From positions 1-53,930 of the forward strand of contig CADCVY010000065.1 of NCBI GenBank assembly GCA_902806275.1: DNA of 53,930 nucleotides. The letters run 5' to 3'. The notes beneath the pieces are model-generated. The model ran no database searches. It was not told the DNA's origin and saw only the letters and a program-made list of their open reading frames with translations. The translations under genes were made by a program, and so were the position numbers. This stretch comes from an uncultured Sphingomonas sp. (lineage in GTDB: Bacteria > Pseudomonadota > Alphaproteobacteria > Sphingomonadales > Sphingomonadaceae). Every line of letters begins with the position of its first letter. Position 1 is the stretch's first letter. Shown piece by piece: positions 1 to 53,930 of this stretch.

Positions 1-670
1 CCCCGCGGATGCCGCCGTCGCGCATGGTGTCGGGCAGTTCCTTACCCCACGGATACTGGTTTTGCGGCTGGCGCGGGTCCTCGGCGTTCGACAGGCCATT
101 GTGCCCGCCGGCGAGCCACGGATCCTCGTAGACCACGGCGCCAAGCCATTCGGCGGCCTTCGAATACGCTCGCTTCCACAGAGCCCGGAACGCACGGCCC
201 GAGCTGATGATCGGCAGATAGTGGACGCCGTAAGACGCCGCGATCTCGCTCAGCTTGTACGGCATTCCGGCGCCGCAGGTGACGCCCGCGACCTTGCCGC
301 GGGTGCGCTCCAGAACGCCGTGGAGGATCGGCTGCGCGCCGCCCATTTCCCATAGCACATTGACGTTGATCGCGCCCTTGCCCGCGGCCATTTCATAGGC
401 GCGCTCGATTTGCGCGACGGCGCCCTCGATGCCGTAGTGGATCAGCTCCTCGTGGCGCTCGCGCCGGGTCATGCCCTGGTAGACCTGCGGGATGATGCGG
501 CCTTCCGGGTCGTAGCTGTCGGCGTTGACTGCGCTGACCGTGCCGATGCCTCCCGCCGCCGCCCACGCGCCGGAGCTGCTGTGGTTGGTTGCACTCACGC
601 CCTTGCCGCCTTCGACCAGCGGCCACACTTCCTTGCCTCCGTAGAGGATGGGCTGGAGGCCCTTGAACAA
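1..670 (-). CDS. Nitronate monooxygenase / NAD(P)H-dependent flavin oxidoreductase family protein (3' end truncated by window edge; TTG start proposed)
   Basis: Own minus-strand translation from TTG at 670: (M)FKGLQPILYGGKEVWPLVEGGKGVSATNHSSSGAWAAAGGIGTVSAVNADSYDPEGRIIPQVYQGMTRRERHEELIHYGIEGAVAQIERAYEMAAGKGAINVNVLWEMGGAQPILHGVLERTRGKVAGVTCGAGMPYKL...; open to the window edge and absent from the ORF track. Confidence 0.75.
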   Translation of the reverse strand, partial: MFKGLQPILYGGKEVWPLVEGGKGVSATNHSSSGAWAAAGGIGTVSAVNADSYDPEGRIIPQVYQGMTRRERHEELIHYGIEGAVAQIERAYEMAAGKGAINVNVLWEMGGAQPILHGVLERTRGKVAGVTCGAGMPYKLSEIAASYGVHYLPIISSGRAFRALWKRAYSKAAEWLGAVVYEDPWLAGGHNGLSNAEDPRQPQNQYPWGKELPDTMRDGGIRG

Positions 671-869
671 CGTATACTCTCCTAGCGTTTCGGCGGCGCT
701 ATACAGGGCTGCCGAGCCGAAGCAAAAGCTGCCTGCTTCTCAAACGAAAAGCACCGGGGAATGCTCCCGGGCCGCCTGTGCTTCGCCGCTTTGGCTTAGC
801 AATTGCCCTTGCCCGCTAAAAACTGCGCGGCTTGTATCGATGACGCTAAAGCAGGACCGAAGCGGCCGT

Positions 870-1730
870 TCATCTGCCCGACGTGTTCGGCGAATAGTCC
901 ATGCCGATATCTACGGCAGGCGCCGATTGGGTAATCCGCCCGACGGAGATGAAGTCGACGCCGGTGTCGGCGATGGTCCGGATGGTATCGAGATCGACGC
1001 CGCCGGAGGCTTCCAGGGGCACCCTCCCGGCGACCAGCGCAACCGCTTCGCAGAGCAGGGCCGGTGGCATGTTGTCGAGCAGCAGGCGGTCCGCGCCTGC
1101 CCCCAACGCGGGTTCGATCTGGTCGATGCGGTCGACCTCGACTTGCACCTGTAGGCCGGTGTTCGCGGCTTTGGCCCTGCGCACCGCCTCCCCGACATCG
1201 CCGCAGACCGCCACGTGGTTGTCCTTGATCAGCACGCCGTCGTCCAACCGCAGACGATGGTTGTGCGCGCCGCCCATCCGCGCCGCATATTTGTCGAGGG
1301 CGCGCAGGCCCGGGACCGTTTTGCGGGTGTCGAGGAGCTTCGCGCCGGTACCTGCAATCGCCTCGACATAGCTCCGCGTCAGCGTCGCAATCCCGGAAAG
1401 ATGCTGGAGCATGTTGAGTGCCGAGCGCTCGGCGGCAAGCATGGCGCGGGAATTGCCATCCAGTCGCATCAGCACCGTACCCGCGGCGGCCGCCTCACCA
1501 TCCTCGATGACGATATCGATCCGGACCTGCTGGTCGAGCGCACGGAAGAAAGCGGCAGCCACCTCAATGCCAGCGACGACGATCGGCTCGCGGCAGTTCA
1601 TGTCTGCCATGAAGCGCTCGCCGGCACCGATAGTCGCCGCGGAGGTCACGTCGCCGCCGGTGCCGAGGTCCTCGGCAAGCACGCGTTTGACGAAGTTGTC
1701 CAGGTCGATCAGCAGGCCGGCGGTGCTCAT
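870..1730 (-). CDS. nadC: Nicotinate-nucleotide pyrophosphorylase (carboxylating)
   Basis: LAEDLGTGGDVTSAA, LLDTRKTVPGLRALDKYAARMGGAHNHRLRLDDGVLIKDNHV, EASGGVDLDTIRTIADTGVDFISVG motifs. Confidence 0.95.
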   Translation of the reverse strand: MSTAGLLIDLDNFVKRVLAEDLGTGGDVTSAATIGAGERFMADMNCREPIVVAGIEVAAAFFRALDQQVRIDIVIEDGEAAAAGTVLMRLDGNSRAMLAAERSALNMLQHLSGIATLTRSYVEAIAGTGAKLLDTRKTVPGLRALDKYAARMGGAHNHRLRLDDGVLIKDNHVAVCGDVGEAVRRAKAANTGLQVQVEVDRIDQIEPALGAGADRLLLDNMPPALLCEAVALVAGRVPLEASGGVDLDTIRTIADTGVDFISVGRITQSAPAVDIGMDYSPNTSGR

Positions 1731-1768
1731 CGGCGGTGTCTAAGCTTGTGCGCCAGCGGGCGACAAGC

Positions 1769-2611
1769 TCAGGACGCGGGTTCCGGGATATGCTTGCCGA
1801 TCCGCCACTGGTCGCCTTCCCGAACGAAGCGCTGGGCGTCCGCTGGCGCGTACGCCTCGCCGGTCCAGCGTTCGATGGTCACGGTCACGCGGTCACCCTC
1901 GATCTCGATGCGGTTGAAACTCTGCTCCTCGTCGCGCAGGCGGATCGACGTCGCCGTTCCTGCCTGGACGACCAGCGCAGACCCGGCGCGGGTGACGAGA
2001 TCGCGCGCATCCTGGACCGAAGCGCGGTGATTGTGCCCGGCCAGCAGCATGTCGACGCCGGCGTCACCGACGGCATCCAGCGCCAGCTCATGCCGGCCGA
2101 CCGCCTTGCCAAGCTCGGGACCGTCGCCGACTGGGAGTGCAAACAAGGGGTGGTGGGTGACAAGAACGCGGAAGGTGCCGGCATCGGTGCGCGCGAAGGT
2201 CTCCCGGATTTGCTCCATCTGCTCGTGGCTGATCCGCCCGTCGCTGAAAGTGAAGGAACGGGCGGTGTTAATGCCCAGCACGGCAACACCGGGCAGCTCA
2301 TGGTAGGGGCACAAGGTGTCGTCGACGAACCTTTGGTAGCGGGTCAGCGGCGACAGGAAGCGGCGCAGGACGTCGTACAGCGGGATGTCGTGATTGCCCG
2401 GTATCGCCAGCACTTCGTGGCCCGCGTCGCGCAGCCCGGCAAGAAACTCACAGGCCTGCTCGAACTGCTCGGTCCGGGCGCGCTGAGTAAAATCGCCGCT
2501 GATGACGACGAGGTCCGGCTGCTCGCGGTCGACGCGCTCGCGCACCGCGGCCACCAGCCGCTCGTCATGGGCGCCGAAATGGAGGTCAGACAGTTGAACA
2601 AGGCGAGCCAT
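1769..2611 (-). CDS. Metallophosphoesterase
   Basis: QLSDLHFGAHDE, VISGDFTQRA, IPGNHD, HHPLF, LAGHNH motifs. Confidence 0.9.
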   Translation of the reverse strand: MARLVQLSDLHFGAHDERLVAAVRERVDREQPDLVVISGDFTQRARTEQFEQACEFLAGLRDAGHEVLAIPGNHDIPLYDVLRRFLSPLTRYQRFVDDTLCPYHELPGVAVLGINTARSFTFSDGRISHEQMEQIRETFARTDAGTFRVLVTHHPLFALPVGDGPELGKAVGRHELALDAVGDAGVDMLLAGHNHRASVQDARDLVTRAGSALVVQAGTATSIRLRDEEQSFNRIEIEGDRVTVTIERWTGEAYAPADAQRFVREGDQWRIGKHIPEPAS

Positions 2612-2657
2612 GGCACGAGAACGCGCCTTGGCTCGCCGGGTTCACCTCGGTCTGCGC

Positions 2658-4880
2658 TTATTGGCCACGCTCGCCCTTGGTGACGTCGTTGACCGGGGCC
2701 GCTGCCGGCGCTGCCGGCACTGCTCCGCCGACCGGGAAGCCGCGGCGCTTCAGCAGCGCGTTGACGTCCGGATCGCGGCCGCGGAACTGGCGATAGGCCT
2801 CGGCGCGGTCGGTCTCGTTGCCCGTCTCGAGCAAAGTGGTCCGGAAGCGATCGGCAGTCGCCTTGTCGAACGGATTGCCGGTCTCCTCGAACGCCGCCCA
2901 AGTGTCCGCGTCCATCGTCTCCGACCACAGGTAAGAGTAATAGCCCGCGGAGTAAGCATCGGACGAGAACAGGTGGCCGAACTGCGGCAGACGGTGACGC
3001 ATCACCATCTCGCGCGGCATCCCAAGCTCCGCCAGCGTCACCCGCTCGAACGCGTCCGGATCGGTCACGCCATTGGGGTTAAGGTGGAGCTTCATGTCGA
3101 CCAGCGCCGATGACAGATATTCGACGGTCGCAAAGCCTTGGTTGAACGTGTCCGCCCGCTTGATCTTGTCGACCAGAGCGGTAGGCATCGGCTGACCCGT
3201 CTTGTAGTGCTTGGCGAAGCGCTCGAGCACCGGCCGCGTCAACAGCCAATTCTCGTTCACCTGGCTGGGATACTCCACGAAGTCGCGCTGCGCGCCGCCG
3301 AACGACGGGTAGTTCACGTCGGCCAGCAGGTAATGGATCGCGTGGCCAAACTCGTGGAACAAAGTCGACGCGTCGTCGAGGCTGATCAGCACCGGCTGGC
3401 CCGCGGCCGGCTTGGTGAAGTTGTTGTTGTTCGAGGCCAGCACGATGTCGTCGCCGAGCAGGCGGGCGCGGCTGCGGTAGGTGTTCATCCACGCACCCGA
3501 GCGCTTGCCCTCGCGAGCATAGGTGTCGAGGTAGAACAGGCCGGTGACCTTGCCGTTGCGGCTGACCTCGAAGGTGCGGACGTCGGGATGGAAGACCGGC
3601 ACCTGTCCGGTGTTCTCCTTGAACTGCAGGCCGTAGAGCTGGCCCGCCGACCAGAACATGCCGTTCACCAGGTTCGACAGCTCGAAATATGGTTTGATCT
3701 CGTCTTCGCTTAGATCGTACTTCGCCTTGCGGACCTTCTCCTGATAGTAGCGGAAGTCCCACGGCTCGATCTGGGTGATGCCGTCCTTGCGCGCGATCGC
3801 CAACTGGTCGGCGACCTCCTCGTTCACGCGCGCGACCGCTGCCGGCCACACGCGCATCATCAGGTCCATCGCGCGCTCGGGCGACTTGGCCATCGTGTCC
3901 TGCATCCGCCAGTGCGCATGCGTGGGGTAGCCGAGCAGGCGGGCGCGATCGGCGCGGAGCTTCAGGATCTGGCTGATGATCGCGTTGTTGTCGGTCTTGC
4001 CGGCGTTATCGCCGCGGTTGACGAACGCGGTCCACACCCGCTTCCGGAGGTCACGGTTATCGGCGAACGTCAGGATCGGCTCGACTGCTGAGCGGGTGTT
4101 GCGGATCCCGTAAGTCCCGGGCGGCAGACCCTTTTCCTTGGCGGCCGCGAGCGCCGCATCCTTTACGTCCTGCTGCACGCCCTTCATCTCCGCGGCATTG
4201 GCCGCGGTGATGGTGCCTTCATCGGCCAACAGGCGTGAGTTGAACTCGGAGAATGCCGAGGCGAGCTGCTGGTTGATCTGCGTCAGCTGCTGCTTCTGCT
4301 GCGGGTTGAGCTTGGCGCCGTTGCGCACCATCGCTTCGTAGCTGCGCTCCAGCAGGCGCATCTGCTTGGCGTCGAGGCCAAGCGAGTTCCGCTTATTGTA
4401 CAGCGTTTCCACCCGCCGGAAGAGCTTGGGATTGAGCGTGATCTCGTCGTATGCGGCCGACAGTTTGGGCGACCATTCCTTTTCGATCGCTTGAATTTCC
4501 GGCGTCGACAGATTGTCGGTGTAAACGCCGAAGATGGCCTGGACTCGGTTGAGCCGCTGGCCCGCCTTTTCGCCGGCTTCGATCGTGTTGGCGAACGTCG
4601 GGGCAGCGCGATTGTTGGCGATTGCCTCATATTCGCGGAGTTGCTCGTCGATACCGACCTGCAGCGCCTGCGGGAACTGCGCCGGCGTGACCTTGTCCCA
4701 CGGCGGAACGCCTTCGTACGGGCCGGTCCAGTCGGCCAGAAGCACGTTATTGGAGGGCGCTGCCTGCGCGGCCGCTGCGGTCATGGTCTGCACCTTGGTT
4801 GGAACCGGCTCGGCGCCCAACGCCGTCGCTGCAACGCCGGAAAGCGCCAGCGCGCTTCCAGCCAATAGAATTTGTTTCAT
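2658..4880 (-). CDS. M3 family metallopeptidase (peptidyl-dipeptidase Dcp-like), secreted
   Basis: Signal peptide MKQILLAGSALALSGVAATALGA; zinc motif LFHEFGHAIHYLL; start reassigned from 4994 to the ATG at 4880. Confidence 0.9.
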   Translation of the reverse strand: MKQILLAGSALALSGVAATALGAEPVPTKVQTMTAAAAQAAPSNNVLLADWTGPYEGVPPWDKVTPAQFPQALQVGIDEQLREYEAIANNRAAPTFANTIEAGEKAGQRLNRVQAIFGVYTDNLSTPEIQAIEKEWSPKLSAAYDEITLNPKLFRRVETLYNKRNSLGLDAKQMRLLERSYEAMVRNGAKLNPQQKQQLTQINQQLASAFSEFNSRLLADEGTITAANAAEMKGVQQDVKDAALAAAKEKGLPPGTYGIRNTRSAVEPILTFADNRDLRKRVWTAFVNRGDNAGKTDNNAIISQILKLRADRARLLGYPTHAHWRMQDTMAKSPERAMDLMMRVWPAAVARVNEEVADQLAIARKDGITQIEPWDFRYYQEKVRKAKYDLSEDEIKPYFELSNLVNGMFWSAGQLYGLQFKENTGQVPVFHPDVRTFEVSRNGKVTGLFYLDTYAREGKRSGAWMNTYRSRARLLGDDIVLASNNNNFTKPAAGQPVLISLDDASTLFHEFGHAIHYLLADVNYPSFGGAQRDFVEYPSQVNENWLLTRPVLERFAKHYKTGQPMPTALVDKIKRADTFNQGFATVEYLSSALVDMKLHLNPNGVTDPDAFERVTLAELGMPREMVMRHRLPQFGHLFSSDAYSAGYYSYLWSETMDADTWAAFEETGNPFDKATADRFRTTLLETGNETDRAEAYRQFRGRDPDVNALLKRRGFPVGGAVPAAPAAAPVNDVTKGERGQ

Positions 4881-5006
4881 GGAATATCCCTGCAAACTGC
4901 TGTGTCTCCGGCGCGACTGCGTAACGAGATCGTTACATGCCGCAAGCCGATGTTCGATGAACGGGCGACTAACATAGGACAGGTGAACGCCCAATGACGC
5001 CAGCAG

Positions 5007-5522
5007 CTAAAAGCCGAGGAACATCAGCAGCTTGACGTCCACGGCGAAACCTTCCGCCCGCTTCCTTTCAAGGAACGCCGGAATGTCGGGCCGCGCAACG
5101 AGATGCACATTGATATCCTCATGCTCGTCGCCGCCGCCGGCCCCGATCCGCCGCAGCCCGTGCGCGCGCACGAGCGTGAAGCTTTCCGCCAGCATGCCCG
5201 GTGAGGCATGGAACTCCCCGAGGCGCTCGATCCGCTCGGCGGTGAAGCCGGTTTCCTCCTCCAGCTCCTTGACCGCGGTGCTCTCAACGGTGGCGTTCAG
5301 GTCTTCGTCACCGATCAGCCCGGCCGGAAGCTCGACGCTCCGTCCGCCCACCGGCACGCGCGGCTGGTCGACCAGGACCACTTTGCCTTCATATTCCGCC
5401 ACGACCGCAACCGCACGGATGTCGTTGGCCCGGCTGGCATATTCCCACTGCCCGCGCTTGATCACGCGAACGTACTTGCCCGACCACATCACCTCCGGCG
5501 GAGGCAACTCGTCCAGCTTCAC
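5007..5522 (-). CDS. NUDIX hydrolase (ADP-ribose pyrophosphatase-like)
   Basis: NUDIX box-like ELPAGLIGDEDLNATVESTAVKELEEETGF. Confidence 0.88.
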   Translation of the reverse strand: MKLDELPPPEVMWSGKYVRVIKRGQWEYASRANDIRAVAVVAEYEGKVVLVDQPRVPVGGRSVELPAGLIGDEDLNATVESTAVKELEEETGFTAERIERLGEFHASPGMLAESFTLVRAHGLRRIGAGGGDEHEDINVHLVARPDIPAFLERKRAEGFAVDVKLLMFLGF

Positions 5523-6196
5523 AGCTCGATCAGCTTGTCGGGGATTTCGTTACTGTCGTCGGCCGAGCGCGGGAAGTGCTGGGCAAGCACCGATCCGACC
5601 TGCTCGATGGCCGCCACCATGCCCGCGGCAATCCGCCCCTGCTTCACTTCGGCGATCAGCGCGCCCATCGCTTCGCCCCAAGTGGAATCGTCGGTGACTT
5701 TCAGGATCGCCTCGTCGGCGACGATTTCGGCACGGTGTTCGGCCATCGAAAGGTAGATGAGGATGCCGGTGCGGCCGACCGTTCGCCGCTCCGCGGCAGC
5801 CCTGAACACGGTGATCGCGCGGCGGCGCACGCGGCGAGTCTTGGTCGCGCCAGGCGTTAGCATCAGCCGCAAGGGCATGTAGCGCAGCATCAGCAGCACC
5901 GCGGTGAACTTGGCAGTCGCCAACACGAGCAGCAGCGTCAGCAACTCGCGCAAGCTCGGCTCGGGCCGCCAGCCGCCGAGGAATAGGTCGAACCAGAACC
6001 GCAGCACATCCGGCGCGGCGGCGAAGATGGCCAGTGTCCCGATCAGCACCAGCACGGCCCAATGCAGGGCCACGTCGTGATAGGGATCGCTGAGCTCGGT
6101 CGTGACGGCAACGATCTCGCCGTCGGACTGCCGCTCGGCATCGGCGATTGCGGCAGAAACCTGGCGGTGATCGTCGTGGGTGAGCGCGGTCACCAT
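5519..6196 (-). CDS. TPM domain-containing membrane protein
   Basis: IADAERQSDGEIVAVTTELSDPYHDVALHWAVLVLIGTL, RTVGRTGILIYLSMAEHRAEIVADEAI; overlaps the NUDIX gene by 4 bp. Confidence 0.8.
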   Translation of the reverse strand: MVTALTHDDHRQVSAAIADAERQSDGEIVAVTTELSDPYHDVALHWAVLVLIGTLAIFAAAPDVLRFWFDLFLGGWRPEPSLRELLTLLLVLATAKFTAVLLMLRYMPLRLMLTPGATKTRRVRRRAITVFRAAAERRTVGRTGILIYLSMAEHRAEIVADEAILKVTDDSTWGEAMGALIAEVKQGRIAAGMVAAIEQVGSVLAQHFPRSADDSNEIPDKLIEL

Positions 6197-7017
6197 GATC
6201 CTGAAGCGCCGCCGCCGCCGAAGCTGCCGCCCCCTCCTGAGAACCCGCCGAATCCACCGCCAAAGCCGCTGCCGCCGCCGAAGCCGCCGCCGCCCCAGCC
6301 GCCCCAGCCGCCACGTCGCGACCGGCTCATCTCATTGAGGCCCCACAAGATCACCCACGGGCTGATGCCACTGCGGCCACGTGACTGGTAACGGCGCCCG
6401 CGCGACCCACGGCGCATGGAACTCAGCACGAAGAAGATCACGATCATCCAGAACACGACCGGAAGCAGTCCACCGCCCTGCCGGCGCCCTTGAGACTGCT
6501 GGCTTTGCTCCTGATTGGCCTGTTGCTGGACCTGTTCCGGGGAGAGCCGCAATTGCGCTAAGATGGCATCCGCTCCAGCCATAATGCCGCCCGCCATGTC
6601 CCCAGAGCGAAAGCGTGGCAGGATTGTATCACGAACGATGCGGCCAGATAGGATGTCGGGCAGCACTGCCTCAGCGCCGTAGCCTGTTTCCACACGAACC
6701 TTTTTCTCGTTCGGTGCGACTAGGAGAATGACGCCGTCGTCATCCTTCTCTCGGCCCAAGCCCCACTGGCGCCCGAGCCGGTAGCCATAGTCTTCGATCT
6801 CCTGCCCTTCGAGGCTGTTGACCGTAGCCACCACGAACTGGGCCCCGGTCTGCGCTTCGAGCGCTTCGGACTTGCTGGTCAGGTCGAGTTCCTGCTCCGG
6901 GGACAGCAGGTTCGCCTGGTCGACCACCCGCCCGGACAGCTGCGGGAAGGTCTGAGCGGCGAGCGGCATGGCCACTAGGGCCAGCCACAACGCCGCGACC
7001 AGGCGGATCAGCGGCAA
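6190..7017 (-). CDS. TPM domain-containing protein (YgcG family) with Gly-rich C-terminus
   Basis: FPQLSGRVVDQANLLSPEQELDLTSKSEALEAQTGAQFVVATVNSLEGQEIEDYGYRLGRQWGLG; C-terminal GGWGGWGGGGFGGGSGFGGG; TTG start proposed at 7017 just after the lemA stop. Confidence 0.85.
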   Translation of the reverse strand: MPLIRLVAALWLALVAMPLAAQTFPQLSGRVVDQANLLSPEQELDLTSKSEALEAQTGAQFVVATVNSLEGQEIEDYGYRLGRQWGLGREKDDDGVILLVAPNEKKVRVETGYGAEAVLPDILSGRIVRDTILPRFRSGDMAGGIMAGADAILAQLRLSPEQVQQQANQEQSQQSQGRRQGGGLLPVVFWMIVIFFVLSSMRRGSRGRRYQSRGRSGISPWVILWGLNEMSRSRRGGWGGWGGGGFGGGSGFGGGFGGFSGGGGSFGGGGASGSW

Positions 7018-7024
7018 GGGCGCT

Positions 7025-7639
7025 CTAGCCAGCGGTGTTGAAGTCGACCGTCGGCGCGTTCTCGGCGCCGGCGGCGGCCTCGAACGGGACCTTGGGCTTT
7101 GCGCCGTAGAAGATCTTGGCGCCAATCGCGTCCGGGAAGGTGCGGATGCGGGTGTTATAAAGCCGCACGGAGTCATTGTAGTCGCGCCGCTGTGTGCGGA
7201 TGCGGTTCTCCGTCCCTTCCAGCGCCACCATCAGGTCGGAAAAGCGCTGCTGGCTTTGCAGCTGGGGATAGCGCTCCTGGATCACGGTCCCGAGCAGGCT
7301 GCGCGCCTGTGACAGTCCGGCCTGCGCGTCGTTGTAGCGGCGGACCGCCTGCGGAGCGCTCAGCTGCTCGGGTGACAGGCTGACCGAAGTCGCGCGGCTG
7401 CGCGCCTCCGTCACTCGCGTCAGGACCCTCTCCTCCCCGGCCGCGGCGCCCTTTACCGTCTCGACAAGGTTGCCGATCAGGTCGTTGCGCCGCTGATATT
7501 CGGCCTGAAGGTTGGCGAACTCCGCATTCACCTGCTCCTCCGCCGTCGGAATGGTGTTTAGCCCGCACCCGGCGAGGCTCAGCGCGGCGAGCGGTGCAAG
7601 CAGTCCCATACGGCGAAGTGCAGTCATCGGCCCCTCCAA
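7025..7639 (-). CDS. LemA family protein
   Basis: CGLNTIPTAEEQVNAEFANLQAEYQRRNDLIGNLVETVKG; QQRFSDLMVALEGTENRIRTQRRDYNDSVRLYNTRIRTFP. Confidence 0.93.
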   Translation of the reverse strand: MEGPMTALRRMGLLAPLAALSLAGCGLNTIPTAEEQVNAEFANLQAEYQRRNDLIGNLVETVKGAAAGEERVLTRVTEARSRATSVSLSPEQLSAPQAVRRYNDAQAGLSQARSLLGTVIQERYPQLQSQQRFSDLMVALEGTENRIRTQRRDYNDSVRLYNTRIRTFPDAIGAKIFYGAKPKVPFEAAAGAENAPTVDFNTAG

Positions 7640-7688
7640 TTGGTCATGTCGCCTGCATAACTAGATAGCCCGCGGTTTCGTTTCAATA

Positions 7689-7806
7689 TGCTGTCCTAAA
7701 ACAGCAACACAGCGGCGAGCCCAGCCGTCATGCTGAACGTGTTTCAGCATCCATTCGGCCGCTTGAGGCACGTTCCCGGCCATGAATCCTGAACCGAGTT
7801 CAGGAT
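7689..7806. repeat. Cluster of three short REP-like palindromes
   Basis: TGCTGT-N6-ACAGCA (about 7690), TGCTGAAC-GTG-TTTCAGCA (7731-7749), ATCCTGAA-CCGAG-TTCAGGAT (7786-7806), all intergenic. Confidence 0.6.
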
Positions 7807-7819
7807 GGCTCGCGCGCGG

Positions 7820-9865
7820 TCACTTGGGCTTGCCGGTGAAGCCCGCCGCCTTGCGCAGCTCGTCGCCGTTCATGACGTAGCCATCGCTGACCACGGTATC
7901 GACCCGCCGCAGCGCGCCGAGGTTGGTCGAGACGTCGCCATCGACCAGCACCAAGTCCGCTTCCTTGCCGACCGCGATCGAGCCCGTGCGATCGGCAACG
8001 CCAACCCGCTTGGCCGGAATTATCGTCGCGGTCTGTAGCGCTTCGGAGGTGGTCATGCCGGCTTTCTTGTACAGCTCGATCTCGCGGACCAGCTCGATCC
8101 CCTGCCCGTCCGTGCCGGCGACGATCGTCACGCCCGCCTTGTGCAGCGCGCCGACCAGGTCGACCATCTTGGCGTAGCTCTTGCGGTAATCGTCGCGGGT
8201 GTAGCCCTTTACCAGCGGGTAGCCGGCCGACTTGAAGAAGCGGTCGAACGTCGGCGAGATGATGCCCATGTACGACGCATAGGCGTCCAGCGGCACGCCG
8301 CCATCGGAATTGAGCGCCCCTTCCCACACCACCAAGGTCGGATCGATCACCGTCTTACGCTGCGCCAGTTCGGCGATGAAGCTCTTCATCTGCGGGCCGT
8401 TGAGGTCGACGTCCTTGAAGAATTTCGCGGGGCCTTCGATTCGCTGGGCAGTGTTGGCCTTGTTGACCACGTCGTCCGGCATCGCCTGCATGGCGACGAA
8501 GTTGATGTGGGTGATCTCGTCATAGCCGGCGCGAACGGCCTCGAGCGGACGCATGGTCGCGGGCACGTGGCCGAGCACCTGCATGCCTAGCCGGTGCGCT
8601 TCCTTAGCGCCGGCCGGGATCCATTTAGGGTTCATGGACGTGTAGAACTTGACGCCCCACAGGCCGGCATCATGCATCTTGCGCACCGCGGCGACGGTCT
8701 CGGCCTCGCTGGTCACGACCTCCGCTCCCTGCGCCGCGAGAGGATGCTTGGCGTCGATGATCTGAGCGACGAACGCCTCGCCCATCAGCAGCTCGCCCGA
8801 CTTCCATCGTTTGCGAGCGTCGACGGCGCGGTCGATGTCGGTGCCGGGACTGCGGAAGCTGGTGATGCCGGTCGCCATGTTCATCAGCACCGACCAGTCG
8901 TCGCCGATGTGAAGGTGGCTGTCCCACAGGCCAGGGACGAGGGTCTTGCCGGTGCCGTCGATGGTACGGACGCCATCGGGAGCCCGGACGTTGCCGGCGG
9001 CGCCCACCTCGACGATCTTGCCGTCGCGCACCAGCACCGCCTGGTTCGGCACGAAGCGGCCGGCGTCGGCATCGAACAGCTGCACGCGGTCGAACAGCAC
9101 CGGCGCCCTGAGCGCGTCCTGGCGGAAGTTGGCGGCGATCGCGCGGACGGCCTTGGCAGTCTCTGCGTCCTGGAAGTCGTTCATCGCCTTTAGGTTGGCT
9201 TCGTAGCCGGCCGGCAACGTACCGATGCCCCCGACCGAGGCGAAGAACTTGCCGTTCTCGTCCAGCCACACCGGCGCCGGCGACGGGCCGATCCCACGCA
9301 TCCATGCTAGCTGGACGGTCTTTGGACCCGCCGGCCCGGTGACCTGCAAGGTCGGGCCCTTTTCCAGCGTTGCCCGGCCGCTGGGAAGGAGCGCAACGCC
9401 CCCCGGTCCGGCTTCGATCAGCTTCGCGATCAGCGGGATGTTGGACGCAACCGTGCCGCCGGTCGCGAAGTAGAAGGCTGGCGATGTGGGCAGGCTGCCG
9501 CTGTCTGCCGCGGCTTTCCAGGTGGCCTTGCCGTCGCGGACGGCAAAGGTCTCGGCGGCATCGCCGTTGGGCGTCACGCCCCTGACCGTCATTTCGACCG
9601 GCAGCCCGTCCGGGCCGAGCCTGATGACGTCGTCGATCTCGGTGATCCAGCCGCGCAGCGACTGCGTGTAGCGGCCGGCGATTGACCCGTCCGGTTGGGT
9701 CCACACCCACTGATCTCCATGCTTCCCGGCCTGCGACACCACCACATAATGGGCGGCGTTCGCGGGCGGCTTCATCAGCTGGTCCTTAGGCACCGGGGCC
9801 GCGAGCGCGCTGGTGGAAACGCCGGCAAGCAGAAGCAGGGCGGCAAAGCGGTGCTGGATGACCAT
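7820..9865 (-). CDS. Amidohydrolase family protein, secreted
   Basis: Signal peptide; KTLVPGLWDSHLHIGDD, VLGHVPATMRP, TIVAGTDGQG, GSIAVGKEADLVLVDGD. Confidence 0.9.
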   Translation of the reverse strand: MVIQHRFAALLLLAGVSTSALAAPVPKDQLMKPPANAAHYVVVSQAGKHGDQWVWTQPDGSIAGRYTQSLRGWITEIDDVIRLGPDGLPVEMTVRGVTPNGDAAETFAVRDGKATWKAAADSGSLPTSPAFYFATGGTVASNIPLIAKLIEAGPGGVALLPSGRATLEKGPTLQVTGPAGPKTVQLAWMRGIGPSPAPVWLDENGKFFASVGGIGTLPAGYEANLKAMNDFQDAETAKAVRAIAANFRQDALRAPVLFDRVQLFDADAGRFVPNQAVLVRDGKIVEVGAAGNVRAPDGVRTIDGTGKTLVPGLWDSHLHIGDDWSVLMNMATGITSFRSPGTDIDRAVDARKRWKSGELLMGEAFVAQIIDAKHPLAAQGAEVVTSEAETVAAVRKMHDAGLWGVKFYTSMNPKWIPAGAKEAHRLGMQVLGHVPATMRPLEAVRAGYDEITHINFVAMQAMPDDVVNKANTAQRIEGPAKFFKDVDLNGPQMKSFIAELAQRKTVIDPTLVVWEGALNSDGGVPLDAYASYMGIISPTFDRFFKSAGYPLVKGYTRDDYRKSYAKMVDLVGALHKAGVTIVAGTDGQGIELVREIELYKKAGMTTSEALQTATIIPAKRVGVADRTGSIAVGKEADLVLVDGDVSTNLGALRRVDTVVSDGYVMNGDELRKAAGFTGKPK

Positions 9866-9954
9866 GTGAACACTCCCCTTGATCCGGGGCGTTGTGCGCC
9901 GACGCCAGCGCCACGCGCAAGGGGCCTATCGACGAACCGGCAAAGGGGGGAAGT

Positions 9955-9984
9955 CCGGGAGGTTCTGTTGCCCGGCCCTCCCGG
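9955..9984 (-). terminator. Possible tmRNA-downstream hairpin
   Basis: CCGGGAGG-N14-CCTCCCGG perfect 8-bp stem downstream of the tmRNA on the minus strand; weak T tract. Confidence 0.4.
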
Positions 9985-10004
9985 AAGCCGCTGGAATCCC
10001 CTTC

Positions 10005-10310
10005 TGTTGCCCGGTGGGGTCCGACCGCGCTTTAACCTTGTAACGTCAGACCGTTAGGCCGTCGGTTACGCAGCAATAGCGAGCGCCTCGTTATCGTTGG
10101 CACTTGTGGTTACGAGCCGTCACGGTGGTCTCATACCGATCGGCAATCAGGCCTTTATTGCACTCGTCGATCCTATTTCGCCCCCATCAGCAACGGCGTG
10201 AGCAACGCTGCTGGTGGTGGAGGCGCCGGGGTACTGCCCCCCGGGTCCGAGATGCCTATTCCACCCAACATTCTACCGACATAGCCGGTTGCCCGGCCGG
10301 TCTTACATAG
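10005..10310 (-). ncRNA. ssrA: Circularly permuted (two-piece) tmRNA
   Basis: Minus strand: acceptor piece ends CCGGGGGGCAGTACCCCGGCGCCTCCACCA (CCA end at 10215); 29-nt intervening hairpin 10186-10214; coding piece begins GGGGGCGAAATAGGATCGACGAG at 10185; GGGGGCG pairs with CGCCTCC over 7 bp; tag ORF 10066-10101 GCCAACGATAACGAGGCGCTCGCTATTGCTGCGTAA = ANDNEALAIAA*. Outer ends approximate. Confidence 0.92.
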
Positions 10311-10409
10311 GGGATCGGCGGTTCGATCTCAAGCAAAGGCTCTGGAAACCTCGGTGGAACTGCTGGTATGGAGGGGTTCGTAAGTTCCAATGTCAGGGGA
10401 TCCAAACCG

Positions 10410-10697
10410 ATGAAAAAGCTGCTCTTTGCCGTCGCCGGCACGTCCACGTTGATGCTTGCCGCGTGCAGCAGCAACAATCAGGACAGCGTCGAAAATGCCG
10501 AGCTCAACCAGCCCGCTGCAGAGTTCAACGACATGTCGGGCGAGGCCCTCAACGACGCAGCCGCCGGTGAAGCGGCGGCGCTGGGCACGCAGCAGCAGCA
10601 GCTCGAGCAGGAGAATGCGGCAGCACCCGCCGATGAAAACGCCGCGGCGCCGGCGCCGGTCGAGGACGACGACGAGCAAAACGTCAGCGGGATGTAG
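10410..10697 (+). CDS. Small lipoprotein, Ala/Gln/Glu-rich
   Basis: MKKLLFAVAGTSTLMLAACSSNN lipobox. Confidence 0.7.
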   Translation: MKKLLFAVAGTSTLMLAACSSNNQDSVENAELNQPAAEFNDMSGEALNDAAAGEAAALGTQQQQLEQENAAAPADENAAAPAPVEDDDEQNVSGM

Positions 10698-10721
10698 GCG
10701 CAGCGTTCTCGCACTGACGAC

Positions 10722-10756
10722 AAAGCCGTCCGGCCACCCGCCGGGCGGCTTTTTCT
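10722..10756 (+). terminator. Rho-independent terminator
   Basis: AAAGCCGTCCGG-CCACCCG-CCGGGCGGCTTTTTC with T tract. Confidence 0.8.
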
Positions 10757-10784
10757 TTGCCCCGCCACCGCCTACCTGCCGCCC

Positions 10785-11513
10785 ATGGTCGACGAGGCAA
10801 TCCCGGCAGCGACGCTGATCGTCACCCGAACCCGCGCGCAAGCACCGCCCGAGCTGCTGATGGTCGAGCGCGCGGGGGGCATGGCGTTCGCAGCCGGGGC
10901 TTTGGTGTTTCCTGGCGGTCGGATCGACCAGGCCGACCGCGCCGACGGCTCAGATGGCGGGCTCGTCGCGGCGGTCCGCGAGACCATCGAGGAGTCGGCC
11001 ATTCCGGTCGGCATCAAGCCCGTCCCGGACCGGCCGACCGCACTCACCCTGCAGCGCGAACTGCTTGCCGGCCAGAGCCTTGCCAGCGTGCTTGACCACC
11101 ACGGGCTGGAACTGGACGCTGAAGCGCTGACGGCGTTTGCGCGGTGGGTGCCGAAGTTTCACGCGGTCAGGCGCTTCGACACCCTCTTCTATGTCGCCGA
11201 ATGCCCGCCCGGCGAATGGGAGCCGAATGTCGTCGAGGGAGAATGCGCGGGCGCGTATTGGCTGACTGCCCGCGAGGTGCTGGACCGCGACGCTCAGGGG
11301 CTAGCGCGGCTGATCTTCCCTACCCGCCGCAACCTGGAACGGCTCGCGCAGCACGACAGCTTCGAGGCGATCCGCGCCGACGCGCTGGCGCACCCGATCG
11401 AGCCGGTAACGCCGTGGGTCGAGGAGCGCGGCGGTGAGCGGTTCATCACCATCCCCGGCCACCTCGGCTACCCCGTGACGGAGGAGAAGCTGGACGGCCT
11501 GTGGCGCGGCTGA
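10785..11513 (+). CDS. NUDIX domain-containing protein
   Basis: GGMAFAAGALVFPGGRIDQADR...VAAVRETIEESAIPVG; C-terminal FITIPGHLGYPVTEEKLDGLWRG. Confidence 0.85.
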   Translation: MVDEAIPAATLIVTRTRAQAPPELLMVERAGGMAFAAGALVFPGGRIDQADRADGSDGGLVAAVRETIEESAIPVGIKPVPDRPTALTLQRELLAGQSLASVLDHHGLELDAEALTAFARWVPKFHAVRRFDTLFYVAECPPGEWEPNVVEGECAGAYWLTAREVLDRDAQGLARLIFPTRRNLERLAQHDSFEAIRADALAHPIEPVTPWVEERGGERFITIPGHLGYPVTEEKLDGLWRG

Positions 11514-12232
11514 TCGGGACCGCGCTGCTTTGGCTGGCATTGCTGGCGTTGATTGCCGCCGCCTACATCCACGGCCGTAACTACGTCCGGACGCACCCAC
11601 AGGACGTGCCCTGGACCCCTCTCCGCCTCGACGATCCGATGGGCGCCTTTACGCTCCGCAAGCTGGTGTCGCTGTCCGAAGACCCGGCTCACTGCCGGGC
11701 GCTGCTCGGAGCCGCGGGATCGGGCGACCTCTCAGCGTCGGCGCGAGTAGCGCAAGCGAACTGCAACTATTCTGACGGCATGCGCCTTGCCAGCGCGCCT
11801 GGAGAAGTCACCTTCGCACCCTCGGGCGAAGTCACCCGCTGCTCTATGGCAGCCGCGCTGCTGGTGTGGGAACGGCAGGTCCTGCAGCCGGCCGCGCTGC
11901 GGCACTTGGGCCACAAGGTGCGCCGCATCGACCACGCCGGAAGCTACAGCTGCCGCAGGCTTTACAACCGCAGCGAGGGCGCGTTCAGCGAGCATGCGAC
12001 GGCGAACGCCTTCGACGTGCTCGGCTTCCGGCTGACCGACGGCACAAGCGTGTCGGTGCTCAAGGATTGGCGCGGGCCCGGGTCGAAATCCGCTTTCTTG
12101 CGGGAAGTCCGCGATGGCGCGTGCGAGCTGTTCGCGACCGTTCTGGGCCCCGACTACAACCTGGCGCATGCCGATCACTTGCACTTCGATCATGCGGCAC
12201 GAGGGCGGATGGGCTTTGGTGTTTGCCGCTAA
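11501..12232 (+). CDS. Extensin family protein (extensin-like C-terminal domain)
   Basis: N-terminal TM; LGHKVRRIDHAGSYSCRRLYNRSEGAFSEHATANAFDVLGFRLTDG; DYNLAHADHLHFDHAARG; GTG start overlapping the NUDIX gene. Confidence 0.9.
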   Translation: MARLIGTALLWLALLALIAAAYIHGRNYVRTHPQDVPWTPLRLDDPMGAFTLRKLVSLSEDPAHCRALLGAAGSGDLSASARVAQANCNYSDGMRLASAPGEVTFAPSGEVTRCSMAAALLVWERQVLQPAALRHLGHKVRRIDHAGSYSCRRLYNRSEGAFSEHATANAFDVLGFRLTDGTSVSVLKDWRGPGSKSAFLREVRDGACELFATVLGPDYNLAHADHLHFDHAARGRMGFGVCR

Positions 12233-12263
12233 GAACCGAGTCGCCACTCGAACTCATAAGAAA

Positions 12264-12289
12264 AGGGGACCCGCGCAGGCGGATCCCCT
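12264..12289 (-). terminator. Rho-independent terminator for the SWIB gene
   Basis: Minus strand AGGGGATCCGCCTGCGCGGGTCCCCTTTTCTT. Confidence 0.7.
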
Positions 12290-12314
12290 CTAAACTCCAA
12301 GCTGTCCGAACGAC

Positions 12315-12581
12315 TTATTTCAGGTGGTTGGACAGGTGCTTGTTCATTTCGAACATGCTGACCCGGTCCTTGCCCCCAAAGACCTTCTTAAGCTTGTCGT
12401 CGGCAACGATTTCCCTTTTGTTTTGCGGATTTTGCAGGTTGTTCTTGCGGATATGATCCCACACCTTCGACACCACCTGGCTGCGCGGCAGCGGGTCGTT
12501 GCCGCAGATCTGGGCGAGATCCTCCGACGGTTGAACCGGGCGGGCCAGTCCGCCCCCTGCCTTACGAGTCCCTTGTGCCAT
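12315..12581 (-). CDS. SWIB/MDM2 domain-containing protein
   Basis: LPRSQVVSKVWDHIRKNNLQNPQNKREIVADDKLKKVFGGKDRVSMFEMNKHLSNHLK. Confidence 0.92.
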   Translation of the reverse strand: MAQGTRKAGGGLARPVQPSEDLAQICGNDPLPRSQVVSKVWDHIRKNNLQNPQNKREIVADDKLKKVFGGKDRVSMFEMNKHLSNHLK

Positions 12582-12623
12582 TACGGCCCTCCTGTTGTTC
12601 CTGCCTCTCGGTAGAGCGCAACT

Positions 12624-13460
12624 TCAGCCCCTTTGCAATGGTACTGCTGAGAGTGCGCGTGAGCCGAACGGAACCACCCGATTCCCGACATCATGGCCGA
12701 TGTCGGCGCGGCCGCCGTAGACGATGCCGGAACGGTGGCACCAGTCCTCGACGATCGCGCATTCGTCGCGCGCGAACGCGGGGTCGTTCGCGGGGATGTC
12801 GCCAACCCGTCCGAGGCGAAGCCGGGCAATTCGGCGAACGTTGGGGCTGGCCGTGACGTGGAACATCATGCGGTCGATGCGGTAGTGGTGCTCGCCGATA
12901 TCTTCGATCAGCAGGTCGACGCCGGCGAGATCCGGCTCCAGCGCCGTGCCGAGCAATGACGCTAGCACGGTCAGGTTGAACGCCATCGCGGGCTCCTGCA
13001 GGTCCGGCTCGCAAGCGGCAGTGTCCCGGTCGACCAGCCACGCCAGCGCCCGCTCGACCGCCGCATCGCCGCCGTCGCGCATGACATCCTGCGGCATCGG
13101 CCCCCACACCGCCTGCACCCCAACCTTGTGCAGCCCCGCTTGGAGGAACCCGGCGTCGCTATAACCCAGATAGACCTTGATCCGCGCCGCGAGGGGCAAG
13201 TCGCGCAGCGCCGCTTCGGCGATGCGGTTCGAACCATAACCCCCGCGCGCGAACCAGACGGCATCCACTGCAGGGTCGGCCATAACTTCGCGGAGCGCAT
13301 GCAACCGCGCTTCGTCCGGCCCGGCGAAATGCCCGTCCGAAAGGAAGCATTGGGGGTGAATCAGGAGTTCGCAATCGCCCCGGCGATTCGCGATCGCCTG
13401 CACCCGCTCGGCCGCTTCCCGCTTCAACGAACAGCTTGGAGCGACCACCGCGATGCGCAT
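12624..13460 (-). CDS. LD-carboxypeptidase (S66 family)
   Basis: MRIAVVAPSC; VWFARGGYGSNRI; YLGYSDAGFLQAGL; LIEDIGEHHYRIDRMMFH. Confidence 0.88.
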   Translation of the reverse strand: MRIAVVAPSCSLKREAAERVQAIANRRGDCELLIHPQCFLSDGHFAGPDEARLHALREVMADPAVDAVWFARGGYGSNRIAEAALRDLPLAARIKVYLGYSDAGFLQAGLHKVGVQAVWGPMPQDVMRDGGDAAVERALAWLVDRDTAACEPDLQEPAMAFNLTVLASLLGTALEPDLAGVDLLIEDIGEHHYRIDRMMFHVTASPNVRRIARLRLGRVGDIPANDPAFARDECAIVEDWCHRSGIVYGGRADIGHDVGNRVVPFGSRALSAVPLQRG

Positions 13461-13637
13461 CGACGCTGCTTACGGGGAGAAGCCAAACCTCCGCAATGGG
13501 GAGCAAGCGGGCATCGCGTCGGCGCGCCGCAGCATGGCGAACGGCTCGTTAGCCACGTTCGGAGAGCAAGCCTTCATCCCGCCCGCGTAAACCGCAAGTC
13601 AGGTCGGCCCCGCACTTGGGAACACGGCTAGCGGAAA

Positions 13638-13674
13638 GGCCCTGCTCAGACCCCCCCAGCCCTTGAGCAGGGCC
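13638..13674. other. Perfect 11-bp intergenic inverted repeat / hairpin
   Basis: GGCCCTGCTCA ... TGAGCAGGGCC, 25 nt before the 56-aa ORF at 13700. Confidence 0.6.
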
Positions 13675-13699
13675 ACCATTTTCAGAGCGAGGCGCCATC

Positions 13700-13870
13700 A
13701 TGGCCATTGCGGACCTGTCCCAGGAAGCCGAAGATTGCCGGCGCAAGGCGCTCAGCTACCTAGGGCAGCCTGAGGCGCCGTTCCTGCTCCACCTAGCCCG
13801 CGAGTTCGAGCGGATCGAGAATGAGCGGCGCTCCAGGTGGCGCAGGCACGAGCACCCGCCGACCCGCTGA
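13700..13870 (+). CDS. Small hypothetical protein (56 aa)
   Basis: MAIADLSQEAEDCRRKALSYLGQPEAPFLLHLAREFERIENERRSRWRRHEHPPTR*; below the ORF-track length cutoff. Confidence 0.65.
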   Translation: MAIADLSQEAEDCRRKALSYLGQPEAPFLLHLAREFERIENERRSRWRRHEHPPTR

Positions 13871-13949
13871 CGGGGGCCATGGCGCTGATTTGACGCCCAG
13901 CGAAAATAGAGGGGTTTCGCTGGCGCGCAGCAGCCAATAGGGCGCCGCG

Positions 13950-15347
13950 ATGATCGACACTCCGGTTTTCTTCAGCGGCATCGGGGGCAGCGGGATGCTG
14001 CCGCTGGCAAGTATCGTCCGCGCCGGCGGCGCGCGGGTCGCCGGGTCCGACCGCTCGCTCGACGCCGGTCGGACGCCGCACAAGTTCGAATACCTGCGCT
14101 CGCTCGGCATCCAACTGTTCGCCCAGGACGGGTCGGGCCTGCACCCGGGCATGACTCTGGTCACCTCGGCAGCAGTCGAAGCCGATGTGCCCGACGTCGT
14201 TCGCGCTCGCGACCTAGGCCTTGCGCACCTGACACGCCCGCAGTTCCTCGCCCGCTTGCTCAACGAAGCGGGGCGCAGCGTGGCGGTCGGCGGAACCAGC
14301 GGCAAGTCGACGGTTACCGGCATGATCGGCTGGATCCTGCACGCCTGCCATCGTCAGCCGACGGTGATGAACGGCGCGGTGATGAAGAACTTCGTCACGC
14401 CCTCGGCGCCATTCGCCAGTGCCCTCGTCGGGGACCCCGAACTGTTCGTCAGCGAGGTCGACGAAAGCGACGGCTCGATTGCGCTCTACCGGCCGGAAAT
14501 CGCGGTGCTGACCAACATCAGCCTTGACCACAAGGAAATGGCGGAGCTGCGCCAGCTGTTCGCCGGCTTTCTCAACGCAGCGCGCAAGGCGGTGCTCAAC
14601 CTCGACGACCCGGAGACGCGGATCCTCGCCGACGCGGTCCCAGCCGACAAGGTGATCGGCTACGGCTTCGATAGCCCTGGGGCCGATCTCATGGGCAAGA
14701 ACCTGCAGCTGGAGACTGACGGCGTCACGTTCGCGCTTGAAGCCGAGGGCGAGCGCCACGAGGTGAGGCTTGGCGTTCCCGGCCGTCACAATGCGTCCAA
14801 CGCGCTGGCGGCGCTCGCCGCCGCCCAGGCGCTCGGGGTACGGCTGGAGGACGCAGTCAATGCCATTGCCCGGTTCGAAGGGCTGAAGCGGCGGCTGGAA
14901 ACCGTCGGCTCGGCGCGCGGTGTCACGGTGATCGATGACTTCGCGCACAATCCGGACAAGATCGAGGCCACGTTGGCCACGCTGCGCGCGCACGAAGGGC
15001 GCCTGCTGATCATGTTTCAGCCGCACGGCTACGGGCCGCTGAGCAAGATGGGCGAGCCACTGGCGGACAGGCTTGCAGGCGGCATGGCGCCCGACGACCG
15101 GCTGTACCTTCCCGATCCCGTGTACCAGGGCGGCACGGTGGACCGGGCGCGTGGCAGCGACTGGTTGGCGGCGCAGGTGGTCACGCGGGAACGGCACGCC
15201 GAGCACATCCCCGAACGCGCGCAGATCGGCGAAGCCCTGGCGCGGGAGGCGCGCGAGGGCGACCGCATCCTCATCATGGGCGCGCGCGACGACACCCTGA
15301 TCGACTTCGCACGCGAACTGGTGGAGCGGATCGCCGGCCGGAACTGA
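13950..15347 (+). CDS. Mur ligase family protein (MurC/Mpl-like)
   Basis: FFSGIGGSGMLPLA; GGTSGKSTVTGMIGW; EVDESDGSIALYRPEIAVLTNISLDHKEM; GRHNASNALAALAAA; IDDFAHNPDKIEATL. Confidence 0.9.
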   Translation: MIDTPVFFSGIGGSGMLPLASIVRAGGARVAGSDRSLDAGRTPHKFEYLRSLGIQLFAQDGSGLHPGMTLVTSAAVEADVPDVVRARDLGLAHLTRPQFLARLLNEAGRSVAVGGTSGKSTVTGMIGWILHACHRQPTVMNGAVMKNFVTPSAPFASALVGDPELFVSEVDESDGSIALYRPEIAVLTNISLDHKEMAELRQLFAGFLNAARKAVLNLDDPETRILADAVPADKVIGYGFDSPGADLMGKNLQLETDGVTFALEAEGERHEVRLGVPGRHNASNALAALAAAQALGVRLEDAVNAIARFEGLKRRLETVGSARGVTVIDDFAHNPDKIEATLATLRAHEGRLLIMFQPHGYGPLSKMGEPLADRLAGGMAPDDRLYLPDPVYQGGTVDRARGSDWLAAQVVTRERHAEHIPERAQIGEALAREAREGDRILIMGARDDTLIDFARELVERIAGRN

Positions 15348-15372
15348 TGCCCCGCTCCGGCGTCGGAGCGGC

Positions 15373-15750
15373 ATGGCGAGACGTGGCACCGTCACCGGGT
15401 GGAAAGTGCGCGCGGACGAGCGCGCGACGCTGCTCGGCCGCTTTCCGCCGAAATACGGCCAGGTCGTCGCCGATCACGTGACCCTGCGCGTCGGCGCCAC
15501 GGCTGCGACACCCCTGCCCCGCGCTGCTCCGGCACGCATCGTCGGCCGCGCCGACGACGGACGCAGCCTTGAATGCCTGGTGGTCGAGATCGATGGCACG
15601 ACCGACCGCTTGGACGGATCCACTTACCACATCACCTGGTCGCTCGGCCCCGGACGTAAAGCACGCGAGAGCAACGATGTCCTGCGCGACCATGGCTGGC
15701 AGCACATCGACGCGCCGATCGACATCGACCTGGAGCCCGCGCGTTTCTGA
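15373..15750 (+). CDS. Hypothetical protein with two HxT motifs (2H-phosphoesterase-like)
   Basis: QVVADHVTLRVGA and STYHITWSLGPGRKARESND; 125 aa. Confidence 0.6.
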   Translation: MARRGTVTGWKVRADERATLLGRFPPKYGQVVADHVTLRVGATAATPLPRAAPARIVGRADDGRSLECLVVEIDGTTDRLDGSTYHITWSLGPGRKARESNDVLRDHGWQHIDAPIDIDLEPARF

Positions 15751-16244
15751 TGGGCGCCGCCGAGCCGCGCCTGTTCCTCGATGCCGACGGTGTGCTGGCC
15801 GACTTCGACGAAGGCGCGCGCCGCCTGTTCGGCATGGACGCGGCGCGGTTCGAGGCAAAGCACGGCCGGCGCGAATTCTGGAAGCGGCTTGCGGCGGCCA
15901 AGAACTTTTACGGCAGCTTGCCGGAAATGTCCGACGCGCGCCTGCTGTTCGACCCGGTAGAGCATCTCAAGCCGACGATCCTGACCGGATTGCCGCTGGG
16001 CAGTTGGGCGGCGCCGCAGAAGGTGAAATGGGCGGCCGAGCACTTTCCAGGGGTACCGATCGTCACCTGCATGGCGCGCGATAAGCACAAACACATGAGG
16101 CCGGGCGACGTTCTGGTCGACGATCGCGAAAACCACCGTGCGGCATATGAGGCGGCGGGCGTAGTGTTCGTGCATCACCGCAGTGCAGTGGACAGCCTCA
16201 GGCAGCTGGCCGAGCTGTTTCCGTCGGTGAGCGTGAGCACCTGA
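15750..16244 (+). CDS. HAD family phosphatase (5'(3')-deoxyribonucleotidase/NT5C-like)
   Basis: LFLDADGVLADFDEGA (motif I), ILTGLPLGSWAAPQKVKWA, DVLVDDRENH; start overlaps the previous stop (TGATG). Confidence 0.85.
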   Translation: MGAAEPRLFLDADGVLADFDEGARRLFGMDAARFEAKHGRREFWKRLAAAKNFYGSLPEMSDARLLFDPVEHLKPTILTGLPLGSWAAPQKVKWAAEHFPGVPIVTCMARDKHKHMRPGDVLVDDRENHRAAYEAAGVVFVHHRSAVDSLRQLAELFPSVSVST

Positions 16245-16250
16245 GCGTGC

Positions 16251-16334
16251 TTCGATATGCTCCGCTACTCAGCATGAGCGGCGAGGAGAAATCCGCTCAT
16301 CCCTGAGTAGCGGCAACACCGCTATATCGCGAAG
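16251..16334. repeat. Long imperfect palindromic intergenic repeat (REP/MITE-like)
   Basis: TTCGATATGCTCCGCTACTCAGCATGAGCGG ... CCGCTCATCCCTGAGTAGCGGcaacaccGCTATATCGCGAA. Confidence 0.7.
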
Positions 16335-16337
16335 TAC

Positions 16338-16889
16338 CTAGGCAGCCGCCTTGAGATCGACCTTTTCGACCCACTCGGGCCAGAACACCGGCTCGCGGCT
16401 CGACCAGCCCGGCGCCGTTGCGGCGCTTTCGCTGATCGATTGCAGCAGGATTCGGCGTCGGTCCGGGTGAAGGTGCGGCAGAGCGGCGGCGGCGCAGAAG
16501 GCCGCAGGCAGCCACGGCCGCGCCGAAGCACCGATCAGGCGCTCGTATAGGAAACGGAAGGCGGCAAAGTTCGGCAGGCGGTCCTGACCAAGGTCGAAGG
16601 CCGCAAGCGTGATCAGCATGCCGAGGAACGGATCGATCATGTCGAGCCCGCTGTCGTCCGGCACTTGCAGCCGCAGATGGTCGAGCTGCTTGTACAGCCG
16701 GGCCTGGCCACGGATCGACGCCGCTTCCCCCTCGTCGCGCGACCAGCACTCGATCGGGTCGCGACGACCGTACGCCACGTCGAGCGACCGGCGGATGTAC
16801 CGCTGCGTCGCCTTCGAAAAGCTGGCGAACTCCTTCATTTCGGAAATCAGCATCGCCCCGCTTGCCGGCTGGCTGGTCCGCGTAATCAT
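16338..16889 (-). CDS. Hypothetical protein
   Basis: MITRTSQPASGAMLISEMKEFASFSKATQRYIRRSLDVAYGRRDPIECWSRDEGEAASIRGQ...; coherent ORF, no family recognised; start chosen at the internal ATG. Confidence 0.65.
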   Translation of the reverse strand: MITRTSQPASGAMLISEMKEFASFSKATQRYIRRSLDVAYGRRDPIECWSRDEGEAASIRGQARLYKQLDHLRLQVPDDSGLDMIDPFLGMLITLAAFDLGQDRLPNFAAFRFLYERLIGASARPWLPAAFCAAAALPHLHPDRRRILLQSISESAATAPGWSSREPVFWPEWVEKVDLKAAA

Positions 16890-17083
16890 GAACCCGACTC
16901 CTTTTGCCTCGGAGGGATCATGCGGCTGATTTGGTTTCGAGATACTTAACCACAGTCCCAACCCCCGTTCAGATAGAATCAGAGCGGAGTCCTCGCGGCA
17001 AGGACAGATGTTGACCGGCGACGGGAAAACTGTGGATTGTTGATTTGTTGCAACGCCGAGGCGTTTTGGTGACGTGGGGGGAA

Positions 17084-17311
17084 CTATCCGGAATCGCGCT
17101 CAGGAAACCCTGACGAGGGCACCGGCCGATCACTGCGGCCGGGCTGAGCGGCGGCGGGAGGATCGGACGCATCCATCGATTCGTCGCTGCCGACGTCGGC
17201 CTTGGCATCGAGGTCATCGGGGTTGCGCTTGAGCCTGCGCTCAAGCTCGCGCTCTGGCTCGCCCGAATGAACCGCGGGAGGCACCCGCCCAGACTGCTTC
17301 GTGTCATTCAT
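17084..17311 (-). CDS. Small hypothetical protein (75 aa, acidic/polar)
   Basis: MNDTKQSGRVPPAVHSGEPERELERRLKRNPDDLDAKADVGSDESMDASDPPAAAQPGRSDRPVPSSGFPERDSG. Confidence 0.6.
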   Translation of the reverse strand: MNDTKQSGRVPPAVHSGEPERELERRLKRNPDDLDAKADVGSDESMDASDPPAAAQPGRSDRPVPSSGFPERDSG

Positions 17312-17341
17312 TGCGGCACCACCTTTGTCATCTCGCTTCAG

Positions 17342-17366
17342 AACGAGCGGCACTGGTGGCCGTTCC
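17342..17366 (-). promoter_or_regulatory. EcfG-type promoter candidate
   Basis: Minus strand GGAAC-N16-CGTT, 30 nt upstream of the ATG at 17311. Confidence 0.55.
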
Positions 17367-17459
17367 GGTGCGACACCAGATTCGACCGGCTGCCCGGATG
17401 CTTCTGCCAATGGGCAAGCGGCTGTTTGCGTCCCGCGCTTTTTGGGACATGAGGTCTGC

Positions 17460-18674
17460 ATGCGAATGCTGCCCCATCCGATCGCTCAAACGCGCTTCTG
17501 GGACTGGCGCCTGGCTGCCAAGTCGATCCTCGGTTTCTGGCTGTTCTATTATCTGACCGTCGTCGCGCGGGCGTTCCTGACCAAGGATCCGGGCACGATC
17601 CTGTTCAATCGCTCGCTGACGCTGGTGGTCGGCATTATCCTGACCGCCGCCATTTACGTGACCTTCGCGTATCTTGCTCGGACCGCTTCGCTGAAGCGCC
17701 GCGTGGTTATCGGCCTCATCGCTTCCCTGCTCGCGGCGGCCTCGCAGGCCGGTATTTTCGTCGCCGCGGACCGCTTCTTGGAAAAGCCGCAGGAGGAGAT
17801 GCGCTTCACCTCGCAGGAGGGCTTTTCGGTCGTTGAAACGGGCAACACCATGCGGATCGAGCGCGGCGGCCAGGCGCCGCTGGTGCTGACCTGGCCGCGG
17901 ATGGGGCAGCTGCACCGCCGCGACATCTTCAAATATGCCGCCGACCTGACCGTCACCTGGTTTTTCTTCTACGCCGCCTGGACCGCATTCTACATGGCCA
18001 TGCTGGCGCAGGCCGACGCCCTAAGGGCGCAGCGGCGGCTAGCCGATGCCGAAAGCGCTGCCCAGGCGGCGCAGGTGCGGGCGCTACGCTATCAGGTGAA
18101 CCCGCATTTCCTGTTCAACACCTTGAACTCGCTGTCCTCACTGGTGATGACCGGGCGGACCGACCGCGCCGAGACCATGTTGCTGGCACTGTCCACCTTC
18201 TTCCGCACCAGCCTGTCGCTCGATCCTACTGCCGACGTCACGCTGGCCGAAGAGATCGACCTCCAGCGCCTCTATCTCGACATCGAGAAAGCGCGTTTTC
18301 CCGACCGGCTGCAGGTGGAGATCGACGTGCATCCGGTGATCGAGCAGGCCCGCCTGCCCGCCCTGATCCTGCAGCCGATTGTCGAAAACGCGATCAAGTA
18401 CGGCGTTTCCAAAAGCCGCAAGGCGGTCATCATCCGCATCGAAGGACGGCCTCTGGGCGACGGGCGAATGCTGCTCGACATCAGCAACCGGCTGAAGCAC
18501 GGCGGCCCCGACAAGCTCCCGGCCGCCACGCACGAGGGCACCGGGCTTGGGCTGGCGAACGTTTGCCAGCGGCTGGAAGCCCGGTTTGGCACCAGGGCAA
18601 GGTGCAGCTTCGGCCCGATGGCCACCGGCGGGTTCAAAGTCTCACTGACGATGCCGGTAGAAACGCATGCATGA
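17460..18674 (+). CDS. LytS-type sensor histidine kinase
   Basis: LRYQVNPHFLFNTLNSLSSLV; LILQPIVENAIKYGVSKSRK; GTGLGLANVCQRLEARFG; start at MRMLPHPIAQ. Confidence 0.93.
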   Translation: MRMLPHPIAQTRFWDWRLAAKSILGFWLFYYLTVVARAFLTKDPGTILFNRSLTLVVGIILTAAIYVTFAYLARTASLKRRVVIGLIASLLAAASQAGIFVAADRFLEKPQEEMRFTSQEGFSVVETGNTMRIERGGQAPLVLTWPRMGQLHRRDIFKYAADLTVTWFFFYAAWTAFYMAMLAQADALRAQRRLADAESAAQAAQVRALRYQVNPHFLFNTLNSLSSLVMTGRTDRAETMLLALSTFFRTSLSLDPTADVTLAEEIDLQRLYLDIEKARFPDRLQVEIDVHPVIEQARLPALILQPIVENAIKYGVSKSRKAVIIRIEGRPLGDGRMLLDISNRLKHGGPDKLPAATHEGTGLGLANVCQRLEARFGTRARCSFGPMATGGFKVSLTMPVETHA

Positions 18675-19413
18675 TCAAGTGCCGCTGAGGGTGCTGATCG
18701 CGGACGACGAACCGCTTGCGGCCGAGCGCCTGCAATTGCTTCTGGCGCGGGCCGAAGGCGCCCAGCTGGTTGGCACCGCGAGCGATGGCGACTCTGCCAT
18801 CAATCTCACCGAAGCGCTGACGCCCGACCTGCTGCTGCTCGATATCGCCATGCCCGGCCTCGACGGAATCGGGGTCGCGCGTTCGCTTGCCGCACAGAAG
18901 CCGTCGCCGGCGGTGGTCTTCGTGACCGCCTTCGACCAATTCGCCGTTGCTGCCTTCGAAGTGGAAGCGGTCGACTATCTGATGAAGCCGGTCGATCCGA
19001 TCCGTCTCCAGCGGGCGCTGGACCGGGCCCGCGCCTATCTCCAGCAACGGTCCGCGGAGCCCGCGTCGCCCAAGGAATCGCGCTGGCTTGAGGAATTCTG
19101 GGCTTCCGACCTTTCGGGCCTAGTGCGGATCGCTGCGCGGGACGTCGACCGCGTCTCGGCCGAGCGGGACTATATGCGGCTCCACGTCGGCCGCCGCAGC
19201 TGGCTCATCCACCATTCGATGGCCGCGCTTGAGGAAGGCCTGGATCCGGAGCTGTTTGTCCGGCTGCACCGCTCGGCGATCGTCCGCAAGGATTTCATCG
19301 GCGGCTTCACGCGCAATCCTTCGGGGCGGTGGATCGCCCGGCTCGGCGACGGCACCGAGCAACCGGTGGGCCGGCTCTACTCCGACCGCGTGCGCGCCAT
19401 CGCGGGGCGGTGA
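18667..19413 (+). CDS. LytTR family response regulator
   Basis: RVLIADDEPLAAERL; DLLLLDIAMPGLDGIGVA; C-terminal LytTR VDRVSAERDYMRLHVG...LFVRLHRSAIVRKDFI. Confidence 0.95.
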   Translation: MHDQVPLRVLIADDEPLAAERLQLLLARAEGAQLVGTASDGDSAINLTEALTPDLLLLDIAMPGLDGIGVARSLAAQKPSPAVVFVTAFDQFAVAAFEVEAVDYLMKPVDPIRLQRALDRARAYLQQRSAEPASPKESRWLEEFWASDLSGLVRIAARDVDRVSAERDYMRLHVGRRSWLIHHSMAALEEGLDPELFVRLHRSAIVRKDFIGGFTRNPSGRWIARLGDGTEQPVGRLYSDRVRAIAGR

Positions 19414-19420
19414 ACGAACA

Positions 19421-19450
19421 CCGCCGCGGCTCCACCCGGAACCGCGGCGG
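19421..19450. terminator. GC-rich hairpin between convergent genes
   Basis: CCGCCGCGG-N12-CCGCGGCGG; no strong T tract. Confidence 0.45.
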
Positions 19451-19476
19451 CTCGCCACCTATCACCGCGGCTGGCC

Positions 19477-19830
19477 TTATCGTGCGCTGACGGTCAGCGC
19501 CGCACCCGTCAGTACCGTGACCGTGCCCCGGCGCGAGGCCGCAATGGCAGCGTCGTACGCCGGCTGAGCGCTGGCGATCGCACCTAGGCGGCAGGTCCGC
19601 GTGAACTGGAACATCTCGAGCTCGCGCTGGCTGGCCCCGGCGTCGCACACTTGTCCGGCGGCGCCGGCAATGCGGTTGGTCAGCGCCTCACGGCCTTGGG
19701 CATCGGCCAGGTTGAGGTCTGCGTAAGAAATCGTCGCTGTCCGCGCCTCTTGCGCGTTGCTGACGGTGGGGGCGACCAAAGCGGTCGCGAACATGACGGC
19801 TGCGATCGCCGACAAGGGTTTCAGCATCAT
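19477..19830 (-). CDS. UrcA family protein
   Basis: Signal peptide; ATISYADLNLADAQGREALTNRIAGAAGQVCDAGASQRELEMFQFTRTCRLGAIASAQPAYDAAIAA. Confidence 0.88.
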   Translation of the reverse strand: MMLKPLSAIAAVMFATALVAPTVSNAQEARTATISYADLNLADAQGREALTNRIAGAAGQVCDAGASQRELEMFQFTRTCRLGAIASAQPAYDAAIAASRRGTVTVLTGAALTVSAR

Positions 19831-19844
19831 CTATCTCCTTTTTC

Positions 19845-19890
19845 GCGACGCGGGGCGCTTGGGGAGTTGGAGGGATTGCCCCCGCGTCGC
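19845..19890 (-). promoter_or_regulatory. 5'-UTR hairpin upstream of urcA-like gene
   Basis: Perfect 11-bp arms GCGACGCGGGG (19845-19855) and CCCCGCGTCGC (19880-19890), adjacent to AAGGAGA RBS. Confidence 0.6.
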
Positions 19891-20028
19891 CTCACCTCAA
19901 TTAGCTTGGCCGGAGGCGAAGTCGTGCAGCGGTCGACCAAACAGCAGCGGATTGTCGGCGTGCCGACAAAAGGCATTCGTCGGTCGCCATATCGACGAAC
20001 GGTGGTCAGCGGGCGTTCAGCTGTTCGA

Positions 20029-21306
20029 CTACTGTTCCGCTGCGCCCTCAGAGCGGTCGACCGCGGCCGTGACCGCGACGTCCATGGTCACGTTACCTAC
20101 CGTGCGGAAAACGTCAGGGATCATCTCCACAGCGACGAGCAACGCCAGCGGCGCGATTGGGACGCCGAGCGCCATGGCGATCGGCGCAATCGAGCTGATG
20201 AAGCTCACCTCGCCGGGCAGGCTGACTGCGCCGTAGCTCATCACCGCCCCCACGGCGGTAGCGGCAATCATCTGCCCGACGCTTGGCTCCAGCCCGAGCC
20301 AATGAGCGACGTAGAAGGCGACGGCGGTGTTCATCGCCGGGCCCGTTGCGCGGAACAGGGCGACGCTGATCGGCAGCGTCACGTCGGCGACCTGCTCGCG
20401 AATGCCGATGTCCCGGGCCGCCGCCAGCATCGCCGGCAGCGAGGCCAGCGATGAGCGGGTGGAGATGGCCACCGCCTGGGGCGCGATCATGCCGCGCGCG
20501 AACACGCCCGGGCGGAGCCGGCCGGCGATGATCGCCAGCGGATAGGCCGCCAAGGTTAACAAAATGCCGACGATCGAGATCAACAGGACGTAGTGACCCA
20601 GGCCGGCGAAGGCTTCCCCGCCCGCGGCCGCGCCGACGCTGTAGGCGAGCGCGAACACGCCGATTGGTGCGATCCACAGCACCCAGCTGATGATCACCAG
20701 CAAAGTATCGGCGATGGCATCGAACAGGTTGACGACGGTCGCCCGGCGCTCCGCCGCGAGCCGCGTCAGCGCCAATGCGAACAACAGCGCGAACACTACC
20801 AGCGGCAGTACATCGCCATTGGACGCAGCCGCCACGACATTGTCGGGGATCACGCCCTTGAAAAACTCGGCAACGCCGGGGAGCGGCCCCGACGCCTTCT
20901 GCTCCACGGAGACCAACGCGCCTTGCAGGCTCTCGGCCGTCGCTCGCGGCAGGGGCAGGAGCGCGGCCAGCAGCATGATGGCCGCAGCGCCGAAGATCGC
21001 CGATGCCGTGCAGATGATGACGATCCACAACACCGATCGCGCCGCAATGCGCCCGCCCTGTGCCGCCTCGGCGCCGCGGGCGACCCCGACCACAAGGAGC
21101 GCGACAACGAGCGGGATGACCGTCATTTTGAGCGCGTTAAGCCACAGCGTGCCAACGAACTCGGCAACGCTCAGCGTTCCGGCGCGGAACTCCGGCTGCA
21201 AGCCGCCGGAGAGCGCGCCCAGCGCCAAGCCGACCAGCAAGGCTGCAAGCGGCCAGTAGCCCCGCAGGCGCGGGCCGCTGCCCGCTTTGGCCTGTTCGGC
21301 CGTCAA
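20029..21306 (-). CDS. Dicarboxylate/amino acid:cation symporter (DAACS family)
   Basis: LWLNALKMTVIPLVVALLVVGV; AISTRSSLASLPAMLAA; PAMNTAVAFYVAHWLG; SLPGEVSFISSIAPIAMALGVP. Confidence 0.92.
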   Translation of the reverse strand: MTAEQAKAGSGPRLRGYWPLAALLVGLALGALSGGLQPEFRAGTLSVAEFVGTLWLNALKMTVIPLVVALLVVGVARGAEAAQGGRIAARSVLWIVIICTASAIFGAAAIMLLAALLPLPRATAESLQGALVSVEQKASGPLPGVAEFFKGVIPDNVVAAASNGDVLPLVVFALLFALALTRLAAERRATVVNLFDAIADTLLVIISWVLWIAPIGVFALAYSVGAAAGGEAFAGLGHYVLLISIVGILLTLAAYPLAIIAGRLRPGVFARGMIAPQAVAISTRSSLASLPAMLAAARDIGIREQVADVTLPISVALFRATGPAMNTAVAFYVAHWLGLEPSVGQMIAATAVGAVMSYGAVSLPGEVSFISSIAPIAMALGVPIAPLALLVAVEMIPDVFRTVGNVTMDVAVTAAVDRSEGAAEQ

Positions 21307-21366
21307 TGTGCTGCTCCGAACGTCATGCTCGGCCCTTTGGCGGCAGCGGCGCCGCGCCGCCAGCCC

Positions 21367-22938
21367 CTAAGCGACTTTTGCCTTGGCCATGGCCTGCACC
21401 AGCTTTAGCGCTTCGTGCGCCGACAGCGCCGCGCCTTCCTGCCACAGGCCCTGGTAGCTGAGGTGCTCGCCAGCGAACACGATCGGACCTTCGGGCTTGA
21501 GTAGCTCCTGATAGTGTTTTCCCCGGACCCCAGCAGCGCCCTGCCCATCTTCCCAAATTGCGCCGACGCCTTCGGAATACGGGATCAGACCCCAGCCGAC
21601 GCTGACGCCCTTGGACAGCAGCCGCGACCTGCCTGGGTGCAGCGCCTCCACCGAGTCGCGGCTGACCCGCAGCCGCTCGGCATCGCTCAGTGCCGCGAAC
21701 TTCTGCGGATTGTCGTTGTTGGTCCAGCCGGCGACGTAGGCGGCGACCAGCACGCCCTTGTCGGCGCCGAAACGGTCCGACGGGTAGATGACGTTCTCGT
21801 TGGGGCGGTCGGTCCAGGCGAGCCCGCCGTAGATCAGGTCGTCGGCTTCCCAGAAGCGCGGCGCCTCGAACGCGACCTTGACGCTGGGGAGGTAGTCGAC
21901 CTCCTTCAGAGCAGCCTTCTTGGCCGGGCTGAAGTCGTTGGGGATGCGCTCGAGCAGGTTGGCCGGCAAGGTCACGACCGCGAAGTCGGCCTCCGCGGCC
22001 TGATTGCCGGGGCCATGCTCCACCCGGACGCGCTCGCCGGCCCGGCGGATCGCCGTCACCGGGGATCGCAGCCGCACCAGCGGCTTGACGTGTTCGTAGA
22101 TCGCCAGCGGAATGCGGTCCATGCCGCCAGCCGGCTGCAACATGGTCGCCTGCATGTCGTAGATGTGCTCGAACAGGTACGGCAGGATCACCGCCGGGGA
22201 CGGCGCAAGCTCGTTGAACTTCAGGCGCGGCAGCGGCACCGGCGCCTGGGCGTAGCCACCGCCTTCAACGCTGAACCCTGAAGCTCCGCTGGGTGCGTAA
22301 GTTCCGTCCTTCCCCACACCGGCGTAAGGCGCCAGGAAACGGCGGACTTTCTGCAGCTCGTCCTTCGACACTTTCCCGTCGAGCGCATGCGCGTCGATGG
22401 CTTTGGCGAGCAGCTCGGCGATGTGCCCGCGCATGTCGTTGACCATCCGCCGTTCGGACTGGACCTTGCCGCCAAAGTCCCAACCTGCGCCGCGGTTGAC
22501 GTTGACGAACGGCTCGAGCTGCACGCCGAACCGCCGCGCATAATCGAGGATGACGCGGTGGGTGCTCGGAATTCGCGCCGCTCCGGCATTCAGGTAGAGG
22601 CCCCGGTCGAAGCCCACGCGCTGGTCGGGCCGTCCGGTTTGCGCGACCGTGTCGCCCCCACGCACCGTCCATACCCGCCCGCCGACCCGGTCGCGCGCTT
22701 CGAGCACGGTAACATTGTACCCTGCACGCTGGAGTTCATAGGCCGAGACCAGGCCGGCGATCCCGGCTCCGAGAACCACGACCGAGCGGCCATTGCCGCT
22801 TCCGGACGGCAAGTGGAAGTTCTCCGCACCCGCGGGCGTCGGCATGGCCAGCCCCATGGCTTCCATCGCTAGGTAGGTGGCACCCGCTCCGCCTGCAGCC
22901 CCAATCCGTTCAAGCAACGCCCGCCGTGTCAGCGCCAT
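21367..22938 (-). CDS. Flavin monoamine oxidase family protein, TAT-type leader
   Basis: MALTRRALLERIGAAGG; VVVLGAGIAGLVSAYELQRAGYNVTVLEARDRVGGRVWTVRGG; IVFAGEHLSYQGLWQEGAALSAHEAL. Confidence 0.92.
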   Translation of the reverse strand: MALTRRALLERIGAAGGAGATYLAMEAMGLAMPTPAGAENFHLPSGSGNGRSVVVLGAGIAGLVSAYELQRAGYNVTVLEARDRVGGRVWTVRGGDTVAQTGRPDQRVGFDRGLYLNAGAARIPSTHRVILDYARRFGVQLEPFVNVNRGAGWDFGGKVQSERRMVNDMRGHIAELLAKAIDAHALDGKVSKDELQKVRRFLAPYAGVGKDGTYAPSGASGFSVEGGGYAQAPVPLPRLKFNELAPSPAVILPYLFEHIYDMQATMLQPAGGMDRIPLAIYEHVKPLVRLRSPVTAIRRAGERVRVEHGPGNQAAEADFAVVTLPANLLERIPNDFSPAKKAALKEVDYLPSVKVAFEAPRFWEADDLIYGGLAWTDRPNENVIYPSDRFGADKGVLVAAYVAGWTNNDNPQKFAALSDAERLRVSRDSVEALHPGRSRLLSKGVSVGWGLIPYSEGVGAIWEDGQGAAGVRGKHYQELLKPEGPIVFAGEHLSYQGLWQEGAALSAHEALKLVQAMAKAKVA

Positions 22939-23083
22939 GCGACTCGCCCCTTTGCAGCCCCGCAAGCGACAGACTGACAACAATTCGCGGCTTACGCCCA
23001 CAAAATCGTTCCACCGGCGGTATCCGTTCGGCGGCTCGCGCGTTCAGTGCCCGACACTTTCTCAAACAACAGGAGCCCAGCAC

Positions 23084-23557
23084 ATGGACAACAACAGCAC
23101 CTCCGGCGGGATCAGCACGCTGAACACGCTGATCGCGACCACCATCGACAGCGTCACGGGTTATGAGGATTCGGCCAAGAACATCGAAAGCGAGCAGTTC
23201 CGCACCATCTTCCGCCAGCGCGCCGACGAGCGCCAGCAGGTGGTCGAAGATCTGCGCAACGAAGTTCGCCGGCTGGGCGGCGACCCGGACGACAGCGGCT
23301 CGTTCCTCGGCAAGGCCCACCAGCGCTTCGAGGACTTGAAGGCCGCTGTGACCGGCCGCGACGAAAAGGCGATCATCAACGAAGTCGAGCGCGGCGAGGA
23401 TTATCTCAAAGAAAAGTTCGAGACGGCGCTCAACGACGGCAGCCTCAGCGGTGAAAGCCGGCAGGTGGTCGAGCGCGCCTACCAGTCCGTCCGCCAGGGC
23501 CACGACCAGATCAGCCAGCTGAAGCGCGGCATGCAGAGCTCGTCCACGACGGCCTAG
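23084..23557 (+). CDS. PA2169 family four-helix-bundle protein (DUF2383-like)
   Basis: MDNNSTSGGISTLNTLIATTIDSVTGYEDSAKNIES...EDYLKEKFETALNDGSLSGESRQVVERAYQSVRQGHDQI. Confidence 0.88.
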   Translation: MDNNSTSGGISTLNTLIATTIDSVTGYEDSAKNIESEQFRTIFRQRADERQQVVEDLRNEVRRLGGDPDDSGSFLGKAHQRFEDLKAAVTGRDEKAIINEVERGEDYLKEKFETALNDGSLSGESRQVVERAYQSVRQGHDQISQLKRGMQSSSTTA

Positions 23558-23597
23558 CTCTCCCGACTAACCGCACCCCCGGGCTTCGGGGCGGGCG

Positions 23598-23635
23598 CGG
23601 GGCGGCTCTCCGGCCAGCGGAGCCGCCCCGTTTTG
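23598..23635 (+). terminator. Rho-independent terminator
   Basis: CGGGGCGGCTctccggccagcggAGCCGCCCCGTTTTG. Confidence 0.8.
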
Positions 23636-23644
23636 CGTCTCAGC

Positions 23645-24271
23645 CTAGCAGCCGATCAGCGCCAGCACTTCGCGGCGGCTGCGCTCGTCTTCGCGGAAGG
23701 TGCCCATCATGCGGATGGTCGTCATCATCACGCCGGGCGTGTTGACTCCGCGCGCCGTCATGCACGCGTGACTGGCTTCGATGATCACCGCGACGCCTTT
23801 GGGCTGCAGGTGGTCCCAGATGCAGTCGGCCACCTGCGCGGTCAGCCGCTCCTGCACCTGCAGCCGGCGCGCGAAGCCGTGCAGCACCCGTGCGAGCTTG
23901 CTGATGCCGACGACCTTGTCGCGCGGCAGGTAGGCGATGGAAGCGGTGCCGATGATCGGCGCCATGTGGTGCTCGCAGTGCGACTGAAACGGGATATCTT
24001 TCAGCACCACGATCTCGTCGTAGCCGCCGACTTCCTCAAAGGTGCGGCTGAGGTGCTGCGCCGGGTCTTCCTCATAGCCGCGCGCATATTCGCGCCAGGC
24101 ACGCGCGACGCGGCGAGGAGTGTCGAGCAAACCCTCGCGGTCGGGATCGTCGCCCGCCCAGCGGATGATCGTCCTGACGGCATCGCTGACCTCCGGCGGG
24201 ACGTCGGCAGGCGGAAGGCTCTCAATAAGGTCGCCGTTCTCGGGTTCGCCGTGATTGGTGGGAAGGTTCAC
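23645..24271 (-). CDS. folE: GTP cyclohydrolase I
   Basis: DPDREGLLDTPRRVARAW; FQSHCEHHMAPIIGTASIAYLP; VQERLTAQVADCIWDHLQPKGVAVIIEASHACMTARGV. Confidence 0.97.
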   Translation of the reverse strand: MNLPTNHGEPENGDLIESLPPADVPPEVSDAVRTIIRWAGDDPDREGLLDTPRRVARAWREYARGYEEDPAQHLSRTFEEVGGYDEIVVLKDIPFQSHCEHHMAPIIGTASIAYLPRDKVVGISKLARVLHGFARRLQVQERLTAQVADCIWDHLQPKGVAVIIEASHACMTARGVNTPGVMMTTIRMMGTFREDERSRREVLALIGC

Positions 24272-25590
24272 TTGGCCAGCTCCATCGCAATGTCGTCAGC
24301 GACCGCGGCCGCCTGCTCACGGATGTCAGGCACCGCGACGATCTCCCAATAGCGGCCTTTGGTCAGCCCGCCGAGCGCCCACAAACGGCTCGCCCCGGAC
24401 GCGCGGGAGCGCTCGTCGACATCGATGCCAATGCCGAGATGGTCGGCACGGATCTGCTCGGCATCGAGCAGGCTTCGGAGCAGCGGGTCCCGCGTCCGGC
24501 CGATCGCATGAAGCGGCCCGGTGCAGTTGAACACGTAGGCGGCTTCGATAGTACGACGACTGCTCGTGCCACGCCGCTGCACTTCCACTTGCAGGGCGTC
24601 GCCCGCTTCCCGAGCCGTGGAGATGCGCCCCGCGAGCACTTCCAGGCGCGCATCGGCGATCATCCGCGCCAGCAGCTGTGCAACCTGCGGGGCGATTCGA
24701 TGGCGGTGAACGTCCCACCACGGCCGCGCATGGCGCAGGAACTGGCGCTGCTGTGCAGGGTGGAGGCTCTGCCACAGCGCCTGGCTGTGCGGACGGAGGC
24801 TGTCGATCGCGGCTCGCCAGCCGACCTCGGCGCTCCGCCGCCGAAGCCACCGCCCGAGCGCGCGGAGGTCACCCAGCGGGAGGTCGCCGCGTTCCACCGG
24901 CACCGGGTCGAAGTCGGCATGGGCGCGCGGGATCAGCCCGCGGCGGGAGATTGCCACCATACGCCCCCCGTGCCCTGCGGCGTCGAGCGACAGTGCGAGG
25001 TCGACCATCGTCAGGCCGGTGCCGATGCTCAACACATCGGCGCCTTGGGCAGCGACGTCGCGCACGGCTGCCTGGGCTGCCGCGCCCCAAGGGTTGGCGA
25101 TGAAGCGAGCGCCGCTGCTTGCAAATGCCCGCAGCGTCTCCGGTTCCCGGTTACCCGTCGCCAGGCCCAGCGCGTCGGCGACGATCGCAGTCCCGTCGTC
25201 CAGGCCGATATGCCAATCTCCGTCCCGCCTTGCTTGCACAGCGGTCCCATCGACGATCGCGGCGTGGCCGCTGGCGACCGCCTGCTGCAGGATCTCGCCA
25301 AGGTAGCGACCGTAGAGTCGGCGCTCGGCGAACCCGCGCCGGGCCCCGCCTTCGGCGACGAAGCGCGCGGCGAAATGATCGGGCTCACTCGACCAGGCGC
25401 TCATCCCTTCAGCCCGCACGTTGAGGAGGTGGGCCGCGTCTTCCGTAGAATAGGCAACTCCCCGTCCCGCGCGGCCGCTTCCGTCGATCAGGACGGAGCC
25501 AACTTTGCGCCGCGCCAGCTGGGCCGCCAGGATCGTACCCGAAGCGCCACCACCGACAATCGCGACCGGCACCCGCCGATCAAATCTCAT
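24268..25590 (-). CDS. FAD/NAD(P)-binding protein (FAD-NAD(P)-binding domain oxidoreductase)
   Basis: VPVAIVGGGASGTILAAQLARRK; GTGLTMVDLALSLDAAGHGGRMVAISRRGLIPRAH; VFNCTGPLHAIGRTRDPLL. Confidence 0.88.
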   Translation of the reverse strand: MRFDRRVPVAIVGGGASGTILAAQLARRKVGSVLIDGSGRAGRGVAYSTEDAAHLLNVRAEGMSAWSSEPDHFAARFVAEGGARRGFAERRLYGRYLGEILQQAVASGHAAIVDGTAVQARRDGDWHIGLDDGTAIVADALGLATGNREPETLRAFASSGARFIANPWGAAAQAAVRDVAAQGADVLSIGTGLTMVDLALSLDAAGHGGRMVAISRRGLIPRAHADFDPVPVERGDLPLGDLRALGRWLRRRSAEVGWRAAIDSLRPHSQALWQSLHPAQQRQFLRHARPWWDVHRHRIAPQVAQLLARMIADARLEVLAGRISTAREAGDALQVEVQRRGTSSRRTIEAAYVFNCTGPLHAIGRTRDPLLRSLLDAEQIRADHLGIGIDVDERSRASGASRLWALGGLTKGRYWEIVAVPDIREQAAAVADDIAMELAK

Positions 25591-25873
25591 AATCGGGCCA
25601 ATTCTCCGGATTTGCCGCACCAGCCCGGCGAAGGCTCATATGTTCGTACATGCGGGTCACCGTTTTTCCAGCCGTCTGGGTGAACCAGCCCGGCACCAGC
25701 GCGTGGATCATGCAGGCAACCCCCGCCCCAACCAGCGCGGCGCCGATCTTCACCGCGCCGACGCCATGCCCGACCCAGCTCATGCCGAGCGATCGCGGAT
25801 GCTCGAGGAACATTCGGTGCGCCAGCCTGGCTTGCTTCCGGTCGGTGATCGTCGGCTCCGCGGCCATCGCCAT
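25580..25873 (-). CDS. DUF6356-like family protein
   Basis: RKQARLAHRMFLEHPRSLGMSWVGHGVGAVKIGAALVGAGVACMIHALVPGWFTQTAGKTVTRMYEHM; recognised by pattern only. Confidence 0.75.
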   Translation of the reverse strand: MAMAAEPTITDRKQARLAHRMFLEHPRSLGMSWVGHGVGAVKIGAALVGAGVACMIHALVPGWFTQTAGKTVTRMYEHMSLRRAGAANPENWPDYEI

Positions 25874-25886
25874 ACCCCCTGAACAT

Positions 25887-25963
25887 TGGTGACCCCGACA
25901 GGATTCGAACCTGTGACCTACGGATTAGGAATCCGGCGCTCTATCCTGCTGAGCTACGGGGCC
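25887..25963 (-). tRNA. tRNA-Arg (anticodon CCT), CCA encoded
   Basis: GGCCCCGTAGCTCAGCAGGATAGAGCGCCGGATTCCTAATCCGTAGGTCACAGGTTCGAATCCTGTCGGGGTCACCA. Confidence 0.96.
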
Positions 25964-26020
25964 GTGGCGGCCACGAATAGGGACTTGGCGTGCAGCGATC
26001 AATTCGGAGCGGAAGAAGGA

Positions 26021-26848
26021 TCAGTGCGCTGCAATTGCAGGGATCGGCCGGCGGTGCGCCAAAGCGGGAATGCGCGACCGGACGTCTGATATCCGCGCCA
26101 GGTCGATGTCGGCGAACCCAACGCCGACCTCATCGGCCATGTCGAGCAGGACTTCGCCCCAGGGATCGACCACCAGCGAGTGGCCGAACGTGCGGCGGCC
26201 GTCCTCATGCCGGCCAACCTGCGCCGCAGCGACGACGAACAGGCCCGCCTCGATCGCGCGTGCGCGCAGCAGGATGTGCCAGTGCGCCCGCCCGGTGGGC
26301 ACGGTGAACGCTGCCGGAACCGCGATCACGTCCGAGTCGGCCTCGGCGATGCGCGCGAACAGGCCGGGAAACCGCAGGTCGTAGCAGATGGTGAGCCCGA
26401 GCTTGCCAACCGGCGTGCCGTTGACCAGCACCGGACCTTCGCCCCGCTGGTAGGTCGCGGACTCGCGCCAGCTTTCGCCGGTCGGCAGGTCGACGTCGAA
26501 CAGGTGGATCTTGTCGTACCGGCCGCGGATTTCACCCGTGCGATCGATCACATAGCCGCGGTTGGCAACCTTGCCGTCGCCGACCAGTACCGCAAGCGAC
26601 CCGATATGCAGCCAGATGCCGTGGTCGCGCGCGGCCGCGCGGCAGGCGGCAAGCACCTGGTCCTCGTCCTCGGGCCGCAGATTGCCGGCGGCGCGCTGCG
26701 AGTCGCGGTCGAGCAGGCCCGACATCTCAGGCGTGAACAGCATCGCTGCCCCGCCGCCGGCGGCGGCGGCGATCGCGCCAACCAGGCTTTGCGCATTGGC
26801 CTCCGGATTGATGCCGGTATTCGACTGGAACAGGGCGATCCGGGTCAT
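26021..26848 (-). CDS. Carbon-nitrogen hydrolase family protein (nitrilase superfamily)
   Basis: MLFTPEMSGLLDRD; RGRYDKIHLFDVDLPTGESWRES; KLGLTICYDLRFPGLF; FGHSLVVDPWGEVLLD. Confidence 0.92.
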   Translation of the reverse strand: MTRIALFQSNTGINPEANAQSLVGAIAAAAGGGAAMLFTPEMSGLLDRDSQRAAGNLRPEDEDQVLAACRAAARDHGIWLHIGSLAVLVGDGKVANRGYVIDRTGEIRGRYDKIHLFDVDLPTGESWRESATYQRGEGPVLVNGTPVGKLGLTICYDLRFPGLFARIAEADSDVIAVPAAFTVPTGRAHWHILLRARAIEAGLFVVAAAQVGRHEDGRRTFGHSLVVDPWGEVLLDMADEVGVGFADIDLARISDVRSRIPALAHRRPIPAIAAH

Positions 26849-27102
26849 GCCGCAATCAGTTCGTCCAGCCGTCCGGCGCGTTCGAGAGCGAACAGATCGT
26901 CGCATCCGCCGACGTGCCGGTCGCCGATGAAGATCTGCGGCACCGTCGTGCGGCCGCCCGCACGCTGGATCATCGTTTGCCGTTCCGGCCCGCTCCAGTC
27001 GATCGGGATGCGCTTGTACTCGACGCCCTTGCTGTCGAGCAGCGCCTGCGCGCGCCAGCAATATGGGCAGGTGGACTTGGTGTAGATTTCGATAGTCGGC
27101 AC
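26845..27102 (-). CDS. grxC: Glutaredoxin 3
   Basis: IEIYTKSTCPYCWRAQALLDSKGVEYKRIPI...TVPQIFIGDRHVGGCDDLFALE. Confidence 0.93.
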   Translation of the reverse strand: MPTIEIYTKSTCPYCWRAQALLDSKGVEYKRIPIDWSGPERQTMIQRAGGRTTVPQIFIGDRHVGGCDDLFALERAGRLDELIAA

Positions 27103-27134
27103 GGGTGATCCTTCTGCCTTCTTAAGCCCGGATG

Positions 27135-27858
27135 TTAACGCATCAACAGGGCAGGACGCACCACACGGGCCCAGCTGATCAGCTCGACCCGTGCCGCGCC
27201 CGCCTTGCGCAGCGTTCGGGCGCAGGCTTGGCCGTGCTACCGGTGGTCAGCACATCGTCGATCAGGATGATCGTCCTTCCCGCAATCCGTTGCTTGTCCC
27301 CGACCACGAATGCGCCCGCCACTGCTTCCCGCCGCTGCAGTGGGCTCATGCCTTTGAGCGGCGGCGTGCGGCGGGTACGCCGGAGGACGAACGGGTCGTC
27401 GGCAATGCGCAGGCGGCGCGACAATTCGCGGGCGACCAACGCTGACTGGTTGAACCCGCGCCACCACAGCCGCGACCGGTGCAGCGGCACCGGCACAAGC
27501 AGGCACTCGCCTTGCCCGGTGTCGATCAGTGGTGCCATGGTCCGGGCCAGCGCGACCTTGCGGCCGTATTTGAGCCGAATGGCAACGCCGCGCGACAGAT
27601 CGTCGTAGGCGACCGCTGCCCGCGTGCGGTCGATCCGCGGCGGCAGCGCCAGACAGGCGCCGCGTTCCTCCGCTTCGGTGCGTGCAGCGGCAACCCGCAA
27701 GTGAGACAACCGCCCTCCCCGAGGAACTCGACCTGCTTCCAGCATTCAGTGCAGAAGCTGTGCAGGTCGGCGACGATGAGGCCGCAGCCGGCGCAGCGGG
27801 GCGGCAGGACGAAGTCCAACGCCACTTGGGCAAATGTGTTCAGCGCCTGTCGCACCAT
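27135..27858 (-). pseudogene. comF: ComF family protein, apparently double-frameshifted
   Basis: N-terminal MVRQALNTFAQVALDFVLPPRCAGCGLIVADLHSFCTECWKQVEFLGEGGCLTCGLPL in one frame; middle RTEAEERGACLALPPRIDRTRAAVAYDDLSRGVAIRLKYGRK...IILIDDVLTTGSTAK in another; C-terminal ACARTLRKAGAARVELISWARVVRPALLMR* needs one extra base near 27236. Confidence 0.8.
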
Positions 27859-27900
27859 CCGCTGGTTGTCGCTTGCGGTTCGGCGTCGCACAAGCGGCGA

Positions 27901-28707
27901 ATGGCCGAGCTGTTCGACAATCACCTGCGCGCCACGCGGCGGGACCGCGCGGCAAGCACAGGGTTCGAGCTGTTCCTGCTCGAGCGCGCCTTCAAAGACT
28001 GCATGGAACGTCTCGAGATCGTCCAGCGGACGTTTGCCCGCGCGCTGCTGATCGGCTGCCCCGACCCTCGCTGGCTGGCGGTGTTGCGCACCAGCGTCGA
28101 CGCGGTGGACGCCTGTGACCCGGGGCACGTCTTCGCCCAGGCGGTAGGTGGCCTTCAGGTCGTCGAGGATCGGTGGAGCCCGCCCGCCGCCGCATACGAC
28201 CTCGTCCTTGCCATCGGCACCCTCGACACCGTCAACGATCTGCCGGGAACGTTTCGCGCCGTCCGGCGGACACTCGCGCCCGACCGCCTGTTCATCGGCG
28301 CAATGTCAGGTGGCGAGACGGTGCCGCAGCTGCGCGGAGCCATGCGCGCTGCCGACCAGATTGCGGGTGAAGCCCTGCCGCACGTCCATCCCCGGATCGA
28401 GGCGGCCGCCTTGGCTCCGCTGCTTTCGGCGGCTGGGTTCGCGATGCCGGTCGTCGACGTCGACCGGGCGCAGGTCGCGTACCGATCGTTTGACCGGCTG
28501 GTGGCGGATCTGCGCGCAATGGCAGCGACCAACGTGCTGGCGGCGCGTCCCCGCCGGCCGCTGTCCCGTGCCGCTTGGCAGGCCGCAGCCGAAAGCTTCG
28601 CGGCTGCCGGTGATGGAGAGCGCACGGTAGAGACGTTCGAAACCCTGCACTTCGCCGCCTGGACTCCTGCGGGCGCCCGAGGGAAAACAGCAATGACGCG
28701 CGCTTAA
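27901..28707 (+). CDS. Class I SAM-dependent methyltransferase (NDUFAF5-like)
   Basis: MAELFDNHLRATRRDRAA...FLLERAFKDCMERLEIVQRTFARALLIGCP; YDLVLAIGTLDTVNDLPGTFRAVRRTLAPDRLFIGAMSGGET. Confidence 0.85.
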   Translation: MAELFDNHLRATRRDRAASTGFELFLLERAFKDCMERLEIVQRTFARALLIGCPDPRWLAVLRTSVDAVDACDPGHVFAQAVGGLQVVEDRWSPPAAAYDLVLAIGTLDTVNDLPGTFRAVRRTLAPDRLFIGAMSGGETVPQLRGAMRAADQIAGEALPHVHPRIEAAALAPLLSAAGFAMPVVDVDRAQVAYRSFDRLVADLRAMAATNVLAARPRRPLSRAAWQAAAESFAAAGDGERTVETFETLHFAAWTPAGARGKTAMTRA

Positions 28708-28782
28708 CCGCGTTGCCGGTAAGAGTTGTTAACTGAACAGCCGTTAGACCGGCACGGTGGACGTGGATCAGGGGAGGGTGGC

Positions 28783-28977
28783 GTGAGCGCTATCCGGTTG
28801 AACTTGCGCGAGCTCGGCGTAGATACGCGCGGAGCGACTGCGATCGAATATGGACTCATCGCGGCACTGATCGCCGTCGCGTGCATCGGTGGGCTGCAAG
28901 GGCTTGGCGGCGGCTCCAAGGGGATGTGGAGCAAGCTCAGCAATATCGTCGAGGACCCGTCTAAGGCGAGAACCTAG
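28783..28977 (+). CDS. Flp family type IVb pilin
   Basis: GVDTRGATAIEYGLIAALIAVACIGGLQGLG; GTG start proposed. Confidence 0.88.
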   Translation: MSAIRLNLRELGVDTRGATAIEYGLIAALIAVACIGGLQGLGGGSKGMWSKLSNIVEDPSKART

Positions 28978-30446
28978 CTTCGACGCGGCCCGTAGACCAC
29001 CAGCTTGACCTTCTGGCCAGGCGCCAACTGGCTATTGGCAGCAAGCCCGTTAAGCGCCAGGAACCGGTCCAGCCTGAAGTCGCGGTAGGCCATCTGGCTG
29101 GCCAGCGACTGAACCGTGTCCCCAGGACGGACCGTAACCACGTCGATCACCCGCGGCCGGATCGCAGCGGCCTCGGCTGGCGTGATCCGCCGCAGGGAAT
29201 TGATCATGCCGCTGAACGGCCCGACACCATAACCGCCGCGGGTCATCACAATGAAGTGGTAAACCCGCTGCGGATCCCACTGATAGGCGATGACGCTGAC
29301 GTCGATAACGCCCGATGATGTATTGATTCTGGTCGTCGTAAGCGCCGCCGGCATGCCGCCGATGGTCAGCCGCTGCGGCGGCGGCACGGGAAGCTGAGAA
29401 CTCCCGCGGGTCAGTTCCTGAAAGACGTTGACCACGTAGTTCTCGAGCGAGCCGCGGTAGGCTCCGCCACTGAACTGCGCCTTCCCCGCCGATCCCGATA
29501 CGGTCACGGCATAGGTGCCGTTCTGCATCAGATAGCCGGCTGGGACGCTGAATTGGATGCGCAGGTCCGGATGGGTGAAGGTCGGCCCGTCGATGATCCC
29601 CTGGGCCGGATCGTCGTCGACGAACATGCCGTCGATCTGCGCCAGGTAAACGTCGCGATTGCGGATGCCGGTGCCGAGCCGCCCAGTCTGGCGGGCAAGC
29701 TGAAGCGCGCGCTGGCTGCGGTTCTCGCTTAACGGATGGGTGCTCGCCCATTCCGGCGTCTGGCGGTTGGTGCGGCCCTGGAGGCGCGACTGCAGCGCGG
29801 TCGCCCGGCTCAGCGCCGCAAGAATTCCCGGCCCGCCGGCGGGGTCATAACCCGCGCCGAGCAGATAGCGCATAGCGAGGATGTCGGATTCATACTCCTG
29901 CTCGCGCGAGAAGCTGAGCGTCCTGAGGCGAGCCGCTTGCTGCGTGCTCTGGTTGATCATGCTGCCGAACACGCTGTTGCCGAGCACCGCCCCGAGCACC
30001 TGGCCGAGGACCCCATAAGTGTTGTTGCGGCGGCTCACCTGCTGCCGGATGTGCGCGTGGTTGGCGGCGATGTGCGCGGCCTCGTGCCCGATGGCGAACG
30101 CAAGCTGCGCCTCGTCGTCCATGTACGCCATCAGCTGGCGGGTCACGTAGACATAGCCCCCTGGGACAGAAAAGGCGTTCTCGACCGCCGAGTTCAAGGT
30201 CGTGAAGCGAAGCACCTGGCCCGGGTTGGCGAGGCCGGTGTAAGCGCCGATTCGCTGGCCGACGGCGGCGACGTAGTTCGCCCGCGGTCCCCGCTCCTCC
30301 CCGCCAAGCTCCTGCACCATCTCCGGGTGCTGACGCTGGGCCTCGGCGATGTCGCGCGGATTAAGGTATCGGTGCGCCTGCGCGGCGACGATTGCCGGGG
30401 TAAGGGCCGCGGCGGCCGCCGCGGTCAGAATGATGCTCTTACGCAT
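28974..30446 (-). CDS. M48 family metalloprotease with C-terminal LysM-like region
   Basis: Signal peptide; LAFAIGHEAAHIAANHAH; QEYESDILAMRYL; C-terminal RPGDTVQSLASQMAYRDFRLDRFLALNGLAANSQLAPGQKVKLVV. Confidence 0.9.
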   Translation of the reverse strand: MRKSIILTAAAAAALTPAIVAAQAHRYLNPRDIAEAQRQHPEMVQELGGEERGPRANYVAAVGQRIGAYTGLANPGQVLRFTTLNSAVENAFSVPGGYVYVTRQLMAYMDDEAQLAFAIGHEAAHIAANHAHIRQQVSRRNNTYGVLGQVLGAVLGNSVFGSMINQSTQQAARLRTLSFSREQEYESDILAMRYLLGAGYDPAGGPGILAALSRATALQSRLQGRTNRQTPEWASTHPLSENRSQRALQLARQTGRLGTGIRNRDVYLAQIDGMFVDDDPAQGIIDGPTFTHPDLRIQFSVPAGYLMQNGTYAVTVSGSAGKAQFSGGAYRGSLENYVVNVFQELTRGSSQLPVPPPQRLTIGGMPAALTTTRINTSSGVIDVSVIAYQWDPQRVYHFIVMTRGGYGVGPFSGMINSLRRITPAEAAAIRPRVIDVVTVRPGDTVQSLASQMAYRDFRLDRFLALNGLAANSQLAPGQKVKLVVYGPRRS

Positions 30447-30528
30447 TGCCAGATCTCCGTACGGCGACAACTTAAGCCCGCGTCAAATTGAACGGCGAAT
30501 GACTGGAGCGGGTTCCTCGGCGCGAGGC

Positions 30529-31470
30529 CTAGCCGATCGCCAGGAACTTGGCGCGACGCTGGGCAACCAGCTCGTCGGGCCCGAGCTGGCAGCAGCCGTT
30601 AAGCTCTTCGATGACGGCGCCTTTCAGCGAGCCGATCGCCCCTTCGGGATCGCGGTGAGCGCCGCCGAGCGGTTCCGGGATGACCCGGTCGACCACGCCC
30701 AGGCCGTGCAAGTCGGCGGCCGTGATCCGCATCGCCTCGGCCGCATCGGCCGCCTTGTCCGCGGTGCGCCACAGGATGGAGGCGCAGCCTTCGGGCGAGA
30801 TCACCGAATAAACCGCATGCTCGAACATCAGCACGCGATTGGCAGCGGCAATCGCCACCGCCCCGCCGGAGCCGCCCTCGCCGACCACCACCGCGATCAT
30901 CGGCACGCGCAAGGCCAGGCTTTGCTCCGTCGAGCGGGCAATCGCCTCGGCCTGGCCGCGCTCCTCGGCCTGAACGCCGGGAAAGGCACCGGGCGTGTCC
31001 ACCAGGGTGACGACCGGCAGGCCGAACCGGTCGGCCAACTTCATCAGGCGGATGGCTTTACGATACCCCTCCGGCTTGGCCATGCCGAAGTTATGGCGCA
31101 GGCGGGATGCGGTGTCGGCGCCCTTTTCGTGCCCGATCAGCATCGCACGCCGGCCATCGATCCTGGCCAAGCCGCCGACAATCGCGCAATCTTCGCCGAA
31201 CGCCCGGTCGCCCGCGAGCGGGAGAAAATCGTCGGCGAGGCCGGCGACATAGTCCTTGAAGTGAGGGCGTTCGGGATGCCGCGCGACCTGCGCCTTTTGC
31301 CACGGCGTCAGCCGCGCATACGTGTCGCGGAGGAGCTTGGAAGCTTTTGACTCCAGCCGGCCGATCTCCGCGTCGATGTCGATCGAGCCGCTGCTGGCCG
31401 TTTCGCGCAGCTCGGCCACGCGGGTTTCGAGCTCGGCGATCGGCTTTTCGAAGTCGAGGTAGGTCAGCAT
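30529..31470 (-). CDS. accA: Acetyl-CoA carboxylase carboxyltransferase subunit alpha
   Basis: [85 protein letters not shown]. Confidence 0.96.
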
Positions 31471-31505
31471 CTGGCGCGGCGGGTTGGACGAAGCCGCGCC
31501 AGCCG

Positions 31506-32393
31506 TCAACGCGTCCTGGTGGCGAGCGGGTGGCGCGAGTTCACCAGCTCGACCAGGCGGGCGCTGTCGACATGGGTGTAGATCTGGGTGGTGGCGATGT
31601 CCGCATGGCCAAGCAGCGACTGCAGCACGCGAAGGTCGGCGCCGCCGGCCAGCAGGTGCGTGGCGAAGGCGTGCCGCAAGACATGCGGGCTGACGCGGTC
31701 CGGCGCGATCCCCGCGTCCGCGGCCATCTGCCGCACGATCTGGAACAGCCGCACCCGGCTGAGGTGCGCCTTGTTGCTCGGGAATAGCCATGGCTGCCCG
31801 GACGGCACTGCCTCCAGCCACTTGCCGACCGCGCTTTCTGCGCGCGATGAGATTGGCACCAGCCGTTCCTTGCTGCCCTTGCCGCGCACCATCAGGAAAG
31901 GCTGCCCTAGGCGAACGCCGTTGCGTGGGAGGCTGACCAGCTCGCTCGCGCGCAGGCCCGATCCGTAAAGCAGTTCCAGCAAGGCAAGGTTCCGCAGCCG
32001 GATCGGCTCGCCGGTGGCCGCACGATCCTCGGCGCTCTCGAACATGCGGGCGATCTCCGCTTCCTCCAGGATCCGCGGCAGTGGCCGCTCGAGCCGCGGC
32101 CGGGGGAGCGCACCCGATGGGTCGTCCTGGCGCAGCCCGTCGTCGACCAGGAACCCGAAGAAGCGCCGCAACGCCGCCGCCCTCCGCGCGACAGTCGAGG
32201 GCGCCAGCTCCGCCCATTGGGCCCCGAGCCGGCCGAGCTCTGTCGCGGAAGCGGACGAGAGGTCTCCCCCGAAGCATTCGGCGGTGCGTTCCAGGTCGCT
32301 GCGATAGGCGCTCAGCGTGTGACGGGAAGCGCCGGCTTCGGCAGCCATCATGTCCAGGAAGCGGTCGACTAGCGCCTGGTCTGCCGGCGTCAC
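31506..32393 (-). CDS. xerD: Tyrosine recombinase XerD
   Basis: [69 protein letters not shown]. Confidence 0.93.
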
Positions 32394-34171
32394 GTCCGCG
32401 ACAGCGCTTCCGCTGCGATCATCCGGGCGGTGTAGTCCTGACCGGTGCGCTTGAGCGTCAGCACGGCGTGGAACAGCTGTGCTGACGGCAGCCGCTCGAA
32501 GCTCGGCGCCTGCAAGCCAGTGCCTGCCAGCACCGCGACAGTGCCAGGCTGCCCGAGCCGCGCGGCGCCATCGATCATACGCGTCCAGGTCGACCGGCGA
32601 CCGATACCCAGGCCATAGCGCCGGTTGAGCGCATCGGCGGAGCTCTGGTTGACGCGGCCGAGTCCGGCGAGCCCGGCGACCAGCAAGGCACTCCGCGCCC
32701 GGTTGCGGCTGTTGTCACGGCCAATGAAGCCGGTGATCCGCCTGTAACTCAGATCGAGGTCGTTGCCGTCCGGAGCGGCAAGCACCAGCATGGCCCAGCA
32801 GCGATCGCCGGCAGCATCATCCATCTCGCTGCACGCGGAACCCCAGCGAGCAGCCTGGCGGTCATAACCGGCAGCAAGCATCGCGGACACCAGCTCGGGC
32901 GCGTCCCGCTCCAGCTCTGGATCGGGGTCGACGAGCGTTGCCGCCCGCGCCACCAGCGCGCGCATCGCTTCGCGCTCCAGCGGCGAATCGGCTTTGTCGA
33001 GCAGGCGCCGGATCGCGGCCAGCCGAGTGTCGCGGTCGCGCCCGACAAATGCCTGCCGGACCTGCCAGGCGTCGGTCTGCGGCAGGTCGCTCGGATCGGT
33101 CGCATCGTAGATCAGGGAATAAAGATCGATCATCGACTGTGACGAAAACACGCCGAGGCCGGTGGCGATCATGGCGGATTGAAGCCGCTGCTGCGGGGAA
33201 AGCAGCGGCGCCCGCGCCTGGAATGCGCGCATCCGCGGGGTTGCTCGCCGCAGCAGCCGGTCCGGCGGCACCATGCCCGTCGCGGTCGCCAAGCCGAAGC
33301 GCCACGCGGTCAGGTGGTCGACCGGCTCCCACTCGACGGTCACCGCTCGCCCGGTGTTCGCGCCGGCGCCGACCACCTTTTGTGCAAGGATCAGGTCGAT
33401 GCCGCCGATGCGGCGCGAGCGGCGAGCATTGTCGATCTGCGCCGCCGCGCTCTCCGGCTCGCCGCCAAGCGCCGAACACATTGCCGAAACCAGGGGCCGA
33501 ACCTGCGGGTCGTAGCGCCGGATGCCGCTTTCCAGTGGGCACAAGGCGGGCGGATCGGCGCTTGCCAACGCACTTTGCACGGCGACCTGGACCATCTTGG
33601 GCGTGAAGCGATCGGTGTCGACGCTCGCCACCAGCAGCTGGGCGGCGTCGGCCTCGCCCATCCGCAGCAGAAGCCAGGCGCGTTCGGCGACCCAGTCGAC
33701 CGGGTTGACGTGGCGCGGCGCACGAACCCGGGCCAGAAGAGCGTTGCGCAAGGCCATGTGCGCCCAGCGCGACGCGATCGGCGCATCCATCCGCCGCATC
33801 AAGGTCGAGAGGAACGCTCCGCTTGCCGCTCGCCACGGGTCGGCGCCAAGCGGCGTTCCTGACGGGTCAAGTGCGCCGACGACCCAAGGATCCCGGCGTG
33901 CGTGCGCCGGATACTCGACCGGCGGCGGCGGCGGTGGAGGCAGCAAGACGTCCGTCAACTCGGTCGTCGCGCCGTCGTCGCCGGGCGCGGGTGACAGCCT
34001 TGGTCTCGCAACCGGGCGCGCGGGCTGGGCGGCCAGCGGTTCGGGGGAGGCGGTCACCGGCTGGGCGGGCTGCGGCGTTGGGGCAGGCTGCGGCTGCGCG
34101 GCCTGCTGGGCAAGCGCCGGCAGTGCGATGGCCAGCGCCGCCGCACTGACGAGCAGCGGCTTAGCTCGCAT
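32390..34171 (-). CDS. Secreted hypothetical protein, Pro/Ala-rich N-terminal region
   Basis: [49 protein letters not shown]...; 4-bp overlap with xerD. Confidence 0.8.
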
Positions 34172-34295
34172 TGCCGCCCTGAGGCACGTCAACCTCGATC
34201 GTCCGCGTCGGCCCTTCCTCAACACCCGTCGAAAGGAACACCAGCCCGCCAACGAGCAGCAGAATGATAATGATGAAAAGCACCAATCGCGACAT
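34161..34295 (-). CDS. Small single-TM protein (44 aa)
   Basis: [44 protein letters not shown]; overlaps the start of the secreted protein gene; below ORF-track cutoff. Confidence 0.7.
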   Translation of the reverse strand: MSRLVLFIIIILLLVGGLVFLSTGVEEGPTRTIEVDVPQGGNAS

Positions 34296-34389
34296 GAGTT
34301 TCCGCTTGGATGAACGGGCCAGCGGCGCTTTTGCCGAGCGCCAAAGCCGCTGTATAGCCCTTTCGGGTGAGCGACACAGCGAAGTTCAG

Positions 34390-34941
34390 GTGACCGGCCT
34401 AGCACAGCCCCTCGACCGGCCGGTGGTGCTTGTCGGCCTGATGGGCGTCGGCAAGTCCACGGTCGGGAGACGGCTTGCCAGGCGCCTCGGCCTGCCGTTC
34501 ATCGACAGCGATTCGGCGATCGAGGATGCCGTCGGCCTGCCGGCCGGCGAAGTGTTCGAACGCTACGGCGAGGCCGACTACCGGGACGGCGAACGGCGGC
34601 TGGTGGCGCGGCTGGTCGACGGGGAGGTGCGGGTGATTGCGACCGGCGGCGGCGTGTTCGTCGATCCGCGCACCCGCCAGTTGCTCAAGGATCGCGCGAT
34701 CACCGTCTGGCTCGATGCCTCGATCGACGTGCTGGCCGAGCGCACCGGCCGCCGCGACACGCGCCCGCTGCTCAAGACCGAAGACCCCAAGGCGACGCTG
34801 GAGCAGCTCGCAGCCATCGAACGGCAGGCCTATGCCGAGGCCGATGTTCACGTTCAGAGCGGCCAGGGCGCGCACAAGGACGTCGTCGAGGCCATCATCC
34901 GCCTGCTCGACGAGCATCTCGCCAAGCGCAGCGCCGCCTAG
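34390..34941 (+). CDS. aroK: Shikimate kinase
   Basis: VVLVGLMGVGKSTVGRRLARRLGLPFIDSD; VIATGGGVFVDPRTRQLL; VWLDASIDVLAERTGRRDTRPLL; GTG start proposed. Confidence 0.93.
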   Translation: MTGLAQPLDRPVVLVGLMGVGKSTVGRRLARRLGLPFIDSDSAIEDAVGLPAGEVFERYGEADYRDGERRLVARLVDGEVRVIATGGGVFVDPRTRQLLKDRAITVWLDASIDVLAERTGRRDTRPLLKTEDPKATLEQLAAIERQAYAEADVHVQSGQGAHKDVVEAIIRLLDEHLAKRSAA

Positions 34942-36755
34942 CCGGGCACCTCTTCGTCCTGCATGGGCCGATCGACGCCAAAGATGCGCTCGCGGCCGCT
35001 ATACAGGTCTCCGGTGCTGCGCTGCAGCTCCAGCCGCTCGCAATCGCGCTGCCGGTACTCGTGCTCCACGCGGTCGGTCTCCGCCTCCGGCACGCCGAGC
35101 TTGAGCAAGGCCTGGCGGCCCATCACCACCGCGCTTTCAAACAGCTCGCGCTGCATGAAAGCAACGTCAATTCCGGCAAACTCGACGATTTGTCGGCGGT
35201 CGTACACGCGGACGAGCACCTGCGCGTGCGGGAAGCTTTCGAGCACACCCTCCAGCTGCGCCCGCGTCAAATCGCGGCTGTCGTGGCAGAACAGAATCGC
35301 TTCGGCCGTGTCGGCGCCGGCGGTGCGGAGAAGGTCGATCCGCGTACCGTCCCCGTAATAGACCTTGGTGCCGAACTCCTCGCTGACCTCGATCTGCTCC
35401 GCGTCGGCGTCGATGATGGTCACCGGGATGCGCTTGGCCATCAGCATTTGGGCAACCGTCTGGCCATAGCGGCCGTAGCCGACGACGATGGCATTTGTCT
35501 CGGGCGAAAGCTCCGGCCCGTCCATCCCCTCGCCGCCGCGTTCCTCACGCCGCTCGAGCCAATCGGTCAGCCGCATCAGGAATGGCGTGGTTGCCATTGA
35601 AAGGGTGACCACGGCGCTGAACAGGGACGCCGCTTCCTCCGTGATCAGCCGCGCCGCGGTGGCCTGGGCGAACAGCACGAAGCCGAACTCGCCCGCCTGG
35701 CTGAGCAGCAGGCCGAGGCGGACGCTGCGCGGCCAGCTATTGCCGAACAGCCGCGCCAAACCGGCGATCACGACCGACTTGGTGAGGATAACCGCCGCCG
35801 CGATGCCGATCACGAACAATGGGCGGGAGGCGATCAGCTGCAGCTCCAGCACCATGCCGACGGAGAGGAAGAACAGTCCGAGGAGGATGGAGCGGAACGG
35901 CTCCACGTCACTTTCGATCTCGTGCCGGTAAGGCGATTCGGCGAGCATGACGCCCGCGACGAAGGCGCCAAGCGCCACCGACAAGTGCAGCAGGTGCATC
36001 ACCGCCGATGCGCCCACGACCGTGAACAAGGCGGCGACGATGAACAGCTCGCGCTCTCCGAACCGGCCGATCAGCCTGAACAAGGGATTGAGCAGGAAGT
36101 GGCCGGCGGCGATCAGCCCGGCAATGGCGAGCACCGTATAGAGCGCCATCATCCACCCGCCCGGCGTACCCGGGTCGACCGGCACTGCCGACATTGCCGC
36201 GATGATGGTGATCAAAGGGATGATCGACAGGTCCTGGAACAGCAGGACGGAAAAGGCCCGCTCCCCCTGCGGCGTGTTGAGGTCATTATCCGAGCGCAGC
36301 ATCGGCAGCACCTGCGCGGTCGAGGACAGCGCCAGCGGCAAGCCGATCGCCAGCGCGATCCTCAGCGAGAGGTCGGCAACCGCAAAAAGAACAGCGGTGA
36401 TCGCGATGCCGCACAGCACAACCTGCGCAAGGCCGAGGCCGAAGATGTCGCGCCGCAGCCGCCACAGCCGGCTCGGCTGCAGCTCCAGCCCGACGATGAA
36501 CAGCAGCAGGGCGATGCCGATGTCGGTGATGCTGAGCAGCTGCTGCGGGTCGCCGATCAGGCCGAGCGCCTGCGGACCAATCAGCGCGCCGGCGACGATG
36601 TAGCCCAAGGTCGCCCCCAGCTTCAGCCGCCGGAAGATGATGACGAAAAACAAGGCGGCGCCGAGCATGATGGCGCCGCTTTCGATGATCGCGGTGGTCG
36701 CCGCGGCGTTCTCCGCCGGCGTGGTCGTGGTCTGGGCAGTCTCGACTGCGATCAC
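34938..36755 (-). CDS. Monovalent cation:proton antiporter-2 (CPA2/Kef) with TrkA-N domain
   Basis: LGATLGYIVAGALIGPQALGLI; LGAFVAGVMLAESPYRHEIESDVEPFRSILLGLFFLSVGM; NAIVVGYGRYGQTVAQMLMAKRIPVTIIDADAEQIE; GTG start. Confidence 0.93.
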   Translation of the reverse strand: MIAVETAQTTTTPAENAAATTAIIESGAIMLGAALFFVIIFRRLKLGATLGYIVAGALIGPQALGLIGDPQQLLSITDIGIALLLFIVGLELQPSRLWRLRRDIFGLGLAQVVLCGIAITAVLFAVADLSLRIALAIGLPLALSSTAQVLPMLRSDNDLNTPQGERAFSVLLFQDLSIIPLITIIAAMSAVPVDPGTPGGWMMALYTVLAIAGLIAAGHFLLNPLFRLIGRFGERELFIVAALFTVVGASAVMHLLHLSVALGAFVAGVMLAESPYRHEIESDVEPFRSILLGLFFLSVGMVLELQLIASRPLFVIGIAAAVILTKSVVIAGLARLFGNSWPRSVRLGLLLSQAGEFGFVLFAQATAARLITEEAASLFSAVVTLSMATTPFLMRLTDWLERREERGGEGMDGPELSPETNAIVVGYGRYGQTVAQMLMAKRIPVTIIDADAEQIEVSEEFGTKVYYGDGTRIDLLRTAGADTAEAILFCHDSRDLTRAQLEGVLESFPHAQVLVRVYDRRQIVEFAGIDVAFMQRELFESAVVMGRQALLKLGVPEAETDRVEHEYRQRDCERLELQRSTGDLYSGRERIFGVDRPMQDEEVPG

Positions 36756-37174
36756 CGCGCATCTTCCATCGCCGACAGCAGGGCCCGGAACGGCAGCAGG
36801 ATGGCTCCATGGCGTCCCGCGCGGGTGCGGGCGGGCGCCAGCGCGAGCAGGCCGGGCCAATCGCCCGCATCGTCGCGCTCCCGTGCCAGCCAGCGGCTCA
36901 GCGCCACCATCGCTTCGGCGATCTCGGCATGGTTGCGCCCGCCGGCATGGCCCTCGACCAGCGCCGCCGACGCCTGGCCAAAAGCGCAGGCCTGGACCAA
37001 TTGTGAGACGGCGACGATGCGCCGGTGGTCATCGAGATGAACCGCAATCTTGATCAGGCTTCCGCAGGTTGGCGAGCGCACCTCGGCGCGGCCATCCTCG
37101 CGCTCGAGCACCCTGGGCTCCTGCAGCGACGACGCCAGACGCAGGATCTCGGTGGTGTAGGCCGGCTCAGTCAT
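36752..37174 (-). CDS. Iron-sulfur cluster assembly scaffold (NifU/IscU-like)
   Basis: LEREDGRAEVRSPTCGSLIKIAVHLDDHRRIVAVSQLVQACAFGQASAALVEGHAGGR. Confidence 0.8.
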   Translation of the reverse strand: MTEPAYTTEILRLASSLQEPRVLEREDGRAEVRSPTCGSLIKIAVHLDDHRRIVAVSQLVQACAFGQASAALVEGHAGGRNHAEIAEAMVALSRWLARERDDAGDWPGLLALAPARTRAGRHGAILLPFRALLSAMEDAR

Positions 37175-38544
37175 GCACGGCGCCAGCTGGTGCCCTGGGG
37201 TCCGTCTTCGAGGAGAATGCCCACGGCTTCGAGCTCGTCACGGATACGGTCGGCACTAGCAAAATCCCGTGCTTGCTTGGCGGAAGCGCGCTCAGCGATG
37301 CGATCCTGAACTTGTTGCTCTGATGGACCGATCGTGCCCCGTGCAACCACCGTATCCGGCTCGTCGAAGATGTCTGCACGAGCAGTGACCCGTCCCTTCG
37401 CCCAATCGTCGCCCGTTTGCTGCAGAAAACCAAGCAAGTTTGCACTCGCTTTGAGCAAACCCGGATCCTCGATTTGCATCAGCCTCGACATCGCGAGCGG
37501 CGTGTTCAAATCGTCCCTGAGCGCGTCAACAACACCCTCGTGCGGCTCGCGAGAGTCGGCATCTCCGATGATCCGGTAGAGTCGATCGAGATTTGCTTTG
37601 GCCCGGGCAATGACCTCATTAGTCCAGGCCAGGGGCTGGCGGTAATGCGCCGACAGCAATGCCAGCCGCAGCGTCTCCCCCTTGTGCCCTTGCACCAGCA
37701 GCTCGGTGGGCGTCACGATGTTCCCCACCGACTTCGACATCTTCTCCGCGCCCATGTCGACGAAGCCGTTGTGCACCCAGTAACGGGCGAGCGGCGCGCC
37801 GGCGTGGGCGCAGCGGCTTTGGGCAATTTCGTTCTCGTGATGAGGGAAGATGAGGTCGAGCCCGCCGCCGTGGATGTCGATCGTCTCGCCGAGATGCGCG
37901 CGGATCATCGCCGAGCATTCGATGTGCCAGCCGGGGCGTCCCCTGCCCCACGGGCTGTCCCAGCCGATCACGCCCGCATCGCTCGGCTTCCACAGCACGA
38001 AGTCCGCCGGATCGCGCTTGTAGGGCGCAACCTCGACCCGCGCGCCGGCGAGCATGGCATCGCGGTCGCGCCGGCTGAGCGCGCCATAGTCCGCGTCGGA
38101 CGGCACGTTGAACAGGAGGTGGCCGTCGGCGGCATAGGCATTGCCGCGCTCCACCAGCCGCTCGATCATGGCGATCATCGGCCCAATTTCGGCGGTCGCA
38201 TGCGGCGCGATGTCGGAATCGCGGACGCCGAGCGCGCGCATGTCTTCGAGGTAATAGCGTTCGTACCGCTCGGTGATCACCGCCGGATCGACGCCCTCCG
38301 CCTCCGCTGCGGCGATGATCTTGTCATCGACGTCGGTGATGTTGCGCGCATAGACCAGGCTGTCCTCGCCATAGGTGTGCCGCAACAGCCGGGCGAGCAT
38401 ATCGAACACCACCGCCGGCCGCGCATTGCCGATGTGGGCGCGGCCGTGGACGGTGGGCCCGCACACATACATGGTGATGCGCTTCGGATCGGCGGGCACG
38501 AACTCGCGCTTCTCACGCGCCATGGTGTCGTAGAGGCGGATCAC
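37171..38544 (-). CDS. cysS: Cysteinyl-tRNA synthetase
   Basis: [66 protein letters not shown] start overlapping cvpA stop. Confidence 0.96.
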
Positions 38545-39068
38545 CCTTCCTCTCCCACTGGCCGCGGTTGCAGCCGCCGGGCCTGGACCCAGTCGACGAT
38601 CGCTCGGCCGCTGGCGTTCAGCAGTGGATAGGTGCGGGAAGTCGTCATCCACTTGGGCCGCTCAGCCTGCGGTCCGTAGACCATGTCGGTGGCGAGGTTG
38701 GCCAGCAGGAAAAACAGGGTCACGCCAAGCAGCCCCTTGAGCGCGCCGAAGCCGCCGCCGAGCACGCGGTCGAACGGACCGAGGACCCGCGACCGCCGCG
38801 TCCGCCCGCCGATTGACCTGGCGAGCAGCTTGACCAGCAGGAAGCTCGGGATGAACAGGATCGCGAAGGCCAGCACCGCGGCACCGGCCGGGCTGTCGGT
38901 AGCGGTGCCGGTCATGCCTTCCCACAACTGGGTGTGGAACAGCTTCAGCATGGCGATCGCCACCACCCAAGCCAGCAGGGAGATCACCTCGTGCACGAAC
39001 CCGCGCACGAAGCCGACGGCGGCGCCGCCGATCAGGAGCAGAAAGACAAAGACGTCCAGTGCGGTCAC
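38541..39068 (-). CDS. CvpA family protein
   Basis: VTALDVFVFLLLIGGAAVGFVRGFVHEVISLLAWVVAI...GGGFGALKGLLGVTLFFLLANL. Confidence 0.9.
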   Translation of the reverse strand: MTALDVFVFLLLIGGAAVGFVRGFVHEVISLLAWVVAIAMLKLFHTQLWEGMTGTATDSPAGAAVLAFAILFIPSFLLVKLLARSIGGRTRRSRVLGPFDRVLGGGFGALKGLLGVTLFFLLANLATDMVYGPQAERPKWMTTSRTYPLLNASGRAIVDWVQARRLQPRPVGEEG

Positions 39069-39093
39069 GCGCGTTCGGCTAGCGGACGGGCAA

Positions 39094-40455
39094 TCAACGC
39101 GCCAGTAGCTGGTCCACCAGGCCGCGCAGGTTGGCGAATTCGGCCAGCCGCAACCCCTCCCCTTTGACGCCCTTGGGCACCCAGGCGGTCTCGAAGCCGA
39201 GCTTGGCCGCTTCCTTGAGCCGGAGTGCCGCATGGGCGACCGGCCGGATTTCGCCCGAGAGCGCAATCTCCCCCAGCACCACGCATTCACTTGGGACCGG
39301 GCGCTCCGACATCGCAGATACCAGAGCGGCCGCGACCGCCAGGTCGGCGGCGGGGTCCTGCAGGCGGTAGCCGCCGGCGACGTTGAGATAGACTTCCGCG
39401 GTGGCGAAGCTGATTCCGCAGCGCGCTTCGAGTACGGCCAGGATCATCGCCAGCCGCCCGCTGTCCCAGCCAACGGCCGCGCGCCGCGGCGTCGCCCCAC
39501 TCGCCAGCCGAACCGTTAGCGCCTGAATCTCGACCAGCACCGGCCGCGAGCCTTCCATTGCCGGGAACACACTGGTGCCGCTGACCGGCTCGCCGCGGTG
39601 GGTCAGGAACAAGGCCGACGGGTTCGGCACCTCCGTCAGCCCCGCACCTTCCATCGCGAACACGCCGATCTCGTCGGTGCCGCCGAAGCGGTTCTTGATG
39701 GCACGCAGGATGCGGTACTGGTGGCTGCGCTCGCCTTCGAAGCTGAGCACGGTGTCGACCATATGCTCCAGCACGCGCGGCCCGGCGATGCTGCCGTCCT
39801 TGGTGACGTGGCCGACCAGCACCACCGCGGTGCCGCGCTCCTTGGCGAAGCGCACCAGCTCCTGCGCCGAGGCGCGGACCTGGCTGACCGTACCGGGGGC
39901 GCCCTCGATCAGGTCGGAGTGCATCGTCTGGATGGAATCGATGATCAGCAGCGCCGGCGCGTGGTCGCCGACAGTCGTCAGGATATCGCGCACCGAGGTC
40001 GCGGCGGCCAGCCGCACCGGCGCTCCGCCCAGCCCCAACCGGACCGCCCGCAGCCGCACCTGCTCGGCCGACTCCTCGCCTGACACATAGATCACCGGCC
40101 GCCCGCTGTTCGCCAGCCGCGCCGCGACCTGCAGCAGCAGGGTCGACTTGCCGATGCCGGGATCGCCGCCGACCAGCATCGCCGATCCTGGCACGATGCC
40201 GCCGCCGACCGCGCGGTCGAATTCGGCCAGCCCGCTCGGCAGCCGCTCCGGCAAAGCGGTCGGCGTATCGAGACCGACCAGCGCAATGCTCCGCCCGCCG
40301 CCCTGCAGATTGTGCTTGGCCGCGAAGATGCTCGACACCTCCGCTGCCTCTTGCACCAAGGTGTTCCACTCGGCGCAGTCGGCGCACTGCCCCTGCCAGC
40401 GGTTCGCCACCGACCCGCACGCCTGGCACACATATTTGGTCTTCGGCTTAGCCAT
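39094..40455 (-). CDS. radA: DNA repair protein RadA
   Basis: YVCQACGSVANRWQGQCADCAEWNTL; GDPGIGKSTLLLQVAARLA; KNRFGGTDEIGVFAMEGAGL; C-terminal Lon-like region. Confidence 0.96.
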   Translation of the reverse strand: MAKPKTKYVCQACGSVANRWQGQCADCAEWNTLVQEAAEVSSIFAAKHNLQGGGRSIALVGLDTPTALPERLPSGLAEFDRAVGGGIVPGSAMLVGGDPGIGKSTLLLQVAARLANSGRPVIYVSGEESAEQVRLRAVRLGLGGAPVRLAAATSVRDILTTVGDHAPALLIIDSIQTMHSDLIEGAPGTVSQVRASAQELVRFAKERGTAVVLVGHVTKDGSIAGPRVLEHMVDTVLSFEGERSHQYRILRAIKNRFGGTDEIGVFAMEGAGLTEVPNPSALFLTHRGEPVSGTSVFPAMEGSRPVLVEIQALTVRLASGATPRRAAVGWDSGRLAMILAVLEARCGISFATAEVYLNVAGGYRLQDPAADLAVAAALVSAMSERPVPSECVVLGEIALSGEIRPVAHAALRLKEAAKLGFETAWVPKGVKGEGLRLAEFANLRGLVDQLLAR

Positions 40456-40549
40456 CGTGGCTTAGGTCTAAAGTCTGCCAGCACAAGCGCAACAGCCGTC
40501 CGGCCCGTTCGTTAGGCGAACGCAATCAAGCACAATCGGGAGAGCGACG

Positions 40550-41425
40550 ATGCCCTACGCACGCGCAAAAGACGGCACCCACCTCTATTACAAGGACTGG
40601 GGCCGCGGCGCTCCCGTCGCGCTGATCCATGGCTGGCCGCTAACTTCGGACACCTGGGACCCCGTAGCTCTGAAGCTCGTCGAGGCAGGCCATCGCTGCA
40701 TCTCCCCCGACCGCCGCGGCTTCGGCCGCTCCGACCAGCCGTGGGACGGCTACGACTACGACACGTTCACGGACGATCTCGCCGCGGTGCTCCACGACGC
40801 CGGCGTGCGCGAACCGGTGTCGCTGGTCGGCTTTTCGATGGGCGGTGGCGAGGTTGCCCGCTTCGTCCGCACCCAAGGGCGGCAGCGCGTTCGCAAGGCG
40901 GCGCTGGTCGGGTCGGTCGTACCCTACATGCTCAAGACCGAGGACAATCCCAACGGTGTCGACCAGTCGACGTTTGATCAGATGGCCGAGGGGATTACCA
41001 AGGACCGGGCCGATTTCTTCAAGGACTTCGCCAAGAGCTTCTATGGCAACGGCGTGATCTCCCATCCGGTCAGCGATGCGGTGCTGGACGATTTCTGGCG
41101 TCAGGCGATGATGGCCGGCCTGCGGCCGACGCTGGCGGCCGCGAAGGCATTTGCAAGCACCGACTTCCGGCCCGACCTTCGCGCCTTCGAAGGGATCGAT
41201 ACGCTGGTGATCCACGGCACGTCCGACTCGACGGTACCGATCGACGCCACGGCGCGCGAGGTCGCCAAGCGGGTGCCCGGCGCCAATCTGATCGAATATG
41301 ATGGCAGCGCCCACGGCGTGTTCGCCACCGACACCGAGCGGCTGTGCAAGGACCTGCTGGAATTTCTCGGCGGCGGCGCGCAGGCCGGCGCGTCGCAGGG
41401 CCGCCGGGAGGAGCGCGCCTACTAG
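40550..41425 (+). CDS. Alpha/beta hydrolase (non-heme chloroperoxidase-like)
   Basis: GTHLYYKDWGRGAPVALIHGWPLTSDTWDP; SLVGFSMGGGEVARFV; DTLVIHGTSDSTVPI. Confidence 0.9.
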   Translation: MPYARAKDGTHLYYKDWGRGAPVALIHGWPLTSDTWDPVALKLVEAGHRCISPDRRGFGRSDQPWDGYDYDTFTDDLAAVLHDAGVREPVSLVGFSMGGGEVARFVRTQGRQRVRKAALVGSVVPYMLKTEDNPNGVDQSTFDQMAEGITKDRADFFKDFAKSFYGNGVISHPVSDAVLDDFWRQAMMAGLRPTLAAAKAFASTDFRPDLRAFEGIDTLVIHGTSDSTVPIDATAREVAKRVPGANLIEYDGSAHGVFATDTERLCKDLLEFLGGGAQAGASQGRREERAY

Positions 41426-41483
41426 GCGGCCGGGCAGCAGGGCAGCAGCAGCAGGTTCGCTGCCCTGACCGCAATCGCCTGTT

Positions 41484-42761
41484 ATGGGCGATTCGATGAG
41501 CACCCATCCCCTCGCGCCGTTCGGCATGCCGCTGGAGTTCGTCCTGTTCGGCCTGACGCTGCTTGGCGTCGCCTTTTTCCACAAGCGCGCGCTAACGATC
41601 ACACTCGTCGGCCTGGCCGCGATCCTGGCGTTTGAGACCTTCGTCACCGCTTATCCAACCGGACGGGGCGCCGATGCGTTTCTGGCCCACCTGCGCCACG
41701 AGTGGGTACTGATCGCCAACCTGTTCCTGCTGCTGGTCGGCTTCGAAGTGCTGTCGAACCAGTTCGAGCGCAGCAACGTCTCCGACCACCTGCCCAACCG
41801 GCTGCCCGACGACTGGACGGGCGGTCTGGCGCTGCTGGCCATCGTCTTCGTGCTGGCGGCCTTCCTCGACAATATCGCGGCAGCGGTGCTCGGCGGAGTG
41901 ATGGCGCGCCACGTCTACCGTGGCCGCGTCAGCGTCGGTTACCTTGCCGCCCTTGTGGCAGCCTCCAACGCCGGCGGCGCCGGCAGTGTTATCGGCGATA
42001 CAACGACGACGATGATGTGGCTCAACGGCGTCTCGCCCCTGACCGTCCTGCCCGCTTATGTCGCAGCCGTTGCCGCGTTCCTGGTTTTCGGCCCGTTGGC
42101 GGCTCGTGCTCAGCACCGGGTGCAGCCAATCCTTGCCGACGACGAGCCGGGTAATCCGCTGATGTGGCGGCAGATCTGGATTGTGGCCTTCATTCTTGTC
42201 GCCGCCGTGGCGGCCAACGTGCTTGCGACCACGCTCAGCGACGGCGAAGAAACGGCGCCATGGCTTGGTCTCGCGCTTTGGGCTGCCATTCTCCTGACCA
42301 GCCTGGTCAACAAGCCGGACTGGTCCGTGACCAAGCCTGGTGCTAAGGGCGCCCTGTTCCTGGTGTCCCTGGTCGCAGCCGCGTCGCTTATGCCGCTCAA
42401 GGGCCTGCCGGAGCCGTCGTGGCAAACGGCGTTCGGCCTTGGCCTGCTGTCGTCGGTGTTCGACAACATCCCGCTCACCGCGCTGGCCCTCCGACAGGGC
42501 GGCTACGACTGGGCCCTGCTGTCCTTCGCGGTCGGCTTCGGCGGGTCGATGGTGTGGTTCGGATCGTCGGCCGGGGTCGCCCTCACCAACCTGTATCCCG
42601 AAGGGCGCTCGGTCTGGAAGTGGATCAAGCAAGGCTGGTTCGTACCGGTCGGCTATGTCGTCGGCTTCTTCGTCATGCTCCTGCTGCTCGGCTGGAAGCC
42701 GACGTACGAGCGAGGAATGGAGGCGCCCGCGCCCGTTGCCGGGCCCCCACCCCATAGCTAG
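41484..42761 (+). CDS. Ion transporter of the ArsB/NhaD/citrate-transporter superfamily
   Basis: LLVGFEVLSNQFERSNVSDHLP; FLDNIAAAVLGGVMARHVY; AASNAGGAGSVIGDTTTTMMW; SSVFDNIPLTALALRQGG. Confidence 0.85.
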   Translation: MGDSMSTHPLAPFGMPLEFVLFGLTLLGVAFFHKRALTITLVGLAAILAFETFVTAYPTGRGADAFLAHLRHEWVLIANLFLLLVGFEVLSNQFERSNVSDHLPNRLPDDWTGGLALLAIVFVLAAFLDNIAAAVLGGVMARHVYRGRVSVGYLAALVAASNAGGAGSVIGDTTTTMMWLNGVSPLTVLPAYVAAVAAFLVFGPLAARAQHRVQPILADDEPGNPLMWRQIWIVAFILVAAVAANVLATTLSDGEETAPWLGLALWAAILLTSLVNKPDWSVTKPGAKGALFLVSLVAAASLMPLKGLPEPSWQTAFGLGLLSSVFDNIPLTALALRQGGYDWALLSFAVGFGGSMVWFGSSAGVALTNLYPEGRSVWKWIKQGWFVPVGYVVGFFVMLLLLGWKPTYERGMEAPAPVAGPPPHS

Positions 42762-42770
42762 GCCGCGTCG

Positions 42771-44048
42771 GTGAGCCTGCTCCCCGAACCCTTCCGCATT
42801 CCCGATTTCCGCGCCTACTGGCTGGCCCGGCTGGCCACCACCGTGGCGCAAATGGCGATGGTGATCGTCATCGGTTGGCAGGTCTACGACATCTCCCGCC
42901 AAACGATGAGCGTCGGCGATGCGGCTTTCCAGCTGGGACTGGTCGGGCTGGTGCAGTTCGTGCCCTTGTTCCTGCTCACCCCGGTCAGCGGCTGGGTCGC
43001 CGACCGGCTCGACCGGCGGCATGTGGCGCGAGCGGTGATCCTGCTTGAGATGCTCTGTGCGCTGGTCCTGTTCGGCGCGACCTACAGCGACAGAATCGAC
43101 CTGCCGGTCCTGTTCGGCGTTGCGGCACTGCTTGGCGTCGCCCGCGCGTTTGCCGGACCGGCGCTCGGCGCGCTCGCCCCCAACCTGGTGCCGCGCGAGC
43201 TGCTGCCGCGCGCTATCGCGCTCAGCTCCACCGCCTGGCAGTCGGGGGCCATCGCCGGCCCGGCCATCGGCGGCATCCTCTACGACATCTCGGCCCACCT
43301 GCCCTATGCGGTGAGCGCGGTGCTGTTCGCCTTTTCCGCGGCCTGCCTGTTCCTGATCGGCCCGATCGCGCGCGCCACCATCGAACCAGGCGGGCCGATC
43401 CAGCGGATGATCGAGGGACTGCGCTACGTCTGCCGGAACGGATTCGTGCTCGGAGCCATCACGCTCGACTTGTTCGCCGTGCTGCTCGGTGGGGCGACGG
43501 CGATGCTGCCGGTCTACGCCCGCGACATCCTCCAGGTGGGCGCCCAGGGACTTGGTCCACTTCGCGCTGCGCCGGCGATCGGCGCCACGCTGACAGCGAT
43601 TTATTTTTCGATTCGGCCAATCAAGACCAACGTCGGGGTGAAGATGCTGTGGGCGGTCGCCGTGTTCGGTGCCGCGACGGCGGTCTTCGGCCTGTCCACC
43701 TCCTACGTCCTGTCGCTCGCCATGCTGGCGCTGCTGGGATCGGCTGACATGTTCTCCGTCTACATCCGCCAGTCGCTCATCCAACTGCACACGCCCGACG
43801 AGATGCGCGGCCGGGTCGGGGCTGCCTCGACGCTGGCGATCTCCGCCTCCAACGAGCTTGGCGAGGCCCGCAGTGGCTTCACGGCGGCCCTGCTCGGACC
43901 GGTAGCTGCGACCGTGGCCGGCGGCGTCGCGGCGGTCGTCGTCACAGCCTTGTGGGCGCGCTACTTTCCCGAACTGCGCCGAGCCCGCACGTTCGACCTG
44001 CCGGAGCCTGCCCCGGAAAAGCCGCCAATAGTCACCGGCGGGGTTTGA
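42771..44048 (+). CDS. MFS transporter (EntS/DHA3-like)
   Basis: FRIPDFRAYWLARLATTVAQMAMVIVIGWQVYDISRQ; VSGWVADRLDRRHVARAVILLEML; QSLIQLHTPDEMRGRVGAASTLAISASNELGEARSG; GTG start. Confidence 0.9.
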   Translation: MSLLPEPFRIPDFRAYWLARLATTVAQMAMVIVIGWQVYDISRQTMSVGDAAFQLGLVGLVQFVPLFLLTPVSGWVADRLDRRHVARAVILLEMLCALVLFGATYSDRIDLPVLFGVAALLGVARAFAGPALGALAPNLVPRELLPRAIALSSTAWQSGAIAGPAIGGILYDISAHLPYAVSAVLFAFSAACLFLIGPIARATIEPGGPIQRMIEGLRYVCRNGFVLGAITLDLFAVLLGGATAMLPVYARDILQVGAQGLGPLRAAPAIGATLTAIYFSIRPIKTNVGVKMLWAVAVFGAATAVFGLSTSYVLSLAMLALLGSADMFSVYIRQSLIQLHTPDEMRGRVGAASTLAISASNELGEARSGFTAALLGPVAATVAGGVAAVVVTALWARYFPELRRARTFDLPEPAPEKPPIVTGGV

Positions 44049-44126
44049 CGCTGTTCACCGGCCCGTGCCCCTCCCATATACGCCGCCGCACGTCAGCCTC
44101 CCCTCCCCCTCCAGGAGATAGCATCC

Positions 44127-45053
44127 ATGAAAGCCGCCAGCATTCTCGAGACCATCGGCAACACTCCGGTTGTGCGTATCAACCGCCTGTTCGGCGACGG
44201 CGCCGAAGTTTGGATCAAGCAGGAACGGGCCAATCCCGGCGGCTCGATCAAGGACCGCATCGCCTTGGCGATGGTCGAGGACGCGGAGCGATCGGGAACG
44301 CTGAAGCCGGGCGGCACCATCGTCGAACCGACATCCGGCAACACGGGGATCGGCCTGGCGATGGTCGCGGCCGTTAAAGGCTACAAGCTCGTCCTGGTGA
44401 TGCCCGAAAGCATGAGCCTCGAGCGGCGGCGGCTGATGCTCGCGTTCGGCGCGACCTTCGACCTGACGCCCCGCGAGAAAGGCATGAAGGGCGCCATCGC
44501 CCGGGCTGAGGAGATCGTCGGCTCGACCGGCGGTGCGTGGATGCCGCAGCAATTCGAGAACCCCGCCAATCTCGAGATCCACCGCCGCACCACCGCGCAG
44601 GAGATCCTCCGGGATTTCGCCGACAACCCGCCGCGGGCGCTGATCACCGGGGTCGGCACAGGCGGTCACATCACGGCCGCGGCTGAGGTCTTGAAGCAGC
44701 AATGGCCGGACCTGCAGGTGTTCGCGGTCGAGCCGACGCTGTCGCCGGTGTTGTCCGGCGGCGAGCCGGGCCCGCACCCGATCCAGGGCATCGGCGCTGG
44801 CTTTGTGCCGGGGATCATGGACACGGGCCTGCTCGACGGCATCATCCAGGTCGATCCAAACGACGCGAAGGAAATGGCGCGCCGGTCGGCAAGAGAGGAA
44901 GGCACCCTGGTCGGCATTTCGTCGGGAGCGACGCTCGCCGCCATCGCTCAGAAGCTACCGGAGCTTGGCGACAACCCGCGTGTCCTCGGCTTCAATTACG
45001 ACACCGGCGAGCGCTATCTGTCGGTACCCGATTTCCTTCCCGAACAAGCTTAA
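44127..45053 (+). CDS. cysK: Cysteine synthase A
   Basis: [84 protein letters not shown]. Confidence 0.95.
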
Positions 45054-45104
45054 GCGGCCGCTAACCGCATTCGTTCGGCTGCCGGTTAACCCGCCGGGCC
45101 TAAA

Positions 45105-45156
45105 CCTCACAGCGGGGGCGTACATCCGGGTAAATTCCGCGCGGACCGCTGTGAGG
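45105..45156 (+). promoter_or_regulatory. Candidate RBS-sequestering hairpin
   Basis: CCTCACAGCGG (45105-45115) and perfect complement CCGCTGTGAGG (45146-45156); arm 2 contains the GAGG Shine-Dalgarno 5 nt before the ATG at 45162. Confidence 0.65.
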
Positions 45157-45161
45157 ACATT

Positions 45162-47846
45162 ATGCGCAGATCACGATTCGTAAGGGCAATCCGGCCGAAA
45201 GAGGCCGAGAAAGCTTCGATCAAGGAAGCCTTGTGGTTCGATCTCCGCGCGGCGGAGACCACCGACGACGCCTCCTTGTCCGACTGGCGGGTGACCGGTC
45301 TCGAACATTTCGCGGTGCTGCTGGGCGTTACGCACCTGCTGATTACCGCCACCTGTCTGCTGCTGTCTTCGAGCCTGTTCTCAGGGGGCTGGCTGCAGAA
45401 TCCGCTAGTCCCCGCCGCTTTGGTCCTGGTCCTCGACGCAGGTGCCGCAGCGGCCTTGTTCATGCGCAACCGCGTCGATTTAGCGCCGCACACCATCGTG
45501 CGCGGCTTGTGCCTCTACCTCGTGGTCGGCGGCGTCCTGTGGACCTGGTTCGGCCACGCGGTTGCCGACGACGTGTTCCTGATCCCGATCGCCGCCGCGC
45601 CGATCGCCATGAGCGCCGGGATCGCGATGGGCGCGATCGTCACCATCAACGCGCCGCCGCTGGCGCTCACCAACGCCGTCGTGTCGGCGTTCGCCGCGAT
45701 CATGCTTGCAAGCTCCCCGCTCATCACCGTGGGCGTCGAGATCATCTCCATGGTGCTGGTCGCCTACAGCATCGCCGGGGCCCGCAGCTTCATCGCCACC
45801 GCACGCAAGCGGCTGCGCCTTGAAGCGCAGGCGCGCAAAGCGCAGCAATTCGTCGACGAATTCGAGAACAGCGGCCGCGGCTGGTTCTGGGAAACCGATT
45901 CGCTGGGCACCCTGTCCTACGTCTCGCAGCAATTGGCGGACGACTTCCATCAGCAGCCCGAAGAGTTGCTCGGCCGCAGCTTCACCGACCTGCTGTCCGT
46001 CGACAGCCAGGCCGCCGATTCGCTGGAGGAGCGCAAGACGCTCGGCTTCCACCTGTCCGCCCGCTTCCCCTTCTCGGATGTGGTGGTGCGCCCTGCCAGC
46101 AGCGAGGACGTGCACTGGTCGCTGTCCGGCAACCCAGTGTTCGACGAACGCGGCCGGTTTCTCGGCTTCCGCGGCATCGGCACCGACCTCACCGAGCAAC
46201 GGCGTTCCGAGCGCGAGATCTCGCGGCTGGCACGGTTCGACTCGCTAACCGCTCTGCCCAACCGCGCGATGATGCGTCAGACCCTCGAAGAGGCGCTGCG
46301 CAATGCCGCCCACCGGCAAAAGGGCTGCTCGCTGTTCCTGATCGACCTCGACCGGTTCAAGAACGTCAACGACACGCTTGGCCACCCGATTGGCGATGCG
46401 CTGCTGCGCGAAGTGGCGGTGCGCCTGAAGTCGGTGATGGGCAACCATGGCCAGGTCGGTCGCTTGGGCGGCGACGAGTTCCAGGCGGTGCTGCCCGGCT
46501 CGGTCGACATGGGCCTGCTGGAATCGCTCGCCCGAACGCTGATCGAGCAAGTCTCGCGACCCTACGTGATCGAAGGCAACAAGGTCACGATCGGCGCCTC
46601 GCTCGGCATCGCCATTGGCGACCCGGGCCGCACCGGCGCGGACGCGCTGGTGCGCAACGCCGATCTCGCGCTCTATGCGGCGAAGGCCGCCGGCCGCGGC
46701 AAGCACCGCTTCTACGAAGCATCGATGCACTCGGAAGCGGCCGAACGCCAGCTGCTCGAGAACGACCTGCGGCAGGCGGTCGAACGCGGCGAGCTCAGCG
46801 TCCATTACCAACCGATCGTCCGCGCCGCCGGCGAGGAAATCTCGGGCTTCGAGGCGCTGTGCCGCTGGCAGCACCCGACCCGCGGCGCGATCTCCCCGGC
46901 CAAGTTCATCCCGCTCGCCGAGGAAGCCGGCCTGATCGGCAAGATCGGCGAATGGGTGCTGAAGACGGCGCTGGAGGAGGCGACCCACTGGCCCGACCAC
47001 GTGCGCATGGCGGTCAACTTGTCGCCGCTGCAGTTCAACGACCCGAACACCGTAAACCGCATCGCGCAGCTGCTGCAGGAAACCGGCGTTCGGTCCGAGC
47101 GGCTCGAGCTGGAGATCACCGAAGGCGTGTTCCTTGCCGAGGGCGATACCACCGACGAGACTTTCGCCAAACTGAAGGACCTTGGCGTGCGCTTGGCGCT
47201 GGATGACTTCGGCACCGGCTACAGCTCGCTCGGCTATCTGAAGAAAGCGCCGTTCGACAAGATCAAGATCGACCAGAGCTTCGTCCGCGGCGCGTCTTGC
47301 AGCACCAACCGCAATGCGGCGATCATCCGCGCCATCGTAACGCTTGCCGAGACGCTCGGCATGGACACCTGCGCAGAGGGCGTGGAGACCCACGACGACC
47401 TGCAGCTAATCCGGGAGCTCGGCGTCAGCATGGTCCAGGGCTACATCTTCGGGCGCCCGGGTACCGCCGAGACCGCCCGTGCACTGGCCAATACCGTGAC
47501 CGTCGAAGCAGACGGGTATCAGTGCATCCGCGAACCGCGGCACCGGCTAATGCGGCGGGCGATCACGCGCCTGCACGACGAGTTGCTCGAGATCAAGCTG
47601 CGAAACATCTCGTCGCAGGGCGCCCTGGTTGACTGCCATGTCGCGGTCGCGCCCGGCACAGCGCTGACCATCGACATGGTCGGCATCGGGCCCGTGCGGG
47701 CCGTGGTGCGCTGGGCGCAGGCGGGCAAGTTCGGAGTTGAGTTCGCCGAAGCATTCGACCTCGGCCGGTTGGCGCCGAAAAAGGAGCGGGCGAACGACGT
47801 CACCATGCTCCGCCCCTGTTACATCGACCAGCGCAAGGCCGGCTGA
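45162..47846 (+). CDS. Membrane PAS-GGDEF-EAL protein with C-terminal PilZ-like domain
   Basis: N-terminal TM helices; PAS; RLGGDEFQAVLPG; SGFEALCRWQHP; LDDFGTGYSSLGYLKKAPFDKIKID; C-terminal RLMRRAITRLHDELLEIKLRNISSQGALVDC. Confidence 0.95.
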   Translation: MRRSRFVRAIRPKEAEKASIKEALWFDLRAAETTDDASLSDWRVTGLEHFAVLLGVTHLLITATCLLLSSSLFSGGWLQNPLVPAALVLVLDAGAAAALFMRNRVDLAPHTIVRGLCLYLVVGGVLWTWFGHAVADDVFLIPIAAAPIAMSAGIAMGAIVTINAPPLALTNAVVSAFAAIMLASSPLITVGVEIISMVLVAYSIAGARSFIATARKRLRLEAQARKAQQFVDEFENSGRGWFWETDSLGTLSYVSQQLADDFHQQPEELLGRSFTDLLSVDSQAADSLEERKTLGFHLSARFPFSDVVVRPASSEDVHWSLSGNPVFDERGRFLGFRGIGTDLTEQRRSEREISRLARFDSLTALPNRAMMRQTLEEALRNAAHRQKGCSLFLIDLDRFKNVNDTLGHPIGDALLREVAVRLKSVMGNHGQVGRLGGDEFQAVLPGSVDMGLLESLARTLIEQVSRPYVIEGNKVTIGASLGIAIGDPGRTGADALVRNADLALYAAKAAGRGKHRFYEASMHSEAAERQLLENDLRQAVERGELSVHYQPIVRAAGEEISGFEALCRWQHPTRGAISPAKFIPLAEEAGLIGKIGEWVLKTALEEATHWPDHVRMAVNLSPLQFNDPNTVNRIAQLLQETGVRSERLELEITEGVFLAEGDTTDETFAKLKDLGVRLALDDFGTGYSSLGYLKKAPFDKIKIDQSFVRGASCSTNRNAAIIRAIVTLAETLGMDTCAEGVETHDDLQLIRELGVSMVQGYIFGRPGTAETARALANTVTVEADGYQCIREPRHRLMRRAITRLHDELLEIKLRNISSQGALVDCHVAVAPGTALTIDMVGIGPVRAVVRWAQAGKFGVEFAEAFDLGRLAPKKERANDVTMLRPCYIDQRKAG

Positions 47847-47847
47847 C

Positions 47848-49179
47848 CTACCGGCTTGCGACCCGCACCGCGGCGCGGTCCTTGCCATAGAAGTCGTCGA
47901 AATAGACAATCGACGACCCGCTCGGCACCGCGGTCAGATAGGTCAGATAAACCGGCACCGGCTGCGGCAGGGCGACCCTCTGTTCGGGCCTGGCGCCCTT
48001 CGGCCTGAGCGACTGCCCGAACAGCCAGCGGGCGAAGCGCGGCGCGTCTTCGAGCCGGACGCAGCCGGCGCTCTGCAGCCGCCCGGCTTCCTCGATCTTC
48101 TCCCTGACAGGAGTGTCGTGGAGCCAGATGCCTTGATTGTTGGGGAACATGAACTTCATCTCGCCCATTGAGTTGGCGGGGCCGGGGCGCTGGCGCAGGC
48201 GGATCTGGGTGCGGCCAGCGGCCACTGACTTCCAGTCGACTGACGAGGCAGGCAGCACCCGGGCGTTCTCCGACCAGTCGGACATCACCTCGTAGCCTTT
48301 TTCCTTGAGGTAAGCGGGCCCGCGCTTGAGCACATTGGGCGCGAGGTTCTTCGCGGTTACGTCGGGCGGCGAGTTCCAATAGGGATTGAGCACGGCAAAG
48401 CGGATGAAGGCGTTCATCATCGGCGTTTGCGCTACCGGGTCGGGGCGGCCGGCGACCACCCGCATCGAGTCCACCACCTGGCCGTTCTCGTACATGTACA
48501 GGCGGGCCGCGGGGGCATTGACGATTGCGTACTTGCCCTGTCCCGAGGGCAGGGCCCGGGCACGTTCGAGGTTGATGGCGAGCAGCCGGCGCTCGGCCTC
48601 GCTGCGGTACATGCGGCTGGCAAGCGCCTGGCGAAGCTTGGCGTAGATCGGGTTCATCCACCCCATCTCCTGGACATACTGGCCGGTCGAGGGAGCGGAC
48701 GCAGCCGCGGTCAGGATGCCGTGCACTGAGGGTGGGGCGGGCTTCAGCTCAGGATCGACGTAGACGATGCCCACGCGGGGGTCGCGCTTGAGGTCGCGCA
48801 CGTAAGTCACAAGGGCCTGGCTGAGCATCATGTCGGCCCGCTGCACCGACCCTGGGTCGCGCCGCTGCATAGCGTTCTGCACTGCGCGCTGAAGACCGCG
48901 GACATTGTACCGGCGGGGGTCGAGATTGTCGGCCTGGGCCGTGCCGAGTTGCTGGATTAGCTGCTGCACGGCGTTGCCCGACCGCGGCGAGAACCACAGG
49001 GAGGCGCCGCCGCGAGCCCGATAAAAGGCGGCAACCTCGCCAGCCTCGGCGGATTTCCGCGCGGCGAAAGCGGGTGTCACAGGCATTGACAGCGGAGCGG
49101 CAACTGCCAGCGCCGCGGCGACCGTGCCGATACCACCCAAAGAGATCAGCGGTCGGGTGCCGCGCGCGAACTTGCCCAT
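47848..49179 (-). CDS. L,D-transpeptidase family protein (YcbB-like)
   Basis: Signal peptide; AFYRARGGASLWFSPRSGNAVQQLI; AIVNAPAARLYMYENGQVVDSMRVVAGRPDPVAQTP; WLHDTPVREKIEEAGRLQSAGCVRLEDA. Confidence 0.92.
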   Translation of the reverse strand: MGKFARGTRPLISLGGIGTVAAALAVAAPLSMPVTPAFAARKSAEAGEVAAFYRARGGASLWFSPRSGNAVQQLIQQLGTAQADNLDPRRYNVRGLQRAVQNAMQRRDPGSVQRADMMLSQALVTYVRDLKRDPRVGIVYVDPELKPAPPSVHGILTAAASAPSTGQYVQEMGWMNPIYAKLRQALASRMYRSEAERRLLAINLERARALPSGQGKYAIVNAPAARLYMYENGQVVDSMRVVAGRPDPVAQTPMMNAFIRFAVLNPYWNSPPDVTAKNLAPNVLKRGPAYLKEKGYEVMSDWSENARVLPASSVDWKSVAAGRTQIRLRQRPGPANSMGEMKFMFPNNQGIWLHDTPVREKIEEAGRLQSAGCVRLEDAPRFARWLFGQSLRPKGARPEQRVALPQPVPVYLTYLTAVPSGSSIVYFDDFYGKDRAAVRVASR

Positions 49180-49323
49180 GTTTTGCAATTCTCCAGTTGA
49201 TCCGCTCACCGCCGACGCGGCGCTTATTACAGCGGCAAACGACACGGCTAGTCCAGCACTTCTGAACGAAAGCCGAACTTGTGGACAAGAACGCCGACAT
49301 TTCAATGCGTTGCCCGCATGAAA

Positions 49324-49350
49324 GAAGCGCCGGCACGGCGCCGGCGCTTC
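49324..49350 (-). terminator. Hairpin terminator
   Basis: Minus strand GAAGCGCCGG-cgccgtg-CCGGCGCTTC followed by TTTC. Confidence 0.65.
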
Positions 49351-49370
49351 CTCGTTCGCAGTGGTGATCG

Positions 49371-49937
49371 TTAGCTGCGGTTGATGTCGATGTCGCGCAC
49401 GTAGCCGCGATAGTCGACGCTGCAGCTGAACGAAATGTCGGGCTGGTAAGCATAGCCGGCCGCGCCATAAGCGCCGACGCCATAGGCACCATAGCCGGCG
49501 CTGCGGCCGCTACTGGCAAGGCCGCGCACGCGCACGCTGTTCTGGCGCGGGACGACGTTGATGATGCTGACGACCCGCGGCTGGTTGGTCGGCACGCCAA
49601 GCAGCGAGGCGACCACGCTCGTCAGGCCCTGGCGGCTTTGCAGACGCTGCTGCACCGCGGCCGAACAACGCTGCGCGGCGATCTGCGTGCTGGCGTTGTT
49701 GTACGCGTAGGCGTTGTAGCCGTTGCTGGCGTACGGGTACGCATATGGCTGCTGGTGCGCGTAGGGTTGCTGATATGCGTAGGGCTGCTGATAGGCATAC
49801 GGATTGGCCGCGTAGGGGTTCGCGACATACGGATTGTTGTAGGACTGCGTGTAGCCCCACTGCGCGCTGGCGGGGGCGGCAGCGGCAAGCGCCGCAAGAC
49901 CGGCCGTACCGGCGAGGATTTTCGACTTGATGCTCAT
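49371..49937 (-). CDS. Secreted hypothetical protein with Tyr/Pro/Gln tandem repeats
   Basis: Signal peptide then NPYVANPYAANPYAYQQPYAYQQPYAHQQPYAYPYA; conserved-looking C-terminal region. Confidence 0.8.
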   Translation of the reverse strand: MSIKSKILAGTAGLAALAAAAPASAQWGYTQSYNNPYVANPYAANPYAYQQPYAYQQPYAHQQPYAYPYASNGYNAYAYNNASTQIAAQRCSAAVQQRLQSRQGLTSVVASLLGVPTNQPRVVSIINVVPRQNSVRVRGLASSGRSAGYGAYGVGAYGAAGYAYQPDISFSCSVDYRGYVRDIDINRS

Positions 49938-50114
49938 TACTCGTGCTCCTTTCAGGCTTCGTGAGCCTTCGGGTGCTTAAACGAACGGTTGTTTGCTTAT
50001 GGGGGCGCAACTCATCCCGCGGCAGTGGCAACCCGCCGCTCGTCAATGAATAGCCGGTGAACTGTTGCCGTGTATTCACCGAAATCGAGAACTTACACGC
50101 GCAAACGGATTAGC

Positions 50115-51908
50115 TCAGAACACTTCGGCAGGCAGCGCCATGACGGTTTCGGCGCCCGCCTCGATCTTGCGCCGCAGTGACGAAGACTGCGGCAATTCGC
50201 GTTGAGCGTAGAAGCGGGCGGTTGTTAGCTTGGCGTCATAGTAGGCACTGTCGCCGCTCTCCCCGGCAGCGCGCCGCGCGGCAGCGGCGATCTTCAGCCA
50301 CATCCAGCCGAGGCTGACCAAACCCATCAGGTCCATGTAGGCGTAGGCGCCCGCGCCCGCATTGTCGGGGTCTGCCATGCCGTTCTGCGCCAGCCACATG
50401 GTCGCGGCCTGAAGGTCGCCGAGCGCCGGCTCGAGCGCGGCGGCAATCCCGGCCGGATCGCCTGCCTGCCTGGCTTCGGCGATGTCGCGGCCGAGCAGCT
50501 TGAACAGGGCGCGCACACCCCGGCCGCCGTCCTTGGGCAGCTTGCGGCCGACCAGGTCCATCGCCTGGATGCCGTTGGTGCCCTCGTAGATCTGGGTGAT
50601 GCGGGCATCGCGCACGAACTGCTCCATGCCCCATTCGCGGATGTAGCCGTGGCCGCCGAACACCTGCTGCGCCTGCACCGCCGTTTCGAAGCCCTTGTCG
50701 GTAAGGTAGCCCTTGATGACGGGGGTGATCAGCCCGAGCAGATCGTCGGCCGTCTGCCGCTCCGCCTCGTCCTGCGAGCGGCGCATCAGGTCGACCTGCA
50801 GCGCGCCCCACAGGACCAGCGCCCGGCCCGACTCGTTGTAGGCCCGCGCTTCCATCAGCATCCGGCGGACGTCGGGGTGAACCAATAGCGTATCGGCGGA
50901 GGCGCCTTCGTCGCGTGCGTGGCGATTGAGCGCGCGGCCCTGACGCCGGTCCTTCGCGTAGGCGGCGGCGTTCTGATAGGCGACCTCCCCTTGCGCCAGC
51001 CCCTGCAGGCCAACGCCGAGCCGCGCCGCGTTCATCATGATGAACATGGCGGCCAGGCCCTTCTCCGGCTCCCCGACCAGCCAGCCCTTTGCCCCGTCAT
51101 AGTTCATCACGCAGGTCGCGTTGCCGTGGATGCCCATCTTCTTTTCGAGCGCGCCGCACGCGACGCCGTTGCGCTCGCCCAGGCTGCCGTCGTCGTTGAC
51201 CAGGAACTTGGGCACCACGAACAGCGAAATGCCTTTGACGTTGTCCGGCGAACCAGGGATCTTGGCTAGCACCAGGTGGATGATGTTCTCGGCCAAGTCG
51301 TGCTCGCCGGACGAGATGAAGATCTTGGTGCCGGTCAGGGCATAGCTGCCGTCCCCGTTCGGCTCGGCCTTGGTGTTCAGCAGCCCCAAGTCGGTGCCGC
51401 AATGCGGCTCGGTCAAGTTCATGGTCCCGGTCCAGCGGCCGCTGACCATGTTCGGCACGAAGGTCTGCTTCAGCTCGTCGCTGCCCTTGATCAGCAAGGA
51501 GGCGATCGCGCCTGAGGTCAGCCCTTGGTACATCTCGAAGCTGTGGTTGGCCGACAGGATATATTCGGTGACCGCGGTGCCGACGACCTGCGGCAGCCCC
51601 TGGCCGCCGAACTCCTCCGGGGCGGTCAGCGTCGGCCAGCCGGCCTCGACGAATTGCTGGTAGGCCTGCTTGAAGCCCGGCGGGGTTTCGACCGAGCCGT
51701 CGTCGCGGCGCTTGCAGCCATGCTCGTCGCCCACCCGATTGAGCGGCTGCAGCACTTCGGCGGCAAAGCGGCCCGCCTCCTCCAGTATCGCTTCGACCAG
51801 GTCGGGGGTCGCGTGGGCGAAGCCGGGCAGGTTCGAATAGCGGCCGATGTCGAGCACATCGTTAAGGACGAACAGGCTGTCGCGGACCGGCGCGGTATAG
51901 GTGGGCAT
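50115..51908 (-). CDS. Acyl-CoA dehydrogenase with C-terminal domain
   Basis: [101 protein letters not shown]. Confidence 0.95.
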
Positions 51909-52114
51909 CTAGCTTACCTCCATGTCAGTTGCGATTCCTATTGCCGGGTCGGACGGGCGTCCAGCGGCTCGGCAAGTGCTGTGCGACGGACCATCGTTGG
52001 CGCAGGCGCTCCAAGATTTCACGCCCAATTCAGGTTAGGGGCGACAAAGGGGCAGCGCGCGCCTATATGGCGGGCCTAATCAGCACGCGCGGGAACCCAG
52101 GGGATACAGCTGAA

Positions 52115-53578
52115 ATGCTGACGACCAATCCGTTCGACCCATATGATTTTGATGGGGACAAGCTGCGCGAAGAGTGCGGCGTGTTCGGCATCTGGGGCGC
52201 CGACAATGCGGCGAGCTTTTCCGCGCTTGGACTGCACGCGCTGCAGCATCGGGGCCAGGAGGCTGCCGGCATCACGTCGTTCGACGGCCGCCACTTCCAC
52301 TCGCACCGCGCCATGGGCCATGTCGCCGGCAACTTTGACCGCGACGACGTCATGCGGCGCATGCCGGGCCGCGCCTCGATCGGCCACGTGCGCTATTCCA
52401 CCACTGGCGAAACTGCGCTGCGCAACGTCCAGCCCTTGTTCGCGGAAATGGCCGAGGGCGGCTTTGCCGTCGCCCACAACGGCAACCTGTCGAACGCCAT
52501 GAAGCTGCGCCGGACGCTGAACCGCCGCGGGTCCATCTTCCAGTCGACCAGCGATACCGAGGTGATCATCCACCTCGTCGCGACTTCCAGCTTCACCAAC
52601 AATCTCGAGCGGCTGACCGACGCGCTCAAGCAGGTCGAGGGCGCCTATTCGCTGCTTGTCCTGACCCAGGACGGCCTAGTCGCCTGCCGCGATCCGCTCG
52701 GCATCCGGCCCTTGGTCATGGGCAAGCTCGGGGAGGCGACGATCTTCGCCTCCGAGACGGTGGCGCTCGACGTGATCGGCGCTAGTTACCTGCGCGACGT
52801 CGAGCCGGGCGAACTGGTGCTGGTCAGCGACAGCGGCATCCGCTCCTTCCGCCCGTTCGGCAACATCGCGCCGCGCCCGTGCATCTTCGAGCATGTCTAC
52901 TTCTCGCGCCCCGACAGCATCGCCGAAGGCCAATCGGTCTACGAAGTTCGCAAGAACATCGGCGCCGAACTGTCGCACGAAGCCCCGGTCAACGCCGACT
53001 ATGTCGTGCCGGTGCCGGACAGCGGTGTTCCGGCCGCGCTTGGCTTCAGCCAGGCTTCGGGCATTCCGTTCGAGCTCGGCATCATCCGCTCGCACTATGT
53101 CGGACGCACCTTCATCCAGCCGAGCCAGGAAGTTCGCCACCTCGGCGTCAAACTCAAGCACAACGCCAATTCCGCGCTGGTGCGCGGCAAGCGCATCGTG
53201 CTGGTCGACGACAGCATCGTGCGCGGCACGACCTCGGTAAAGCTGGTGCAGATGATGCGCGACGCCGGCGCCCGCGAAGTGCACATGCGGATCGCCTCGC
53301 CGCCGACCACCCACAGCTGCTTTTACGGGGTCGACACGCCGGAGCGCGCCAAGCTGCTCGCCGCCCAGATGAGCGTCGCCGGCATGGCCGACTACATCAA
53401 CGCCGACAGCCTCGCCTTTATCTCGATTGAGGGCCTCTACCGCGCGCTCGGCCAGGAACGGAACAACGGCCAGCCGCAGCGCTGCGACGCCTGCTTCACC
53501 GGGCAATATCCGACCACGCTGACGGATTTGGTCGAGAAGGACGGCGGTCCACCCCTGGCCCTGGTCGCCAGCCGCTAG
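52115..53578 (+). CDS. purF: Amidophosphoribosyltransferase
   Basis: EECGVFGIWGADNAASFSALGLHALQHRGQEAAGI; HVRYSTTGE; VPVPDSGVPAALGFS; IVLVDDSIVRGTTSVKLVQMMRDAGA. Confidence 0.96.
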   Translation: MLTTNPFDPYDFDGDKLREECGVFGIWGADNAASFSALGLHALQHRGQEAAGITSFDGRHFHSHRAMGHVAGNFDRDDVMRRMPGRASIGHVRYSTTGETALRNVQPLFAEMAEGGFAVAHNGNLSNAMKLRRTLNRRGSIFQSTSDTEVIIHLVATSSFTNNLERLTDALKQVEGAYSLLVLTQDGLVACRDPLGIRPLVMGKLGEATIFASETVALDVIGASYLRDVEPGELVLVSDSGIRSFRPFGNIAPRPCIFEHVYFSRPDSIAEGQSVYEVRKNIGAELSHEAPVNADYVVPVPDSGVPAALGFSQASGIPFELGIIRSHYVGRTFIQPSQEVRHLGVKLKHNANSALVRGKRIVLVDDSIVRGTTSVKLVQMMRDAGAREVHMRIASPPTTHSCFYGVDTPERAKLLAAQMSVAGMADYINADSLAFISIEGLYRALGQERNNGQPQRCDACFTGQYPTTLTDLVEKDGGPPLALVASR

Positions 53579-53583
53579 CTCGC

Positions 53584-53661
53584 CGTGCTCCTGCGAAGGC
53601 AGGAGCCCAGTGCCTTTGTTCCGCCCCCTAAGAAAAGTAGACCCCTGCCTGCGCAGGGGTA
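53584..53661. repeat. Pair of REP-like palindromes
   Basis: GCTCCTGCGAAGGCAGGAGC and TACCCCTGC(GCAGG)CAGGGGT-type element (acccctgcctgcgcaggggt), about 35 bp apart, between purF and the SDR gene. Confidence 0.65.
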
Positions 53662-53671
53662 CTAGGACGTG

Positions 53672-53930
53672 ATGACCGAAACTTTTCCACCTCTCGCTGG
53701 CAAGATCGCCCTCGTCACTGGGGCCAGCCGCGGCATTGGCGCCGCGACGGCCGAGGCGCTGGCCGGCGCCGGCGCGCACGTGATCCTGGTGGCGCGGACG
53801 GCAAGCGCGTTGGAGGCGGTCGAGGAGCGCATCCATGCTGCGGGCGGCAGCGCCACGATCGCGCCGCTCGATCTCACCGAGGGCGCGTCCATCGGCAAGC
53901 TGGCCTCCGCGGCAGCCGAGCGGTGGCAGA
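53672..53930 (+). CDS. SDR family oxidoreductase (3' end truncated by window edge)
   Basis: MTETFPPLAGKIALVTGASRGIGAATAEALAGAGAHVILVARTASALEAVEERI. Confidence 0.9.
   Translation, partial: MTETFPPLAGKIALVTGASRGIGAATAEALAGAGAHVILVARTASALEAVEERIHAAGGSATIAPLDLTEGASIGKLASAAAERWQ

Follow-up and report, generated by a model that had tools for sequence, protein, structure and literature searches.

The window analysed here, a stretch of 53,930 nucleotides from an uncultured Sphingomonas sp. (contig CADCVY010000065.1), carries two short adjacent genes on the forward strand. The first encodes a 125-aa protein with two HxT motifs, referred to here as the 2H protein, and the second encodes a 164-aa HAD protein with LFLDADGVLADF near its N terminus (coordinates are given in table 1). 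The original prediction had the stop codon of the 125-aa ORF overlapping the ATG of the HAD gene, and this is what the DNA holds: the junction reads TGATG, and base 15750 is common to the stop of the 2H gene and the start of the HAD gene. This 1-nt overlap is consistent with translational coupling of the two genes. The end of a Mur-ligase-type gene lies 25 bases upstream of the 2H gene, and because this gap is so short the Mur-ligase, 2H and HAD genes may be co-transcribed. By eye, no obvious signal peptide is present in either protein of the pair.

Table 1. Features of the 2H–HAD gene pair in the window, with the evidence for each.
Feature	Position	Strand	Evidence
125-aa protein, divergent compact 2H-fold, tRNA-ligase-CPD-like, predicted 2',3'-cyclic phosphodiesterase	15373..15750	+	ORF, AlphaFold, Foldseek
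First HxT motif, H35-V36-T37, within VADHVTLRVG	15475..15483	+	homologue alignment; strand 35-40 of model
Second HxT motif, H86-I87-T88, within TYHITWSLGPG, followed by S90	15628..15636	+	alignment; strand 86-91 of model
TGATG stop/start overlap	15748..15752	+	sequence
164-aa HAD phosphatase, NT5C / 5'(3')-deoxyribonucleotidase type	15750..16244	+	PF06941, AlphaFold, Foldseek, profile match
HAD motif I, FLDADGVLADF, predicted catalytic Asp11 and Asp13	15774..15806	+	57/57 homologues
HAD motif IV, Asp124-Asp125	16119..16124	+	57/57 homologues; aligns with DD of mitochondrial deoxyribonucleotidase

The immediate surroundings of the pair contain several further genes. Just upstream of the 2H gene is a divergent pair, consisting of an S66 LD-carboxypeptidase (12624-13460, minus strand) and the Mur-ligase-family protein (13950-15347, plus strand). 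The latter scores 280 bits against murC, where the cut-off is 335, and likewise does not reach the cut-off for mpl; since both scores fall short, it may be a recycling paralogue. Downstream, a 207-aa protein on the minus strand (16338-16961) matches no family above cut-off, and it occupies the place of a gene cluster found repeatedly in Sphingomonas loci, on the opposite strand and downstream of the pair.

The two HxT motifs that had been pointed out in the 125-aa ORF are present, and the conservation of both His/Thr pairs was checked in homologues. Among 87 distinct 2H homologues, drawn from genomes of the genus and from genome_contigs, H35, T37 and H86 are each found in all 87 and T88 in 86. 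S90 is equally invariant (87/87), as are R79, G82 and N101, further positions near the motifs. An alignment of bacterial and phage proteins (n = 25) that includes divergent phage sequences also retains both HxT pairs without exception, together with the Arg before the second HxT, the Ser two residues past it and the Ser of the SN. Since the invariant residues cluster round both HxT motifs, the conservation pattern of the 125-aa protein is, as judged from these alignments, that of a putative active site.

Comparison of predicted structures places the 125-aa protein more precisely. Its AlphaFold2 model has a pLDDT of 91.6, with each HxT on a strand, and the best Foldseek match among solved structures is 6u05 (probability 1.00, TM-score 0.58, with E only 4.4e-3). 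The entry is described as a fungal RNA kinase, which we take to be one of the fungal tRNA-ligase kinase-CPD structures; the remaining 49 of the 50 PDB matches listed have a probability of 0.21 or less. Among viral predictions the leading match is a Marseillevirus RNA ligase (E 1.6e-5), and other leading matches are giant-virus proteins, Acb1, torovirus polyprotein segments and a 2'-5' RNA ligase superfamily protein, with rotavirus proteins also found; several of these are 2H proteins. For the predicted model, then, 2H-type matches head both fold searches. These results agree with the 2H phosphoesterase identity first proposed, in so far as fold can predict activity, and 6u05 as the top PDB match upholds the suggested likeness to the cyclic-phosphodiesterase (CPD) domain of eukaryotic tRNA ligases.

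Sequence profiles give a fainter picture. PF08302 (tRNA_lig_CPD) matches the Atu_ph07 homologue across the second HxT at E 0.004, with 17.1 bits against a cut-off of 23, and at E up to 1 it is found in three of 15 2H-family sequences; the Pfam scan gave no PF08302 match in the 125-aa protein of the window. No family was found for this protein in Pfam and NCBIfam scans, and sequence-only searches of solved structures returned only chance matches (ribosomal-protein, urease and similar). It does match PHROG 36523 (phrog_36523), as do its phage relatives, but this entry has no function attached. Membership of the LigT/ThpR group was considered and dropped when hhalign comparison with canonical LigT/ThpR-type 2H proteins of the same genus gave a probability below 1%. 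PF22547 (2H-SAK) reaches a sub-threshold E of 0.16 in one 2H-family member; a search with it across the window's own genome gave no match anywhere, but as the controls were likewise silent this result is uninformative. We conclude that the 125-aa protein represents a divergent and compact family with a predicted 2H fold, lying outside both LigT/ThpR and the curated PF08302. PADLOC defence families yielded no match to it either, and with zero matches an anti-phage defence role for the pair was put aside.

The partner is easier to classify. PF06941 (NT5C) matches the HAD protein of the window with 34.3 bits against a cut-off of 24.8 (E 2.8e-8), and matches 56 of 57 HAD homologues at E<=0.01. Its AlphaFold model (pLDDT 95.7) has the human 5'(3')-deoxyribonucleotidases cdN/mdN as top Foldseek matches, and a profile search with the HAD family retrieves the human mitochondrial and cytosolic 5'(3')-deoxyribonucleotidases, with 4mum at 3.8e-8; no polynucleotide phosphatase is found among the top 50 Foldseek matches. 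D11, D13, T79, K112, D124 and D125 are invariant among HAD homologues, and the motif I residues D11, D13, G14, V15, L16 and A17 are present in 57 of 57. Stops reported inside some HAD matches are probably end effects. In the model, helices between motif I and motif II form an alpha-helical, NT5C-like cap, which would suit small nucleotide substrates better than long RNA. By family, catalytic residues, fold and helical cap, the HAD protein is of the NT5C type, with a predicted nucleotidase activity. Of the NT5C/polynucleotide-phosphatase-like character originally ascribed to it, the NT5C part therefore stands, alpha-helical cap included, and the protein is not a PNKP-type phosphatase.

Conservation of the neighbourhood was examined in the genus of the window, in a wider set of loci and in phages. 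The genus is represented by 61 genomes, of which 47 have the 2H gene and 54 the HAD gene. The HAD gene lies directly downstream of the 2H gene on the same strand in all 47 genomes that have the latter; none of the 61 has a 2H gene without a HAD gene, and seven have a HAD gene without a 2H gene. The pairing thus holds wherever a genome of the genus has the 2H gene, and it recurs beyond the genus, including in phages. The sole exception to close spacing, in one genome (G450, C1:1710802-1711643), has both genes in fragments, as if through joint decay or sequencing errors.

At 63 genome_contigs loci of the 2H gene, some of which also belong to the genus set, a HAD gene is downstream in 31, convergent in two (Roseomonas) and not found nearby in 30. 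Of 20 genomes whose located 2H locus has no adjacent HAD gene, 14 carry one elsewhere, and in two of these 14 it belongs to a second, linked 2H–HAD pair. The class background is 9/387 genomes (about 2%) for the HAD profile and 5/387 for the 2H profile; the ratio of 14/20 to 9/387 is indicative only, given that the HAD profile was trained on linked HADs and that the genomes are taxonomically clumped. Across the order, 46 of 301 genomes have the 2H gene, and these represent 12 of 78 genera. The mirror-tree correlation between the 2H and HAD proteins (r 0.65, 60 pairs) is supportive, but it is uncorrected for the species tree and we give it no main part in the argument. Because about half of the genome_contigs loci have no adjacent HAD gene and seven genomes of the genus have the HAD gene alone, each gene may also serve on its own.

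Phages carry both genes in several arrangements. The 2H gene is present in three jumbo phages, in two of which a related HAD gene lies at a distance in the genome. In IMG/VR it is carried by 23 contigs, some of them copies of one another, and a HAD gene adjoins it in nine, the order being 2H-HAD in five and HAD-2H in four. The five contigs with the order 2H-HAD (L117, L118, L119, L121 and L122) share the arrangement NrdA-NrdB-glutaredoxin-2H-HAD, with genes that overlap or lie close together (ATGA overlaps in L117), preceded by a dCMP deaminase in those contigs that reach far enough. In four of these five an Rnl-type RNA ligase (PF09414, E 1.1e-12) is encoded divergently ~4-5 kb away. In another phage contig (four near-identical records) the gene right after the 2H gene encodes a CCA-type nucleotidyltransferase (PF01743), and in one contig the 2H gene is adjoined, as judged by eye, by NAD-salvage genes. 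Phages commonly carry NT5C-like HADs (237 records), so adjacency in phages is weaker as specific evidence. PF18143 (HAD_SAK_2) is found in a phage HAD at 14.6 bits, with a cut-off of 27.5. Gene order, strand and kind of host all change around the pair, and the 2H–HAD association has therefore been kept through these changes.

Taken together, we consider that the pair is probably a module that works in the cytosol and clears 2',3'-cyclic phosphates in two steps, an activity predicted from fold, residues and gene linkage. Hydrolysis of a 2',3'-cyclic phosphate by the 2H protein, with both of its His-Thr pairs taking part, would yield a 2'-phosphate (or a 3'-phosphate). The HAD protein would then strip off this phosphate by way of an aspartyl-phosphate intermediate, so that a free 2',3'-diol is left. 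For the bacterial genus, the likeliest substrates would be 2',3'-cyclic mononucleotides or else short oligonucleotides produced when RNA decays, which are favoured because dedicated RNA ligases are mostly absent from the genus. The pair would there be a cytosolic, two-protein counterpart of CpdB, which is periplasmic. Phages could use the same chemistry to ready tRNA or other RNA ends for a ligase or for CCA repair, or to supply nucleotide salvage.

Whether RNA ends are the true substrate depends in part on which ligases accompany the pair. RtcB is present in only four of the 61 genomes of the genus. Matches to PF09414 there occur only in LigD-sized frames, mostly of 820-870 aa, and for that reason were not counted as dedicated RNA ligases. 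Of the 61 genomes, 60 separately encode canonical 2H proteins (PF13563). In the chromosomal loci examined, neither a kinase nor a ligase was seen next to the pair, which extends the earlier remark that no ligase lies next door. By gene content, most genomes of the genus give no sign of a classical heal-and-seal pathway. RNA 3'-end healing, with 2',3'-cyclic-phosphate ends converted to 3'-OH ends for an RNA ligase or a CCA-adding enzyme, is accordingly an alternative that we think rather unlikely, for all that it has in its favour. The CPD domain performs such healing within fungal and plant tRNA ligases, the nearest folds of the 125-aa protein are a fungal tRNA-ligase structure and giant-virus RNA ligases, and phage contigs have PF09414 near the pair in four cases and a PF01743 enzyme after the 2H gene elsewhere. 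Sequential clearing of cyclic RNA ends by 2H and HAD activities has moreover already been proposed for jumbo phages (PMC7824862), and the clean-up of these ends by 2H proteins has been discussed for viruses as a whole (PMC9503650). The scarcity of RtcB, the restriction of PF09414 to LigD-sized frames and the chromosomal loci free of an adjacent kinase or ligase count against it, as does a HAD protein with an NT5C-type cap whose structural matches are nucleotidases and not polynucleotide phosphatases. With the genus mostly devoid of dedicated RNA ligases, clean-up of nucleotides is thus at least as likely as healing of RNA ends. The original prediction had offered RNA-end healing or cyclic-nucleotide breakdown; the two-step, cyclic-phosphate reading common to both is supported, with the balance between them as just given. 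Each of the three findings named beforehand as refuting it (a predicted structure lacking the 2H fold, a His/Thr pair that varies among homologues, no conserved neighbourhood) was looked for, and none turned up.

Two further alternatives concern smaller substrates. The HAD protein could be a plain dNMP nucleotidase and the 2H protein could clear an odd cyclic or damaged nucleotide made near ribonucleotide reductase (RNR), a form of deoxynucleotide or modified-nucleotide housekeeping that would suit both the dNMP substrates of the NT5C family and the position of the pair after NrdA-NrdB-glutaredoxin in five phage contigs. We regard it as improbable: none of the bacterial loci examined showed RNR next to the pair, and the linkages that 2H enzymes attack, 2',3' or 2',5' on ribose, cannot exist in deoxynucleotides. 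More improbable still, to the point of being a long shot, is that the substrate is ADP-ribose 1'',2''-cyclic phosphate or some other cyclic signal, whether derived from NAD or immune in nature, from which the HAD protein takes the exposed phosphate. The NAD-salvage genes by the 2H gene and the anti-CBASS protein Acb1 among the viral fold matches point this way, but the NAD context is confined to one phage contig, no defence family is matched, and a gene kept stably on the chromosomes of a bacterial genus does not look like counter-defence.

The proposed clearance of 2',3'-cyclic phosphates can be compared with several known systems. The 125-aa protein resembles the CPD of the fungal tRNA ligase Trl1 (PF08302; 6u05) in its two HxT motifs, its best solved fold match and the weak profile match of phage homologues. 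It differs in being half the size (the PF08302 model has 250 positions) and under the Pfam cut-off, and in standing alone with no fused kinase or ligase. With LigT/ThpR-type 2H proteins (PF13563) it shares two HxT motifs but no detectable profile similarity. The HAD protein is like human cdN/mdN (NT5C) in family, catalytic residues, fold and helical cap, but is shorter and is paired with a 2H gene. The best-known bacterial 2',3'-cyclic nucleotide hydrolase is the periplasmic CpdB, a single secreted protein whose fold is unrelated to the pair. According to works cited in PMC9686202, CpdB is a 2',3'-cyclic phosphodiesterase/3'-nucleotidase and carries out the two consecutive steps that are predicted for the pair. 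The pair differs from it in consisting of two small proteins with no evident signal peptide. Swiss-Army-Knife RNA repair (2H-SAK PF22547, HAD_SAK_2 PF18143) and the end-clearing proposed for jumbo phages (PMC7824862) both combine a 2H and a HAD activity in phosphate removal at RNA ends. From both the pair differs in having another HAD family and separate genes, and from the former also in giving sub-threshold matches only.

The 2H family itself appears to be new, as do the fold nearest to it, the NT5C protein as its partner and the conserved pairing of the two in bacteria and phages, and an earlier mention is possible. The uncharacterised family (phrog_36523 in phages) would thereby join the 2H fold, and the solved structure closest to it belongs to eukaryotic tRNA repair. 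In both E. coli and Salmonella, gene expression changes under the influence of 2',3'-cyclic nucleotides (PMC8765455, PMC9686202), which also bind ribosomes and inhibit translation (PMC9686202). We tentatively suggest, as a broader reading that we hold with less than even confidence, that an undescribed compact 2H family of alphaproteobacteria and phages, nearest to the tRNA-ligase CPD, and its NT5C partner make up a cytosolic pathway devoted to destroying 2',3'-cyclic nucleotides (or to healing cyclic RNA ends), and that a bacterial signal recognised only recently is controlled in this way; the family may reflect the bacterial or viral stock of the eukaryotic CPD. A conserved cytosolic pair would make intracellular clearance of 2',3'-cyclic nucleotides directly testable.

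The gene context of the 2H gene differs among lineages and includes RNR, NAD salvage and LigD/ImuA, a diversity that counts against the two-step module. Two 2H homologues lie on Sphingobium and Sphingomonas plasmids (L104 4001-4357, L107 4001-4317), with ligD (and, in one, an annotated xth) and a cupin-annotated gene upstream; they adjoin genes for an SOS-associated peptidase and ImuA/DUF6504, and sit in a DNA-repair island. In Phenylobacterium and a relative (L053, L054, L061, L071, L081 and L083) there is no HAD gene directly after the 2H gene, which is followed instead by a small protein and then by a ~535-aa peptide-binding ABC-transporter-like protein. Where a HAD gene is found in these genomes it lies elsewhere and, in some, as judged by eye, beside a Fur/Zur-like regulator.
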